Assembly (NCBI GenBank): GCA_029863275.1
Contig: JAOTVS010000001.1
Coordinates: 45,736-109,735 of the forward strand
Reading direction: 5' to 3'
Source of the DNA: Candidatus Nitrosopumilus sp.
GTDB taxonomy: Archaea; Thermoproteota; Nitrososphaeria; Nitrososphaerales; Nitrosopumilaceae
Length of the DNA stretch: 64,000 bases
The notes beneath the pieces are model-generated. The model was not told where the DNA came from, searched no databases, and saw nothing but the letters and a program-made list of their open reading frames with translations. Shown here piece after piece: positions 1 to 64,000 of the stretch; within the stretch, counting starts at the first letter, position 1; every line of letters starts with the position of its first letter. The position numbers and the translations under genes are program-made.

Positions 1-274
1 CTACAGGCAGATAGGCATCTATTCCAAGATCATTGGCTCCATCTACAATTGCATCTGCAGCATCATCCTCTGTTGCTTCATATACTCTTGTAAGTACCCA
101 TTGAAGAAAATTATTTCCTTTCTCCACTTCACTTTTAGAATTCTCTGCATTTTCTCTAATGTTATCTACAACATTTTCTGAAAAACCTTCCAAAGGAGGA
201 GTAGATTTTTTCTCAATTAATAGTGCTTGAGATCCTGGAATGTATTCTAACAGACCGCTTTCATTTTGAGCCAA
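1..274 (-). CDS. 5' part of an AIPR-like (abortive infection phage resistance family) protein, truncated by window edge
   Basis: Open minus-strand frame from a TTG near 274 reads LAQNESGLLEYIPGSQALLIEKKSTPPLEGFSENVVDNIRENAENSKSEVEKGNNFLQWVLTRVYEATEDDAADAIVDGANDLGIDAYLPV; the xxAIxDGxxDxGIDA pattern resembles the N-terminal nuclease-like motif of AIPR-type proteins. Not in the ORF track. Confidence 0.55.
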   Translation of the reverse strand, partial: MAQNESGLLEYIPGSQALLIEKKSTPPLEGFSENVVDNIRENAENSKSEVEKGNNFLQWVLTRVYEATEDDAADAIVDGANDLGIDAYLPV

Positions 275-420
275 ACAATTGCTTTAATATGTTATATATT
301 TAGAGAATCTGGTAATTACATAATTACCGGTGACGAAAAAACCTAATGATTTTGAATGGTTTGTAGAAAAAAACTTCTTTTGTTAATTGAATTTTGAAGA
401 TATTTTCTGAAATTACATGT

Positions 421-455
421 GTTGGAGGATATCTGGTAAAGTTTAGAGTTTGATA
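421..455 (+). repeat. Intergenic repeat copy 1 (consensus GGTGCTGGAGTATATCTGGTAAAGTTTAGAG)
   Basis: gttggaggatatctggtaaagtttagagtttgata matches the copies at 2026, 2812, 3203 and 3527. Confidence 0.7.
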
Positions 456-818
456 ATAACCTTGAAATTATTTTTTGGGAAATGTGGGTATTATCAATTC
501 TTTCAAATAGCAGATGGTACAAAAAACAACATGGTAAAAATTTCAATAAACAAAGAGTGGAGTATGAATAGCAAGCTAGCGGTTATTGGTTTGATAGGTA
601 GTATAGCTATGATTATTGCCGTAGTTTTACTAAATTAATCTAGTTTTTAATCATGATTTCAAAATTTTTTATTGCAAGGATTCTCGGTGCTGAATTTATC
701 TATTCAAACTTCGAACAAACAGAGATTAATTCTATTTTCTTTTTATTTCCAAAAAATCAAGTTTTAAAAATTGAAACTTAAAACCAAAAGTTATTAGTAA
801 CAAAAAAATTATTTTAAT

Positions 819-2024
819 ATGAAACAAATTCTATTAATCATACTTGTTTTTTCAGCTCTATCAGTTCTTGGACTTTCTTTATTTAATGACCAACAAGTAA
901 GTGCAACATCTCACCAAACTGTTGATGTTGTTATTTCATTTAATCCAAACCCAGTAATTTTTGAGGATCCTTTTGAAATTTTAATGATGTTTAAAAATCC
1001 TGAAACCGGCGAGATTGTAAAGGATGTGGCTTTTGCTACTCGCACAAATTTTGGTTCTTTAAAACATAGTAACATACAAGAGAGGACAGTAAGTGCAGAT
1101 GGGAACGCAAGAACCATTGCAATCTTAACTGATGATTGCTGCACAGGTTGGAATTTCGAAATTACCGTGTTCGGTCTAGAAGGAAGAGAGGTGCCAACTC
1201 AAACTATTCTCATTCCCCTTAAGGTAGAGTTGGAAGAAACTGACTCTGATGATATCCCACAACGAGTTAGAGAAGATGCGGGCAAATGGGCCGGAAAGCA
1301 AATTGATGATTTGGCCTATGCTAACCACCTAGAGTATTTGATGGACAAAGGATTTCTAAATGCAAATCATATTCCCAGTGAGTTTCCAGACTCTCTAAGA
1401 CAAAAAGCTGGAAATTGGTTTCATGGCTCTATCAGTGACCAGCAGTATTTCGAAATTTTAAACGATTTTTTAAGTGATGGCACTGCAGAACCAAAAAAGA
1501 CTCCTGCAGAACCAAAAAAGACTCCTGCAGAACCTAAAAAGACTCCTGATCTAATTGTTGGGGCTCCATCAGAGACTGAAACAACAGTTTCTGGAATTTC
1601 TGAAGATGGTAAATTACGAGCAGAAATCATTGCAAGTAATCCTATCTCAGATGAAATAATGACCCTTGAGATAAAATTTAGGGATTCAACTGGATCTGTA
1701 CAACAACATGCAAATTATGATCTTTTAGTATCACAAGCCGGTAAAGAGATTCTATCCGTTATTGGGGCACATGAACATAATGGCATTGGAATGCATTCTA
1801 CTGCATCATTAGATTCAGATGATCAAGTTGACATCAAAGTAACCGTCCTTGGATTTGGGCTTCCAGATGATAAAGACAACTGGAGTGGACCAAAAGGAGA
1901 AATTTTGATGTTCAATGTAGTTCCTGAATTTGGAACTATCACTGCGATGATATTGGCAATAGCAATGATTTCAATAATTATGGTCTCTGCAAAATCAAAA
2001 TTAAGTATAATACCACGTATGTAA
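819..2024 (+). CDS. Secreted surface protein with PEFG-CTERM-like C-terminus
   Basis: N-terminal signal peptide; two degenerate IPxxVxxxAGxWxxxxIDDxxYxxxLxYLxxxGxL units; C-terminal VVPEFGTITAMILAIAMISIIMVSAKSK (PEFG motif, TM helix, basic tail). Confidence 0.85.
   Translation: MKQILLIILVFSALSVLGLSLFNDQQVSATSHQTVDVVISFNPNPVIFEDPFEILMMFKNPETGEIVKDVAFATRTNFGSLKHSNIQERTVSADGNARTIAILTDDCCTGWNFEITVFGLEGREVPTQTILIPLKVELEETDSDDIPQRVREDAGKWAGKQIDDLAYANHLEYLMDKGFLNANHIPSEFPDSLRQKAGNWFHGSISDQQYFEILNDFLSDGTAEPKKTPAEPKKTPAEPKKTPDLIVGAPSETETTVSGISEDGKLRAEIIASNPISDEIMTLEIKFRDSTGSVQQHANYDLLVSQAGKEILSVIGAHEHNGIGMHSTASLDSDDQVDIKVTVLGFGLPDDKDNWSGPKGEILMFNVVPEFGTITAMILAIAMISIIMVSAKSKLSIIPRM
1485..1547 (+). repeat. 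21-bp tandem repeat x3 encoding AEPKKTP
   Basis: gcagaaccaaaaaagactcct repeated three times in frame. Confidence 0.95.
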
Positions 2025-2025
2025 A

Positions 2026-2070
2026 GTGCTGAAGTATACCTAGTAAAGTTTAGAATTAGAAATTAATTCT
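2026..2070 (+). repeat. Intergenic repeat copy 2
   Basis: gtgctgaagtatacctagtaaagtttagaattagaaattaattct; includes a perfect inverted repeat agaatta-gaaat-taattct. Confidence 0.75.
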
Positions 2071-2099
2071 ATATTTTCAAAAGTTAAGATCGATTTAAG

Positions 2100-2723
2100 C
2101 TAGTATAATTTTAAGCTGAGTTCTTCGCCATTATCAATAGGAATAGTGACAGTCCTAATGTTCGGAATTTTTTGTACGTGTTCAACATAGGATCTTGTAA
2201 ATCTTTGAAATCTTTCTGGAAATAAAATGTTATCAGCACCAATAAATCCTCCAGGTTTTACCATTGGAAGAACGGCATCAAAATATTGAATGTATCTTTC
2301 CTTGTCTGCATCAATAAAAACAAAATCAAACAATTCAGCAGAACTTTTCTCGACATTAATTTGAGATAACACTTCTAAGGCATCACCATGACGAATTTCA
2401 ATCAAATCATAAAGTCCTCCCTGAACAAAATTTCTTTTTGCCCGCTCAATCTTATTTTTATCCTGATCAATCGTTATGATTTTACCATCTTTTTGGTTTG
2501 ATATAGCCTCAGCAAACCACATGGTAGAATAACCAGCAGACATTCCGATCTCAAGTATTCTTTTTACATTCTTACTTTTTAAGAGAATATTATAAAAGAT
2601 TCCGGTGTTTCTTCCAATAGATAATAGTTTTTCTGAATTTGGTATTTTGTAAGGATTTTCCTGTTCAAATTTTTCTTGTTTTTCCATTTTTCTTAGAATG
2701 TTTTCAATCTTAGAACCAAGCAT
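2100..2723 (-). CDS. SAM-dependent O-methyltransferase (catechol/caffeoyl-CoA O-MT family)
   Basis: ILEIGMSAGYSTMWFA SAM motif; FDFVFIDADKERYIQYFD; VKPGGFIGADN. Confidence 0.85.
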   Translation of the reverse strand: MLGSKIENILRKMEKQEKFEQENPYKIPNSEKLLSIGRNTGIFYNILLKSKNVKRILEIGMSAGYSTMWFAEAISNQKDGKIITIDQDKNKIERAKRNFVQGGLYDLIEIRHGDALEVLSQINVEKSSAELFDFVFIDADKERYIQYFDAVLPMVKPGGFIGADNILFPERFQRFTRSYVEHVQKIPNIRTVTIPIDNGEELSLKLY

Positions 2724-2811
2724 TACTTTGCAACTAATTACTATTCTTAAAACTATTTGTTCCTAGTAATTTTATTTCTTCAGTCTTTGCAGGTACCAAT
2801 AGTGTAGTTAA

Positions 2812-2860
2812 TGTAGAATGTATATCAGGTAAATTTTAGAGTTAGACATTAATTTCTATT
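2812..2860 (+). repeat. Intergenic repeat copy 3
   Basis: atgtagaatgtatatcaggtaaattttagagttagacattaatttct. Confidence 0.65.
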
Positions 2861-2909
2861 CTCTAAACTCCAAACGTTTAAGTTCATAAAATTTGTCGCA
2901 AATTCGATA

Positions 2910-3182
2910 TTGGGTTTTATTTGTAATAGATGTAATTGTGAATCTAATGAAGGAACAGACAGAAAATTAATCTGTGAAGATTGCAAAATTCAGTTAGACC
3001 TACTTGACAAAGAGACAAGAGTGAATGATGAAAGAATCAAGAAATTAGAAGAACATAAGAAATTAGAATTGGAAAATCCAACAACAGAAGAAACAATGAG
3101 ACGGATAGAATGGAATTTAAAAATGGAGTATAATAAACGGGATGGAATAATTAAGACTATTAATTCTAAAGATAAATTCTAA
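2910..3182 (+). CDS. Small zinc-ribbon plus coiled-coil protein
   Basis: CNRCNC...CEDC followed by a charged helical tail. Confidence 0.55.
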   Translation: MGFICNRCNCESNEGTDRKLICEDCKIQLDLLDKETRVNDERIKKLEEHKKLELENPTTEETMRRIEWNLKMEYNKRDGIIKTINSKDKF

Positions 3183-3202
3183 ACCTTTTGGGAATGCCCT
3201 GT

Positions 3203-3240
3203 CGGTGCTGGAATTTTTCTAGTAAAATTTAGAACTAAAT
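3203..3240 (+). repeat. Intergenic repeat copy 4
   Basis: cggtgctggaatttttctagtaaaatttagaactaaat. Confidence 0.65.
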
Positions 3241-3275
3241 AATACCAAATTAATTAGGAAAACAAAAAGAAAGTG

Positions 3276-3395
3276 TCAGTGAATAAAATTACCCTGACTG
3301 TGGGGAACGCACTCTTGTTTAATTTCTCCAAAATCCCCTACTATACAACCACACATTAATTTCATGGGTGGCTCGTTAAACGTTGATTCGCTCAT
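3276..3395 (-). CDS. Possible 39-aa microprotein (MSESTFNEPPMKLMCGCIVGDFGEIKQECVPHSQGNFIH)
   Basis: Short ORF with CxC and a third Cys, flanked by repeat copies 4 and 5; not in ORF track. Confidence 0.3.
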   Translation of the reverse strand: MSESTFNEPPMKLMCGCIVGDFGEIKQECVPHSQGNFIH

Positions 3396-3526
3396 ATTGT
3401 AGGCTTGCAAAATTTACTTAAAACACTAACGTAGAAATCATTCTTTGGAATTATCAGTATTTTTTCTGTCTTCCCAAAAATAATTCTCCAAACTTTGTGT
3501 AATAATATGGAATAGTATGACTAACT

Positions 3527-3563
3527 GGTGCTGGAGTATATCTGATAAAGTTTAGAGCAAATG
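3527..3563 (+). repeat. Intergenic repeat copy 5
   Basis: ggtgctggagtatatctgataaagtttagagcaaatg. Confidence 0.7.
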
Positions 3564-3689
3564 ATCTTTTCTAATTTGTAACTTTTTTTCTTTAAAAAAA
3601 TTCTTAACGCTTAAATCTCAACTAATTCTTGAATCATTACTTAGCTACAACACTAAAGGCTTAAATCATAATTTTGAAATAAAAAACCA

Positions 3690-5828
3690 ATGAAATACAT
3701 TAGATTTTTTAGCGTTAGCTTTATCATTACTATTCTTATTCTAAGTACATCTCTACCATATCAGGCAATAGCCCAAAAGGGAGGTCCTGATGTTATCCCA
3801 GGACGATACATTGTAATTTTAGAAGATGGTGTTACTCCTCAGGATGTGACCCGTGGTCATGGAGTCGTTCCAGACGTTGTGTATAGCCACGCATTAAATG
3901 GATTTTCAGGTCCTATCTCTCCAGTTGCTTTGGCAAAACTACAACAAGATTCTAGAGTTTTACACATTGAGCAGGATCAAAAGATGTACGTGTCTGCTCA
4001 AACCCTTCCAACTGGAATTGATAGAATTGATGCAGAACCTTCTTCACCAGGATACTCGTATGCAGGATTAGTAACTATAGCAATAATTGATACTGGAATA
4101 GATTTTGACCACCCAGATCTTAATGTTGTTAAAAAAGTCAATTGTGTAGGAAAAAATTGGAGATCTTCCAATTGCTCTGAAGGTACAGGAGATGATGGAT
4201 ATGGACATGGGAGTCATGTTGCAGGTACTGTTGCAGCCAAAGATAACAACATTGGTCCTGTAGGAATTGTACCAGGAGCTGACCTGGTGGCTGTTAAAGT
4301 TCTAAATGATAATGGTTCTGGTTATAATTCTTGGGTGATTGCAGGGATAGAATATGTTACTAGTACCAGAACAAATGGAGATCCCAATGATGATGTCGAT
4401 GTTGCAAACATGAGCCTTGGGGGTGGATACAGTCAGGCTCTAAATAATGCCGTTGAAAATTCAATTTCTGCTGGTATTGTATACGCTGTAGCAGCAGGAA
4501 ATGAATCTAGGAATGCAGCTAACTATAGTCCTGCAAGTGCACCTAATGCTATTACCGTATCAGCCATAGCAGACTCTAATGGTATGTGTGGTGGAGATGG
4601 TACCTCTACTAGTTATGGTACAGATGATACTCTTGCAACATTTAGCAATTATGGCAGCCTTGTAGATATTGCAGCACCAGGTGTGAGCATATATTCAACT
4701 TACAAAAATGGCGGTTATGCGACTTCTAGTGGAACCAGCATGGCCTCTCCACATGTAGCTGGAGCTGCTGCATTAATTTTAGCTAATAATCCTAACTTTA
4801 CTCCATCCCAGGTTCTTGCAACCCTTTTGAATAATTCAGTTCCTCAAGGACAAGCTTGCAATGGTGATGGCGATGGTGGTTTTTCAGAATCCACTGGCGA
4901 TGGTAGCCCCGAACCACTTGTTTATGTTGGAAACTCAGTTACTCCAATTGTTGATGAAACAGGTCCAACACCTGTAATTACCACTTCAGAAACTAGCCCA
5001 ACTAATGCTGTCCTAGTTCCATTCACCATAGACTTTGGTGAGGCAATTGAAGTCAGTACCTTTGAATCAACTGATATTTCTGCACCTGGCGGTTCAGTAC
5101 AAAATCTCATAAACACTGGTAATAATCAAAACTGGACATTTGAAGTTGCAAATACTGTTGATCCTTCTACACTATCTGTAAGTATATCGTCTAATTTACT
5201 AACTGATGCTATTGGTAATCCCAACTTCGCATCCAACATTGTTTATATCAATATAGACCGGACAGCATCTGATGCCCCATCAATTGATTCCCCAATTCCT
5301 CCTACCACTGATAACACTCCAACAATAACTGGTACTGGAGTAAGTGGCGAAACCATTACACTAACATCAAATCTTAATGGAAACATTGGATCTTCAACTA
5401 TAATTAGCGGAAATTGGGCTATTACCACTTCAACATTACAAGTCGGATCACATTTCCTTTCAGCAACTCAGACTGATTCTGCTGGAAATGTATCTCCATC
5501 ATCTGGTTCTGTTAATCTTGTAGTAGAGGCCTTGCCAGGAGTTACTATAGAAGACATTTCTCCGTCCTCTGAATCAAAAGGAAATTCATATCCTTTAACC
5601 ATCACTGGTAACGGATTTGTTTCAGGAGCATCAATTACGTTATCAAATGGAAGTGGTCCTACCCCAACTGTTTCTGGCGAAGTGGTATCTCTTGATGGAA
5701 CTACCATTACCGCTATAATTTCAATCAAAAATGGTGGTCCACCAGATGGAAGTTCTTGGGATGTAACTGTATCCAACCCTAATTCTTCTAGTGATACCAA
5801 AGTTGATGGATTCACAGTAACTCCTTAG
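3690..5828 (+). CDS. Secreted subtilisin-like serine protease (S8) with inhibitor I9-like prodomain and C-terminal Ig-like domains
   Basis: Catalytic motifs AIIDTGIDFDHPD, GHGSHVAGTVA, GTSMASPHVAGAAAL; GRYIVILEDGV prodomain; Ig-like and IPT-like C-terminus. Confidence 0.95.
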   Translation: MKYIRFFSVSFIITILILSTSLPYQAIAQKGGPDVIPGRYIVILEDGVTPQDVTRGHGVVPDVVYSHALNGFSGPISPVALAKLQQDSRVLHIEQDQKMYVSAQTLPTGIDRIDAEPSSPGYSYAGLVTIAIIDTGIDFDHPDLNVVKKVNCVGKNWRSSNCSEGTGDDGYGHGSHVAGTVAAKDNNIGPVGIVPGADLVAVKVLNDNGSGYNSWVIAGIEYVTSTRTNGDPNDDVDVANMSLGGGYSQALNNAVENSISAGIVYAVAAGNESRNAANYSPASAPNAITVSAIADSNGMCGGDGTSTSYGTDDTLATFSNYGSLVDIAAPGVSIYSTYKNGGYATSSGTSMASPHVAGAAALILANNPNFTPSQVLATLLNNSVPQGQACNGDGDGGFSESTGDGSPEPLVYVGNSVTPIVDETGPTPVITTSETSPTNAVLVPFTIDFGEAIEVSTFESTDISAPGGSVQNLINTGNNQNWTFEVANTVDPSTLSVSISSNLLTDAIGNPNFASNIVYINIDRTASDAPSIDSPIPPTTDNTPTITGTGVSGETITLTSNLNGNIGSSTIISGNWAITTSTLQVGSHFLSATQTDSAGNVSPSSGSVNLVVEALPGVTIEDISPSSESKGNSYPLTITGNGFVSGASITLSNGSGPTPTVSGEVVSLDGTTITAIISIKNGGPPDGSSWDVTVSNPNSSSDTKVDGFTVTP

Positions 5829-6087
5829 AAAATCAAAACTTCCTAATTTAGAAAAATTCTTTCAAATTACGCCTAATTGGTACCAAAACAATCACTAAAA
5901 ACATTCTAATACTGCCAGACTAGCTTTACCAAACTAATTTTCTATGAATCCCTAAAACCAACAGGTTCAATCCCCGAAAACAACCCCTTATTTGAAATTT
6001 TGAATCATTTCATAAAGAAAAATGTTTGACATTTAAAGAGCAGAGTGAATACATTACGTAATAACTTGGTTCTAAATGTGATGTGAT

Positions 6088-6495
6088 TTGAGCAAAACAA
6101 AAATATCTATTGGAATTATTTCTGGAATAATTTTAGTGATTATGATTGTTTTATTTCTAATTAATAATTCAGAATTGGAAGAGAAATTAGTAGTTATGAT
6201 GGAGCCTGATGTTATAATGCCCACCAAGGTGTCTCGTCCAGGCTGTGAGGAAACCAATTCATGTTATATTCCTTCTCTGGTAACGATAAAAATAGGAGAC
6301 CAAGTAACCTGGTCAAATGAGGATTCAGCATTTCATAGTGTAACCTCTGGTTTTTATGGTGAACCCAGCAGTTTGTTTGATTCTGGATATTTAGATCCTG
6401 GGCAACAATTTAGTTTCACATTCAAGGATGAGGGATTAGTTGATTACTTTTGCACTTTACATCCCTGGATGAAAGGACAAGTATTAGTTGAATAA
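6088..6495 (+). CDS. Membrane-anchored cupredoxin (plastocyanin-like)
   Basis: N-terminal TM; type-1 copper pattern AFHSVTSG...DYFCTLHPWMKGQVLVE. Confidence 0.9.
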   Translation: MSKTKISIGIISGIILVIMIVLFLINNSELEEKLVVMMEPDVIMPTKVSRPGCEETNSCYIPSLVTIKIGDQVTWSNEDSAFHSVTSGFYGEPSSLFDSGYLDPGQQFSFTFKDEGLVDYFCTLHPWMKGQVLVE

Positions 6496-6982
6496 ACTAT
6501 TAAAAAGATAAGAATGAAAATCAACCTGGTTATACAAATTTTCCTTTAACGATGAAATTATTTTCTATGGTTAAAATCTAAAGATAATGAATTATGAAAA
6601 AATTAAAGAATCTCAGTATCTTCCCAATGGCGGCCCAAAAAATTTTTAAAGTAAACTAAAATAATTTTTTAAATTAGAATTTTCTTAAAAAATTTAAGAC
6701 AAAAGATGATTATCCATGTAATTTAGAATCAATGTTTTCAACATGTATCTAATTTACAATGTTATCTACTGGTAACAAATAATCTAGATTGTTACCACAC
6801 AATGGTATTAAGGCAAAATCTGGAAATTTATTCGATGACTTTGGATTACACTTTAGGATCGTTAGTGGGAACTCGACATCTAGTTTTGATTACAGGAATG
6901 ACTAAACAGGCATTTCCAGGAACATCTTTTGGTATATTTTTTGGTAGTACTAGGTCTGGCAGAAATGACGTTAATGTAAATA

Positions 6983-8875
6983 TTGAAAAGAAAAATGACC
7001 CGTAAAAAAAAACCTGACAAACCTAATCGTTCTCAGCTGAAAACTAAAAAAATCACTCGAAAAAACTCGGTTAAAAGCAATTCCCTTCATCCTCAACTCA
7101 TTAAGGATGCTGTGAAGGATGTTAGAGATCTCAAAGAGACACCAAACAATCAACCAATTCGCCTCCATCTAAAAAAAGATAATGAATCTTCCAACAACTT
7201 TTTTGATAATCAACCCATCCGACCCCAACTAAAAACAGATGCGATAGGTCGCAAACAAATACAGCATACTAAATTAATCAACCCCCAACTCATCAAAGAT
7301 GCTGTAAAATCAGCTAGGACTCCTACTAAAATACAACAAAGTCAAATACTCCCACCCCAACTCCTCCAAGAACCAGAAAAAGATGGGAAAACTAGCAGAC
7401 AGCTGTTTGATAGCCAACCAATAAAACCACGACTGGTACAAGAAAGCAGTCAAAAAATCTTAGATTCGCCCTCACAAAAAGCAGAGGTTGCAATAAGTTC
7501 TATCGTCTCTGGCCAAAAAATGCAGCTTTGTGGAAGGATACATATTCCAAAAAAGGGATGGCTTCTTAGAATTACAGCAATTTTGATTTTTAGTGGATTA
7601 CTTATTACAATGCTATATACTGGAATTAGAACACTTGATTATCTTGTAATAGCAATCAGTATTGTTTTACTAGATGTTATTGTTACCCTTGCTGTCGGAT
7701 GGTTTTTTTACAAAAATCCTGCCCAGGGAATTGCTGGAAATGCACTAGTATCTGTAATAATTCCTGTGTATAATCAAGTAAACATGATTGAAATTGTAAT
7801 TCACGCAATCGCAAATTCAACGTATAAAAATATTGAAATGATGGCCGTAAATGATGGTAGTACTGACGGCTCTGGAGAAATTTTAGACCGTTTGGATAAA
7901 AAATATTCTAATCTTCGAGTATTCCATCAAAAAAATAAAGGAAAAACAAGAGCAAACTATTTGGGAGCTTCGAATGCAAAAGGAGACTTCTTACTATTTA
8001 TCGACTCTGACAGTGTAGTCGATAAGCATGCAATAACAGAGATGATGAGGGCTTTTAACAAAGATTCAAAACTTGGTGCTATAGTAGGTCATATAAAACC
8101 CTGGAACATCAAAACAAGTTATCTCGCGAGACTTCAAGATGCTTGGTATGACTATGAATTTAATATCTCCAAAACCACTCAAAGTGTTTTAGGGGGTGTT
8201 ATGGTATGTTGTGGCTGTTTTGGAGGTTACAGACGAGAAGCAATAGAGAAATATCTTCCTTTGATGAATGGAATTAAAACTGTTGGAAAAAATTATGATT
8301 ATAAAAAATACTATAAAAAAAATATTTGGGGCTCTAAATTCCTTAGTAAAATTCCATTAAAAATCTTAGAGTGGGCTTCACAATTTGATGATGCTGAGGA
8401 TGCCATTATGACTGCTCATGCTATGGTTGATTGGAGAACAAAATATGTTTCATCTGCAATAATTTTCAGTGAAGTACCAGATACTTTCAAAGGATTGCTT
8501 AAACAACAAATTAGATGGCGAAAAGGAGCAATACGTGCAATGGTCTTTATGATGACCTTTCTTTACAGAAAAAACATCCTGCTGGCGTTTAATAATTTTG
8601 GAACAGCTGCTTCCTTCATATTAACTCCAATAATTCTTTACACTGCACTCTATCATGCCCCTTTTGTATTGGGGGCATATTGGATAACTGCCTTTTTCAT
8701 TGCAGGGTTTTTGGCAGTAGGAGTAGTACATGGTATTGATTACAAATTGAGGGATCCCACATCAGTAAATTGGAAATTAAGGCCAATAATGGCAATTATT
8801 GTTGCATTTGTCTATCCATTTCTTACAGCACCTGCATTATGGACATTTCGAAAAAGTAGTTGGTTAACAAGGTAA
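6983..8875 (+). CDS. Membrane glycosyltransferase family 2 with repetitive cytoplasmic N-terminus
   Basis: VSVIIPVYNQ, NDGSTDGS, FIDSDS, QIRWRKGA (QxxRW); several TM helices; about six imperfect PQL repeats at N-terminus. Confidence 0.9.
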   Translation: MKRKMTRKKKPDKPNRSQLKTKKITRKNSVKSNSLHPQLIKDAVKDVRDLKETPNNQPIRLHLKKDNESSNNFFDNQPIRPQLKTDAIGRKQIQHTKLINPQLIKDAVKSARTPTKIQQSQILPPQLLQEPEKDGKTSRQLFDSQPIKPRLVQESSQKILDSPSQKAEVAISSIVSGQKMQLCGRIHIPKKGWLLRITAILIFSGLLITMLYTGIRTLDYLVIAISIVLLDVIVTLAVGWFFYKNPAQGIAGNALVSVIIPVYNQVNMIEIVIHAIANSTYKNIEMMAVNDGSTDGSGEILDRLDKKYSNLRVFHQKNKGKTRANYLGASNAKGDFLLFIDSDSVVDKHAITEMMRAFNKDSKLGAIVGHIKPWNIKTSYLARLQDAWYDYEFNISKTTQSVLGGVMVCCGCFGGYRREAIEKYLPLMNGIKTVGKNYDYKKYYKKNIWGSKFLSKIPLKILEWASQFDDAEDAIMTAHAMVDWRTKYVSSAIIFSEVPDTFKGLLKQQIRWRKGAIRAMVFMMTFLYRKNILLAFNNFGTAASFILTPIILYTALYHAPFVLGAYWITAFFIAGFLAVGVVHGIDYKLRDPTSVNWKLRPIMAIIVAFVYPFLTAPALWTFRKSSWLTR

Positions 8876-8979
8876 ATTATTTTTCGATTTTTAATATTAA
8901 ATTCAGATTTATTCAATTCATCTGCTCAGAATTTTCTTTATTTTTTATCATTTTGTTTACCCTATAATAGAAACCTAAA

Positions 8980-9050
8980 GGTACCCGAGGGAGTCGAACC
9001 CCCTTGTATAGGCTTTGCAGGCCCACGCATAACCGTTCTGCCAGAGTACC
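8980..9050 (-). tRNA. tRNA-Cys (GCA)
   Basis: Reverse strand GGTACTC...CTGCAAA anticodon loop...GGGGGTTCGACTCCC...GGGTACC; 7-bp acceptor stem, anticodon GCA; CCA not encoded. Confidence 0.95.
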
Positions 9051-9089
9051 GTTTTGAAAAACACAAAATGAATAATTAAACTCTTTAGA

Positions 9090-9311
9090 TTAGAATTTGG
9101 TAAATGGTTTTGAAGCAAGTTTTACATCTTCAGCTTTAACTGTTTTTCTTCCAGCGTGAGATGCCATGTCTACGGCGCTTTGCGCTATACTGATAGCCAA
9201 CTCCTCTATAATTCGACGAAGTTCATCGGCTGATTCATCACTAACACGTTCTGCTCCTGCTTTTTTTAAAATTCTATACATCGCAGAAAGGCCTAACTCT
9301 GATGATTTCAT
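9090..9311 (-). CDS. Archaeal histone
   Basis: MKSSELGLSAMYRILKKAGAERVSDESADELRRIIEELAISIAQSAVDMASHAGRKTVKAEDVKLASK; histone fold. The ORF-track start (9365) is probably too far upstream. Confidence 0.92.
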   Translation of the reverse strand: MKSSELGLSAMYRILKKAGAERVSDESADELRRIIEELAISIAQSAVDMASHAGRKTVKAEDVKLASKPFTKF

Positions 9312-9405
9312 TGATTTATTTTTGTATAATATGATAAAAGATGATGAGTGAAAAAATATCACCAAGAAATCGATTTATACAGACTATTTATAAAATTGAA
9401 AGATA

Positions 9406-10161
9406 ATGACTTGGTTATTTGATTCTCATATCCACTTATCAGATCCTGAATATCATAAGGATCTAAATCAAATAATCAGAGGCATGGAAACCATGAAAAT
9501 AAAAGCCTGTTGTGTTTCGATGGATTATACAAATTCTAAAAGAACTCTGGAAATTGCTCAACAAAGTAAATTGATTTTACCTTTTATTGGAATTCATCCA
9601 GAATGTGCAAATGAGACATTAGACCCAATGATAACTTTAATCCAAGATAAAATAGACATAATTTCAGGTATCGGCGAGATTGGATTAGATCCAACATATA
9701 TTCACAATGATGAAGATAAAAAAAATCAAATTTATGTATTTGAATCTCTTTTGTCTCTAGCTGAGAAACATGACAAACCAATATCTGTCCATTCTCGAAA
9801 AAGCCTTGATGACGTATTTGATTTATTGACATCTTATAGAACAAAAAATATTTTACTTCATTGGTTTGATGGCAATAAAAAACAATTGCAAAAGGCTATG
9901 GATCTGGATTGTTTTGTATCCTATGGACCTGTAATGATTTATGCAAATGATAAGCAAGTTCTATTAGCTAAAACTGATGAGGACAAAATTCTGGTTGAAA
10001 CAGATGGCCCTGTAAGATTTTCAAGATGTTTTGAGATGAAATCTGCCCAAATTGATTTTATTCCAAGCGTGATTTTTTGTTCTTCAAAAATTTTGAACAA
10101 ACAATTTGATGAAATGGCCTTAATTCTAGAGAAAAACTCTAAAAATTTTTTGGGAATATAG
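9406..10161 (+). CDS. TatD-family metal-dependent hydrolase
   Basis: FDSHIHLSDPEY, GEIGLD, PISVHSRKSLDD, LVETDGP. Confidence 0.9.
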   Translation: MTWLFDSHIHLSDPEYHKDLNQIIRGMETMKIKACCVSMDYTNSKRTLEIAQQSKLILPFIGIHPECANETLDPMITLIQDKIDIISGIGEIGLDPTYIHNDEDKKNQIYVFESLLSLAEKHDKPISVHSRKSLDDVFDLLTSYRTKNILLHWFDGNKKQLQKAMDLDCFVSYGPVMIYANDKQVLLAKTDEDKILVETDGPVRFSRCFEMKSAQIDFIPSVIFCSSKILNKQFDEMALILEKNSKNFLGI

Positions 10162-10192
10162 GTATAAAAAACCCTAGTCTGGTATTGCAAGA

Positions 10193-10546
10193 GTGGATAG
10201 AATAAAACGCCTTTCATATGAAGTACTAGAAAAACACAAATCAAAATTTGGGGAAAATTTTACCGATAATAAAAAATCATTAGATCAGGTAGCCATAGTT
10301 CGTTCAAAGGGATTAAAAAATCAAGTTGCAGGTTACATCACTAATTTAATAAAAAAGGAAAATCGTGAAACTGAATTTAATTTATCAAAAGCAACCGCCT
10401 CCAACGATGAAGATAATTTAGTAGAGGATAATACCAAAATTAAAACAGAAATTTCGCCAAATTCGGAAGAAAACGTTATTGAGGTAGGTGTTGATACTAC
10501 AGATGTTCAAGAACCAAATGAACCTTCTGAAGAAAAAACAGATTAA
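10193..10546 (+). CDS. rps17e: Small ribosomal subunit protein eS17 (S17e) with acidic C-terminal extension
   Basis: MDRIKRLSYEVLEKHKSKFGENFTDNKKSLDQVAIVRSKGLKNQVAGYITNLIKKE matches S17e; GTG start; about 55-aa acidic tail. Confidence 0.85.
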   Translation: MDRIKRLSYEVLEKHKSKFGENFTDNKKSLDQVAIVRSKGLKNQVAGYITNLIKKENRETEFNLSKATASNDEDNLVEDNTKIKTEISPNSEENVIEVGVDTTDVQEPNEPSEEKTD

Positions 10547-10588
10547 ATTTTCCAAAATTTAATTCTCACCTTTGCGACAATCAAAATT

Positions 10589-11362
10589 ATGATAACAATA
10601 AAACTGATAGGTGGTGCAAAAAAGTCTTTTTCAACTGATCAGATTGAATTAGACCTAGACAATATAACAATTGAAGATCTTCTTGAAAAACTTTTAGACA
10701 TAAAACCAAAAAATACTGCCACTCTTGATACAAATAATATTTTGATTGCAGTTAATGGAGCAGACTCGTCAGCTATGGATGGAAGAATGACTCGTATTAA
10801 CAATAATGATGTGATTAGTATTATTCCAATAATTCATGGAGGATCAAATAAAAAAATTATGATTACTGTTGGAAAAAAATCAATTCAAATCTTGGAAATA
10901 AAAGGAAATGAAAAAATTGATGTTTCTTTTCTTGATGATCTTAGAAAAGAATTCCCAAATATCAAGTTGCAAGGAATTTCAAGTAATTTTATATTAAATT
11001 TAAATCATTTAACAAAAATTCTTACAATATCATTAGTTTCAGACAAAGAAAATATTTTACTTTCAAATAAAATTGAAACTGATATTTTATTGCGTTTTGC
11101 AGCTACAAAACAAATTTCTGATGCAATATATTTTGCAGGAATTAAGCCAAAAAAAAATTTTATCTTGATTGCAATTGGCAATAAAATAATATTAAATAAC
11201 CTTCATCAAAAATTAAATCCCTTAACTACTGAAATTTTTTCAAAAGATAATTCATTATTTTTGAAAAAACATTTTCAAATTACCAAAAGACACTTAGATT
11301 CTGTCTACTCCAAAAACCCCTTGGAAGATATTTTAATTGAAAAAGGAGCAGTTTTAATCTGA
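10589..11362 (+). CDS. MoaD/ThiS/Urm1-like beta-grasp domain (ends HGG at residues 83-85) fused to Cgi121-like KEOPS subunit
   Basis: Residues 1-85 MITIKLIGGAKKSF...NNNDVISIIPIIHGG; residues 91-257 with Cgi121-like ETDILLRFAATKQISDAIYFAGIKPKKNFILIAIG. Confidence 0.8.
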   Translation: MITIKLIGGAKKSFSTDQIELDLDNITIEDLLEKLLDIKPKNTATLDTNNILIAVNGADSSAMDGRMTRINNNDVISIIPIIHGGSNKKIMITVGKKSIQILEIKGNEKIDVSFLDDLRKEFPNIKLQGISSNFILNLNHLTKILTISLVSDKENILLSNKIETDILLRFAATKQISDAIYFAGIKPKKNFILIAIGNKIILNNLHQKLNPLTTEIFSKDNSLFLKKHFQITKRHLDSVYSKNPLEDILIEKGAVLI

Positions 11363-11875
11363 TAAACTTCTTTTAGTTTTTTCTACACTCAAAACATCCG
11401 ATTTTCTAAGAACGGAAATACCAGTCTTTGCTCCCAAAATTTCTATTAGAATAATTTTATCTGGATTTTCCAATGATACTTTATTTTCAATTTTATTGGC
11501 AATTTTGGTAATTAAATCCTGACTTGACATATTGGAGTTTCTTTTTTCAATTGATATTCGATATGTATCTCCTTTTGGTATCAAATCTCTTAATTCTGAA
11601 ATTACTTTTTCAATATCTTCAATTATTGTTTCTGAAATTTTTTGAATAGGGATGATTCGAAGACAATATCTGATGCTCCAAGGTTCATCAAGAATTAATT
11701 CCTGGATTTTTGCTACTACTACGATTGGGTCTAATTTTGTATTTACTGTTAGAATTCCGGACATGTTGGTGATTGTTATTTTAGGTTCGGGATCTCCTAA
11801 AATCCCCAAGATTTTATTAATTTCTTCTTGTGTTTCTGGTTCCAAATGCCGTGCACAAGTAACTATTAAGTTCAA
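11354..11875 (-). CDS. THUMP-domain RNA-binding protein
   Basis: THUMP-like YRISIEKRNSNMSSQDLITKIANKIENKVSLENPDKIILIEILGAKTGISVL. Confidence 0.8.
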   Translation of the reverse strand: MNLIVTCARHLEPETQEEINKILGILGDPEPKITITNMSGILTVNTKLDPIVVVAKIQELILDEPWSIRYCLRIIPIQKISETIIEDIEKVISELRDLIPKGDTYRISIEKRNSNMSSQDLITKIANKIENKVSLENPDKIILIEILGAKTGISVLRKSDVLSVEKTKRSLSD

Positions 11876-12471
11876 AAAAATTCTATAATCTCCTCTTTTT
11901 TTAATGCCCCTATTCTATGGATAATTGGTTTGCCTTGGTCTATTTCTAAAATTGTTGATTCACCACTAGTTTTGATATTGCCATCATCTACAAAAATATC
12001 ATAATCCTTTATGTTTTGGTAACAATCATTTGATTTCGTAAAAGAATTCTCTCCAGAAATATTTGCACTAGTTCCAACAAGAAATTTAGAATTTTCCAAA
12101 ATATTCAATAAACATTGATTGTTTGGAACTCTGATGGCTATCTTGTTCTCTAAATTTAAAGATTTTTTCAATCTTTGATCTTTTAATTTTAATATTAAAG
12201 TTAGAGGTCCAGGCCAAAACTTATTGGCAATTTTTTTAGAATCCTTATCAAATTCTACAATTTTTGATGCCTCATCAAATGAATATGCTAATACAGGAAA
12301 TGGTTTTGTTTTAGATCTTCCTTTAATTTGATAAATTTTGTCTACGGATTTTTTTTTGTAAGGATCACATCCGATACCATAAACTGTATCTGTTGGAAAT
12401 ACTACAATTCCACCATCTTTGATAATTTTGGTTGCTTTTTCTATTCCTTCTTTATCACATTTTACTTTCAA
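11872..12471 (-). CDS. L-threonylcarbamoyladenylate synthase (YrdC domain)
   Basis: GGIVVFPTDTVYGIGCDP, KGRSKTKPFPVLA, KFWPGPLTLIL, GTSANISGE. Confidence 0.93.
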   Translation of the reverse strand: MKVKCDKEGIEKATKIIKDGGIVVFPTDTVYGIGCDPYKKKSVDKIYQIKGRSKTKPFPVLAYSFDEASKIVEFDKDSKKIANKFWPGPLTLILKLKDQRLKKSLNLENKIAIRVPNNQCLLNILENSKFLVGTSANISGENSFTKSNDCYQNIKDYDIFVDDGNIKTSGESTILEIDQGKPIIHRIGALKKEEIIEFF

Positions 12472-12550
12472 TTGATTATACTAATTCCTTTCTTTAATAA
12501 TTCATTTTGTTTTAAATACATTTTTAATCTTGATAGGACTCTATTCCAAA

Positions 12551-12640
12551 ATGCTTAGTGAAACATCAAAATATGAAGATACAGAATTTGAAGATGATTT
12601 TGATGATGATTTGGATGATTTTGAAGAGTCAGAAGATTAA
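12551..12640 (+). CDS. Acidic 29-aa microprotein (MLSETSKYEDTEFEDDFDDDLDDFEESED)
   Basis: Short ORF between convergent/divergent genes; strongly acidic; ends EESED like the ORF at 15633. Confidence 0.4.
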   Translation: MLSETSKYEDTEFEDDFDDDLDDFEESED

Positions 12641-12924
12641 ATGGTCAGACCAAAATTAGTTGCAAAACCGCTAAATGTATTGTATGCATGTAAAAACTCT
12701 CTTCCTGACTGACTAATTTTGTATTTATTTGAACCCTCTTCATTTACTTTTTCAAGTAATCCTTGAGAAACTAAAATTTTTAACATTCTTGAAATTCTTG
12801 AATGAGAAACATTTGCTTTTCTTATAAGATAAGTTACAGTTGCACCATCCTCATCTTGAAGATCATCACGGGTAGTAGATAGTATATCTCCAATAATTTT
12901 CATATGTGTACGGTATTCAGCCAT
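12637..12924 (-). CDS. Winged-helix transcriptional regulator
   Basis: VTYLIRKANVSHSRISRMLKILVSQGLLEKVNEEGSNKYKISQSGREFL. Confidence 0.8.
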   Translation of the reverse strand: MAEYRTHMKIIGDILSTTRDDLQDEDGATVTYLIRKANVSHSRISRMLKILVSQGLLEKVNEEGSNKYKISQSGREFLHAYNTFSGFATNFGLTI

Positions 12925-13046
12925 TTTTATCTAAATACAATTTTTAGAATATCTATGATAGTGGGATGCTATTTTCCAATCGACTAAAAAGATAAAAGAA
13001 TTTGACAAATTTCAAATCTCTGTTAATTTGAGCCTAATATCCCAAG

Positions 13047-13688
13047 TCAATCAAAGCTCTCATCAAACTTAATCTTGGTAAGCGGTACCTTGCTTACGGG
13101 GATAAACAGAGCAATTAAACCTGCAATTTTGATTACCATTGATACAAAATATAATATTGATTCTGGAAAAACAAATGAATACCATCCCAAAAATTCCCCT
13201 AATGCTAAAAAAGATAATCCAGCTGCAACTGAAATCGCACCTTTGTTTTTATTTTCAAAATATGATAAAATTGTTTCAATAGCACCATAGGCAAGCAAAA
13301 TAAAGGAGACTGATCTAAAAATATGTTCAACGTGTACTGAAGATACTATAAACAATGGAAAAATTCCGACGGATCTAAAGTATCTAGATTTTGGGAAAAG
13401 TGATTTTATACTATGAGAAAATGCAATGAAAAAATATCCTATAGTTTGAATAGCTATTCCTAAAGTTTGTATCCATCTTTCTAAACTCCCTGCTTTTATT
13501 ATAAAATCTTCTATCATGTAACCTGCCCATATTACAAAAAACCCAATACTAATAGAAAAAAAAGCAATAGATAATCTAAACAATGTTGGACTACCTGTAT
13601 TTCTATATCCAATAATTGAAACAATTCCAATTGCTAATCCTACCAAAAATCCTACCAGATTTAGAATATTTTCTAATAAAAATTCCAA
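13047..13688 (-). CDS. Polytopic membrane protein
   Basis: Several hydrophobic helices. Confidence 0.6.
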   Translation of the reverse strand: MEFLLENILNLVGFLVGLAIGIVSIIGYRNTGSPTLFRLSIAFFSISIGFFVIWAGYMIEDFIIKAGSLERWIQTLGIAIQTIGYFFIAFSHSIKSLFPKSRYFRSVGIFPLFIVSSVHVEHIFRSVSFILLAYGAIETILSYFENKNKGAISVAAGLSFLALGEFLGWYSFVFPESILYFVSMVIKIAGLIALFIPVSKVPLTKIKFDESFD

Positions 13689-13746
13689 TTGTATTTAGAA
13701 ATGTCTTAAGCTAATTATTTTAATCTGATGGATGTTTTTCCAGGTT

Positions 13747-13956
13747 TTAATCCCAATCATCTAAAGATCCTGCTGTTTGACCCTCCGTACTCCCTGTATA
13801 ATCACCAAGAATATCTGAATATGTGGTTTCATTATGCGCAATGAATTTTACATATTCTCCATAACTCATATCCAAATCACAATTTTCGCATTTTACCAAT
13901 GAGAAATCCATTGCCAGTTCTGCATTTTTCTTGCATTTTGGGCATATTATCTTCAC
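13747..13956 (-). CDS. Small zinc-ribbon protein
   Basis: CPKCKKNAELAMDFSLVKCENCDLDMSYGEY. Confidence 0.65.
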   Translation of the reverse strand: MKIICPKCKKNAELAMDFSLVKCENCDLDMSYGEYVKFIAHNETTYSDILGDYTGSTEGQTAGSLDDWD

Positions 13957-14094
13957 ATGTAATTTTGTCTTTCTGATTAATTATTACTTTACATTGTTCT
14001 AGTTGACTAACATTTACCGGTCGGATAAATTGAGATTCTAAATTTAGACGTATAATTCAAAAATAAACTAGAAAAATTGTGGAATTCTATGTGT

Positions 14095-14565
14095 TTACTT
14101 TACCACTAAAACAGGAATTTTTGTTTTATGCATTACGTAATTAGAGGTACTTCCAAGGAAAGTTTCTTTGGCCCCTCCCACTCCTCTTGCTCCAATAACA
14201 ATCATGTCATAATTTCCTTTTTTAGCAAAATTGACAATCTCAGAGCCCGTATGACCTCCGCCGGTTTTGTACTTGAATGAAGCTCCTGCTTTTTCAGCAC
14301 GTTTCATTGCAGGACCAATTGCCTTGACGGCTTTTTTTTGTGCATCATCCTTCATTTTTTGGGTATACTTTATCCCTGCCATTAGTGGCAAATGGAAGAC
14401 ATAAAATCCTGTAATTTCGGCATTACTCTCTTTGGCAATTTCAATTGCTCTATCTAATCCACGAATTGAATTAGTAGATCCATCTAGCGGAACAAGAATT
14501 TTGTTGAATTTCGCCATAATTGTTCTATTTATTCTTCGAATATATAAAAAGACTATGATTTCCAA
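14095..14565 (-). CDS. Universal stress protein (UspA)
   Basis: KILVPLDGSTNSIRGL...VIGARGVGGAKETFLGSTSNYVMHKTKIPVLVVK. Confidence 0.92.
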   Translation of the reverse strand: MEIIVFLYIRRINRTIMAKFNKILVPLDGSTNSIRGLDRAIEIAKESNAEITGFYVFHLPLMAGIKYTQKMKDDAQKKAVKAIGPAMKRAEKAGASFKYKTGGGHTGSEIVNFAKKGNYDMIVIGARGVGGAKETFLGSTSNYVMHKTKIPVLVVK

Positions 14566-14653
14566 CTTTGAAATACAATATCTATTAAATTGAATTTACA
14601 TTCATCAATGAAAATTATATATGGTCTTTTAATAGAAATCAAATTCGATTTAG

Positions 14654-15481
14654 TTGTTGTCAATTAGTGAAATTAGTAATAAGCCTATTACGATTCTAAA
14701 AAGCTCAACAGTATCTGATATAATCAAAAAATTATTAGAATTAAAACTAAGCAGATTAATTGTAGTAGAATCTGGAAAACCAGTAGGAATTATTACTGAA
14801 AAAGATATTGGATTATTTCTTTTTTCTGAGAACTCTATGCGAGGATTAGATGATATTCCGATTAGTAAAATAATGAAACCAATATTATTCATTGAAGAAA
14901 AATTAACCCCAAAAGAATCAGCAAAAATAATGATTGACAAAGGAGTAAGTTCACTTACAATTGGGTCACCAGAAAACATCACAGGCATATTTACAAAAAC
15001 AGATCTTGTAAAATACTATTTAGATAATCCATCAGAGAAAAAAATATTTGATTATATGACTCATGACTATGTCTATACTCACTCAGCTGCACCGTTATAC
15101 AAGGTAGTAAAAAAAATGCTTGAGAATAAGGTTTCAAGAATAATTGTGAAAAATCAAAATGAAGAGCCTACAGGTGTTATTTCATTTAGAGATCTATTTA
15201 GGATATCCATTGAATTAGGCAGTGAAGAAGATGACATGGGATTTACCATCCCTGATCAAATTAGAAAAGGATTTCTTTCTAAAGAAGGGTTTGGGAATAT
15301 CTCTCTTGCAAACGAGGTAATGACTAAAGGCATTGTTTCAATAAAATTTGACGAAAAAATATCTACTGCTTGCAAATTAATCCTAGAAAATAATATCAGC
15401 GGGTTGGTTGTATTTGATGAAAATGACTCTATTTCTGGAATTATTAGCAAAACAGACATTGCAAGAGCAATTGTTGATTGA
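14654..15481 (+). CDS. CBS-domain protein (about four CBS motifs)
   Basis: Repeated PVGIITEKDI / GIISKTDIARAIVD motifs. Confidence 0.9.
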   Translation: MLSISEISNKPITILKSSTVSDIIKKLLELKLSRLIVVESGKPVGIITEKDIGLFLFSENSMRGLDDIPISKIMKPILFIEEKLTPKESAKIMIDKGVSSLTIGSPENITGIFTKTDLVKYYLDNPSEKKIFDYMTHDYVYTHSAAPLYKVVKKMLENKVSRIIVKNQNEEPTGVISFRDLFRISIELGSEEDDMGFTIPDQIRKGFLSKEGFGNISLANEVMTKGIVSIKFDEKISTACKLILENNISGLVVFDENDSISGIISKTDIARAIVD

Positions 15482-15632
15482 ATTTTAAGAGCGATTAATC
15501 AAAAACAATCATTTTTTTAAAACGTTGAGATTTATTTAGATCCATCAATTCTGCCATCAAAATAATTTCAGTTCAAATATCATAATTGAAAATCATGACT
15601 TTGCTAATATGTCATGTCATGTATAATGTATC

Positions 15633-15764
15633 ATGACTGAAAAAATTGATAAAGAAAAAGATTGGAAAAAATTAGAACAAGACCAAATGAAAGAAGATGA
15701 TCATCAGCTTGAGCTTAAGGAAGGATATGAAAAAGATGAAGAATATGAAGAATCTGAGGATTAA
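15633..15764 (+). CDS. Charged 43-aa microprotein (MTEKIDKEKDWKKLEQDQMKEDDHQLELKEGYEKDEEYEESED)
   Basis: ORF with ATG in intergenic space; ends EESED. Not in ORF track. Confidence 0.45.
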   Translation: MTEKIDKEKDWKKLEQDQMKEDDHQLELKEGYEKDEEYEESED

Positions 15765-15852
15765 TTGTCAAAACCCCGTTTGATCAAAAGCAATTATTCA
15801 CAATAATCACATTAAAAAATTATCAAAAATATTCAAGAAAAAAAATTTGAAT

Positions 15853-16230
15853 CTAGATTGCAGATTCGCCTTTTTGTTTTGTACAAATATCTAAAGCCTG
15901 TTCTACATTAGTTACAAAGACCTTGCCATCACCTTTTTCTCCGGTACATGCAACCTGAGCAATAGCGTCTAAAATTACATCTACTTTAGAATCGGGAACA
16001 ATTGTTACAATGTTCTCTCTGGAAAAGTATTGTCCAACAAGCGGAGGATCTGCTGCTCCTTGGCCCTGTGTGTGCCAAATTGTAATTCCACCAACCCCCT
16101 CTTTTTTGATGGCAGATACTACTTGATCTCTCAAAGCTGACCTAACGACAGTTTCTATCTTCTTCATAGTTTCCTTAATTACTTTCGGCCTTTTAAAACT
16201 TAGGAATAGATTATCTAATTTGAGTTTCAT
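15853..16230 (-). CDS. Nitrogen regulatory protein P-II family
   Basis: GVGGITIWHTQGQG...TGEKGDGKVFVTNVEQALDICT; B-loop TGxxGDGKxFV. Confidence 0.88.
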   Translation of the reverse strand: MKLKLDNLFLSFKRPKVIKETMKKIETVVRSALRDQVVSAIKKEGVGGITIWHTQGQGAADPPLVGQYFSRENIVTIVPDSKVDVILDAIAQVACTGEKGDGKVFVTNVEQALDICTKQKGESAI

Positions 16231-16271
16231 TAATGATTTTTTTAAAATTTTTAATATGAATTTGACATGAT

Positions 16272-16745
16272 ATGATTATGGTGATAATTCCTCTTGAAAT
16301 CAAAGAGTTCATCGAAACTCAGGGAATTTTCGCAGTAGGAACAGTGGGAGAAAATCAATTACCAAACGTTTCTCCAAGAATATTTTTTAAAATAGATAAT
16401 GAGGCTATCTATTGGATTGATTTTTTCAAACACAAGACCTTTAGGAATTTTCAGGTAAATCCTTGGGCAACAGTTTCTGTCTTTAACAAAGAGGATCTCA
16501 CAGGATATCAGTTTCGAGGAACGGTTAGTTTTATCACAGATGAACAAAAAAAATCCCAAATAAGAGAATCAATAATCAAAAAAACCTTGGAGAAAAACTC
16601 TTCTTCCAAAGTAAAAAAAATCTCTGAAAAGGAAGGACACATTATTCGATTTGAGCCAAAAGTATGTTATTCACTAAATCCTGAAGAGTACAGTGATATG
16701 TGTATTGGTTCTGACATAGATTCTACTCAAATCTTTGAAAAATAA
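16272..16745 (+). CDS. Pyridoxamine 5'-phosphate oxidase-like FMN-binding protein
   Basis: FAVGTVGENQLPNVSPRIFFKIDNEAIYWIDFFKHKTFRNFQVNPWATVSVF. Confidence 0.75.
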   Translation: MIMVIIPLEIKEFIETQGIFAVGTVGENQLPNVSPRIFFKIDNEAIYWIDFFKHKTFRNFQVNPWATVSVFNKEDLTGYQFRGTVSFITDEQKKSQIRESIIKKTLEKNSSSKVKKISEKEGHIIRFEPKVCYSLNPEEYSDMCIGSDIDSTQIFEK

Positions 16746-16804
16746 TAAAAAATAACGTCTATAGTTTATCTATAGAAATTTTTGGGTTAAAATTTTAATA
16801 AAAA

Positions 16805-18028
16805 TTACATAGTATTTGATATTTCTGACTTGAATGAATTTTTTAGAAGAATTGGTGTGATTATAATGGTGGCCAAAATTACCAACACCAAAGTTGTATA
16901 GATAGAATCAGAAAGTATTCCACTGGCAATTCCGATTCCTGCAGTGATAAATGCCACTTCACCTCTTGCAATCATTCCATATCCTATGCGAAAGCCTTTT
17001 GATTTATTCTTTAACAATATTGCAGCAGGTATTCCACAACCCAGAACTTTACTTAAAATAGCAACTGCCAAAATACAAAAAAGAAAAATTATATTCACTT
17101 CAGAGATTAACCGAAGATCCACATGGGCACCAATTATTGCAAAAAATAACGGGGCTACTACTACTTTTAATTCACCAATAAATTCTCGAATATTTCCAAC
17201 AAGTTTTGAACCTGCCAATCCCATACCTGCAGCAAAGGCACCTACTATGGGATTGAGTCCAACTGAAGATGCTATTGCAGCAAATCCAAACGCAGAACCA
17301 ATTGCAGTAGCTTGCTTAATACCTCTTGTCTCAAGCGATGTAGGTTTTGCAAGGGCAATCCCATGAACGATTTTTGGAAGAATAAAAACTGCTCCTAATA
17401 GTAACAACAACCAAAAAACAAGTGATTCTCCAGTCATAATTAAGACTGACTCTATACTTGGTAGAGAGTTTAGAGTAATTATTGAAACTACAGACGATAA
17501 AACTGCTAATCCCAAAACATCATCTAACACTGCAGCATTTACCAAAATATTTCCCTCTGGGGTTTTTTCTTTTCCAATCTCTTCTAGCAATGTCACTGAA
17601 ATTACAATACTAGTTGCACTCAATGTGGCACCAATTAATATTGAAACGGCCCAATCAAATCCAAATAACATGGAAATAAAATACCCTAAAACAAGTGGCA
17701 TGATTAAACCAAATGTTCCTATTATTGCAGCACTATATCCTGCCTTGAGAAGATCCTTAAATGTAAAATGAAGTCCTGCAGAAAATAATATTATTACACC
17801 TGACATTTGCCATAATAATAAAGTTAGATCATCTAGTTGGATAATTGGTTTATCAAATAAGGGAATAAACCCTCCTAGAGCAAAAGGACCAAGCAGCACC
17901 CCTCCTACTACAAAGCCAATAATTTCTGATAACCCAGCACGTGCACATAGTCGACCTAGCAACATTGAAGGAATTACAATAAACAAAAGCCCTATTATTG
18001 TTGGAATTAGGTCAAATCCAAATGTCAT
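16805..18028 (-). CDS. Cation/proton antiporter (CPA2, Kef/NapA-like)
   Basis: About 12 TM; GFVVGGVLLGPFALG; GATLSATSIVISVTLL; AVLDDVLGLAVLS. Confidence 0.88.
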   Translation of the reverse strand: MTFGFDLIPTIIGLLFIVIPSMLLGRLCARAGLSEIIGFVVGGVLLGPFALGGFIPLFDKPIIQLDDLTLLLWQMSGVIILFSAGLHFTFKDLLKAGYSAAIIGTFGLIMPLVLGYFISMLFGFDWAVSILIGATLSATSIVISVTLLEEIGKEKTPEGNILVNAAVLDDVLGLAVLSSVVSIITLNSLPSIESVLIMTGESLVFWLLLLLGAVFILPKIVHGIALAKPTSLETRGIKQATAIGSAFGFAAIASSVGLNPIVGAFAAGMGLAGSKLVGNIREFIGELKVVVAPLFFAIIGAHVDLRLISEVNIIFLFCILAVAILSKVLGCGIPAAILLKNKSKGFRIGYGMIARGEVAFITAGIGIASGILSDSIYTTLVLVILATIIITPILLKNSFKSEISNTM

Positions 18029-19314
18029 TTTGTATTCATCTTTTGTTTATTGTAGGAAAAATAAAAAATAATTCCAACTACAATAATCCCTAATCCTACT
18101 AATACTATTTCGATCTCAAATTGCAAGGCCATATACACTGAAATCCCTAGTCCAAATAATGGAAGAATTGGAAATTTTCCAATATTAATTGGGACCTTGA
18201 ATTTTCTTTCAATATCTGGTTCGGTGTAACGTAAAACAATCACTGCTAGATTGACTGCAGCAAAAGTAATTACAATTGCAAAAACTGTAATATTTGCAAC
18301 AACTACAATATCTCCAATAAATGTAAAGACTATGCCAGTTATCATAATTACAATTATTGCAATCCAAGGAGTCTTTGTTTTAAAATGGACTTTTGTTAAA
18401 ATGCCTGGAAAAACTTTTTCACGAGCCATCCCATAAAAAATTCTAGAACCTGCAACCAGTGTAATCAATACCGTATTGGTTATGGCAAAAAGAGCAATAG
18501 ATGAAAGAAGAATATGTGCTTCAGCGCCCAAACCTCTTTGGGCTACTAGTGCCATTGGTGCAGCTGAATTTGCAAGCTCCTCCCAATTAACAACTCGAAC
18601 TACAGCTAGCGCAACTAGAACGTAAATTGTTCCTGATATTATTACTGATAGAATTATCGCCCGGGGAAGTGTTTTTTTAGGTTTTTTCACTTCCTCAGCA
18701 ATATTTGCCATGTCCTCAAATCCAATAAATGCAAAAAAAATCAATACAAATGCAATAACAATTCCTGTAAGACCTGTAGGACTTTCAGTATAATTTACCG
18801 GCTCAGGGTTACTGAATGTAAAGCCGATAATAATGATCAATATCAAACCTGCAACTTCAATTATTGTAAAAATTGTATTTGTCCAAGAGGATTCTCTAAT
18901 TCCAATAAAATTTACTATAGATAGGACAATAAGTAAACCGACAGCTGAAATAATAATTGGGATATTTACAAACTCTGCAAAATATCCACCAAATCCTATT
19001 GCTACTGTAGCTGCTGTAATTATGGATGTGATAGCAGTTAGCCATCCTATTACAAATGCAAAAAAATTATTTTTAAAAGCATTTTTAATGAATACATATT
19101 CTGCAGCGGCTTTTGGAAATACTGATGATAATTCTGCATAACTAAATCCTGCAAACAAGGCAACAACTGATCCCAAGACAAATGCGATCCATACAGAATC
19201 CCCAGCAATACCTGCGGCCTCACCAATTAGTACATAAATCCCTGCACCAAGAATCAATCCCACTCCGTACATGGTAAGGTGAAAAAGCCCCATGTGGCGT
19301 TTTAGTTCAGACAA
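18025..19314 (-). CDS. APC-family amino acid permease
   Basis: GVGLILGAGIYVLIGEAAGIAG; FIGFEDMANIAEEVKKPKKTLPRAI. Confidence 0.92.
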   Translation of the reverse strand: MSELKRHMGLFHLTMYGVGLILGAGIYVLIGEAAGIAGDSVWIAFVLGSVVALFAGFSYAELSSVFPKAAAEYVFIKNAFKNNFFAFVIGWLTAITSIITAATVAIGFGGYFAEFVNIPIIISAVGLLIVLSIVNFIGIRESSWTNTIFTIIEVAGLILIIIIGFTFSNPEPVNYTESPTGLTGIVIAFVLIFFAFIGFEDMANIAEEVKKPKKTLPRAIILSVIISGTIYVLVALAVVRVVNWEELANSAAPMALVAQRGLGAEAHILLSSIALFAITNTVLITLVAGSRIFYGMAREKVFPGILTKVHFKTKTPWIAIIVIMITGIVFTFIGDIVVVANITVFAIVITFAAVNLAVIVLRYTEPDIERKFKVPINIGKFPILPLFGLGISVYMALQFEIEIVLVGLGIIVVGIIFYFSYNKQKMNTK

Positions 19315-19450
19315 CTTGTTTTTTTGTTAATCAGCAATATTAGATAAGTTCCCATTATCGATGTTGAAAATCAATTAATTTTGTGATTTTTTAGCTAAAA
19401 AACAGGCGTAAAAATAAAAATTTTTGATTTTTGAAAAATTCAAGCAAAAA

Positions 19451-19759
19451 TTATTCTTGAAAATAGAACGTGTCATATTTTTTATGTAGAGTTCTTACAA
19501 ATACTCGACATTGTTTCCAAAACTCTCTATATTCGCGATCTGTCATTGATCTACCATTTTCCGAGTAAAACCATTTAACAAAATCATCTTCTAATTTCCC
19601 AAAAATAAATCCAAGATGAAAATCCTCCGAGAGTTTTAAATTAAATTCCCTTCTTGGTTGTAGACTGTCCCATCTGGATGACAAACCTCCAAATGATTCC
19701 TGAGTTTTTTCAAGTAATTGCTCTAAATGTTCTAATGATTTTTTTTCTAATTCTACCAT
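19451..19759 (-). CDS. Hypothetical protein
   Basis: Compact 102-aa ORF adjacent to a Usp gene. Confidence 0.55.
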   Translation of the reverse strand: MVELEKKSLEHLEQLLEKTQESFGGLSSRWDSLQPRREFNLKLSEDFHLGFIFGKLEDDFVKWFYSENGRSMTDREYREFWKQCRVFVRTLHKKYDTFYFQE

Positions 19760-19760
19760 A

Positions 19761-20210
19761 TCATTTTACTATCAACACGGGCCTCTTTGATTTGTGAAGA
19801 ACGTAATTTGATGTACTTCCCAAGAACATTTCTTTTGCAGCTCCCATTCCTCTAGAACCAATAACAATTAAATCAAAATTTTCTCGTTCAGCAATCTCGA
19901 CAATTCTTTTTCCATTATCCCCATAAGAAAGTCTGTCAAAAAATAAAATTCCTTTTTTTGCTGCCTTTAATTTGGCTTTTTTCATTATTTTTTGTGCATA
20001 TTCTAAAAAAAGTTTCTCTAAAGGACTAATAGGCTCACTAATCTTGGGTTTGACAATTCCAGCTACATATAGGCCTGAAATTGTAGCTTGTGATTGTCTT
20101 GCCATATGAATCGCAACATCCAGACCTCGAAACGAATTGGCAGAACCATCAAGAGGTACCAGAATTTTTTTAGTTTTAATTGTCATAAGGTTGCATATCA
20201 TAATTTTCAA
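19761..20210 (-). CDS. Universal stress protein (UspA)
   Basis: KILVPLDGSANSFRGLD...GSRGMGAAKEMFLGSTSNYVLHKSKRPVLIVK. Confidence 0.92.
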   Translation of the reverse strand: MKIMICNLMTIKTKKILVPLDGSANSFRGLDVAIHMARQSQATISGLYVAGIVKPKISEPISPLEKLFLEYAQKIMKKAKLKAAKKGILFFDRLSYGDNGKRIVEIAERENFDLIVIGSRGMGAAKEMFLGSTSNYVLHKSKRPVLIVK

Positions 20211-20301
20211 TTTAAATGGGCTTGAGATTATCTGCTATGATTTTCAGATGTGATATTCTAGAAGACTATCAAATATCTAATTGATTTAGTAACTATGTAA
20301 G

Positions 20302-20763
20302 ATGGATAACCCAAAAGCTATAACGATTGCAGATGTTATGACAAAATCAGTAATATCTGTAGATGCTTCAATTACAATAAATGAGGCTGCAAAAATGATG
20401 GAAGATGCAAAAGTTGGAGCCATGATTGTTATGGAAAATAATCTACCCATAGGAATTGTTACTGATCGAGACTTTGCAGTAAAAGTGGTTGCTCATGCTT
20501 ATCAAATATCTACTCCAATAAAACAAATAATGTCTTCTCCATTATTTTCGGTAAGTTCTAGTGATTCAATTCGAATAGCGTCTGATTTAATGCATGATAG
20601 GGGAATAAGGAAATTACCTGTTATTGATGATGATAATTTAGTGGGAATAATTACATCAACTGATATTGTAAGGTTACTGGCAGTTTGTACGGAAGACGAT
20701 ATGAGAGACATGTATTTTCATTCAGTGGCAAAGATTTTTTCAAATTACAGTCCTTATAATTAA
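20302..20763 (+). CDS. CBS-domain pair protein
   Basis: MTKSVISVDASITINEAAKMM...LPIGIVTDRDFAV...LVGIITSTDIVRLL. Confidence 0.9.
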   Translation: MDNPKAITIADVMTKSVISVDASITINEAAKMMEDAKVGAMIVMENNLPIGIVTDRDFAVKVVAHAYQISTPIKQIMSSPLFSVSSSDSIRIASDLMHDRGIRKLPVIDDDNLVGIITSTDIVRLLAVCTEDDMRDMYFHSVAKIFSNYSPYN

Positions 20764-20771
20764 TAACAATC

Positions 20772-20993
20772 ATGGTAATTCCCTTAGTTATTCTGGTAGC
20801 CATACCGATTTTTCTTGGAATTGTGACTGTATCTCCATTTGATATACCTGAAGAACCAGAAGAAAAGGTAATTTCTGAAGAGCCTAATGTGAATATTCTA
20901 TATTTCTTTTTAATGGGTATTTGGCTATTCTTTTTGATTAGAATTTTAATTCAATTAAAAAAAGGAACTTTCAAAACTACTAACGCATACTAG
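20772..20993 (+). CDS. Small membrane protein (two TM)
   Basis: Hydrophobic N-terminus and a second hydrophobic segment; 9 bp after the CBS gene. Confidence 0.5.
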   Translation: MVIPLVILVAIPIFLGIVTVSPFDIPEEPEEKVISEEPNVNILYFFLMGIWLFFLIRILIQLKKGTFKTTNAY

Positions 20994-21086
20994 ATTACAA
21001 AGATTTACTTGGAAAAAATATGAAAGTCTATAAGTGAATAATCATTTTTTGATGATAAAGAAAATTACCATAAAAGATTTGTTGCA

Positions 21087-21548
21087 TTACTCGTCTTTCA
21101 TTCTTAAAAGTATTTGATCACAAATTCTACGCATTTCAGAGTCCGAACCCACACTACAAATTTTAACGATGTCTGTAGTAGTTACAACTCCAATGATTTT
21201 TTCATTTTCTTTAACTGGTAGTTTATGAATTAAATTTTCTTTCATCAATTCTGAGGCTTCCCAAACGGTGTCTTCAGGATCAAGAGTAATTAGTGGTGAT
21301 GACATTATTTCATAAATCTCAGTAAACAAAGGTCGTCCCTCCGCAGCAACTTTAGTCACAAAATCTCTTTCAGTTACAATGCCAATTGGTTTGTCATCTT
21401 TGGTAACAATCACGCAACCAACTTTTAATTTACTCATGCTTAGTGCAGCTTCTTGTAACGAAGTCGATTTATCAACGGTTAACACATCTTTACTCATTAT
21501 TTGATTTGCAAAGGTATTATGCATAAAACAACCTAATTTTTTATGCAT
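21087..21548 (-). CDS. CBS-domain pair protein
   Basis: IMSKDVLTVDKSTSLQEAALSMSKLKVGCVIVTKDDKPIGIVTERDFVTK. Confidence 0.9.
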   Translation of the reverse strand: MHKKLGCFMHNTFANQIMSKDVLTVDKSTSLQEAALSMSKLKVGCVIVTKDDKPIGIVTERDFVTKVAAEGRPLFTEIYEIMSSPLITLDPEDTVWEASELMKENLIHKLPVKENEKIIGVVTTTDIVKICSVGSDSEMRRICDQILLRMKDE

Positions 21549-21602
21549 ATGAGATAATCTCTAAATTATCATTTTTGAAAATCAATAAGGATAATCATTA
21601 GA

Positions 21603-22067
21603 GTGTTTAAAATTAGCCAAGAATTCCTCTCAATTATGGTAATTAAAACTAAAAAAATTCTGGTACCTCTTGATGGTTCTGCCAATTCTATTCGTGGATT
21701 GGATATGGCTATTCATATTGCTCGAGAATCTCATGGCACAATCACTGCTTTATCAATAAAAGCCGTACCTGGAATATATGCGATTCATCCTATTGGATTT
21801 TTAGATTTCAGCTCTATGAAAGATGTTAAAAAAACTCTTGAAAGTGCAAAAATTAGGGCAGCTAAAAAAGGAATTCAACTGACTGGAAAATCTCTAGCAG
21901 GTGATCCTGGATATGATATTGCTAGATTTGCAAATAACAAGAAAAATGGGATCGATATGGTTGTAATCGGTGCTAGAGGGAGAGGCTCTGCAAAAGAAAT
22001 GTTCTTGGGTAGTGTTTCAAACTATGTTTTACACAAGGTCAAAGTACCTGTATTAATTGTAAAATGA
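21603..22067 (+). CDS. Universal stress protein (UspA)
   Basis: KKILVPLDGSANSIRGLD...GARGRGSAKEMFLGSVSNYVLHKVKVPVLIVK. Confidence 0.92.
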   Translation: MFKISQEFLSIMVIKTKKILVPLDGSANSIRGLDMAIHIARESHGTITALSIKAVPGIYAIHPIGFLDFSSMKDVKKTLESAKIRAAKKGIQLTGKSLAGDPGYDIARFANNKKNGIDMVVIGARGRGSAKEMFLGSVSNYVLHKVKVPVLIVK

Positions 22068-22498
22068 ATACCGTTAACACTAGTTTCAAAAAGATTCTTG
22101 TCCCACTTGATGGCTCAAAATACTCTGAAAAAGCCTTACAGCGTGCATCTGAAATTGGCATTACATTTGACTCTAAGATTATTTTGTTGTATGTGGTAGA
22201 AAAATCCCTTCCACTAAATTTGTTAGATCGAAAAGAATATCTTGAAATTCTTCATAAATTTGGAGACAAGACCCTAAAGAAAGCAAGTGATTTTCTTCTA
22301 AAAAAAGAAATTAATGCAAAAATTCTCTTAAAAGAAGGAAACATTGTAACTGAAATTGAAAAGATTGCAAAAAAAGAAAAATGTGATTTAATAATTGTTG
22401 GCAACAAAGGACTTGGCTCTGTAACTAGACTTTTGCTAGGAAGTGTTTCCAACAAACTTGCCCAATCTTCTCCTTGCTCGTTGTTGATTGTGAAATAA
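22064..22498 (+). CDS. Universal stress protein (UspA)
   Basis: KILVPLDGSKYSEKAL...VGNKGLGSVTRLLLGSVSNKLAQSSPCSLLIVK; overlaps upstream usp. Confidence 0.92.
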   Translation: MNTVNTSFKKILVPLDGSKYSEKALQRASEIGITFDSKIILLYVVEKSLPLNLLDRKEYLEILHKFGDKTLKKASDFLLKKEINAKILLKEGNIVTEIEKIAKKEKCDLIIVGNKGLGSVTRLLLGSVSNKLAQSSPCSLLIVK

Positions 22499-22500
22499 AT

Positions 22501-23403
22501 CTATCCAGCTAGAACATTTACAATATCTGATTTTGTGATTATTCCAACTAGTTTGGATTTCTTTACAACTGGAAGTCCGCTGATATTATTATTTATCATT
22601 AATACTATGGCTTGTTTGACATCATCATCTGCATCAACAGTAACGGGTTTAGGAGTCATTATATCAGTAGAATGAAAAGGAAACAGATAGCTCATCTGAT
22701 TAGAGTGTATTTCTTCTAATCCTTTCTTGAATTTGTATTCTTGAACTTCTTTTGGGTCTGCAGATTCTGCAATCCATTTAGGAATTTTTGCAGGCACAAA
22801 ATCTCGGAAAGTGATTATTCCTACAGGCATTTGGTTTCTTTTTATAATTACTCTTGATATTCCATATCTTATCAATAGGCTCTCCACATGTAATATGGGA
22901 TCACTTGGAGCAGCAGTAATCACTTTTTCTTTCATTACTTGAGAAACTTTGATTGATGATGATTCTTTGGTAAGAAAAACACCTACAAGGCCAGTTTTTG
23001 TTACCATTCCTTTAAGAGTATTGTCTTGATTTAGGATAACTACTACGCTAATTCTGTGCTTTTTCATCATTTTGGCACATTCTTGTACCGTATTCTCTTC
23101 TGTGAGAGTGTATAGTTTTCTAGGTTTGAAATCCTTGGCTTTTACGGATGTAATTGGGGTTGTTCCTAAACCATAAATTTTTTTTGCAATATCTTTTTCG
23201 GTAATTACCCCAATAGGTTTTCGTTTATCTGCAACAATCACTCGCTTTATTTTATTCTCCAAAAGAATTTCCCTTGTTCGTAAAAGTGAAGTTTTAGGAC
23301 CTACTGTGATCGGTTTTTCGATTAATCCTGATAATTTTAAATTTTTTACATTCATAAAGCTTCTTTTCAGTAATTCATTAAATATATCATTCTGAAATAT
23401 CAA
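22501..23403 (-). CDS. CBS-domain protein (about four CBS motifs)
   Basis: KPIGVITEKDIAKKI; MPVGIITFRDF; KLVGIITKSDIVNVLAG. Confidence 0.9.
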   Translation of the reverse strand: MIFQNDIFNELLKRSFMNVKNLKLSGLIEKPITVGPKTSLLRTREILLENKIKRVIVADKRKPIGVITEKDIAKKIYGLGTTPITSVKAKDFKPRKLYTLTEENTVQECAKMMKKHRISVVVILNQDNTLKGMVTKTGLVGVFLTKESSSIKVSQVMKEKVITAAPSDPILHVESLLIRYGISRVIIKRNQMPVGIITFRDFVPAKIPKWIAESADPKEVQEYKFKKGLEEIHSNQMSYLFPFHSTDIMTPKPVTVDADDDVKQAIVLMINNNISGLPVVKKSKLVGIITKSDIVNVLAG

Positions 23404-23565
23404 CGATGAAAATCATCTCTGGTAATTATTAGCTTGACTTTTAATTCTAATTTAGAGGAATTATATATGAACGAAAAAGTTTTTCTGTATGTTTTTGCTT
23501 ATCACAAAGGAAATATCAAACTATGAACAAGACTAATGAAATGAAAATATTAAAACAATGGAGAA

Positions 23566-24006
23566 TTGGAAATGCTTTTTAAGAATATTCTTGTTCCTTT
23601 TGATCTATCCAGTCCATCCACTCATGCATTTAAGGTGGCTCTTGATGTTGCACAAAAATATGAATCAAAAATAACTCTACTAACTTGTGTTGAGGGAGAT
23701 GCGTGGCATCATAAATTTTATGATGCTAGAGCCGATTCTCAACTCTTAAAAAAACAAAGTAAGGCGGCAAAAAAATCAATGGAAAAACTAGAAGAAATGG
23801 CAGACAAGGTTGGAGTGGACATAAAATTACAAATTTTAAAATCTAATTCTGTGGTCAAGGACATTGTTGTATTTGCAAAATCTAGGAAGATGGATCTTAT
23901 TGTAATTAGTTCTCATGGCAGAACAGGCCTTGACAAATTAATTCTGGGAAGTGTAGCTAATGGTGTAATTCAAAGAACCAGGTGTCCTGTACTTTTAATA
24001 AAATAA
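23566..24006 (+). CDS. Universal stress protein (UspA)
   Basis: LFKNILVPFDLSSPSTHAFKVAL...SSHGRTGLDKLILGSVANGVIQRTRCPVLLIK. Confidence 0.92.
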   Translation: MEMLFKNILVPFDLSSPSTHAFKVALDVAQKYESKITLLTCVEGDAWHHKFYDARADSQLLKKQSKAAKKSMEKLEEMADKVGVDIKLQILKSNSVVKDIVVFAKSRKMDLIVISSHGRTGLDKLILGSVANGVIQRTRCPVLLIK

Positions 24007-24022
24007 ATGAGTTGAGAAAAAA

Positions 24023-24925
24023 TTGATCGCCATTATAGGTAGTGGATTGGTTGGTTCGTCCCTAGCTTTTCTTTGCGCTTCCAATTCCTTGGATGATATT
24101 ATTTTACTTAATCGCACCAAAAGTAAAGCACTTGGTGAAGCTCTGGATATTTCAAATTCCATACCTGAGACATCTGATTTTACTATTCATGGAACCGATG
24201 ATTACTCTGAGATAAGCAGAGCAGGAATTATTGTAATAGCTGCAAGTACGGGTGTTTATTTGAAAAATAGACATGAAATGATTGGAGCACAGGTAAAAAT
24301 GATAAAAGAAATTGGGAGAAAAATTAAAGAAAATTGTTCATCTCCAGTTATCTTAATAATATCCAATCCAGTAGATGTACTGACTTATTTTTTTCAACAA
24401 GAAACTGGTTTTCCACGAAATAAAATCATCGGAATTGCTTCTAGCTTGGATTCAAAAAGATTTAGATATTTAATCTCAAAAACAATCAGAGTAAAAAATT
24501 CTCAAATATCAAATGCTAACGTCCTAGGAGAGCACGGGGATTCTATGGTCCCAGTCTTTTCCCAAACAAAAATTGACGGGAAAAATATCCTTGAAATTAT
24601 CAACTCTACACAAAAAGAAGAGATTTCAGAAGGAATTCAAAACTATTGGAAGTCAATAAGAGATCTCAAAGATAGATCACAATTTGGTATTGCAAAAAAT
24701 ACCTTTGATGTAATGGAATCTATAGTTAGAAATCAAACTTTATCGATTCCTGCCTCTGTTTTACTGAAAGGAGAATTTGGAGAACAAGATGTTTGTATGG
24801 GAGTTCCTGTAAAAATTTTTTCAAAAGGGATTGTTGAAATTCAATCAATAGAACTCGATAAAACTGAAAAAGAACTATTCAAAAAATCTGCCCAAACCAT
24901 TCGAAATAATATTAAATCAATTTAG
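24023..24925 (+). CDS. Malate/lactate dehydrogenase family
   Basis: IAIIGSGLVGSSLAFLCA; ISNPVDVLTY; NVLGEHGDSMVPVFSQ; VCMGVPVKI. TTG start. Confidence 0.9.
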   Translation: MIAIIGSGLVGSSLAFLCASNSLDDIILLNRTKSKALGEALDISNSIPETSDFTIHGTDDYSEISRAGIIVIAASTGVYLKNRHEMIGAQVKMIKEIGRKIKENCSSPVILIISNPVDVLTYFFQQETGFPRNKIIGIASSLDSKRFRYLISKTIRVKNSQISNANVLGEHGDSMVPVFSQTKIDGKNILEIINSTQKEEISEGIQNYWKSIRDLKDRSQFGIAKNTFDVMESIVRNQTLSIPASVLLKGEFGEQDVCMGVPVKIFSKGIVEIQSIELDKTEKELFKKSAQTIRNNIKSI

Positions 24926-24928
24926 AAA

Positions 24929-25612
24929 TCACTGAATTAACACATGTAATCCATATCCTACCAAATATGCTACCAAAGCTGCAATCCCTCCAATAATCAA
25001 TGTATAAAGACCTGATTTTATTTTAGATTTTTTGACGATTTTACCCTTGATCACCCCAACAAGAAAAAAGGCTGAAATTACAAAAATTATTGAAAAACTA
25101 AAAGCATTAGAACTGGGATCCATTCCAAGTGCGATGAATACCATAAAAGGTAGCAAGGGAATTAATCCAATTAGATTAAATCCAGCAAAGGTGCTGATGG
25201 AACTATCTAAAGGATTCTTGCCATCTTCTATTAATCCCAATTCCTCTTTCATCATGGTATCAACCCAAACTTTTCGTCTAGATGTAATTATTCGAACCAC
25301 CTCTTCTAAAAGTTCATCTTTGAATCCTTTTTTGTCATATATCTCTCTGATCTCTTGTTTTTCTTGTTCTTCTAAATTATCAATTTCCCACTCTTCTTGC
25401 TTTCTTTTCATGGCAATGTATTCATTTCTTGCCCTAGAAGATTGATAGTTTGCAGCAGCCATGGAGAATCCATCTGCAAACAAGTTTGCAAAACCTAGAA
25501 TCAAAATGATTGTAGGTGATAATGAAGCCCCTATCACGCCTGCAACAATTGCAAAGGTTGTAACTGCTCCATCAATAGATCCATAGATAAAATCATCAAA
25601 ATGCCATTTCAT
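24929..25612 (-). CDS. VIT1/CCC1-like metal transporter family protein
   Basis: FIYGSIDGAVTTFAIVAGVIGASLSPTIILILGFANLFADGFSMAAANY. Confidence 0.85.
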   Translation of the reverse strand: MKWHFDDFIYGSIDGAVTTFAIVAGVIGASLSPTIILILGFANLFADGFSMAAANYQSSRARNEYIAMKRKQEEWEIDNLEEQEKQEIREIYDKKGFKDELLEEVVRIITSRRKVWVDTMMKEELGLIEDGKNPLDSSISTFAGFNLIGLIPLLPFMVFIALGMDPSSNAFSFSIIFVISAFFLVGVIKGKIVKKSKIKSGLYTLIIGGIAALVAYLVGYGLHVLIQ

Positions 25613-25693
25613 GATTACCGATTACTGTATCTCATGGATTAAATATATTCTCAAAATGTCTTTTATTTCTACTAATTCATTTCTCAATTACTG

Positions 25694-25858
25694 TTATTTC
25701 CAAGGTTTTGATTCTTCATCCCAAGTTTCAGCTCCCAATCCATCTGAACTCAATGTCTCGCTTTGTTTTATTATCTCCATTAAACATTCATCTGAACAAT
25801 GTGTGAGCTCTTGATACTTCATTACTTTACCACAATTCTGGCACCACTCACCCATACA
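25694..25858 (-). CDS. Small Cys-rich (zinc-finger-like) protein
   Basis: MGEWCQNCGKVMKYQELTHCSDECLMEII; start at 25858 preferred over 25921. Confidence 0.55.
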   Translation of the reverse strand, partial: CMGEWCQNCGKVMKYQELTHCSDECLMEIIKQSETLSSDGLGAETWDEESKPWK

Positions 25859-25980
25859 TAAATAATTAATAATTTTATTTATACTCCTTTTGTCCATTCT
25901 CACCACTGAAAATAATCTCAATTTTGGAGTTAGATCTACTTTAAATTGGATTTCAATTCCAAAATAGTCGGGGAAATTAT

Positions 25981-26562
25981 TTGAAAATTACAAAGATAAC
26001 CAAAAAGTTACGTGCAAAAAAAGAAAAAACTCGTACAATCACTTACCGCCTCCCTGAAAAAATCATCAAAATTCTAGAATCTGAGTCATCAAATAAAAAA
26101 ATATCACAAAATGTTCTTGTAAACCAAATATTTGAAAAATATGCTAAATGGGATAGATTTAGTGATAAAATAGGTATGATCCCAGTACCAAAGGACATAC
26201 TACATCAATTAGGTGATGAAATGGATGCAAATGATATTAACATGATAGTTGATATGTTAAAATCCTTTTTCAAAGATAATGTAATGTTCATCAAAGGAAA
26301 ATATGATCTAAAAAGTTGTATTGAAACTCTAGAGGATTATGTTCGAGCAACGGGAATTAATTCTGATCATAGAATAGAAGGCTCTTTGCATCATTTTATA
26401 GTTCAACATGAACTTGGAATGAACTGGTCAATGTTTGTAGATCAGCTTTTAAAAGAAATATTTCATGAATTTCTTCCTGACAAAAATATTAAAACTCAAA
26501 CTACGGAGGCTATGGTAATCATCACAATTGATCTTGGTGAGGAATTTGATGAACACAATTAA
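25981..26562 (+). CDS. Hypothetical protein with RHH-like basic N-terminus
   Basis: KTRTITYRLPEKIIKILESESSNKKISQNVLVNQIFEKYAKWDRF. Confidence 0.6.
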   Translation: MKITKITKKLRAKKEKTRTITYRLPEKIIKILESESSNKKISQNVLVNQIFEKYAKWDRFSDKIGMIPVPKDILHQLGDEMDANDINMIVDMLKSFFKDNVMFIKGKYDLKSCIETLEDYVRATGINSDHRIEGSLHHFIVQHELGMNWSMFVDQLLKEIFHEFLPDKNIKTQTTEAMVIITIDLGEEFDEHN

Positions 26563-26584
26563 AAAAAATAAAAAAATAACCAGA

Positions 26585-26914
26585 TTACTGGTTGAAAACT
26601 AATTCTACTTGGACATCACCCTTGTTATAACAGGCATTGATCTCTTTTATTTTGCTTTTATACAGAAAGAATTTTTTTCCTTCTTCACTTATTTGTCCAG
26701 ATGTGTTTAACATCTTTGCATCATGAAGCATTTGAATTCTTCTGTAAATGGTGCTTATTGGAATTTGACATTCCCTAGAAAGCTCCACTGCTGACTTTGG
26801 TTTGTCCATAATGGCGTTAAGAATGGACCTACAATATTTGTCTGATACAATTTCTAAAAGATCGGCTTTTTTTGTATTATCCTCTACTTTTAATGGAGAT
26901 TGTAGTATTTGCAT
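26585..26914 (-). CDS. Winged-helix transcriptional regulator (ArsR-like)
   Basis: SDKYCRSILNAIMDKPKSAVELSRECQIPISTIYRRIQMLHDAKML. Confidence 0.8.
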   Translation of the reverse strand: MQILQSPLKVEDNTKKADLLEIVSDKYCRSILNAIMDKPKSAVELSRECQIPISTIYRRIQMLHDAKMLNTSGQISEEGKKFFLYKSKIKEINACYNKGDVQVELVFNQ

Positions 26915-27024
26915 AATTCAATTATGATAAATTATAATTTAACTATTAAGACCACTTTGTAAGACACTGTAAACAAGAATTTCTTCTATTAAAATTCTAG
27001 AAACATGATCAAAATAAATCTGGT

Positions 27025-27411
27025 TTACTCAATTTTGATGTGGTGTCCCATTACTTTTTTTGGAATTTTTATCACCAGCCTTCCATTTTGGAACTTGGCA
27101 ATAGTTTTTTTGCTATCAATTTTACCAGGTAATGTAATTGATTTTTTAAAATATTCAAATTTTGTAAATTTTCCTAGTTTCTCTTCAGAGTATTTCTCCT
27201 TAAGCTTTGCCTCAACATTTATGGAATTTCCATCAAAAGTTACTTTGATGTCTTTCTTGCTAACTAGTGGAAGATCAAATTCTAAAATCCAGTGGTGGTC
27301 AAACTCTCTTAGACATGAAAGTGGAGAAAGAACCCCATGTTCTACATCATCAAATAAGGAACTAATTATTGGAGGTGTAATTCTCAATTCAATAGTATTA
27401 TCGTCTCTCAT
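27025..27411 (-). CDS. Small heat-shock protein (Hsp20/alpha-crystallin)
   Basis: HHWILEFDLPLVSKKDIKVTFDGNSINVEAK...SITLPGKIDSKKTIAKFQNGRLVIKIPKK. Confidence 0.88.
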   Translation of the reverse strand: MRDDNTIELRITPPIISSLFDDVEHGVLSPLSCLREFDHHWILEFDLPLVSKKDIKVTFDGNSINVEAKLKEKYSEEKLGKFTKFEYFKKSITLPGKIDSKKTIAKFQNGRLVIKIPKKVMGHHIKIE

Positions 27412-27415
27412 AATA

Positions 27416-28129
27416 TCACCTGTAAATCTGTGGAGCCTTTACTGGCTTTTCTTGTAGTGAACGAAGGGTTTCCTCCATTAAATTTCGATGTTGTATGCGA
27501 ATTTTGTCAAGCCTTTTTTGAATTTCACTTGTATCTACCTTGACATTTAGAATTTTTGCCAGAATTACTATTGCAGTGATAGATGCCTTTGGATCTGGAA
27601 AAAATGGATGACATTCTGCATACAAAACAAGTAAAGGAATCTTTGTTTTTCTAAAAACCGAAATTATAGTGGCATCTGTCCCAAAAATTGATCCATCTAA
27701 AAATTTGGGAATTTTATAATTATAAAGTAAACTTTCTAGTGTCTTATGAGTGACTAGACCAAAAATTTCTGGCTCATCTTTTTTTTGGTTAATTGACTCC
27801 ATGCCACTTATGAAAACAATTTTTTTCATTTGGTTTTCTTTACAAAATGCATGCACTGCATGTGCAAAATCTTCAGCTAAATACTGATCAAATGGTACAT
27901 CTGAAATAATGGCAAAAATATTATTTTTTTTATAGATTCGAATTGGGGCAAGAATTTCTCCACCTTCCACAAATAAAGAAGATGGAAGATCTGATACTTC
28001 AATTTCACCGATATTTTTCATCTTTAGATAATGAATTAGGTATGATATTGAAAAAGTTCCAATAAGGCCAGTACTTGGAAATCCTACTAGCAGTGTATTT
28101 TCCTGAGTGTTTGGAACTGGAATCTTCAA
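27416..28129 (-). CDS. PAC2-family (proteasome assembly chaperone-like) protein
   Basis: LLVGFPSTGLIGTFSISYLIHYLKMKNIGEIEV...ISDVPFDQ...YAECHPFFPDPKASITAI. Confidence 0.85.
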   Translation of the reverse strand: MKIPVPNTQENTLLVGFPSTGLIGTFSISYLIHYLKMKNIGEIEVSDLPSSLFVEGGEILAPIRIYKKNNIFAIISDVPFDQYLAEDFAHAVHAFCKENQMKKIVFISGMESINQKKDEPEIFGLVTHKTLESLLYNYKIPKFLDGSIFGTDATIISVFRKTKIPLLVLYAECHPFFPDPKASITAIVILAKILNVKVDTSEIQKRLDKIRIQHRNLMEETLRSLQEKPVKAPQIYR

Positions 28130-28247
28130 GTAATTACTTTTTAAAAAAGATTACAATTAAAACAAAAACTAGATTCTCTATATTGATTTTCAGTTATGAA
28201 ATTCATGATGGACTTTAATTACAAATTTAATGGCAAAAAATATCTTT

Positions 28248-29072
28248 TTAGAAAGAAAATAATTGACGAATCAATTTTTGGAAATTTTTAATTCTTTGGA
28301 GTTTTATTCCAGTTGTTTGGACTAGGTCATAATCTGTATGGTCTAAAAGATCCTTTGCTAGCATGATGTTATTGATATGAAAAATCTCAATTTCCTTTGC
28401 AGTCAAGTTTAGAATGGTGATCGGATAAAGATGATTTTCTTCAATAATTTTTTCAAGGCTATTACCTTCTGGATATCTCCATGATATGACATGTTGACCG
28501 ATACATTTGGCATATTTTTTTGCCTGAAATGATATCTTGGTATTACAAATAATATATTCCTCATCGAATCGTGGGTTTAGATCTAAAAACCTGGCATGTG
28601 TATACAAGGATTCTTTCAAACCTGTGTAAATTCCATGACTAGAGTGATATTTACATTCAATCATGACTTTTTTATTTTCTGAAAAAGCTATTAGATCAAT
28701 CTCATGAAGTGCACATTTTCCTTGAATTTTGGCTCTAATCTTTTTGATTTTCAAATCTGAATGTTTCAAAATTCTTGCGACATAATTTTCAAACATAAAG
28801 CCTGCAGGGCCTAATCGCATTATGGCATCCTTTAACTGGTATTTTTGTTTAAGGATGCTACCTTCTTTTTCTTCTCCTAAGGCAAGCAAAACCATCTTGT
28901 AAATTTCCTTGGTTTCTACTCCGCGATAAATCTGCCCACGAATTTTTTTTATAATTCGTTTTGTGGCTTCTTTACTTGCCCCAGCCCTCAGACAAGTTGA
29001 TATGATTTTATTTTGATTAAAAGGGACTTTGCGCCCATCTGCCTTTATTATGAAAAATTTTTGAGCTATGAA
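28248..29072 (-). CDS. ATP-cone plus restriction-endonuclease-like (PD-(D/E)XK) protein; ORF track starts at 28895, but frame is open to 29072
   Basis: Upstream in-frame FFIIKADGRKVPFNQNKIISTCLRAGASKEATKRIIKKIRGQIYRGVETKEIYK is ATP-cone-like; downstream HEIDLIAFSENKKVMIECKYH is a PD-(D/E)XK core. Confidence 0.7.
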   Translation of the reverse strand, partial: FIAQKFFIIKADGRKVPFNQNKIISTCLRAGASKEATKRIIKKIRGQIYRGVETKEIYKMVLLALGEEKEGSILKQKYQLKDAIMRLGPAGFMFENYVARILKHSDLKIKKIRAKIQGKCALHEIDLIAFSENKKVMIECKYHSSHGIYTGLKESLYTHARFLDLNPRFDEEYIICNTKISFQAKKYAKCIGQHVISWRYPEGNSLEKIIEENHLYPITILNLTAKEIEIFHINNIMLAKDLLDHTDYDLVQTTGIKLQRIKNFQKLIRQLFSF

Positions 29073-29117
29073 CTATCCTCTCTCAACAGAACTTTATCTT
29101 TGTTCTCTTTGGAAACT

Positions 29118-29816
29118 CTAACTCAGTTGATGACCAAACTTTCCCAAAAGTGGAACAAAAACATAGCCTGGTTGATTTTCAATTTCTTTAATACCCTGTG
29201 AGGTTTTTTTAAATAAAATTAATGATTGAGGATATTCACCAACAGGTGCAATTAACAATCCTTCCATAGATAATTGTTCAAACAAAGGAGGGGGTACTTT
29301 TTTACATGCTGCAGTTATAATAATTCGGTCAAACGGTGCCTCTTTTGAAAGACCCAAACTACCATCACCCAAAATTACATTAACATTTTGAACCCCTAAT
29401 TTATCCAGATTTTTTTTAGCAAATTTTACAAGTTCTGGATGCCTATCAATTGAAAAAATTTTACCATGTCCTATCAAAAACGAAAGAATTGCAGATTGCC
29501 ATCCAGATCCACTACCTACCTCTAGAATCTTCTGACCTTTCTTGACATTTAGCAATTCAGTCATTCGTGACACCACAGAGGGCTGAGATATTGTTTGTTT
29601 TTTCATCAAAGATAGTGGTATGTCTTTGTAAGCTGAATCTTGTAGAGATTTTGGGACAAATTCATGTCTGGGGTTTTTTCTTATTGCCCACTCTATTCTA
29701 TTGCTTGTCAGAAAACCAGAATTTTTCATAATCCGAATTAATTCATCCATTTTAATTTCATAATTTTTAGATTTATCCAAACTAATCATTTTCCAGATTC
29801 TACTATAGAATTTCAA
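29118..29816 (-). CDS. pcm: Protein-L-isoaspartate O-methyltransferase
   Basis: QTISQPSVVSRMTELL; ILEVGSGSGWQSAILS; FDRIIITAACKKVPPPLFEQL. Confidence 0.93.
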   Translation of the reverse strand: MKFYSRIWKMISLDKSKNYEIKMDELIRIMKNSGFLTSNRIEWAIRKNPRHEFVPKSLQDSAYKDIPLSLMKKQTISQPSVVSRMTELLNVKKGQKILEVGSGSGWQSAILSFLIGHGKIFSIDRHPELVKFAKKNLDKLGVQNVNVILGDGSLGLSKEAPFDRIIITAACKKVPPPLFEQLSMEGLLIAPVGEYPQSLILFKKTSQGIKEIENQPGYVFVPLLGKFGHQLS

Positions 29817-29841
29817 GATTTAGGCACAAATATCATTATTT

Positions 29842-30345
29842 TTACTTAATTTTTGGACTCTGTTCAAGCAGATTTTTTTTGATCAAAATTGGTATGCTGT
29901 AAAATGAAGCCAATGCAATTGCATCTGATGCCCTGTAATTCCTCAAAATTAGTTCTTTTTTTCCTGTAAAATACAAGTTTGCCCGTAGCGCCTCACCAGA
30001 AGAATATATCCTTATTTTGACTAGTAGTAATCCAGAGTCCTCACAAATCTGCTCTACCATGTGGTATATGGATGGTATTTCATTGCGATTTCCAGCTTGA
30101 AAATCTGAGATACATTTTGCAGTCTCAGATGAAAATGCCGAAATTGGAAATTCTCTACCATCATCTGTTTTGAGAATCACTGCACCATGTCCAAATTCTG
30201 TAATACCAATCTTGTCCATGTTTACAACTAGTGAATCTTCATCAAAATTTTTTATTTGCAATTTGGATTTATTTTTCTTAGCGTGTTTTATTTTTTCAAA
30301 TAAAATACTCGCACGCAGTTTTCCGGTAATTGTATTTATATTCAT
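29842..30345 (-). CDS. DUF151 / bifunctional nuclease-domain protein
   Basis: GREFPISAFSSETAKCISDF; SGEALRANLYF; NYRASDAIALASFYSIPILI. Confidence 0.8.
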   Translation of the reverse strand: MNINTITGKLRASILFEKIKHAKKNKSKLQIKNFDEDSLVVNMDKIGITEFGHGAVILKTDDGREFPISAFSSETAKCISDFQAGNRNEIPSIYHMVEQICEDSGLLLVKIRIYSSGEALRANLYFTGKKELILRNYRASDAIALASFYSIPILIKKNLLEQSPKIK

Positions 30346-30565
30346 AAGTTACATATAATATGTAATTTTATTCTTTTATACCCTCGGTGTTTTAATCATT
30401 ATGAATTCTGCTCAAAATTGAAATGATTATAGATTTTTGAATAAATTTTAAAGTAAATTTTGAACAAAATCCAAGAAATTCAATTTCTATTTGTCAAGAA
30501 TTTAATTTCACCTTATTAACAATTTAATTCAGTTTCAACTAGTGAAGGTTTTCTTGGAGATTTGA

Positions 30566-30781
30566 TTAATTATTTCCCCCGCCAAAAAACTGAAAAATTT
30601 GTCTTTTTTGATAAACAGCAACAGATACCAAAATAATTAATCCTAAAACTAAACTAATTTCTTCTGAAAATAACTTTGCAGATGTTTCCCAAATTCCCCT
30701 CCAAAATAACACTAATCCTATCCCTGTTATTAACAAAAGAATTGTTGGTTTGCTTGTATTTGAGCCCAAGAATTGTCTCAT
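30566..30781 (-). CDS. Small membrane protein
   Basis: Two hydrophobic segments. Confidence 0.5.
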   Translation of the reverse strand: MRQFLGSNTSKPTILLLITGIGLVLFWRGIWETSAKLFSEEISLVLGLIILVSVAVYQKRQIFQFFGGGNN

Positions 30782-30934
30782 TACATAACTTGAATATTAA
30801 TTGTCAAATAATGTGGGCAAAAAAATTAGGATAAAGAGTTATACAATCTAGTTGTGATAAATTCAAATTTTCTCATTATTAGGCACATAGTCATGGATAG
30901 TAAAACAACTACAATTTTGCCTTTAATGATTAAA

Positions 30935-31525
30935 CTAACCACGAATGTTTATCATATTTGCTCCTAAAGGTGATTTTCTAATTAGGTAAATAATACTGCC
31001 AAAGGCCATACCTAAAATCAAAATGGAAAGAGGGCCAAATTCAGGTATTACTTGGGTTCCTATTATTTCGATGTGCTTTGTATCCTTTGGAATGAAAACT
31101 CCAACCACATAACCATCGGGGAATTTCATTATGTCATAACCGGTGTCAACTCCATCAACTAATACTTGATATTTTTCCTTTTCTGCTGTGATAACCTCAA
31201 AAGGGGCTCTTACCCAAAAATCTGTTCTTTCAGGAACATTATCCATGGTAATTTCTAGGGATTTTCGTTCTTCATTAACAATTATTTCAGAAAGAGTTGG
31301 ATCTTGGAAGTCACTACCCATGGCATCCAAGCTTCCATGATATCCGTAATAGAGGTCATATGAATTACCATTCACTTCAAGGATGAATTTCTCAGATCCT
31401 ATCTGTGAAATATCAAGATACTGTGCAAATACTTCAATGTCCAAAACATGTTCTGCAAAAATAGTTTGCATTGGAATTAACAAAAGAAAAAACATCGGCA
31501 CAACAATAAAATTTTTTTTAATCAA
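30935..31525 (-). CDS. Secreted protein with PEFG-CTERM-like C-terminus
   Basis: Signal peptide; VIPEFGPLSILILGMAFGSIIYLIRKS. Confidence 0.8.
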   Translation of the reverse strand: MIKKNFIVVPMFFLLLIPMQTIFAEHVLDIEVFAQYLDISQIGSEKFILEVNGNSYDLYYGYHGSLDAMGSDFQDPTLSEIIVNEERKSLEITMDNVPERTDFWVRAPFEVITAEKEKYQVLVDGVDTGYDIMKFPDGYVVGVFIPKDTKHIEIIGTQVIPEFGPLSILILGMAFGSIIYLIRKSPLGANMINIRG

Positions 31526-31606
31526 ACTATTTCAGGATTAGTTTTTTGTATTCAAATATAACCAATCTACAAAATTTTCATAATTGATTTTATGATTTGA
31601 TTTTAA

Positions 31607-31729
31607 TCATCTATTTTTTCCAAATGCCCCTTGGTGATCCGTAAGGCAACAAGAACATTGTTTTGAATAACATTCATCTACTTTTTCATGACCGCAAGAA
31701 CCACAATGACAATAAGGATCATTAGTCAT
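31607..31729 (-). CDS. Cys-rich 40-aa microprotein
   Basis: ATG ORF: MTNDPYCHCGSCGHEKVDECYSKQCSCCLTDHQGAFGKNR; six Cys. Not in ORF track. Confidence 0.5.
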   Translation of the reverse strand: MTNDPYCHCGSCGHEKVDECYSKQCSCCLTDHQGAFGKNR

Positions 31730-31827
31730 GCTGATTATGTCCTTTTTCCATACTTAATTTAATTACTTGATTTTCTTTTTTGATAATCCGATAATTCCTT
31801 ATAGCCTAAACATAATGACGTAATATT

Positions 31828-32391
31828 ATGACTACAATGGATAAGGCAGGGATAGGGATAGCTATAGCTGTAGTCGGAATTGCTTTGGGATTTACACTAA
31901 TTTCTGGTTCTGGAATATCTGAAATTTCTCCAATACTAAACCAATCTACTAGCTCAATTAAAGAAGCAGGGCAGGATATCAAAGAATCTGGCTCAGAAGC
32001 ACTTGAGAAAGTAAAAGAGACTGCAAAACAAGTGGCAGAGGAGACCAAAGATTTGGGAGAGACTGCAAAAGAGCTAACAACAGCCAAATTATCCTCAAGA
32101 CTTGTATCCATTCCTGCTGGGACTTCAATACCAGGATGTGAGGAGGTAGATCTTTGTTATGATCCTCCATCATTGATAATTTTCACTGGGGGTGAAATTA
32201 TTTGGAGAAATGATGATTCAACCTCACACACTGTAACTAGTGGAAATGTTATTGAGGGACCAAATGGAATTTTTGACAGTGGATTGATTAAAGCTAAATC
32301 TACATTCTCTTTTAAATTCAAAGATCCTGGTCAATACGAGTACTTTTGCATGATTCATCCATGGGCAAATGCATCAGTGACTGTTAGCTAA
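31828..32391 (+). CDS. Membrane-anchored cupredoxin with amphipathic helical linker
   Basis: TM; KEAGQDIKESGSEALEKVKETAKQVAEETKDLGETAKEL linker; SHTVTSG...YEYFCMIHPWANASVTVS copper site. Confidence 0.9.
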   Translation: MTTMDKAGIGIAIAVVGIALGFTLISGSGISEISPILNQSTSSIKEAGQDIKESGSEALEKVKETAKQVAEETKDLGETAKELTTAKLSSRLVSIPAGTSIPGCEEVDLCYDPPSLIIFTGGEIIWRNDDSTSHTVTSGNVIEGPNGIFDSGLIKAKSTFSFKFKDPGQYEYFCMIHPWANASVTVS

Positions 32392-32456
32392 AAATTCTAA
32401 AAATATCAATTGATTTTTTGCATAATTTTTTAAAAAAAGAGAAAATAAAAAATAAT

Positions 32457-32633
32457 TCATTTTTCATGTATGGATTTTTTCATTTCCAGATATTCTTGCA
32501 CTTTGTCTAAATGGCTTTTCATTTTTCTTACATAGCCACTAGACTCTTGAATTTTTCCTCTTTCAAGGGATAGAATTAACCCATCTAGCAAAATATTAAT
32601 TTCATCGACCAAGGATTGAATCTCCTCTTTCAT
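32457..32633 (-). CDS. Small coiled-coil protein (58 aa)
   Basis: MKEEIQSLVDEINILLDGLILSLERGKIQESSGYVRKMKSHLDKVQEYLEMKKSIHEK; not in ORF track. Confidence 0.45.
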   Translation of the reverse strand: MKEEIQSLVDEINILLDGLILSLERGKIQESSGYVRKMKSHLDKVQEYLEMKKSIHEK

Positions 32634-32764
32634 ACTATTTTGATGTATTTTTTGCTTGATAAATTAAAATTATGATTTTCATTGGTGATTTTTGGATCTG
32701 TAATCAAATATGATAATAAGCTAGATATTTAAACAAAGTATAATGCAATTAAAGGACACAAACG

Positions 32765-33217
32765 ATGGATAAATTAAAAAAAATTCTAGTACCTATTGAT
32801 GGATCCTCTAATTCGACTAGAGCTTTAACTGATGCTATATTTTTGGCAAAAATAACTGATGCATCAATTACAGGATTTTATGTAGTACATTCTGACTCTG
32901 AAGATGACACTTTCTTAGAAATTTTAAAACCGCTTTCAGGACTAGATGAAAAAGGTTTTGTTGGAAAGCAATTATCAGAAGCAAATGTGATGATGGGTGA
33001 GGCTAATGAAGAATGCAAAAAAAATAATGTACTTTTTAATGGAGTTGTAGCACAAGGAAATCCTGGGATTAAAATTGTGATGTTTGCAGAAAGTAAAGAT
33101 TTTGACATTATTGTAATTGGAATGACTGGGAAAGGTCATACAAATGAGGTATTATTTGGAAGTGTATCATACTATGTTACTCACAAGGCAAAATTACCGA
33201 TTTTACTAGTCAAATAA
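32765..33217 (+). CDS. Universal stress protein (UspA)
   Basis: KKILVPIDGSSNSTRAL...VIGMTGKGHTNEVLFGSVSYYVTHKAKLPILLVK. Confidence 0.92.
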   Translation: MDKLKKILVPIDGSSNSTRALTDAIFLAKITDASITGFYVVHSDSEDDTFLEILKPLSGLDEKGFVGKQLSEANVMMGEANEECKKNNVLFNGVVAQGNPGIKIVMFAESKDFDIIVIGMTGKGHTNEVLFGSVSYYVTHKAKLPILLVK

Positions 33218-33290
33218 CATCTAGTTTTTAGAATATTTTTGTGGCATTGAATAACATTTGTCTAAATTAGAGATTTTTTTATTTAGATAA

Positions 33291-34457
33291 TTAGAAAACA
33301 GGCAATCCCATTTTTCTAATACTTGTTTTGGATCTTTGTTTTCCACGTTTAGACAAATTTCTCAATAATTTTTGGCTAAGTTCTTCTAAGACTTCACTTA
33401 AATCAAATCCTACAGATTTGTAAATTAGTGGTGCATGATGTGATGTAGTTACCATGATTGTTACCTCAAATGTTCCTTCTTTTCTTCCTCCAGTTCTTTG
33501 TTTTTTAATTGAAACTCTAGCTTCATGAATTTCAGAATAAGTTTGTTGTAATCTTTTGAGTGTTTTTTTAAATTTGGAACTAATCAAATTTGCATTTGCT
33601 TGATCTTCTGGCATCCCAACTATGAATAATGGAATTTGTGATTCTAATTTGGTGGATAATAATTCCAATATGTCTCTAAATGTAATTATTCCTTGTAGAT
33701 TGTCCCAGAGGTTAACCAAGCAACATGTTGTGTCTGTCTTTAGCATAGATTTGAGAATCTCGTTTAAATCGTCATTTGGCGAGCATTGAGGAATTCTGGT
33801 ACTACCAATATTTCCAATTCTAGACTCTAATTTATGAACTCTATTTGCACCTTTAGAGAAACGACCTAATCCTTCTTTTGGAATTATGGTCTCAAGCAGA
33901 TGAGATGAAGTCAAAACTTGAGTTATTTTTCCTTTATTGATTACTGGAAGATGATCTATTTTCTTTCCAGTCATTACTTTTTTTGCACTACTCAAAGATT
34001 CGTTTGCAGTAATAGTAATAGGATTTTGAGTGTAAATCAAATTTGCCTTTATCCATTTATTATCTTGTAGGGAAAGTAATTTGAGAATTTGTTTAGCAAT
34101 AACTACTCCAATGATTTTATTTTTACTTACAACAGGGACTTCTCGTGTTCTATAATGAGTCATAATATGAGATGCTTTTTGTATTGAATCATTTGAAGTA
34201 ATATATGGAACAGGAGATAGAAAAGGCTCTACTTTCATACTGGTTATATTCTTTGCATTAAGTAATGATAAAATATTTGTAGATAGAGTAGTTTTACCTT
34301 GCATGCAAAATACATCGTATGACTTGTTTCGGGCAATTTTGTTAATTACAGATGATAGGTTTTCTGTAGGCTCGATGATTGTAGGCTTTGATATTAGATT
34401 CTTTATTTTTGTAGATTGGACATCCTTCAAGTGTTCATAAATTGTATCTGTAATCAT
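33291..34457 (-). CDS. CBS-domain protein with C-terminal S30AE/HPF-like domain
   Basis: Several CBS motifs (KIIGVVIAKQIL, KITQVLTSSHLL, LQGIITFRDILELL), then IPLFIVG...SKFKKTLKRLQQTYSEIHEARVSIKKQRTGGRKEGTFEVTIMVTTSHHAPLIYKSVGFDLSEVLEELSQKLLRNLSKRGKQ with beta-alpha-beta-beta-beta-alpha pattern. Confidence 0.8.
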   Translation of the reverse strand: MITDTIYEHLKDVQSTKIKNLISKPTIIEPTENLSSVINKIARNKSYDVFCMQGKTTLSTNILSLLNAKNITSMKVEPFLSPVPYITSNDSIQKASHIMTHYRTREVPVVSKNKIIGVVIAKQILKLLSLQDNKWIKANLIYTQNPITITANESLSSAKKVMTGKKIDHLPVINKGKITQVLTSSHLLETIIPKEGLGRFSKGANRVHKLESRIGNIGSTRIPQCSPNDDLNEILKSMLKTDTTCCLVNLWDNLQGIITFRDILELLSTKLESQIPLFIVGMPEDQANANLISSKFKKTLKRLQQTYSEIHEARVSIKKQRTGGRKEGTFEVTIMVTTSHHAPLIYKSVGFDLSEVLEELSQKLLRNLSKRGKQRSKTSIRKMGLPVF

Positions 34458-34618
34458 CTTTTACTCGTTGATAATTGGCCCTTTTTAAATTAAAAGGAAC
34501 TCTAGATTTTCAATTTTGATTTTCGACCTTTAGAAATTGTTTATAATCAAATCTATTTTGTTTATTAATCCAGCAAAACGTGATTATGGTAAACGGTTTC
34601 TAATTCCATAAAAATTGA

Positions 34619-35968
34619 TTAGGTTATTGTGCCACCGGATTTGATCATCACAGAACTACCAAACTCCACAGTTAGATTAAACTGTAAAAAATCAAGATCA
34701 AGGGTAACTCCGAATGGTATGGCGAGAATGGAGTTATTTTGAACTATTACGTTAGCGGGTGCAATAGAATTGGTTTCAAGTACACAGTCCTCAATTATTA
34801 CCCAATCTCCAGATTCTGGGACAACACAAAAACCATCATCATTTGTAATAGTACAGATATAAGATTCTCCTGGTACTGCAGTACCACTACATTCTGAGGA
34901 CAGAGTTTTACTATATCCTCCAGGTCCAGTCTCATCTACACTGTATGCTCCAGATTCAATTGTAACTGTGACCCCAGGAGAATTGGATCCTGCAAAATTG
35001 TTTGAAGATGGATTAGTAGCAGTAATCACCATTGTAAAGTCAGCAGGAACATTTGTTCCACTATCATCATTCACCACGTTTTTGATTACAGTAAGATTTG
35101 CTGTTGATGGAGGTCCAGTTTGAGTAATTTCTTCAAATGTAGTGATAGTGTATCCTTTTGCGCGAATTGCATTAATAATTGCTAGGAGATCGTCAATCTC
35201 AGTACTATTTGTAGTTTCTAAGGCATTACCTGAGCCATCTTTATTGGCAAAGTCAGTGCCATACAAGTTTAGTACAGAATAACCGTATTGTAAAATGGCT
35301 GCATCCGCAGCTGCCATGACATCATCATTAGGTATTTTTGTATGTGGAAAGGTTCCATGGTCATACATTTCTGATGTTTGCGGTAGATGATAGTTGCCAA
35401 AACTATCAGTGATATTTGATGGTGGATTTGCAATGAATTTTATGTTCTCTGGAGGATCTATTCCTTGAGGTCCTGCACTAATAATTGAAATATCAAGATC
35501 TCGCATAACTTGAAGTGTATCATTATTCCAATTGTGCATTGGCGGAACAAAACTAGTAGAATTTACTCCCCAAAGACTTTGCATCTTTGCTTGACTTAGC
35601 TCCATTATATTTTTTTGACCTGCAAAATCAAAACTAGTAAAATCTTCATGATTATAACCATGTAATGTTAATTCAAAAAGGCCTAATTGATGCCCCTCAT
35701 CAACTTTGTTAATTATAGTTGCATCGTTTCCTATTGAATTTAGAATTATTGATAAACTTACTTTTTCAGTTTCATTGATGAAGGTATCCAAAACATCGAC
35801 CCGTGGTACCGTTAGATAATAGTCCTGAATATCGACAAAACGAAATATTACACATTCACATGGTTCTGCAGCGGCAAGAATTGGAGATGTCACTAAAAAA
35901 ACAAGAATTGAAAATAAAGGAAAAAGTATCATGTTGGATTTTCTAAAATCAGGAACTAATTTTGTCAA
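34619..35968 (-). CDS. Secreted polysaccharide-deacetylase-like protein with C-terminal surface modules
   Basis: Signal peptide; FRFVDIQDYY, ELTLHGYNHEDF, FVPPMHNWNNDTL; SpaA-like NLTVIKNVVNDDSG domain; C-terminal module shared with ORF 52087. Confidence 0.75.
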   Translation of the reverse strand: MTKLVPDFRKSNMILFPLFSILVFLVTSPILAAAEPCECVIFRFVDIQDYYLTVPRVDVLDTFINETEKVSLSIILNSIGNDATIINKVDEGHQLGLFELTLHGYNHEDFTSFDFAGQKNIMELSQAKMQSLWGVNSTSFVPPMHNWNNDTLQVMRDLDISIISAGPQGIDPPENIKFIANPPSNITDSFGNYHLPQTSEMYDHGTFPHTKIPNDDVMAAADAAILQYGYSVLNLYGTDFANKDGSGNALETTNSTEIDDLLAIINAIRAKGYTITTFEEITQTGPPSTANLTVIKNVVNDDSGTNVPADFTMVITATNPSSNNFAGSNSPGVTVTIESGAYSVDETGPGGYSKTLSSECSGTAVPGESYICTITNDDGFCVVPESGDWVIIEDCVLETNSIAPANVIVQNNSILAIPFGVTLDLDFLQFNLTVEFGSSVMIKSGGTIT

Positions 35969-36090
35969 ACCTACTTCATTTTTTTTAGAATTTTATTAAA
36001 TCTTTAACCAATTGTCAAGAAAAAACGTTACACAAAAAATTATTAATGAAACAAAATAAGTTATTCTAGCATACTGAACCTGGAGTTCAA

Positions 36091-36909
36091 TTATTTCAAG
36101 TTATTTGCAGTCAAAAAAGAATAAATTACTTTTGTTGCATTATTGATGGCCTTTTCAATAAACAACTCTCCAACTTTTTTATCTACAATTATTTTCTTGT
36201 CTTTTTCGATAAATTTTCTTGCCATTTTAACAAGTTCGGGATGGCGATCACGTAATGATTTGTATTTTTCTCCACCTAATTCTGGCAAAACATATCCGCC
36301 CAATCCCATTATGACGGGATCGTTCTTTAGAGCCTGAATTGGATCTTTTCTTGCTAAATTGTTAATTTTTTGGAGATTTTTTTTATCCAGCAATCCCAAA
36401 TAATCTGCAACAGAGTGTTCTGCATGATCTGCATGAGTCATTTCCCATCTTCCAAATTTTTTATGCTTTATGCTGATTTTACTAAAGGGTGGAAGATACA
36501 AAACTGGGATATTTGAAAGACGTCCAATTTTTTCTTGCTCCTCCACCAGATAATTATTTCCTCCATGACCACTAACTAAAACAACACATAAAGGAGAAGG
36601 CAAATCTAATTTCCTTCTTTTTAATAATTCATTTCTTAAATCAGAAATAATACCATTAACTACCACTTTTTTTTCCATTACTCCTGGATTCCAATCTTGA
36701 GCATTTTTCCCTTCTCGATCACCACAATATGGAAGGTGCCCTACATAATCACAATTAATTTCCTGTGATAATCTAATGGCTAAATGACGCGCGATGTGAT
36801 CATCTATATTCATTGGAAGAGCTTTTCCATGATTTTCAAAATACGCTCCAATTGAAAAAATTTTAATCTGATAATTCTCAGATTCAAATTTTTGATAAAG
36901 TGTTTTCAT
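36091..36909 (-). CDS. Creatininase-family amidohydrolase (ArfB-like)
   Basis: CVVLVSGHGGNNYLVEE; MTHADHAEHSVADYLGLLD; PYCGDREGKNAQDWNPG. Confidence 0.72.
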   Translation of the reverse strand: MKTLYQKFESENYQIKIFSIGAYFENHGKALPMNIDDHIARHLAIRLSQEINCDYVGHLPYCGDREGKNAQDWNPGVMEKKVVVNGIISDLRNELLKRRKLDLPSPLCVVLVSGHGGNNYLVEEQEKIGRLSNIPVLYLPPFSKISIKHKKFGRWEMTHADHAEHSVADYLGLLDKKNLQKINNLARKDPIQALKNDPVIMGLGGYVLPELGGEKYKSLRDRHPELVKMARKFIEKDKKIIVDKKVGELFIEKAINNATKVIYSFLTANNLK

Positions 36910-36950
36910 TGTAATGAATTAAAATATTTTTTTAAACTAAAAATTATTCT

Positions 36951-37976
36951 TTACCATCTTTGATTGCTTGTTAAATCATCCTTAATTTTTTCTTCAATAG
37001 ATCTTTTTTTTGAGGCGTTCTCAAGTGCTTCTTTATACAAACTAATCTCTTTCTTTAAAAGAAGCGAATCTCTATGCATCTTCATTTCTTTCTTTAATTT
37101 TTCCATTTCTTCTTTATACTTTAAAATTTCATTTTTTATTTCCATAATTTCTGAGAAGTCGATATTTTCTTTATTCATTTTTTGTTCTACTGAAGGCGTA
37201 ATATTTTTAATATTATTATTTGGTAAAGTTATTTCTTGCAGAAAATCATTAGTTTTGATAGATGATACATTTTCGTTTATTTTATTAATTTCTAGATCAT
37301 TAATTCTAGAAATAATTTTCTTTAATTCTACGACTTGGTTTTTCAAATCAGATGTTTCTAGATATTTTGGAGAATTTTCATTTCGTAAAATTTTATATGC
37401 TTCAAAGGCCTCACACAATCTTCCTGAAAGACGAGCTTGCGATGCTCTGAATCTTCCAATTCCTTCTAATCCGTCCACATAAGTTCTCTCAACTTGTGAC
37501 CTATATTTTCTGAGAGCCGAAATCTTGTAGCCAAAAGTTTCAGTTACATCAATAAACACCTGTGGAGTAAATGCTGAGATCAAACTGCATGCCTCAAAGC
37601 AGTATACTTCCTGTACATTACGTGATACCGACAAACCTGCTCTTGCAACTGCCCTATGGTCTTGGTGCCTATCATTCTCAGAATGTGTATAAAGGACATC
37701 GATTTTTTTATCTTTAACAACTTTGTCTAAAAAACTAACTAGATCAGCATTTTCTTTGACATCTCCATCTGGAAAATCTCCAAAAATTAATTCCATTCCA
37801 ATTACCTTAGCAGCTTCTATAGCCTCTTTCTTTCTTACTTCCACATCTCCACCTATCTCTCCTTGTGTAACACAAACTCCAAAAATATTATCTCCATCCA
37901 TTTTGTGTTTTGCCAACGTAGCAAAACATCCTATTTCAATATCATCTGGATGAGCCCCAATTGCTAAAATATTCAA
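36951..37976 (-). CDS. LmbE/PIG-L-type deacetylase with C-terminal coiled coil
   Basis: ILAIGAHPDDIEIGCFATLAKH; HSENDRHQDHRAVARAGL; charged coiled-coil C-terminus. Confidence 0.88.
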   Translation of the reverse strand: MNILAIGAHPDDIEIGCFATLAKHKMDGDNIFGVCVTQGEIGGDVEVRKKEAIEAAKVIGMELIFGDFPDGDVKENADLVSFLDKVVKDKKIDVLYTHSENDRHQDHRAVARAGLSVSRNVQEVYCFEACSLISAFTPQVFIDVTETFGYKISALRKYRSQVERTYVDGLEGIGRFRASQARLSGRLCEAFEAYKILRNENSPKYLETSDLKNQVVELKKIISRINDLEINKINENVSSIKTNDFLQEITLPNNNIKNITPSVEQKMNKENIDFSEIMEIKNEILKYKEEMEKLKKEMKMHRDSLLLKKEISLYKEALENASKKRSIEEKIKDDLTSNQRW

Positions 37977-38092
37977 TCTATTCGTTCACACCCTATCGCC
38001 AATCAACTTTATTCAAAGTGGAATAAATCCATATTGATGTGTCATAAAAAAAAATTACAAATTTTAAAGATATAAATAATTTATAAAAATGG

Positions 38093-39076
38093 ATGACAGA
38101 ACAACAAAAGAGACAAATATCTTCCGATCTAATAGATTTTTACTTGAAATTAATTTTTTTTGAAACTCCTCATCATCTACAACTGATTTCTCACCATGAT
38201 TCTATGGGTTTGTTTTTGAAAGTATTTGATCAACCCTTAGTAATATGGAATATCAAATTTATTGATAAACTCAAAAAAATTGACACGATTCTGATTCCTG
38301 AAAAAAACTCTGAAATTTATTTGACAATACAAGAAAATTTCCCTTCTATTAAAGTAGAGTACGTTAAGGATGAATTACCAAATTTATCAAATACAATACA
38401 AACTGGTACCAAAATTTCAGATTTTTCTAAGTTAGATGAAATAAAATTAAATTTTAACTCTTTATTGTTTCAATCAAAACAAACTCAAGGGATAATCATC
38501 CATACAATCAAGTACCCTTGGGACTATTTGAAATCAATAAAAGAAATTATGGATAACTATGTTTTAGAATCAAAAATAGCATCCAGCGCAACAATTCCTA
38601 AAACTACAGTTCTAGATGGTCCATGTGTTATTGAAGATAATGTAATAATTGACGATTTTTGTAAAATCAAAGGACCTATTTTTATTGGTAAGGATTCTTT
38701 CATTGGAATGGGATCACTTGTTAGAAATTGTATGTTTGGAGCTAAAACTTCGATAGGATTCAATTGTGAAATTTCAAAGTCTTATTTTGCTGGACAAACT
38801 GAAATTGCACATCATAATGTAATTCTTGATAGTCTCATAGGTGATAACGTTTGGTTTGGAGGATATTCAGGAACTGCCAATGTATTATTAACAAAAAAGA
38901 ATGTAAAATACCAAATAGATGAAAAAATTATTGATACTGGAATAAATCATTTTGGTGCAGTTGTTGGAAATAACAGCGCTGTTGGCGCAGCAGTAATTAT
39001 CTTACCAGGACGACAAATCTCATCAAATTCAACTATACAAGCTGGTACTATTGTTGGCAAAAAGAATGACGTGTAA
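38093..39076 (+). CDS. Sugar nucleotidyltransferase-like protein with left-handed beta-helix
   Basis: Hexapeptide-type VLDGPCVIEDNVIIDDFCKIKGPIFIGKDSFIGMGSLVRNCMFGAKTSIG. Confidence 0.75.
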   Translation: MTEQQKRQISSDLIDFYLKLIFFETPHHLQLISHHDSMGLFLKVFDQPLVIWNIKFIDKLKKIDTILIPEKNSEIYLTIQENFPSIKVEYVKDELPNLSNTIQTGTKISDFSKLDEIKLNFNSLLFQSKQTQGIIIHTIKYPWDYLKSIKEIMDNYVLESKIASSATIPKTTVLDGPCVIEDNVIIDDFCKIKGPIFIGKDSFIGMGSLVRNCMFGAKTSIGFNCEISKSYFAGQTEIAHHNVILDSLIGDNVWFGGYSGTANVLLTKKNVKYQIDEKIIDTGINHFGAVVGNNSAVGAAVIILPGRQISSNSTIQAGTIVGKKNDV

Positions 39077-39097
39077 AAATTTTCTAGGAGTTGCTCC

Positions 39098-39682
39098 TTG
39101 ACCGCCAAGATTTTAGGTGTTGGGTCTAGTATGCGTGATAACTCTTTTAGTACTGCCACCTTAAAAATCGGATTAGATATGGCAAAAAAACTTGGCATAG
39201 AAACACGTCTTTTAGATTTACACAAAACCCAAATTCCAATGTTTTATTCCCAGAAAGTTGAAACTGATGAAATTAAACAAGTAAAAGAAGCCGTCAAATG
39301 GGCAGATGCATTTATTTTGGCAACACCTGATTATCACGGATCAATGTCAGGGGGAATGAAAAATTTTTTAGATTATTTTTGGTCTGAATTTGCAGGGAAA
39401 TTATTTGGATATATTTGTGCTTCACATGAAAAAGGATTAACTGCAATGGATCAAATGCGAACTGCCGTGAGGCAATGCTATGGATGGAGCATGCCGTATG
39501 GAGTATCAATAAACGGAGAGGAAGACTTTGAGAATGGAAAAATACAAAATCCTCAATTACAAGCTAGATTAAACATGCTTTCTCGTGATTTGGCAATTTA
39601 TGGTGAATTAATTAAAAACCAATTTGTGAAAGATTTGAAAAGTAGTGCCTCAGATACATTTGCCATGCAATTTAGGAAATAG
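39098..39682 (+). CDS. NADPH-dependent FMN reductase
   Basis: AKILGVGSSMRDNSFSTATLKIGLDMAKKLG; LATPDYHGSMSGGMKNFLDYF. Confidence 0.88.
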   Translation: MTAKILGVGSSMRDNSFSTATLKIGLDMAKKLGIETRLLDLHKTQIPMFYSQKVETDEIKQVKEAVKWADAFILATPDYHGSMSGGMKNFLDYFWSEFAGKLFGYICASHEKGLTAMDQMRTAVRQCYGWSMPYGVSINGEEDFENGKIQNPQLQARLNMLSRDLAIYGELIKNQFVKDLKSSASDTFAMQFRK

Positions 39683-39753
39683 TTATAACTCTAGTCCTAA
39701 TTCTTCAGGAACATTCTACTGAATTTTCAAAAAAAGATAAAAAGAGTTCCTAA

Positions 39754-40047
39754 TTGTTGCAGTACATGAGTCAAATTTGTACCAAATGCAAAACCCAAAT
39801 TCCTGATAATGAACAACTAGACCCAATTGCTAGCAAGTATCCCATGTGCAACAAATGTTGGGGGGAATGGAAAGAATACAGAGTTATGGTAATGAACGAA
39901 ATGAGACTAGACATGTCGATGGCAGATCATAGAAAACTCTTAAAAAAACACGAGAAAATCTTTGCGGGTGTTTTAACTCCAGAGGGAGATATCGTTGATT
40001 TTTCAAATGAGGATAATAGAAAACCTGACGAAAATCCTAATGCTTAA
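39754..40047 (+). CDS. Fe(2+)-trafficking (YggX)-like protein
   Basis: CTKCKTQIP...WGEWKEYRVMVMNEMRLDMSMADHRKLLKKHEKIFAG. Confidence 0.65.
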   Translation: MLQYMSQICTKCKTQIPDNEQLDPIASKYPMCNKCWGEWKEYRVMVMNEMRLDMSMADHRKLLKKHEKIFAGVLTPEGDIVDFSNEDNRKPDENPNA

Positions 40048-40505
40048 AATTTTAAATGTTTTTGAGCATTATCTGGAATAATAATTAGCAATCGTCTTCT
40101 CTTTTCATCATCAAGATCAGAAATTATTTTTTTAACAGATTGTGAAATGATGTTTTGCTTTTCATCGTCAAGGGATAGAAAAATTTCTAATATCCCATCT
40201 AAATTAAATGAGATTAATTTTTGTGGTGATTCAGAAATTTCATTGATATATCTTGAAAATAGTTCGGTTCTCTGATCTTCAGGGAGTATGGTTAGAATCT
40301 CTAACCATGTCTTGAATAGTTTTGAAAAACTTTGAAATGGGATAGTTGGACCGGCTTCTAATGCATTATTGATCATTTGTTTTTTTTCCGGATCACTTAT
40401 TGCAAAAAATTCGATCATTCTTTTTTTCAGAATTGGTGTCCGTAGAAAATCTGGAAGATTTGCTAAAACCACTATGATATTTCCGGCAAAATTTTCTTCA
40501 ACCAA
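40044..40505 (-). CDS. Hypothetical conserved helical protein
   Basis: 153-aa ORF abutting a convergent gene. Confidence 0.55.
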   Translation of the reverse strand: MVEENFAGNIIVVLANLPDFLRTPILKKRMIEFFAISDPEKKQMINNALEAGPTIPFQSFSKLFKTWLEILTILPEDQRTELFSRYINEISESPQKLISFNLDGILEIFLSLDDEKQNIISQSVKKIISDLDDEKRRRLLIIIPDNAQKHLKF

Positions 40506-40563
40506 CGATCTTATTTCAAAATTTATGGAATATTAAATCATATGTAAGCACTAGCTTAAATAA

Positions 40564-41586
<1,023 letters not shown>

Positions 41587-41635
41587 CCTGAAAAAATTTG
41601 GGTAAGTTTAATTTACTATTAGTGAATAAATAATC

Positions 41636-42295
41636 GTGGATAAATTACCTCGTTACATCCAAGTTTCTTCTACGCTTGAATTCTCAAGATTAGTTTGTGC
41701 CTTGGAGCGCGCACCACGTATTTCCTTTCTCCATGAACACGAAGGAAGAAAAATTTTATCAGTACAAATGGATATTCTAAAAGAAAAACCTATTGTGTAT
41801 TATACTCCTCTAGAGAATAATGGTCATTTCCTTTGCTATGCCTTGAGAGGTGGAAAAGAACAAACAGAGATTGTAAACTCTACTTCTGATATTAGTAAAC
41901 TCTACTCTCCTATTGTTCGCATAAAGTCACTTCCTGAAACTTTGAAGCCTGGAAATGGAACAGCAGATCGATATCAACCTATAGAACTTGAAGATTTGGC
42001 AAGTCTTGCAAAACTAACATGGGGTTTTGAAGAGAATCCATTTCCATTGTTTCTTTTCCCACGTAATAACAAATGGTTGATTGGTGTTTTCATGAATTTT
42101 ACTGAAGAAGGAACCTCTTATTTCTGCCATGTCGTTCTTGATAATGATCCTCAACATCCATTTTTAAAATTCTCAAACAGTGATTCTGAACCCTCTTTTG
42201 TACAAAATCCTTCTGAACATGGATATTCTTATGTGAAAATCATAAAATTAAAAGAAACTCATCCCTTAGTAGATTATGGACACCTTCAAAACTAG
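41636..42295 (+). CDS. Hypothetical protein
   Basis: 219-aa ORF overlapping pyrF start; no clear motif. Confidence 0.6.
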   Translation: MDKLPRYIQVSSTLEFSRLVCALERAPRISFLHEHEGRKILSVQMDILKEKPIVYYTPLENNGHFLCYALRGGKEQTEIVNSTSDISKLYSPIVRIKSLPETLKPGNGTADRYQPIELEDLASLAKLTWGFEENPFPLFLFPRNNKWLIGVFMNFTEEGTSYFCHVVLDNDPQHPFLKFSNSDSEPSFVQNPSEHGYSYVKIIKLKETHPLVDYGHLQN

Positions 42296-43016
42296 AATTT
42301 CAAAAATATCAAAAAACAAAGGCAAGACAATTCTTGCAAATGATTATGATAGTTCTATTAAAAATTTAGAATCAAAAACGATTCAAAATATAAAAAAACT
42401 TCATCCTTATCTATGTGCAATTAAACTTAATTTTCATTTACTTTTGCCACTTGGTTCAAAACAAATATCAAAAATTAACAAAACTGCTCATAACTTTGGT
42501 TTACAAACAATTGCTGATATTAAATTAAATGATATTGGAAACACAAATAGAGTAACGGCTGAAACTTTATGGGATTTGGGGTTTGATGCCTTAATTGCTA
42601 ATCCCATAATGGGATTAGATAGTTTAAAAAATTTAGTAAAATTTTCTCACAAAAATCAAAAAGGGATAATAACTCTATGTCATATGAGTGCACCTGAAGC
42701 TAAACTGTCATATGACATGGAAGTTAAAATGAAAAAAAAGCAACAACTTTACCAATTATTTTTGGAGTGGGCTTTAGAATCTAGAGTAGATGGTATTGTG
42801 GTTGGGGCAACTTTTCCTAAAATTATCACTTATTGTAAAACACTAGCAAGAAAAAATTTGAGCATATATTCTCCGGGAGTCGGCACTCAGGGCGGAAATG
42901 CCAAGGAGGTAATTTCCGCCGGAGCTAATTATTTAATTGTTGGAAGAACTATTCTTAACGCTAAAAATCCCATAGATGTTGCAAAAAATTTACAATTACA
43001 AAGTTTTGGAAAGTAA
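42276..43016 (+). CDS. pyrF: Orotidine 5'-phosphate decarboxylase
   Basis: CAIKLNFHLLL; TIADIKLNDIGNT; YSPGVGTQGG; GANYLIVGRTI. Confidence 0.9.
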   Translation: MDTFKTRISKISKNKGKTILANDYDSSIKNLESKTIQNIKKLHPYLCAIKLNFHLLLPLGSKQISKINKTAHNFGLQTIADIKLNDIGNTNRVTAETLWDLGFDALIANPIMGLDSLKNLVKFSHKNQKGIITLCHMSAPEAKLSYDMEVKMKKKQQLYQLFLEWALESRVDGIVVGATFPKIITYCKTLARKNLSIYSPGVGTQGGNAKEVISAGANYLIVGRTILNAKNPIDVAKNLQLQSFGK

Positions 43017-43415
43017 TGCATAGGATTTAGACAAGACAGTCTTTGCATTGTCAAAGGTTGTTTTCTCCATGGCTGAAGTATAATCCATCCATGCATAATT
43101 TAGATGCTCATGAGAAATTTTAACATTTTTTGTTTGGGTTTCTCCGAGAAAAAAAACCACTTTTTTACAAATAAGATTTCCTTGATATTGAAAATTATAC
43201 TGTATCCACTCTTCAAAATTATCTAAAAACTTTACATCTGAAATTTCTGTTTCTTCTTTAGTTTCTCTTATTGCAGTTTCATGATATGATTCCCCTTCTT
43301 CCATTTTTCCTTTAATAAAATCCCAATGACCTGATGGATAATGGAGTAATAAAAACAAAATTTTGTCATTTTCTTTTCTAAATAATACTACTCCAGATGA
43401 TGTTTCTTCAATCAT
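42996..43415 (-). CDS. NUDIX hydrolase
   Basis: GKMEEGESYHETAIRETKEETEI matches Nudix box. Confidence 0.93.
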   Translation of the reverse strand: MIEETSSGVVLFRKENDKILFLLLHYPSGHWDFIKGKMEEGESYHETAIRETKEETEISDVKFLDNFEEWIQYNFQYQGNLICKKVVFFLGETQTKNVKISHEHLNYAWMDYTSAMEKTTFDNAKTVLSKSYALLSKTL

Positions 43416-44212
43416 TTTCCTAACCTTCTTTTTCTTTCTTGATATGTTCTAATAGCCCTCATCAAATCGATTTTCCTAAATTCAGGCCAAAAAATATCCA
43501 TAAAAACTAATTCACTGTAAACACTTTGCCACATCAAAAAACCACTTAATCTTTTTTCTCCTGAGGTCCTTAGAATCATATCTGGAGATGATTGAGGTAG
43601 AAATGATGTATACAAATTTGATTCGATTTCGTTTTTATCAATATCCTCAACCTCAAGAAATCCATTTTTAATTTTCTCTCCAATTTTTTTTACAGCATCA
43701 ACTAATTCAAATTGCCCTCCGTATGCTAAAGCAATATTGAGAAAATGATTGTCATATCCTTTTGTTACATCATCTAATTTTTGAAGTATTTCTTTAATGG
43801 ATTCTGGTAAAAGCTCAATCCTTCCAATACCTTTAACCCTCATCTTATTTTTATGAATTCTAGGATCTTTGTACAATTTTTCAAGTCTTTGAAAAATTAA
43901 TTCATAAAGATATTCTAGTTCTTCATCGTTTCTTTCAAGGTTTTCAGCTGACATTGCATACAAGGTAATTATTTTGATATCGAGTTGTTCACACCAATCA
44001 AGTAGATTTTCTACTGCATCTGCTCCCTTCCAATGACCTACTTTTGTCATGGCAAGATGTCTTTTAGCCCATCTTCGGTTTCCATCTAAAATAAGTGCAA
44101 CATGATTTGGAATATCACCTTGTTTTATGTCATTTTCAAGTTTTTTAGAATATATTTTGTATAATCCAGATAATTGAAAAATGGTATCTTTTATTTTGTT
44201 AATCAAAATCAC
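43412..44212 (-). CDS. uppS: cis-prenyltransferase (undecaprenyl/polyprenyl diphosphate synthase)
   Basis: HVALILDGNRRWAKRHL; TLYAMSAENLERNDEEL; DMILRTSGEKRLSGFLMWQSVYSELVF. Confidence 0.95.
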   Translation of the reverse strand: MILINKIKDTIFQLSGLYKIYSKKLENDIKQGDIPNHVALILDGNRRWAKRHLAMTKVGHWKGADAVENLLDWCEQLDIKIITLYAMSAENLERNDEELEYLYELIFQRLEKLYKDPRIHKNKMRVKGIGRIELLPESIKEILQKLDDVTKGYDNHFLNIALAYGGQFELVDAVKKIGEKIKNGFLEVEDIDKNEIESNLYTSFLPQSSPDMILRTSGEKRLSGFLMWQSVYSELVFMDIFWPEFRKIDLMRAIRTYQERKRRLGK

Positions 44213-44275
44213 CTTCTATTATCATCTAACAATTGAAAATATCAGTGTTTTTTAGAAAATTTATCTAGGTAATTT

Positions 44276-45469
44276 TTAGTCTGAAATCAATTCCTGATCT
44301 TTGTGTTTTCTGTATTTTTTGAATAAGATCGTGGCTGAAATTAAAGTTGCAGCTAGTCCTCCTAACAATGGGGGGATTAACGTAAATGAACTCTCGTCAT
44401 TTATCATGATATTTGTAAATTGATATACTGTAGGGAATAATGCCACTAAAACCACTAACCTTAGGATATCACTAATCTGCCGTGGAATTCCACCTATCCA
44501 ATTACTCAACAACATTCCTGCAAATATTGCACCAAGTCCAATCCATAAAATTGGTAATGCTCCAGAGACAAATTGTCCAATAATTACTTTATTTGAAACA
44601 AGTGATAGTACTTCAGTTTCTGATTCTAAAATTTTTTCATCTATTGAGCTAATTCCAGCTGGAACTGAGGATAGTATTATGAAAATGCCTGTAACCATTG
44701 TAAAAATTCGAATAAAACCCATCGGTGTAGGTTTTGCCCAATGAGACCAAGCTCTATCAATATCAAAAGCTCTTACCAAAAATGCTCCACCTAAAATACT
44801 AACTAGAATTGCAGTAATTTCTGCAGTGTATCCAACTATTGTAGCAATCCCTCCAATTAATAAAAGAATTCCTGGAACTCCCAAGAAAAATTTAGAATAT
44901 TTTGTATCATATGCCATCATTTTTAGATATTTTCCAAAAACTGCGTAAGAGTATTCCACACTTCTACTAACTTTCATAACTACACGTTGAACAGAAATTA
45001 CTGGAAGAATATTCTGAATTACTGGGACGACACTTTCATCATCTTCACCATCTGAAACTATTACTGCACCATTTGCAGAAAATTTTTCTAAGACTTTTTT
45101 AGTTTCCTGAAGTATTTTCTCATCTGCATGTACTCCCCTACTTTTTACTCCTGCCACAATTATTACTTCAGCTTGGTACCCTTTACTGATAAGGTCTTCA
45201 TACGTTTTGATAGCAGCAAAAATTGAATTTGAATCTGCATCCTCGGGATCTTCTAATGCTAATCTTTGAGCAGCTTCAATACATGAATCACGTCCCATTA
45301 CAGGAGTTACAATTCCTGCCTTTTCTCCAACATCATTGTCTCTATCTACGCAAATTACAAGTAGTTTATTTGATGTCGATGCACTTACATCTTTCTCTAC
45401 TTTATTGGAATTTTGAGACATTCTATATATTATTACAGAATTGCTTTTTAACGATTTCCAACAAGTCAA
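44276..45469 (-). CDS. DUF373 membrane protein
   Basis: LLVICVDRDNDVGEKAGIVTPVMGRDSCIEAAQRLALEDPEDADSNSIFAA plus several TM helices. Confidence 0.85.
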   Translation of the reverse strand: MTCWKSLKSNSVIIYRMSQNSNKVEKDVSASTSNKLLVICVDRDNDVGEKAGIVTPVMGRDSCIEAAQRLALEDPEDADSNSIFAAIKTYEDLISKGYQAEVIIVAGVKSRGVHADEKILQETKKVLEKFSANGAVIVSDGEDDESVVPVIQNILPVISVQRVVMKVSRSVEYSYAVFGKYLKMMAYDTKYSKFFLGVPGILLLIGGIATIVGYTAEITAILVSILGGAFLVRAFDIDRAWSHWAKPTPMGFIRIFTMVTGIFIILSSVPAGISSIDEKILESETEVLSLVSNKVIIGQFVSGALPILWIGLGAIFAGMLLSNWIGGIPRQISDILRLVVLVALFPTVYQFTNIMINDESSFTLIPPLLGGLAATLISATILFKKYRKHKDQELISD

Positions 45470-45492
45470 ATTATTATTTTATGGTCTTGAGA

Positions 45493-45990
45493 CTATTTTG
45501 GCCTGGAGCTATCAGATAGTACTATTAGCCTCTCTGATTCGGATTTGTAGACTTGAATTTTTCCTTCGATTTCTTCTAATTTCTCAATATTTCCATCTTT
45601 AATCAGATTTGCATAAACTTTGGTTTCAATCACATAGGAGTTAAAATTTCTCAAGGCATCCATGTAGTTAATGTAGCTATTTTGCCATTGATTAGGCGGT
45701 TTTGATGTTACAAATTCACTGATCTGAGAAGTGATTTGAGTTGATGTAATATCAGCGATTTGGATATATTCCTCAGGTGAAATTTCCTCATTTTTTAGAT
45801 TTTGAAATTCCTTTGAGATAGTCTGATCTAAAATCGAATGAATTTCTTTTACCCCATCAAGATAATTCTCATAGTCAGAAATTGTCAAAGATACCTTGTC
45901 TTCTTGGGGGATTAACCAAAATAGAAAACTAGATGCAGTGATCACTGCCAAAATAATAATTGTAATTATTATTCCTTTTTTTGATGCCAT
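45493..45990 (-). CDS. Hypothetical membrane-anchored protein
   Basis: N-terminal TM, helical remainder. Confidence 0.6.
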   Translation of the reverse strand: MASKKGIIITIIILAVITASSFLFWLIPQEDKVSLTISDYENYLDGVKEIHSILDQTISKEFQNLKNEEISPEEYIQIADITSTQITSQISEFVTSKPPNQWQNSYINYMDALRNFNSYVIETKVYANLIKDGNIEKLEEIEGKIQVYKSESERLIVLSDSSRPK

Positions 45991-46239
45991 TTTGAAATCT
46001 ATGATTAGGGAGTTTATAACTGATAATTTTTCAAAATATTGTAACTTGTATTAAAAAAAATAAAAAATAATTCAGAGTTTTAGAATTCTATTCAAAAAAA
46101 TAAAGATTTTTCCTTTTTTGTTGAATATTTTAGCATTATTGCACTCTCAAGGTATTGAAAAATTTACGCGTATCTAGTCGGTGGTTAAATAATATTCACA
46201 GCCTCTTCCTAAATAGAGCAAAGTTTGACTTTTTTTATA

Positions 46240-46386
46240 ATGGTACAAGCATATTGTGTAAAATGCAGAGCTAAAAGGGATGTAAAAGATCCTAAAGAAA
46301 CTACATTAAAAAATGGACGCCCAGCCGTAAAAGGTACATGTCCAACATGTGGAACTAATGTTTTCCGAATAGGAAAAATGGAATAA
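46240..46386 (+). CDS. Small zinc-ribbon protein (DUF5679-like, 48 aa)
   Basis: MVQAYCVKCRAKRDVKDPKETTLKNGRPAVKGTCPTCGTNVFRIGKME; two CxxC; missing from ORF track. Confidence 0.8.
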   Translation: MVQAYCVKCRAKRDVKDPKETTLKNGRPAVKGTCPTCGTNVFRIGKME

Positions 46387-46453
46387 ATTTCAAAATCCAC
46401 AAGGTTTCTCTTTTTCAAAAACCAATATAGGGTCGTAGCTGCACTTTTCGTAT

Positions 46454-46876
46454 ATGACAAAGGCCGAATACGAATCTCTCCTTAAACGAATTCAAGATAA
46501 ACTAGGTGATATTAAAAAAGAAACTTCTACTAGGTTTGAATTACCTGTAGTTGATGTTATGTGGGAAGGACAAAAAACTTATCTTCGAAATTTCTCAGAA
46601 TTTCCTAAAATCCTACGCCGAGATCCAGATAAGGTTTTACAATACCTCTCAAAAGAATTTGCAGTTCCAGCTGAGAGGCTAGGTGATAAAGCCATGTTTG
46701 TAGGTAGACGAGCACCTGATGATTTTACACGCCTTTTTCAAATTTATGTAAAGGACTATCTGGAATGCCCTACTTGTAAAAGTCCAGATACTAAAATTGT
46801 TAAAGAAAACAGAATATCATTTTTAGTTTGTGAAGCATGTGGTGCCAAATCAACTTTAAGGGGTAAATATGCATAA
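46454..46876 (+). CDS. Translation initiation factor aIF2 beta
   Basis: EFPKILRRDPDKVLQYLSKEF; C-terminal zinc ribbon CPTCKSPDTKIVKENRISFLVCEACGA. Confidence 0.95.
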   Translation: MTKAEYESLLKRIQDKLGDIKKETSTRFELPVVDVMWEGQKTYLRNFSEFPKILRRDPDKVLQYLSKEFAVPAERLGDKAMFVGRRAPDDFTRLFQIYVKDYLECPTCKSPDTKIVKENRISFLVCEACGAKSTLRGKYA

Positions 46877-47172
46877 TGCAATTTTCAGTAAAAGTTACTG
46901 ATTATCAAAAAAATTTAATGTTAAATATCTGTGACTTGGATCTATTAGGAAAAACCATTGTTCAAGATGAATTAAAAATGAATATTAGCAAGAGCTATTA
47001 CGGCGAAAAAATTATTGAACATGATGAAGCTAAAAATTTACTAAAACGGGCTTCGATAATCAATATGGCTGGCAAAGAAACAATTTCACTTTCAATAAAA
47101 TTAGGAATTGGTTCTGAAAATGGTGTTAAAAAAGTTGGAGGTGTTCCTTTTTTAATTATTTTCAACATGTAG
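46876..47172 (+). CDS. DUF424 protein
   Basis: NICDLDLLGKTIVQDELKMNISKSYYGEKIIEHDEAKNLLKRASIINMAGKETISLSIKLG. Confidence 0.8.
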   Translation: MQFSVKVTDYQKNLMLNICDLDLLGKTIVQDELKMNISKSYYGEKIIEHDEAKNLLKRASIINMAGKETISLSIKLGIGSENGVKKVGGVPFLIIFNM

Positions 47173-47264
47173 TGTTTATTTTTTAATTTTTTATTTCTAT
47201 AATCATATTTACTAAAATTCAAATAAAAGAAATCCATTTTATCTAGTAAAAACAACATTAGTTA

Positions 47265-48044
47265 TTGTCAGATGATATTAGTAGAAAATTAGAATCAAAG
47301 CTTGACGATAAAATATTTTCCCAGTCAAGAAAAAAACAACTTAAAGATGGTTTCAAGAAAGGAAAAGTAGTCAATGAAGTTTTGGATAAACCAACTGTTA
47401 TGACGCTTTACAAACTTATCACTGATCATATCATTGCTTATGTTAATGGATCAGTAAGTGCAGGAAAGGAATCAGTGGTGTTTTGGGCAGTAGATGAACA
47501 TGATGTAGATGTAGCATTGAAAATCTATCTGGTTAGCACAGCTAATTTTAAAAAAAGAGAGGCATACATTTTGGGAGATCCAAGATTTTTAAAAATAAAA
47601 AAAGGAACCAAAAATCTAGTTTACCTGTGGGCACAAAAAGAATATAAAAATCTTTTAAGATGTTATGATTGTGGGATACCCGTACCCAAACCCATCTATA
47701 TTACTAGAAATATACTTGCTATGGAATTTGTGGGTAAGAATGGCTCTCCCTGTAAGGCTTTATTGGAATCTGACATTGATGAAAATGACTACAAAGAGGC
47801 CATTTCATTAATTAAAAAACTGTACAAAACTGCAAAGTTAGTTCACGGTGATTATTCTGAATATAATATTTTTAAAACTGAGAATGGATTAGTTGTCTTT
47901 GATCTTGGATCAGCAGTTGATCTTAGACATCCTAATGCCAAAGAATTTCTTAAAAGAGATATTAATAACATTACTAGATTCTTTTCTAAACGAGGAATAC
48001 CAGTTGATGATCCATCAAAAGTACTACAGGAACTAATAAAATGA
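47265..48044 (+). CDS. RIO1-type serine kinase
   Basis: VNGSVSAGKESVVFWA; VALKIYLVSTANFK; LVHGDYSEYNIF; VVFDLGSAVDLRHPNAKEFLKRDI. Confidence 0.95.
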   Translation: MSDDISRKLESKLDDKIFSQSRKKQLKDGFKKGKVVNEVLDKPTVMTLYKLITDHIIAYVNGSVSAGKESVVFWAVDEHDVDVALKIYLVSTANFKKREAYILGDPRFLKIKKGTKNLVYLWAQKEYKNLLRCYDCGIPVPKPIYITRNILAMEFVGKNGSPCKALLESDIDENDYKEAISLIKKLYKTAKLVHGDYSEYNIFKTENGLVVFDLGSAVDLRHPNAKEFLKRDINNITRFFSKRGIPVDDPSKVLQELIK

Positions 48045-48613
48045 TCTTTGAAAAACTAATTCGAATACCCAACGATCGAATTGCTGTATTAATTGGCAAG
48101 TCTGGAAGTGTTAAATCTAAAATTGAACAAATTTGTTTTGTTACCTTGGATATTGATGGCGACACTGGCGAAGTTTTGATTAAATCAACTGATGATGTTG
48201 AAAAAGTTGAACCTTTCAAAGCTATGGAGATTGTAACTGCAATTGGAAGAGGATTTTCTCCAGAAAATGCTCTAACTTTGATAAATGGAGAAAATACTTT
48301 ACATGTTATTAATTTAAACGAATTTGCAGGAAAATCAAGTGCAAATATTGAAAGGATTAAAGGTAGACTTATTGGAGAAAGTGGCAAGGCAAGAAGAAAT
48401 ATGGAGAATTTAACGGGAACTCTAATCTCAATTTATGGAAAAACCGTTTCAATAATTGGAGAACCAAACAAACTACGATTAGCAGTAGATGCAATATCTT
48501 CAATTTCAAGTGGCAGTATGCATGGAGCTGTTTACACAAAGTTAGAAGCTGCAAACCGACGAGGAAAACAAGAAAAAATGAAATTATGGGAAGATCAAAA
48601 TGTCTTTGATTAA
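48041..48613 (+). CDS. KH-domain rRNA-processing protein (Pno1/Dim2-like)
   Basis: RIAVLIGKSGSVKSKIEQ; RIKGRLIGESGKARRNMENLTGTLISIYGKTVSIIG. Confidence 0.9.
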   Translation: MIFEKLIRIPNDRIAVLIGKSGSVKSKIEQICFVTLDIDGDTGEVLIKSTDDVEKVEPFKAMEIVTAIGRGFSPENALTLINGENTLHVINLNEFAGKSSANIERIKGRLIGESGKARRNMENLTGTLISIYGKTVSIIGEPNKLRLAVDAISSISSGSMHGAVYTKLEAANRRGKQEKMKLWEDQNVFD

Positions 48614-50459
48614 AGAAAAATTTAACCAAATTTCTCCTAGTGAGTTTTTCTATAGAAATAGAGACCTTGCTGGTTTTAGTAATCCTTCAAGATCATTGTA
48701 TACTGCAGTTAGGGAATTTGTGGAAAACGGACTTGATGCATGTGATTCCAAAGGTATTCTTCCTGACATTCATTTAACAATTAAGGCAGTAGATCAAGAA
48801 AAGCCTGATCCCAAACCTTACATCCTAACTGTAAAAGATAACGGGCCAGGAATAGAGACAAAACATGTTCCATTGGCTTTTGGTACGGTTCTATATGGTT
48901 CTAAATTTGGATTAAAACAAGCAAGGGGAATGTTTGGTTTAGGTGCAACTATGGCAATTCTTTATGGACAAATTACTACAAACAAACCTGTTACAGTTAA
49001 AAGTTCAACTGATGGAAAAACAATGGAAATATTTGAGTTATTGTTAGATATTCAAAAAAATAAACCTGTTATTTTAAAGCACACTACAAAAGATGTTTCA
49101 AAAAAAGGACTTTCTGTAAGCATTTGTCTTGAGGGTGATTATTCAAAGGCAGGATCTAAAATTAGAGATTACGTTTACCAAACATCTCTTATTACTCCAT
49201 ATGCCTCTATTACCTTTGATGATCCTAAAGGCGAAAAATATTCTTATCCGCGCATGATCAACACAATGCCAAAACCACCAACAATTATTCGACCTCATCC
49301 ATATGGGACTGATGTTGAAACGATAAGAAGAATGATTGTCGATTCTCAGTTTGAAATTCCAACCATTGATGATATAATGATTGAAAAAGTTAGAAAAGAT
49401 TTAGGACTTTCAAAAAAGAATTTAAGTTTTACAGCAATTATGGAGAAAGCCAAGAAAAAATGGAAAACTCTTTCAAGACAAGTAAGAGTTGTAATTGCCT
49501 TAATGTCATTTCTTAAGATGGATTTTGAGAAATTAAGCAAAATTAGAATTGAAGATCTTGATGTTCCAAATAAAAAATTATTTTATTGGGATTTTGGAGA
49601 TTCTACATCAAAATCAGTTGAAATGGATCCTGAAAGTCAATACTACAAACAATTGACAAATACAACACAAGGTGAAACTTTGACTGCCTTTCTGACAAAA
49701 AAATTCCAAAGAGTTGGCCCAAGTACTGCAATAAAATTTGCAGAATTTGCAGGATTCAAGCCAGAAAAACGTATTGGAACAATGACTAATCAAGAACTTG
49801 CACACCTTAGCGATTCTTTACAAAAATTCGATGACTTTATGGGTCCTGATTCAAGTTGTCTTGCACCATTAGGAGAAGCGCCACTTGAAAAAGGAATGAC
49901 AAAGTTTTTCAAGCCTGATTTTCTAACTGTTTTACAACGAAGTGCATCTGCATATTCAGGATTTCCCTTTATCGTAGAGATGGGAATTGCATATGGTGGT
50001 GAAATTAGTACACGTGGCATCAAAGTTTATCGATATGCAAATCGCATTCCCCTACTTTATGATGAAGGAAGTGATGTAGTTATGAAGGTTGTAAATGAAA
50101 TTGATTGGAGTCGCTATAAAGCAAAGGGAGATCCTCCACTCGTAATAGTTTCTCATATATGCTCTACTAGAATTCCCTACAAAACTGCTGGAAAGGAAAA
50201 TGTTGCTGACAGACCAGAAATAGAGCGAGAATTAAAACTGGCCATTCAATTCATGGCTAGAAAATTATCTGTCTTTATGAATAAGCGAGGTCAAGCAGAA
50301 GCTGCAAAAAAGAGAGCAAATCTCTATGCAAAATATGTTCCATTAATTGCTCAGTTCTGCACAGAACTTGCTGGAAAGAAAAAAGAACCAAACTTCCAAA
50401 AAATTTTACATGATGAGACGCCAATAGAAAATGAGGAGAAAGCAATAGAAAATGAGTAA
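48600..50459 (+). CDS. top6B: DNA topoisomerase VI subunit B
   Basis: GHKL motifs VREFVENGLDACD, VKDNGPGI, ARGMFGLGATMAILYGQ. Confidence 0.97.
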   Translation: MSLIKEKFNQISPSEFFYRNRDLAGFSNPSRSLYTAVREFVENGLDACDSKGILPDIHLTIKAVDQEKPDPKPYILTVKDNGPGIETKHVPLAFGTVLYGSKFGLKQARGMFGLGATMAILYGQITTNKPVTVKSSTDGKTMEIFELLLDIQKNKPVILKHTTKDVSKKGLSVSICLEGDYSKAGSKIRDYVYQTSLITPYASITFDDPKGEKYSYPRMINTMPKPPTIIRPHPYGTDVETIRRMIVDSQFEIPTIDDIMIEKVRKDLGLSKKNLSFTAIMEKAKKKWKTLSRQVRVVIALMSFLKMDFEKLSKIRIEDLDVPNKKLFYWDFGDSTSKSVEMDPESQYYKQLTNTTQGETLTAFLTKKFQRVGPSTAIKFAEFAGFKPEKRIGTMTNQELAHLSDSLQKFDDFMGPDSSCLAPLGEAPLEKGMTKFFKPDFLTVLQRSASAYSGFPFIVEMGIAYGGEISTRGIKVYRYANRIPLLYDEGSDVVMKVVNEIDWSRYKAKGDPPLVIVSHICSTRIPYKTAGKENVADRPEIERELKLAIQFMARKLSVFMNKRGQAEAAKKRANLYAKYVPLIAQFCTELAGKKKEPNFQKILHDETPIENEEKAIENE

Positions 50460-51567
50460 AAAGTCAGAAATCAAAGCAAAGAAAATAAGCAAAAAGGCTT
50501 TAGAAAAACAAAAAAATATTCTTGAAATGTTAAAGAGTCATGGAGCTAAAATTTATGAAGATCTAGATAATGGCCAATTTCCAAAATTCTCAATTCCTAG
50601 TAGATCAGTTAGCAATATTGTTTATGATAAAAAACTCCGCCAATACATTCTAGGAAATTCATCAGCTATTAGAAGCTCAAAAAATACTTCTCAATTAAGA
50701 TCCTTTACACAATTAATGTGGTTGGCATTTTTTGCAAATAGACTAACAAATGAAAAAAAATCATCTACGTTAAGAGATATTTATTATTCTTCTCAGGCTT
50801 TTGAAATTGATTTTGAGGATCAGAGTGAATCTGATAACATTATAGTTGATTTAGAAGCCGTAACTTCAAGACCTAGAGAAGATTTTCATATATTTCCTGA
50901 GGAACGAAGTTCCATTTTTGGTGATTTGACAATAGAGTACACTATCCCAGGATATGAAGGAAAATCCATGAATTTGTCCAATCATCCTGATGGATATGCA
51001 ATAGGTCCTAGTTTGACTACCTGTGAATTAGTCGATACATCTGCTGAGATTGTAATTGCAATCGAAAAAGGTGGACTATTTACAAGATTTGTAGAAGAAC
51101 AAGTTGATAAAAAATTTAAATCAATTATTATTAATACTGGAGGACAAGCTCCGCGTTCAACCAGAACTCTTTTAAAAAGATTACATGATGAAATGAATTT
51201 ACCTGTTATTATCCTGACTGATGGTGATGTGTATGGAGAACATATTGCCATGGTAATAAAATCTGGATCTGCCAATGCTGCACATCTTAGAGAATTAACA
51301 GTTCCTGACGCTAAATGGGTTGGAGTTTGGGCTACCGATATTGAAAAATATAAACTTCCAACTATACCAATGACTGAATCAGACATTAAACGATGTTATG
51401 ATTTACAAAAAGATCCTCGATATATAGATGGAATTTGGAAAAAAGAACTGGAAGTATTTTTACGACTTAAAAGAAAGGCAGAGCTCGAGGCATTCTCAAA
51501 GTATGGATTGACAAATATTACAGACAAATATCTGCCACAAAAATTAGAGTTGGCAAAAAGTCTCTAG
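50452..51567 (+). CDS. top6A: DNA topoisomerase VI subunit A
   Basis: TOPRIM IAIEKGGLFTRF, ILTDGDVYGEHIAMVIKSGS; N-terminal Spo11-like Tyr region RDIYYSSQAF. Confidence 0.97.
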   Translation: MSKKSEIKAKKISKKALEKQKNILEMLKSHGAKIYEDLDNGQFPKFSIPSRSVSNIVYDKKLRQYILGNSSAIRSSKNTSQLRSFTQLMWLAFFANRLTNEKKSSTLRDIYYSSQAFEIDFEDQSESDNIIVDLEAVTSRPREDFHIFPEERSSIFGDLTIEYTIPGYEGKSMNLSNHPDGYAIGPSLTTCELVDTSAEIVIAIEKGGLFTRFVEEQVDKKFKSIIINTGGQAPRSTRTLLKRLHDEMNLPVIILTDGDVYGEHIAMVIKSGSANAAHLRELTVPDAKWVGVWATDIEKYKLPTIPMTESDIKRCYDLQKDPRYIDGIWKKELEVFLRLKRKAELEAFSKYGLTNITDKYLPQKLELAKSL

Positions 51568-52112
51568 TCTTTTTTAATCCTTAGTGTTAAAACACCATTT
51601 CTATATTTGAAATCTAAGATTTGCATACCAGCTGACCCCTCGATAGGAATTTCCTTTGAAAAGTTTGCAGAACCTCGAATATACAAAACTCCATCAATTA
51701 ATCTCACCATTATCTTATCTTCAGGTCCTGGAACTTCAGATACGAAAACAAAATCTCCATCCCCTTTAATGAGATCGTATACCCAATTTTTTGCCTCTTG
51801 TTCTCTGGCTGAAAATGCAGGCTTTTGCTCTTTTGTCATTTTCTTAACTATCCGTACCCAATAAAACATGGTAAGTGCAGCAACTCCAATTAAAATAAAA
51901 CTCACAAATCCAGATCCTGACCTTTGAGTCATTACATAAATTATTCCAAGAAAAAGAATAATCATAATAGGAATTACAAAATTTAACGATTGTTCATTAG
52001 AATATGTTCCCTTGTAGCTTGCCAAACAGACAAATTCTGAGTTTGCCAAATATAAAGTATCTTTGGTTTTATATGATGAAGGATAATTAAGAATTAATCT
52101 GTAAAGTTCCAC
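51564..52112 (-). CDS. Membrane protein with C-terminal Hsp20/CS-like beta domain (true start may be internal)
   Basis: Two TM; MVRLIDGVLYIRGSANFSKEIPIEGSAGMQILDFKYRNGVLTLRIKK. Confidence 0.6.
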   Translation of the reverse strand: MELYRLILNYPSSYKTKDTLYLANSEFVCLASYKGTYSNEQSLNFVIPIMIILFLGIIYVMTQRSGSGFVSFILIGVAALTMFYWVRIVKKMTKEQKPAFSAREQEAKNWVYDLIKGDGDFVFVSEVPGPEDKIMVRLIDGVLYIRGSANFSKEIPIEGSAGMQILDFKYRNGVLTLRIKKD

Positions 52113-55100
52113 CCGATATTATCTTAAGACCACTCCCAGATTCAACGGTGAGGTTGTTTCCTGAGGTGATAGTTAAGGTAATCCCGGATGGAATTTCTAC
52201 TTGCGAATTATTTGTGACTGTTACGTTTCCTGTAATAATTGCATCTGCGGTCAACTCACAACTAGAGGAAATTATCCAAACTCCTGAAATCGGAGGAGTA
52301 CAAGGATCTTTTGGGGTCAAAGATACAGTAAATGCAAGAGAATTCATTTGATCATCATTACCAAAGCCATTTTCATACTGTAAGGCATCAATCGTTATGG
52401 ATTCAGAAAAAAATTCCTCGTTTGTAAAAATCAAATTGATGTGTGCACCATAAGGAATATTGAAATCAGAAATTAATTTACCATCATAAATTGTTTCTTG
52501 GTGACTATATTTTTCTCCTCCAGACAAAACAGTCTCTACCATAACTTTTGTTCCATCCATTATGGTTGTTCCAGTAAGATCCTCCACATCAAAAGAAACA
52601 AGACTTGGCAGTTCTGGAATTTCCTCTGTTCTAGAGGTTCCATTTCCAGGATGAGGATAACCAAAAGGATAAGAAGTACCATTTACTTTTTTTCTAACGT
52701 CACCCCATTCAGATACTCCAAAAGTATCTCCTGCATCGCATGTTGTACTGTTATTGCTATCAACGCAGATCTTATGATTTCCATAAACACCATCCCAGGA
52801 AGCTTGGGTAACAATTCCTGAGTTTGATACAACTGTGTGTAAATCAGATAAAGTGGTGATAATTTCGGGGTTTCCAGGATTGAGAGCTTGATTGCTAAGA
52901 ATGGTGAAAAGATTGTCCATTGTTGTAATTCCTAGAATATCCCATACCAAAGATGCTGCTGCATATTCCTCATACGATCCTTTATGTGTGGATGTTCCAT
53001 TGGGATAAATGAAACCATTAATATTCCAAATTCCATTATCAATGTCTTTTCCACCACCCAAAGAATGGTGGAGTTTTGCAGGGAATTCGCTGTGCTTTGT
53101 GTCGGTGAGTTTTTCTTTAGATATTGCCGCTGACAAAAATGTTGCAAATCCTTCACTCCATGCACATGATGAATCAAGTTGTGCATATCCTGAATGACAA
53201 CCTGTAGGACCTGGTTCAACTGCAGAAAGGTCTGGGTGTGCGTTACGATTGGTGGCAATTCCGCTATTCTCTCCTCCTATCTTTGATTCATAAACTAAAT
53301 AATGCCCAAGTTCATGGAATACTGTATCAATTTTATATTCGGTATGTTTATCGTCTGCTAAAGTACTTCCACTTTTTCCGGTGTCAGTATGAGTAGGTCC
53401 ACGTAAATGGAGGGCCGGATCTCCATTGGGATTAAAATGACTGGCACTGGTGTTGGTATTTGCATCATTTGAAAACCCGATCACATCAAGAGGCAAACTA
53501 CTATCAAGTGTCAAAGCAGTTAAATGTTCATTAGTAAAATCGAGTCCAATCAAAAAATAATAATACGTTGCTGCTAAATGTGCTAATCTTGAGACTTGAG
53601 GAAGACCAGTAAGGGTTGGAGTTGATGGTTCCCCACTCACTCTTAACTCCGGATTCGTAGCATTTAACTCCAAAAATGCAATTCTAATACATGAGTTAAA
53701 ATCTTCAGTCTTGAATTTAACCGCAGTTCCTCTAACTGCATTATGTACCTCTAGGAGGCCGTTTGGGAAACCAGTAGAAGGCCCATCTTTTAACTCAGTC
53801 TCTAATGACACTGTATCTTTTTTTGTAGGTACATCAAAAGAGAAATCCCCAATTGTTCTATCACTGTCTTGCAAAACCGGTCCACCTGAATGGGTAAATG
53901 TCATTTTTACTCCCTTTAGGGGTAATTGCCCTACTTTATCCGTCGGTTTGGAATGACGGTCAGGAGTAGATACCACTATTCTACCCTTAATTTTATCTTC
54001 TTCTGGAATAATTTCGTTTTCAAGAATATTAGCCTCAAGATTTCCATTTAGAGTTCCCGTGTTGGTAAATTTACCACCTGGCTGAAACACCATTGCCCCA
54101 TTATTGGTAATGGTGTTTTGATTATTTAATTTCCCACCGGTATTTGGAACATTTCCAGAACTATTAATTAAACAGGTATTGTTTATAGTTCCACTTGTGT
54201 TGTCTATTTGCTTTTCATTTTCTACATAGTTATCGTTGGTGAATGTACCTGTGTTAGTTATCGTATCGCTATTGATAATTTTGCCATCATTTTGAAATAC
54301 TAAATTATTTGTTATTTTTCCTCCAGCAAAATTTGTAATAGTTGCATCTTCTTTGTTATCAACAGTACCATCATTATCAAACTTGTCATGATTATCAAGT
54401 GTCCCTTCGTTGTTTAGAGTACCCCCTACTTTATTGGTTACAGTTTTTGTATTGTCAATTATTCCTGTAGATGTATTGTTAAATATATTTTCATTTTCCA
54501 ACACTCCTGAATTGTTAACATTACCTATGTTTATCACGGTACCAGAATTATCAACTGTTCCTAAACCATCATTGTTTAGGTTACTAGATGCTTCATTGTT
54601 CAGTGTTCCTCCAGAATTAATTTTAAATGTACCAACGTTGTTGTTAATTACACCTGTACCAATCTTATTGTTTATTACAGCCGAATTATTTACAGATCCA
54701 AGATTGTTATTTAACGTACCAGCGTTGTCTATTATCCCACCTGCGGAATTATTGATGGTTCCCAACGAGCTGGTTCTAAGTTCTGCACCAAACCGATTAT
54801 CAAATACAGCAAATGCAGCACCAGTGTTAGCGAGAGTCCCTGATACGTCCATTACACCATTTGTTAATTGGTGAATGTCAGCTTGGTTAGTAAGGGTTCC
54901 AATCACATTTACCGTTGCTTGTTCGTTATGAAAGTGAGTATTTGCAGTTCCCAAATTATTGAAATTACCTCCGGTATTAATCGTCAGAATAGCACCGCCG
55001 ATGTTATCAAATAGACCAGAATTTTGATAAGTTCCACCATTGGCTACGGTGACAGTACCAAAATTAACAAGTCCATTTGTGGTTATTCCATCAAAAAATC

Positions 55101-55419
55101 CAGTATTTGTAATTGTGGAACTTATTGTTAGACTACCAGTAACTTGAATGAGTCCAGAGTTACTGACAGGACTAGAAATGGTAACGGCATTATTGACAAA
55201 TTTGGTATCAGCTGATCCGGGAACTCCAGGTATTTGATTTCCCACACCATCATCATGTCGCCAAATGGCTCCATCATTCCAATCTCCGTTTGCAACTGTG
55301 GAATAGGTTACTGGAACTCCCGCAAAGGCCGTGGAAAATGTTCCTAAAAACAAAAAGCTAATTATCAATGTAGATATCCAAAACACTTTCACTGAATAAC
55401 TGCCTATATTACAATACAT
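52087..55419 (-). CDS. Large secreted zinc metallopeptidase with Asn/Gly-rich N-terminal repeats and C-terminal surface module
   Basis: Signal peptide; about 400 aa of NNxGTINNxG-type repeats; VFHELGHYLVYE (HExxH) and downstream AWSEGFATFL; SGVWIISSSCELTADAIITGNVTVTNNSQVEIPSGITL C-terminus. Confidence 0.85.
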   Translation of the reverse strand: MYCNIGSYSVKVFWISTLIISFLFLGTFSTAFAGVPVTYSTVANGDWNDGAIWRHDDGVGNQIPGVPGSADTKFVNNAVTISSPVSNSGLIQVTGSLTISSTITNTGFFDGITTNGLVNFGTVTVANGGTYQNSGLFDNIGGAILTINTGGNFNNLGTANTHFHNEQATVNVIGTLTNQADIHQLTNGVMDVSGTLANTGAAFAVFDNRFGAELRTSSLGTINNSAGGIIDNAGTLNNNLGSVNNSAVINNKIGTGVINNNVGTFKINSGGTLNNEASSNLNNDGLGTVDNSGTVINIGNVNNSGVLENENIFNNTSTGIIDNTKTVTNKVGGTLNNEGTLDNHDKFDNDGTVDNKEDATITNFAGGKITNNLVFQNDGKIINSDTITNTGTFTNDNYVENEKQIDNTSGTINNTCLINSSGNVPNTGGKLNNQNTITNNGAMVFQPGGKFTNTGTLNGNLEANILENEIIPEEDKIKGRIVVSTPDRHSKPTDKVGQLPLKGVKMTFTHSGGPVLQDSDRTIGDFSFDVPTKKDTVSLETELKDGPSTGFPNGLLEVHNAVRGTAVKFKTEDFNSCIRIAFLELNATNPELRVSGEPSTPTLTGLPQVSRLAHLAATYYYFLIGLDFTNEHLTALTLDSSLPLDVIGFSNDANTNTSASHFNPNGDPALHLRGPTHTDTGKSGSTLADDKHTEYKIDTVFHELGHYLVYESKIGGENSGIATNRNAHPDLSAVEPGPTGCHSGYAQLDSSCAWSEGFATFLSAAISKEKLTDTKHSEFPAKLHHSLGGGKDIDNGIWNINGFIYPNGTSTHKGSYEEYAAASLVWDILGITTMDNLFTILSNQALNPGNPEIITTLSDLHTVVSNSGIVTQASWDGVYGNHKICVDSNNSTTCDAGDTFGVSEWGDVRKKVNGTSYPFGYPHPGNGTSRTEEIPELPSLVSFDVEDLTGTTIMDGTKVMVETVLSGGEKYSHQETIYDGKLISDFNIPYGAHINLIFTNEEFFSESITIDALQYENGFGNDDQMNSLAFTVSLTPKDPCTPPISGVWIISSSCELTADAIITGNVTVTNNSQVEIPSGITLTITSGNNLTVESGSGLKIISGGTLQINS

Positions 55420-55685
55420 AAAGATTCACAATTCTTTATCATTTATTGCAGATGTAGGATCGATAATTTTCAAAAGAAAATAAAATTCCAAGGGTCAACT
55501 AGCAAATCATCCTTGATTTTTGTGAATTTTAGGAAGTGGTAGGTGTGGACCTAACATAACCCGTTCACCAGTCATAATTGGTAAGATAATTATTAATAAT
55601 ATATTATTAGAAATAAACATTAGACTCGAAATTAATTTGTGGGAAAAAATAAATGATTTTTTAGGATACAAAAACACCTTACCTT

Positions 55686-55964
55686 GTGAAACTCTCTTTT
55701 TTAGTAATTTTAGGAATAATTCTTGTAATTTTGGGCTTCTTTGGTTTTATAATTCCCGTTAATGATTCAGGATTGACTGTTTTGGAGGCTGATAAATTAT
55801 GCAAGGAAGTTAATGATTCTTTTTCCCCACAAGAAACAGAGAAAGCAAAGGTATGTGAATATACAAAATTTTTCAATTCAATTCACTTCCTTTTAGGAAT
55901 TGGTTTAGTTTTGATTTTTTGGAGTGGATATATGAAAAAATATCTAGGAGGAAAGAAACCCTAA
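55686..55964 (+). CDS. Small two-TM membrane protein
   Basis: Two hydrophobic helices. Confidence 0.55.
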   Translation: MKLSFLVILGIILVILGFFGFIIPVNDSGLTVLEADKLCKEVNDSFSPQETEKAKVCEYTKFFNSIHFLLGIGLVLIFWSGYMKKYLGGKKP

Positions 55965-56083
55965 TTTTTTGGATAAATAGTGAAAATATTCAAAAATTTT
56001 CCTTTAGGAAATTCATTAGAGTCTTCAAAATAAAATCAAATTTCAAATTCAACTGAACCTAACCACTAATCTTTGAATTTTTA

Positions 56084-56335
56084 TTGTCAAGTTCCATTAC
56101 TGATTTATTGTCTGATGGAAAAAAAGCAGATACACTAACTACAAAAGAAATTATTCTAAAGGGAACATTCATTGCAATTATTGTAATTATTCCTTCTCTT
56201 CTTACATTCTTTGTGTTTTGGATAGTTTTAGATGATATTCTTCAGGCAGCTATTATTGGTGGGATAGTTCATTTCATTGCAATGGGTTTTTCTTTAAAAA
56301 TATCAAAAAAATTCTTTGCAAAGAAACGATCTTGA
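56084..56335 (+). CDS. Small two-TM membrane protein
   Basis: Two hydrophobic helices, basic C-terminus. Confidence 0.5.
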   Translation: MSSSITDLLSDGKKADTLTTKEIILKGTFIAIIVIIPSLLTFFVFWIVLDDILQAAIIGGIVHFIAMGFSLKISKKFFAKKRS

Positions 56336-56353
56336 AAACTATTCTTTATTTAT

Positions 56354-56728
56354 TTGAAAATCGCATCAAAAGTCATGAACACCACTCAAATTGAAGAGAA
56401 ATTAATTTCTGAAATTAAATTAAATTCTATACAAGCTAAAACATTTCTTTTGATTACCTGTTATGGAAAAATGAACAGTCAGTTAATTGCAGAAAAGCTA
56501 AAAATTCCTGAAGACCTTGCTTTAAAAACCGCAAAAGATCTTATGGGACTGGGCGCTTTTATCGATATCTCCAAAACCGAATTTGAGGCTATGCATCCAA
56601 GATTCACCGCAGTGAATATGTATCGACGAATGTGTGAAAAAGAAAATATTGAATTTAAACGAAATCAAATTGTTGATAGCATAGGTGTAATTCTTGAGAA
56701 ACCCTATGAAGATGCAAGAACTAAATAA
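56354..56728 (+). CDS. TrmB-like helix-turn-helix protein
   Basis: SIQAKTFLLITCYGKMNSQLIAEKLKIPEDLALKTAKDLMGLGAFIDI. Confidence 0.65.
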   Translation: MKIASKVMNTTQIEEKLISEIKLNSIQAKTFLLITCYGKMNSQLIAEKLKIPEDLALKTAKDLMGLGAFIDISKTEFEAMHPRFTAVNMYRRMCEKENIEFKRNQIVDSIGVILEKPYEDARTK

Positions 56729-56750
56729 TACTAAAGTTTGGTGAACAACA

Positions 56751-57149
56751 TTGAGTACAGATTCTGATTCTTGCAAGCATCAACCAGTTTACTTTGGAGT
56801 GACAAACATCAATGTAGATGAGAAAACCATTGGTTCAGTTGATGTCTGGAGATGTGCTATGTGCAAAAAGAAATTTTGTGAGGAAAAACAACTAGGAATT
56901 GAAGAAATTGCAGATTTGGTAGGAATGCCAAAAATAGATTCTGATGCAAAATGGGCAGTAAGTGTTTGCAAACTTCAACAAGGAAAATACAAATGGAAAC
57001 TAGTAAAGTTAAAAGAAAATGGAGATATCAAACACGAATGCCTAGATGAGAATGTTGTTTCTCTCAAAATTAAAGATTTCAAAATTGAAGATAATAATCA
57101 CTGGAGCTTTTTGATTGATGATAATGTCAACAAGGTAGTAGAAATTTAA
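56751..57149 (+). CDS. Conserved hypothetical protein with two Cys pairs
   Basis: CKHQPVYFGVTNI...WRCAMCKKKFCEE. Confidence 0.6.
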   Translation: MSTDSDSCKHQPVYFGVTNINVDEKTIGSVDVWRCAMCKKKFCEEKQLGIEEIADLVGMPKIDSDAKWAVSVCKLQQGKYKWKLVKLKENGDIKHECLDENVVSLKIKDFKIEDNNHWSFLIDDNVNKVVEI

Positions 57150-57157
57150 TTAAAAAA

Positions 57158-57442
57158 ATGGATCTTAAAGTAAGCATCAAAAATATTCATGGGAGCCAAA
57201 TGGCAGCCAAAATTACAGGAAATTTTTCAATTGATGATCATTCTTTTAGGTTCACTGCTATTGCCTTTGGTAGAATCGGGGGACAAAACATTGGAGCAAA
57301 AATTTCAAAAACCACTGAAAAGGAATTAGAATCATTTGGATACAATGTGGATGATGTGATAATGACGTTACAAAAAAATCTCTTGCAAGGTGATTTGACT
57401 CTTCCGGAAGGTTTGAAAAGAGAATCTTTTGTAGATGACTAA
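57158..57442 (+). CDS. Conserved hypothetical protein
   Basis: 94-aa ORF, 9 bp after the previous gene. Confidence 0.6.
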
Positions 57443-58230
57443 AACTCAGCTTCATCCAAAGCTTTGGCACAAGAGCAACCTCGTGTTTTAGGAATCTCCT
57501 CAATCAAATCTGACAGAATTTTTTTTGTTCTCTCAACATTTTTTCCAAGTGTATCTAAAACTTCCTTTGCAGTAACAGCTTTTTCTGCCCATACATCATA
57601 ATCAGTTACAGTAGATATCGAAGCATAACACATTTGAGCCTCTCTTGCAAGCTGACATTCAGGGACCAAAGTCATTCCAATTATATCTGCATTCATTGTT
57701 CTGTAGAATTTTGATTCTGCCTTTGTAGAAAATCTTGGACCCTCAATGCATACATAAGTACAATCTTTATGGATTTTGTCCCCTTGCTTGTCTACTACTT
57801 TGGTAATTGATTCTTGTAATTCTGGACAGAATGGATCTGCAACTGAGATGTGAATCACTCTTCCTTCCTCAGAAAAAGAACCTGCTCTAGATTTGGTAAA
57901 ATCTACAAATTGATTTGGCAAAGCAAAATGACTGGGTTCAATTTTTTCTTTGAGACTTCCAACAGCTGAGGGTGCAATAATTCTTGAAATTCCTAATTCC
58001 TTAAATGCCCAAATGTTGGCCCTATAGTTTATCATGTGTGGAGGTATTGTGTGTTTTTTTCCATGTCGTGGTAAAAAAGCAATTTTTCTTCCTTTGAACA
58101 CTCCAACTGTAATTGAATCTGATGGTTTTCCATAAGGTGTATCAATGTTAATTTCTTGAGGATTTTCAAGTAAGCCTGAATCATAGATACCTGTCCCGCC
58201 AAAAATTCCAATCTCTACGTCTCGATCCAT
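57439..58230 (-). CDS. mtnP: S-methyl-5'-thioadenosine phosphorylase
   Basis: [54 protein letters not shown]. Confidence 0.95.
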
Positions 58231-58742
58231 TAGTATTTCACCAAGGATTTACAAAGATATTTACTAATTCCTTTCATTCCTCCTAACTCTGTTAATTCAA
58301 TAATAAAAGCAAATCCAGTAATTTTTCCACCTACTTTTTCAATTAATTTTGCAGAAGCCAATGCTGTTCCTCCTGTAGCTAGTAAATCATCGCAAATTAC
58401 AATTCTTTGACCTTCATCAATTGCATCCTTTTGAATTTCAAGGGTGTCTTTTCCATATTCAATTTTGTATGAGAGCTTTGTGGTTTTTCCAGGTAATTTC
58501 CCTGCTTTTCTTATCATAATCATTCCTTTGTTGTACCGAACTGCAAGAATACTTGCAAGCAAAAACCCCCTAGATTCGATTCCAGCAAATAGATCAACGT
58601 CTTTAGGGTGAAATATTTTGGAAAATTCATCAGCAATATATGATAACGAAGATGGATCCTTTAGGATAGGACTAAAGTCTCTAAACAGTATGCCCTTCTT
58701 TGGAAAATTTTGATATTCTGAAACTTTATCTTTAAGATTCAT
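58230..58742 (-). CDS. apt: Adenine phosphoribosyltransferase
   Basis: [50 protein letters not shown]. Confidence 0.95.
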
Positions 58743-58781
58743 AAATTAATTCAAAAATAGGTGAAATAAAATTGTTTGAAG

Positions 58782-60938
58782 TTACTTTATTTCATATGTG
58801 GTCTCAGCAGTATCATGTGCATCTTTAACTTTGAAAATATAATTTCCTGGCTCCAAATCTGATGGTACAATCCAAGGCTGAATCAACTGACCCTCTTTTG
58901 AAGCAGGAAATGGAGTAAACTTTTCAATTAACTTTCCATCATCTGAAAAGATTTCAATCGCGATTGTCTGCTCTGCTCCTATAACCTTTATTGTGACAAT
59001 TTGTCCTAAGGTTGGAACTGATTCTGCGGCCTCGACTGTGATTATGAGCCCTTCTAATTCGATAGAATTTACCTCAATTTCTGTACTGTCAAAATTGGAA
59101 CCACTTTTAGCGCTAATTTCCCAAATCCCGGATTCAGCCTCAGAAGGTATCCTAAAAGTATTCTCTGTAATCTGTCCATTCTTATCTGAAACAACCTGTT
59201 CTGTTTTTACTTCATTTCCATTAGGATCTATCAAGGTTATTGTAAGTAATACATTTGGCTTGGTATCGCCCAAAATTAGGATAGGATCTCCTGGCTGATA
59301 ACTATCTTTAGTGGTGCCAATATTGATTTCACCTGATCCTGTTTGAAGCCCAACTGTAAAAGTTGCAGTGCTTTTAGCTGATCCTTTACTGATAATGGCT
59401 GAATAAATTCCTGAGGAATATCCAGTAAGATCCAAGGAATAACTTTCTCTACCATCAGGTTTTAGGGTGATTGGAATTGCTTCTCCCTTTGGATTGTCTG
59501 AGGGGTCTATTATTAATAGAGTAATTACTTCTGATGGTTTTCCTGTAAGTGAAATTACCGCCTTTTCAGTTGTTTTATAATTAAGTTTGTCAAATTCTAT
59601 ATTTATCGGAATCGTTGGAAGCTCACCTAATCCTACATAGATGTATTCTTTTTGATTTCCTTGAGTGGCAATTAGTGTCCATGTTCCTTCTTTATGGACA
59701 TTGGCAATTGTGTCATACTCAAATTCTACTATCCCTGTTTCGTCCAGTTCAAAAATATCTGAAATCTGATCATTACTCAATGGGTCTCTGAGAATTAATT
59801 CTATTGACAAATTTGGCAATGCGGTTCCGTTAAATTCTAAAGTCTCACCTGGTTCAAATTTCAGACTAGTGGGTGCAATCACAATTACTTTTGATGACTC
59901 TACTGTCCATGTTTTAACAATACTTTCTCGACCATCCGAAATCTCTGCACTATATTTCCCAAAAGGCGTATCAAGTGGAACAATTATTGGTTCAGATAAC
60001 TTCCAAGTTCCCTTTGCAGTAACCTCTGCTGTCCTAGTATTGATTATTTCATTGTCTGGATTTTTTACTGATGCCGTTATTGCACTTCCTGGTTGCGCAG
60101 TACCTGATATTTCTAAAAAGTCTCCCCTATGCATGACATCAGGAATGCCTTTTATGGTAAGTTTTACAATATCGCCTGAAGGCAGGTTAGTTCCACTACT
60201 TCCCAATATGAGGCTAATATTTTTTGAATCACCGGTTTTGTCTTTAATGAAAAAATCTACTCTCTCAGATTTTTGGTTTTCAGGAATTTGAAAAGTAGTA
60301 ATAAAATACCCAGTATTATCAGTAAAAAATGAACCTAATTTTTTTGTATTTATAAAAAATTCAAATTCTTGGGACTGACCAAAATTATCCCCTAAAACTC
60401 GTATAGTTCCACCTGCATTTGGTTTATCTGGAATTATTCTAAAAAATGAATTTTCAAAAATTCCGTTAATTGTACTTGTATTAGAAGAAACAGATACCTG
60501 ATCTCCGAAATTTGAAGGAATAGATTTTCCCAAGCTCAATTGCTCTCCTTTTTTATCTAATGCCTTCCAGTTAATTCCAGGTTTTGGTTTGTCTGTTTTC
60601 ACTCCGAATTTAACAGAACTTCCTTGCTCAAGTGGTTCAGTCGACGAAAAAATAATCACTCCTTCTGGAGTCTTGTCTCCAACCCATCCCTCCTCACTTT
60701 TAAAAGATTCAAAATTAAAATCACTACCTAGCCATATTCTAAAGGACTCAACATCCACTTTTCCCTCATTGGTGAATTCTATTATCGTCCCTTTCTCAAA
60801 ATACAGACTTTCTACTTTTATTTCATTTTCTGCATACGCAATAATTGGTATAGATATTACTGTTAGTGCAAATATCAAAATTAACGAAAGGAAGATTCCT
60901 CTCAAAGAGGATTTACTCATCGATAACATTTGTCTCAT
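58782..60938 (-). CDS. Large secreted Ig-like repeat surface protein
   Basis: Signal peptide; repeated GxxxxYxPGDPILIxGxT-type Ig/filamin-like units. Confidence 0.75.
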   Translation of the reverse strand: MRQMLSMSKSSLRGIFLSLILIFALTVISIPIIAYAENEIKVESLYFEKGTIIEFTNEGKVDVESFRIWLGSDFNFESFKSEEGWVGDKTPEGVIIFSSTEPLEQGSSVKFGVKTDKPKPGINWKALDKKGEQLSLGKSIPSNFGDQVSVSSNTSTINGIFENSFFRIIPDKPNAGGTIRVLGDNFGQSQEFEFFINTKKLGSFFTDNTGYFITTFQIPENQKSERVDFFIKDKTGDSKNISLILGSSGTNLPSGDIVKLTIKGIPDVMHRGDFLEISGTAQPGSAITASVKNPDNEIINTRTAEVTAKGTWKLSEPIIVPLDTPFGKYSAEISDGRESIVKTWTVESSKVIVIAPTSLKFEPGETLEFNGTALPNLSIELILRDPLSNDQISDIFELDETGIVEFEYDTIANVHKEGTWTLIATQGNQKEYIYVGLGELPTIPINIEFDKLNYKTTEKAVISLTGKPSEVITLLIIDPSDNPKGEAIPITLKPDGRESYSLDLTGYSSGIYSAIISKGSAKSTATFTVGLQTGSGEINIGTTKDSYQPGDPILILGDTKPNVLLTITLIDPNGNEVKTEQVVSDKNGQITENTFRIPSEAESGIWEISAKSGSNFDSTEIEVNSIELEGLIITVEAAESVPTLGQIVTIKVIGAEQTIAIEIFSDDGKLIEKFTPFPASKEGQLIQPWIVPSDLEPGNYIFKVKDAHDTAETTYEIK

Positions 60939-61005
60939 CTCTCAATTAAACCTTAAAGTGTTTTTTTTCATTTCTAATTTCAGTAGTAATCATAAGAAAA
61001 CTTCT

Positions 61006-63105
61006 TTAATCTCTTTTTTGGGGCTTTTCAAATTTATTTAAATCCGTCTTAATTCCTGCATTTTGATATTGTCGAATACGTTCGGCAATTAAACGATAAA
61101 GCGAACGGAATTGATCTTTTGTTTTGTCAGATAGAAAATCAGTCTCTCCCAAAGCAATTTTTTCACAAATATATCTTGTAATATCTTCGTTTTCAAACTT
61201 ACCCCAATCATCTTCCATATGGTCTTCCCAAATGGCTCTTAAATTCTCCAATACACCTTGTTTCTTTTTGGAAATTATGTCTTCAGATTTAAGACTCAAG
61301 TAGCCTTCATGTCTGAGTTTAATTTCATATGTTTGATTAACCGCATAAAGATAGTCTTCAAGAACTAGGTAGTCTTCAATAGATTCTATGGTCTTCCCTT
61401 CTTTTTCGAAAAATATGGTTTGGATGGGATTAAATTCATTGGATGATAATTGAGAAGAAATTTGTTTGGATTCCTCAGTGTTATCAAGTAAAATGAATGT
61501 ATTGTAACCGTGATTTCTATAAAATATTGCAAGAGGTAATACTGCATTTTTATTAAATGCAGCTACAATGTTTAATGGATTCATTGAAATATTTGGGTCT
61601 TGCAAAAACTTATCAAATGAATTTAGATACATCGAATCTGACATTGTTTCAACAATTATTACCGGTCTGGAATTTCTCCCAATCTCTCTATCGATAATTG
61701 ATTCTACTAATCCTCTTGATAATCCATAAAGGATTGGGGTAAGTGTTTTATCATCTGCATTCCAATAGTCATAAAATATTCGACTAAGGTGTTTTCTTTT
61801 ATCCAACTCTACAACTAACAAATTTCCTGGAGTATAATCAAAAATCATAAATGGTGAATGTGTTGCGTACAGAACTTGGTTTGATCCTGCTAGATTTTTT
61901 AAAAGATCAGAAATTCCCATTTGCTGAGTAGGGTGAAGATTTCTTGCTGGTTCGTCTAATAGTAATATTGCCTCCTTCAATTCTGCTCGCTGAGTCTCCG
62001 CTGCAAAGTTTACGATAAAAGAAAAAGTCCATTTAAAACCCTCAGCTCTTCTGTTTAATAGACCAGTGTTTGTAATAGTTCCATCTCTATGAACATCCGA
62101 AATTACAACACTCATAATGTTTCCAGGATTATATCTCAAATCCACATGAATTGGATCTCCTTTCCAGGCAGGATTTAGCTTTTTAGTTAATCTGTTACTT
62201 GCAGCATTTAGAAGTTTAATACATCTTGAAGGACTATCCTTTACCTCGTCTAATTCATTGATGTCTAATTCTGCCAAATAGAAAAGATTTCTGACACTTT
62301 CTGCCTTGTCAAATTCTTCGACATACTCTATTGATTCTCGTCTTTCACCTTTTACCTCTCTAACATATTCATTCAAGTTAATATTTCCATAGATTTTTTT
62401 ATAATCTGAGAAATATACAAATCTTGGATGTAACTCAGATGAAATAAAGTTCTCCAGGGCAATCTTTTCACTACTTCCTGAAAGCAAATTAGAAAACTGA
62501 TTTTCAGGTTTAGAATAAATTTTATCCCATTCTTCAATTATTTGTGGATCTTGAATTGCCACCACATGAAATTGGTTATTGAATTCGGCCAAACCTGTAT
62601 GAAATTCAGATAGATTTTTTGGCGGTGCATCTTCAAAGAACTTAGTATTTACTTGTATTCTGAGATGATTTGGAATTGTATCTAAAAAGGCAATCATTCG
62701 TTTGGAGAAGTTCTCCCAGGAGTTTAATCTATCATCTGATTTTTCACTTATTTTGATATTCTCAAATTCATATTGGACATCCGGATTTTTATTTGTCCTA
62801 AATAGTTTTATTTTGTTTATCTCAGGTAGATTAGGAAATCTTTCTTTAATGAGGTTTGACTCACTTGTGCTTAATTCAAACTCTCCTTCTGCTAATCTGA
62901 TTTCTTCTTTGAGCTCCTCAGACATTTCATCACAAAGATCAAGATGTGATAATTCTCCATCTTTATTTAGAATGGTGAGTGCCTGTAAGATTGTGGTTTT
63001 ACCACTTTCATTTCTTCCAACAAATGCAGCTAAATCCCCAACAGATATCTCTCCTGAATCATGAATGCAACGATAGGCCTTGACTCTAAATTTTCTAAGT
63101 CGCAT
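61006..63105 (-). CDS. OLD-family-like ATPase with TOPRIM-like C-terminus
   Basis: Walker A AFVGRNESGKTTILQAL; Walker B AILLLDEPARNLHPTQQ; C-terminal RPVIIVETMSDSMYL...FILLDNTEES...IESIEDYL. Confidence 0.8.
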   Translation of the reverse strand: MRLRKFRVKAYRCIHDSGEISVGDLAAFVGRNESGKTTILQALTILNKDGELSHLDLCDEMSEELKEEIRLAEGEFELSTSESNLIKERFPNLPEINKIKLFRTNKNPDVQYEFENIKISEKSDDRLNSWENFSKRMIAFLDTIPNHLRIQVNTKFFEDAPPKNLSEFHTGLAEFNNQFHVVAIQDPQIIEEWDKIYSKPENQFSNLLSGSSEKIALENFISSELHPRFVYFSDYKKIYGNINLNEYVREVKGERRESIEYVEEFDKAESVRNLFYLAELDINELDEVKDSPSRCIKLLNAASNRLTKKLNPAWKGDPIHVDLRYNPGNIMSVVISDVHRDGTITNTGLLNRRAEGFKWTFSFIVNFAAETQRAELKEAILLLDEPARNLHPTQQMGISDLLKNLAGSNQVLYATHSPFMIFDYTPGNLLVVELDKRKHLSRIFYDYWNADDKTLTPILYGLSRGLVESIIDREIGRNSRPVIIVETMSDSMYLNSFDKFLQDPNISMNPLNIVAAFNKNAVLPLAIFYRNHGYNTFILLDNTEESKQISSQLSSNEFNPIQTIFFEKEGKTIESIEDYLVLEDYLYAVNQTYEIKLRHEGYLSLKSEDIISKKKQGVLENLRAIWEDHMEDDWGKFENEDITRYICEKIALGETDFLSDKTKDQFRSLYRLIAERIRQYQNAGIKTDLNKFEKPQKRD

Positions 63106-63201
63106 TAAGCGATCCTTTGTTGACTCGGATTTAACTCATTCGTCAAACTTCTCTTAGACTTTTGCGAAATAGATATAGGGAATCTCTTATGAGAATTTAA
63201 A

Positions 63202-63663
63202 ATGGTCAAGCGGGTTACTTATGTTGTATATGTTTTGCCAGTAGTTCTTTCCGTATTATTTGGATCAATTGTATTGTCAGATATTCTAGAACATCATGGC
63301 CGTGAGCTAAATTTATTGCAGGTCGGTTCTATTGGAGAGATTTCTCATAATGAATCAATTGAAATTATTGGATTACAAAAACAGTATTCTATATTAGAAC
63401 CCATTCAAATTCAAGTGATTATTGATGATCTATCATTTGCCTGCGGAGATCTTTATGTTACCATATTTACACCTGGTAAAAATGTAATAAGTCAAAGTGG
63501 TTATTTTGAACAATGTTTTGATACCGAAAATTCCTTCCTTCCAACAAATGAAGAATTTTCAGAAATCGTTGATGTACCTGGTAGGTATGAATTGGAAGTA
63601 AAAATAAATGATCGAAATCAAAAGAATAGTATAACTACAAGTAAGGAATTTACTGTTAAATAG
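63202..63663 (+). CDS. Secreted/membrane-anchored hypothetical protein
   Basis: N-terminal TM, beta-rich remainder. Confidence 0.6.
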   Translation: MVKRVTYVVYVLPVVLSVLFGSIVLSDILEHHGRELNLLQVGSIGEISHNESIEIIGLQKQYSILEPIQIQVIIDDLSFACGDLYVTIFTPGKNVISQSGYFEQCFDTENSFLPTNEEFSEIVDVPGRYELEVKINDRNQKNSITTSKEFTVK

Positions 63664-63709
63664 GAATGACTTATTTTATGATAAAATTTAATAAAATTCA
63701 GGTGGTTTG

Positions 63710-64000
63710 ATGGCAAAGAAAAAGATTACTTTAACTGAAGAAGCATCTAAAATTAAAGCGGAAATTGAAGTTCTAAAGGAAAAAACAAAAATTCTAGCTG
63801 CTGAATCAAACAAGCCAAAAAAGACTAAAAAAATAGAAGAAAAACCAACTAAGGCAAAAAAGACTACTAAAAAAACAGAAGAAAAACCAACTAAGGCAAA
63901 AAAGACTACTAAAAAAACAGAAGAAAAACCAACTAAGGCAAAAAAGATTACTAAAAAAACAGAAGAAAAACCAACTAAGGCAAAAAAGACAAAAAAAACA
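63710..64000 (+). CDS. Lys-rich tandem-repeat protein, truncated by window end
   Basis: MAKKKITLTEEASKIKAEIEVLKEKTKILAAESNKPKKTKKIEEKPTKAKKTTKKTEEKPTKAKK...; open to last base. Confidence 0.75.
   Translation, partial: MAKKKITLTEEASKIKAEIEVLKEKTKILAAESNKPKKTKKIEEKPTKAKKTTKKTEEKPTKAKKTTKKTEEKPTKAKKITKKTEEKPTKAKKTKKT
63836..64000 (+). repeat. 42-bp tandem repeat (EEKPTKAKKTTKKT), about four units within window
   Basis: gaagaaaaaccaactaaggcaaaaaagactactaaaaaaaca recurs in frame, continues past window. Confidence 0.95.

Follow-up and report, generated by a model that had tools for sequence, protein, structure and literature searches.

A ubiquitin-like domain fused to Cgi121

The window analyzed is a stretch of 64,000 nucleotides from Candidatus Nitrosopumilus sp., one of the ammonia-oxidizing archaea. 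Within it lies a single intact open reading frame on the forward strand (10589..11362, with an ATG start and a TGA stop) encoding a protein of 257 amino acids, in which a ubiquitin-like (Ubl) domain ending in HGG is followed by Cgi121, a subunit of the tRNA-modifying complex KEOPS. The gene for ribosomal protein S17e (10193..10546, forward strand, Pfam score 66 bits) is directly upstream, ending 42 bp before the fusion gene. The convergent neighbor encodes a THUMP-domain protein (11354..11875, reverse strand, Pfam 37.5 bits), and beyond it on the same strand is the gene for YrdC/Sua5 (11872..12471, Pfam 174 bits), which makes the t6A precursor. A preliminary description of this DNA had placed the reading frame and named all three neighbors correctly, and we find that the last two are on the strand opposite to the fusion.

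Relatives were sought in a class-wide sample of genomes, with the presence or absence of each gene called by profile searches. Ninety-seven of the genomes belong to the same family as that of the window, denoted f1, which is probably Nitrosopumilaceae and whose named relatives are metagenome-assembled genomes of Nitrosopumilus and Nitrosarchaeum. The family provides 78 fused homologs. Of the 78 f1 loci tested for S17e, 77 have it directly upstream of the fusion, and the THUMP gene was recovered at 80 of 80 f1 loci. The same reading frame occurs in dozens of independent genomes, ruling out an assembly error, and conservation of the architecture throughout f1 excludes chance.

The N-terminal domain (residues 1–85, 10589..10843, forward strand) matches the Pfam ThiS profile with 37.2 bits (cut-off 22.5) and the Urm1 profile with 21.9 bits, just above the cut-off of 21.8. 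An AlphaFold model of residues 1–86 has a pLDDT of 85.8 and a pTM of 0.73, and its best matches by Foldseek are Urm1 and archaeal SAMP1, then MoaD, with a probability of 1.00. Profiles, model and structural comparison therefore agree with the 85-residue beta-grasp domain proposed earlier. It has the beta-grasp fold of the Urm1, SAMP, MoaD and ThiS proteins. Its Gly-Gly is invariant but internal, and exposure of it would need cleavage of the chain.

The Cgi121 domain (residues 98–257, 10880..11359, forward strand) scores 131 bits against the NCBIfam Cgi121 equivalog NF011465 (cut-off 40) and 28.9 bits against Pfam CGI-121 (cut-off 25), in agreement with the original assignment. Residues Q175 and I176 align with Gln71 and Ile72 of Methanocaldococcus jannaschii Cgi121, which contact the CCA of tRNA (PMC7718258), and both are invariant in f1, so that the predicted tRNA-contact residues are in place. 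Structure prediction upheld the Ubl fold and was less informative for the second domain. The AlphaFold model of the full protein, made from a four-sequence alignment, is poor (pLDDT 53), and its top Foldseek match is Cgi121 of KEOPS with weak significance (E 0.058). We have therefore relied on the model of the Ubl domain only.

The HGG junction is invariant

The HGG sequence occupies codons 83–85 (10835..10843, forward strand), with a predicted cleavage site after Gly85. It is invariant in 78 of 78 f1 fusions, and no homolog lacking the Gly-Gly was found among them. Changes were inferred on the gene tree of these 78 sequences. The codons of Gly84 and Gly85 have undergone approximately 37 and 30 changes respectively (about 67 in total), all of which are synonymous. 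The next 12 or so residues form a linker (residues 86–97, 10844..10879, forward strand) in which the protein varies most, with a mean of 23 inferred amino acid changes per site compared with 15.4 and 16.9 in the two domains; it is also a region of low confidence in the full-length model. The residue that follows HGG is serine in 42 fusions and alanine in 18, and in the remainder it is R, G, N, T, K, E, I or L. The absence of drift in HGG argues against simple relaxation after fusion, which would allow drift.

Fused, split and tailed forms of the Ubl gene

Matches to the Ubl domain were found in 96 of the 97 f1 genomes, nearly all within reading frames of fused length. Fusion is thus the rule in the family and not a peculiarity of this organism. 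Nor is it universal in the class; in most other families the Ubl is a separate gene just ahead of that for Cgi121, and fusion recurs here and there. In the survey that the preliminary description had proposed, HGG is kept in every f1 fusion examined, and the fusion is the rule in one family only. Outside f1 the separate Ubl either ends exactly at HGG or continues for 1–12 unrelated residues, the tails including S, L, CL, CI, MVGV, AQ, QY, RD and QEAYGSVK among others. Every Ubl found adjoining Cgi121 retains HGG.

Fusion to Cgi121 is seen again in family f8 (genomes G148, G167 and G169, although two members of that genus, G158 and G171, have separate genes) and in f22 (G086 and G095). In G046 of family f11 (locus L052) the Ubl is joined after HGG to a domain that we label phosphoribosyltransferase-like, by eye and not from a profile search, and Cgi121 is the next gene. 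There is also a split within f1, where in G083 (locus L079) the sequence reads HGGA and a stop codon followed by an in-frame TTG, leaving HGG intact. In G145, also of f1, the frame shifts just past HGG, perhaps through a sequencing error.

To judge from the sequence, the two-residue tails of f22 come from overlap of the Ubl stop codon with the Cgi121 start, and the Gly-Gly codons lie at the position expected for a Shine-Dalgarno site. At loci L079 and L091, too, these codons are at the would-be Shine-Dalgarno site of the Cgi121 start, which may offer a path by which coupled genes become fused.

JAMM proteases

The preliminary description had suggested a search of the genome for a JAMM protease and an E1 enzyme, and both are present. 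There are two JAMM proteins. JAMM-a (G000:C8; L060 3817-4221, reverse strand) has the sequence HSHPDSKAYPSNTD and an intact catalytic motif, with the E, H, H, S and D residues all conserved. Its closest solved structure is Pyrococcus furiosus JAMM1 (E 1.7e-26), which was crystallized with SAMP2 according to the description of entry 5lda. The JAMM-a profile has a match in 96 of the 97 f1 genomes, the exception being G156. JAMM-b (G000:C14; L061 3399-3794) belongs to a separate clade; it is widespread and keeps its motif HSHPxxxxxPSxxD. It adjoins a gene for a 428-amino acid coiled-coil-like protein.

Outside f1, JAMM-a is found in 18 of 20 genomes with a tailed or fused Ubl and in 16 of 28 in which the Ubl is tailless (Fisher one-sided p 0.014), and by family in 7 of 10 against 1 of 8 (p 0.023). 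The tallies were compiled by hand and both comparisons are confounded by ancestry, so that the co-occurrence is suggestive only. JAMM-a was not found in two genomes with the fusion, G156 (95% complete, approximately 140 contigs) and G028 (90% complete, approximately 350 contigs), and no JAMM of any kind was found in G101 (66% complete), which has a tailed Ubl. These absences may be gaps in assembly. In G075 the Ubl is tailed and the sole JAMM is of the Mec type. In the JAMM phylogeny the Mec-type proteins of L056 and L057, whose genes adjoin cysteine-synthase-like genes, were kept apart from JAMM-a, as related but distinct.

Some genomes lack a detectable E1

A match to the ThiF family is present in the genome of the window and in 84 of the 97 f1 genomes overall, and is mostly the Ubl-E1 protein. 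In our genome this protein (G000:C69; L001 1393-2733) contains the only other ThiS-family domain found; it was recorded by Makarova and Koonin as Ubl-E1-TBP (PMC2948915). The profile search gave no ThiF-family match whatever in 13 f1 genomes that are 92–99% complete (G020, G021, G116, G123, G133, G138, G144, G149, G155, G162, G165, G180 and G181). A search with the E1 protein of our own genome agrees for G020 and G021, the only two of the 13 that it covered. All 13 retain the fusion, its HGG and JAMM-a, and most keep the widespread NcsA-like PP-loop ATPase. Loss of the E1 looks to have been repeated, since its presence and absence require about ten changes on the tree of the fusion gene, which is not a species tree.

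The species without a detectable E1 have no standard means of activating the Ubl, unless an enzyme of another kind does so. As these 13 genomes keep the fusion, the HGG and the JAMM, it is probable that HGG marks at minimum a site of cleavage and is not only an E1-activated tail, and cleavage most simply explains its invariance there. MoaE was found neither in our genome nor in 96 of the 97 f1 genomes. This rules out a role in molybdopterin synthase, and the Ubl is therefore not a partner of the MoaD kind.

A proposed model for processing of the fusion protein

We think it likely that the Ubl-Cgi121 protein is a precursor that is cut by JAMM-a after HGG. One product would be a Urm1/SAMP-like protein, and the other Cgi121, which would take its place in KEOPS for t6A synthesis. 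Translation would yield Ubl-HGG-linker-Cgi121, JAMM-a would cut after Gly85, and the freed Cgi121 would enter KEOPS. Where an E1 exists, the released Ubl might in addition be activated, as a sulfur carrier or modifier; where there is none, HGG would have to act at minimum as a site of cleavage, or in another way that does not depend on E1. From a comparison of genomes, in which HGG stands unchanged beside a rapidly evolving linker, fusion, splitting and tailing recur, and JAMM-a persists with the fusion even where the E1 is missing, we infer that cleavage occurs, that JAMM-a performs it and that it releases working Cgi121. For some f1 members lacking an E1 a more specific reading, less likely than not, is that the Ubl might be a leader cut off Cgi121 by the JAMM and no longer a conjugated modifier or sulfur carrier; ubiquitin-like processing would then be an E1-independent step in the maturation of a protein of the essential t6A machinery, or perhaps a cis-chaperone step.

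The preliminary description had offered two interpretations, and the outcome is partial support with some extension. One was a modifier released by proteolysis, which is favored by the constancy of HGG in 78 of 78 fusions, by variable or replaced sequence downstream and by a near-universal JAMM1-like protease. The other, a fixed link between the two functions, is not favored, because the unit repeatedly fuses, splits and gains tails while HGG stays.

A related proposal is that the protein stays uncut, with the Ubl as a permanent extra domain of Cgi121 and HGG as a structural contact within KEOPS. Nearly all of f1 has both domains in one reading frame, the total length varies little, and the order S17e-fusion-THUMP is stable. 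Against this, the Ubl of most other families stops precisely at HGG, and in others HGG is followed by unrelated tails or the phosphoribosyltransferase-like domain. The linker evolves faster than either domain, and the split at L079 (HGGA and a stop codon) left HGG intact within f1 itself. We regard a permanent fusion as unlikely. A somewhat stronger case can be made that HGG is explained entirely by activation of the Ubl by an E1, as a sulfur carrier or modifier in the style of Urm1 or SAMP2 acting in tRNA thiolation or sampylation. The nearest structural matches of the Ubl are Urm1 and SAMP1, most f1 genomes including our own have a ThiF-family protein, the NcsA-like ATPase is widespread, and a link to tRNA thiolation was proposed by Makarova and Koonin (PMC2948915). 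However, the 13 genomes with no detectable ThiF keep HGG, and most of them keep the NcsA-like protein as well; the lack of MoaE removes the molybdopterin role, and the E1 has a fused Ubl of its own. As the sole explanation E1 activation is therefore rather doubtful, although it concerns the time after release and so is partly compatible with the precursor model.

The other alternatives concern how a separate Cgi121 might arise. JAMM-b, or another protease, might make the cut after HGG, and JAMM-b has both the distribution and the intact motif for this. Yet JAMM-b is also present in genomes without JAMM-a in which the Ubl ends exactly at HGG (G045, G048, G051, G059 and G060), and JAMM-a resembles the SAMP protease PfJAMM1. 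We consider this alternative improbable. Alternatively Cgi121 might be translated separately from an internal start. There is indeed an in-frame ATG at 10859, 16 nt after a GGAGG (10838-10842), just as had been described, but the spacing is long and the GGAGG is simply the two glycine codons. Only 4 of 58 relatives have Met91, and in 2 of 78 an SD-like motif is followed by a start codon at a distance of 4–10 nt. Given that the ATG is not conserved we reject separate translation, which seems very improbable indeed. Processing by JAMM-a remains the reading that we prefer.

Precedents for processing after Gly-Gly

In eukaryotes a ubiquitin fold ending in Gly-Gly lies ahead of a translation-related protein in the ubiquitin-ribosomal protein precursors, as it does here. 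In eukaryotes the cutting is mostly the work of cysteine deubiquitinases, whereas we propose a JAMM metalloprotease, and the two kinds of precursor are not homologous as fusions. If the model is correct, a group of marine archaea that is among the most abundant would produce a subunit essential for tRNA modification in the form of a ubiquitin-like precursor, in parallel with these proteins, and a widespread archaeal JAMM protease would gain a defined natural substrate. The lineages that keep Ubl, Gly-Gly and JAMM in the absence of an E1 would then be a natural experiment on functions of the ubiquitin fold that are free of activation.

Closer parallels exist in MoaX and the MoaD-MoaE fusions, which have an N-terminal MoaD or Ubl domain, an internal Gly-Gly and a C-terminal partner, both proteins being freed after the Gly. 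MoaX of Mycobacterium tuberculosis is cut between Gly82 and Ser83, with a requirement for Gly81 (PMC4326299), and its Gly-Gly is followed by Ser as it is here. HvJAMM1 cuts SAMP1-MoaE exactly after the Gly; the uncut fusion is inactive, and deletion of GG leads to no detectable cleavage in vivo (PMC4443979). DRJAMM similarly cuts and activates MoaD-MoaE (PMC8832034). Counting against our model, HvJAMM1 reportedly does not need the diglycine for cleavage of linear fusions in vitro, as cited in PMC8832034. The present system differs from these in that the partner belongs to KEOPS, the genome has no MoaE, and cleavage is a prediction. Caldiarchaeum subterraneum, with its CsJAMM and CsRpn11, makes SAMP and ubiquitin precursors with residues beyond the Gly-Gly that are removed by a JAMM protease, and one of its JAMM proteins processes the SAMP precursors (PMC6043591). 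The extension of ubiquitin is a short tail there, whereas here an entire functional protein follows, and an E1 is missing from some lineages.

The fusion as such was already known. Makarova and Koonin reported it in 2010 in all the Thaumarchaea then sequenced, noted that it seems to be cotranscribed with S17 in Nitrosopumilus maritimus, and proposed either that SAMPylation regulates KEOPS or that there is a connection with tRNA thiolation (PMC2948915). Theirs is the same gene, with Ubl and Cgi121 adjoining S17 in N. maritimus and other marine Thaumarchaeota. Cleavage does not enter the main-text discussion of that paper, and our search, which covered the open-access literature, brought up no subsequent work on cleavage of Ubl-Cgi121. 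In comparison with the 2010 account, we find that fusion is the rule in only one family, with more than one origin elsewhere, and we add the invariance of HGG, the co-occurrence of JAMM-a and the occasional absence of an E1. As far as we have searched, the precursor reading, the recurrence of fusion and the independence from E1 are new.

Other ubiquitin-like fusions

The Ubl-E1 protein has an internal Gly-Gly too (VAGGSG), which is kept in all 27 homologous loci for which the junction was read, and might be another JAMM substrate. At a locus in G040 (L057 566-3336) a cysteine-synthase-like gene lies together with a JAMM and a Ubl-E1-rhodanese fusion, an arrangement that resembles the mycobacterial CysM-Mec-CysO.
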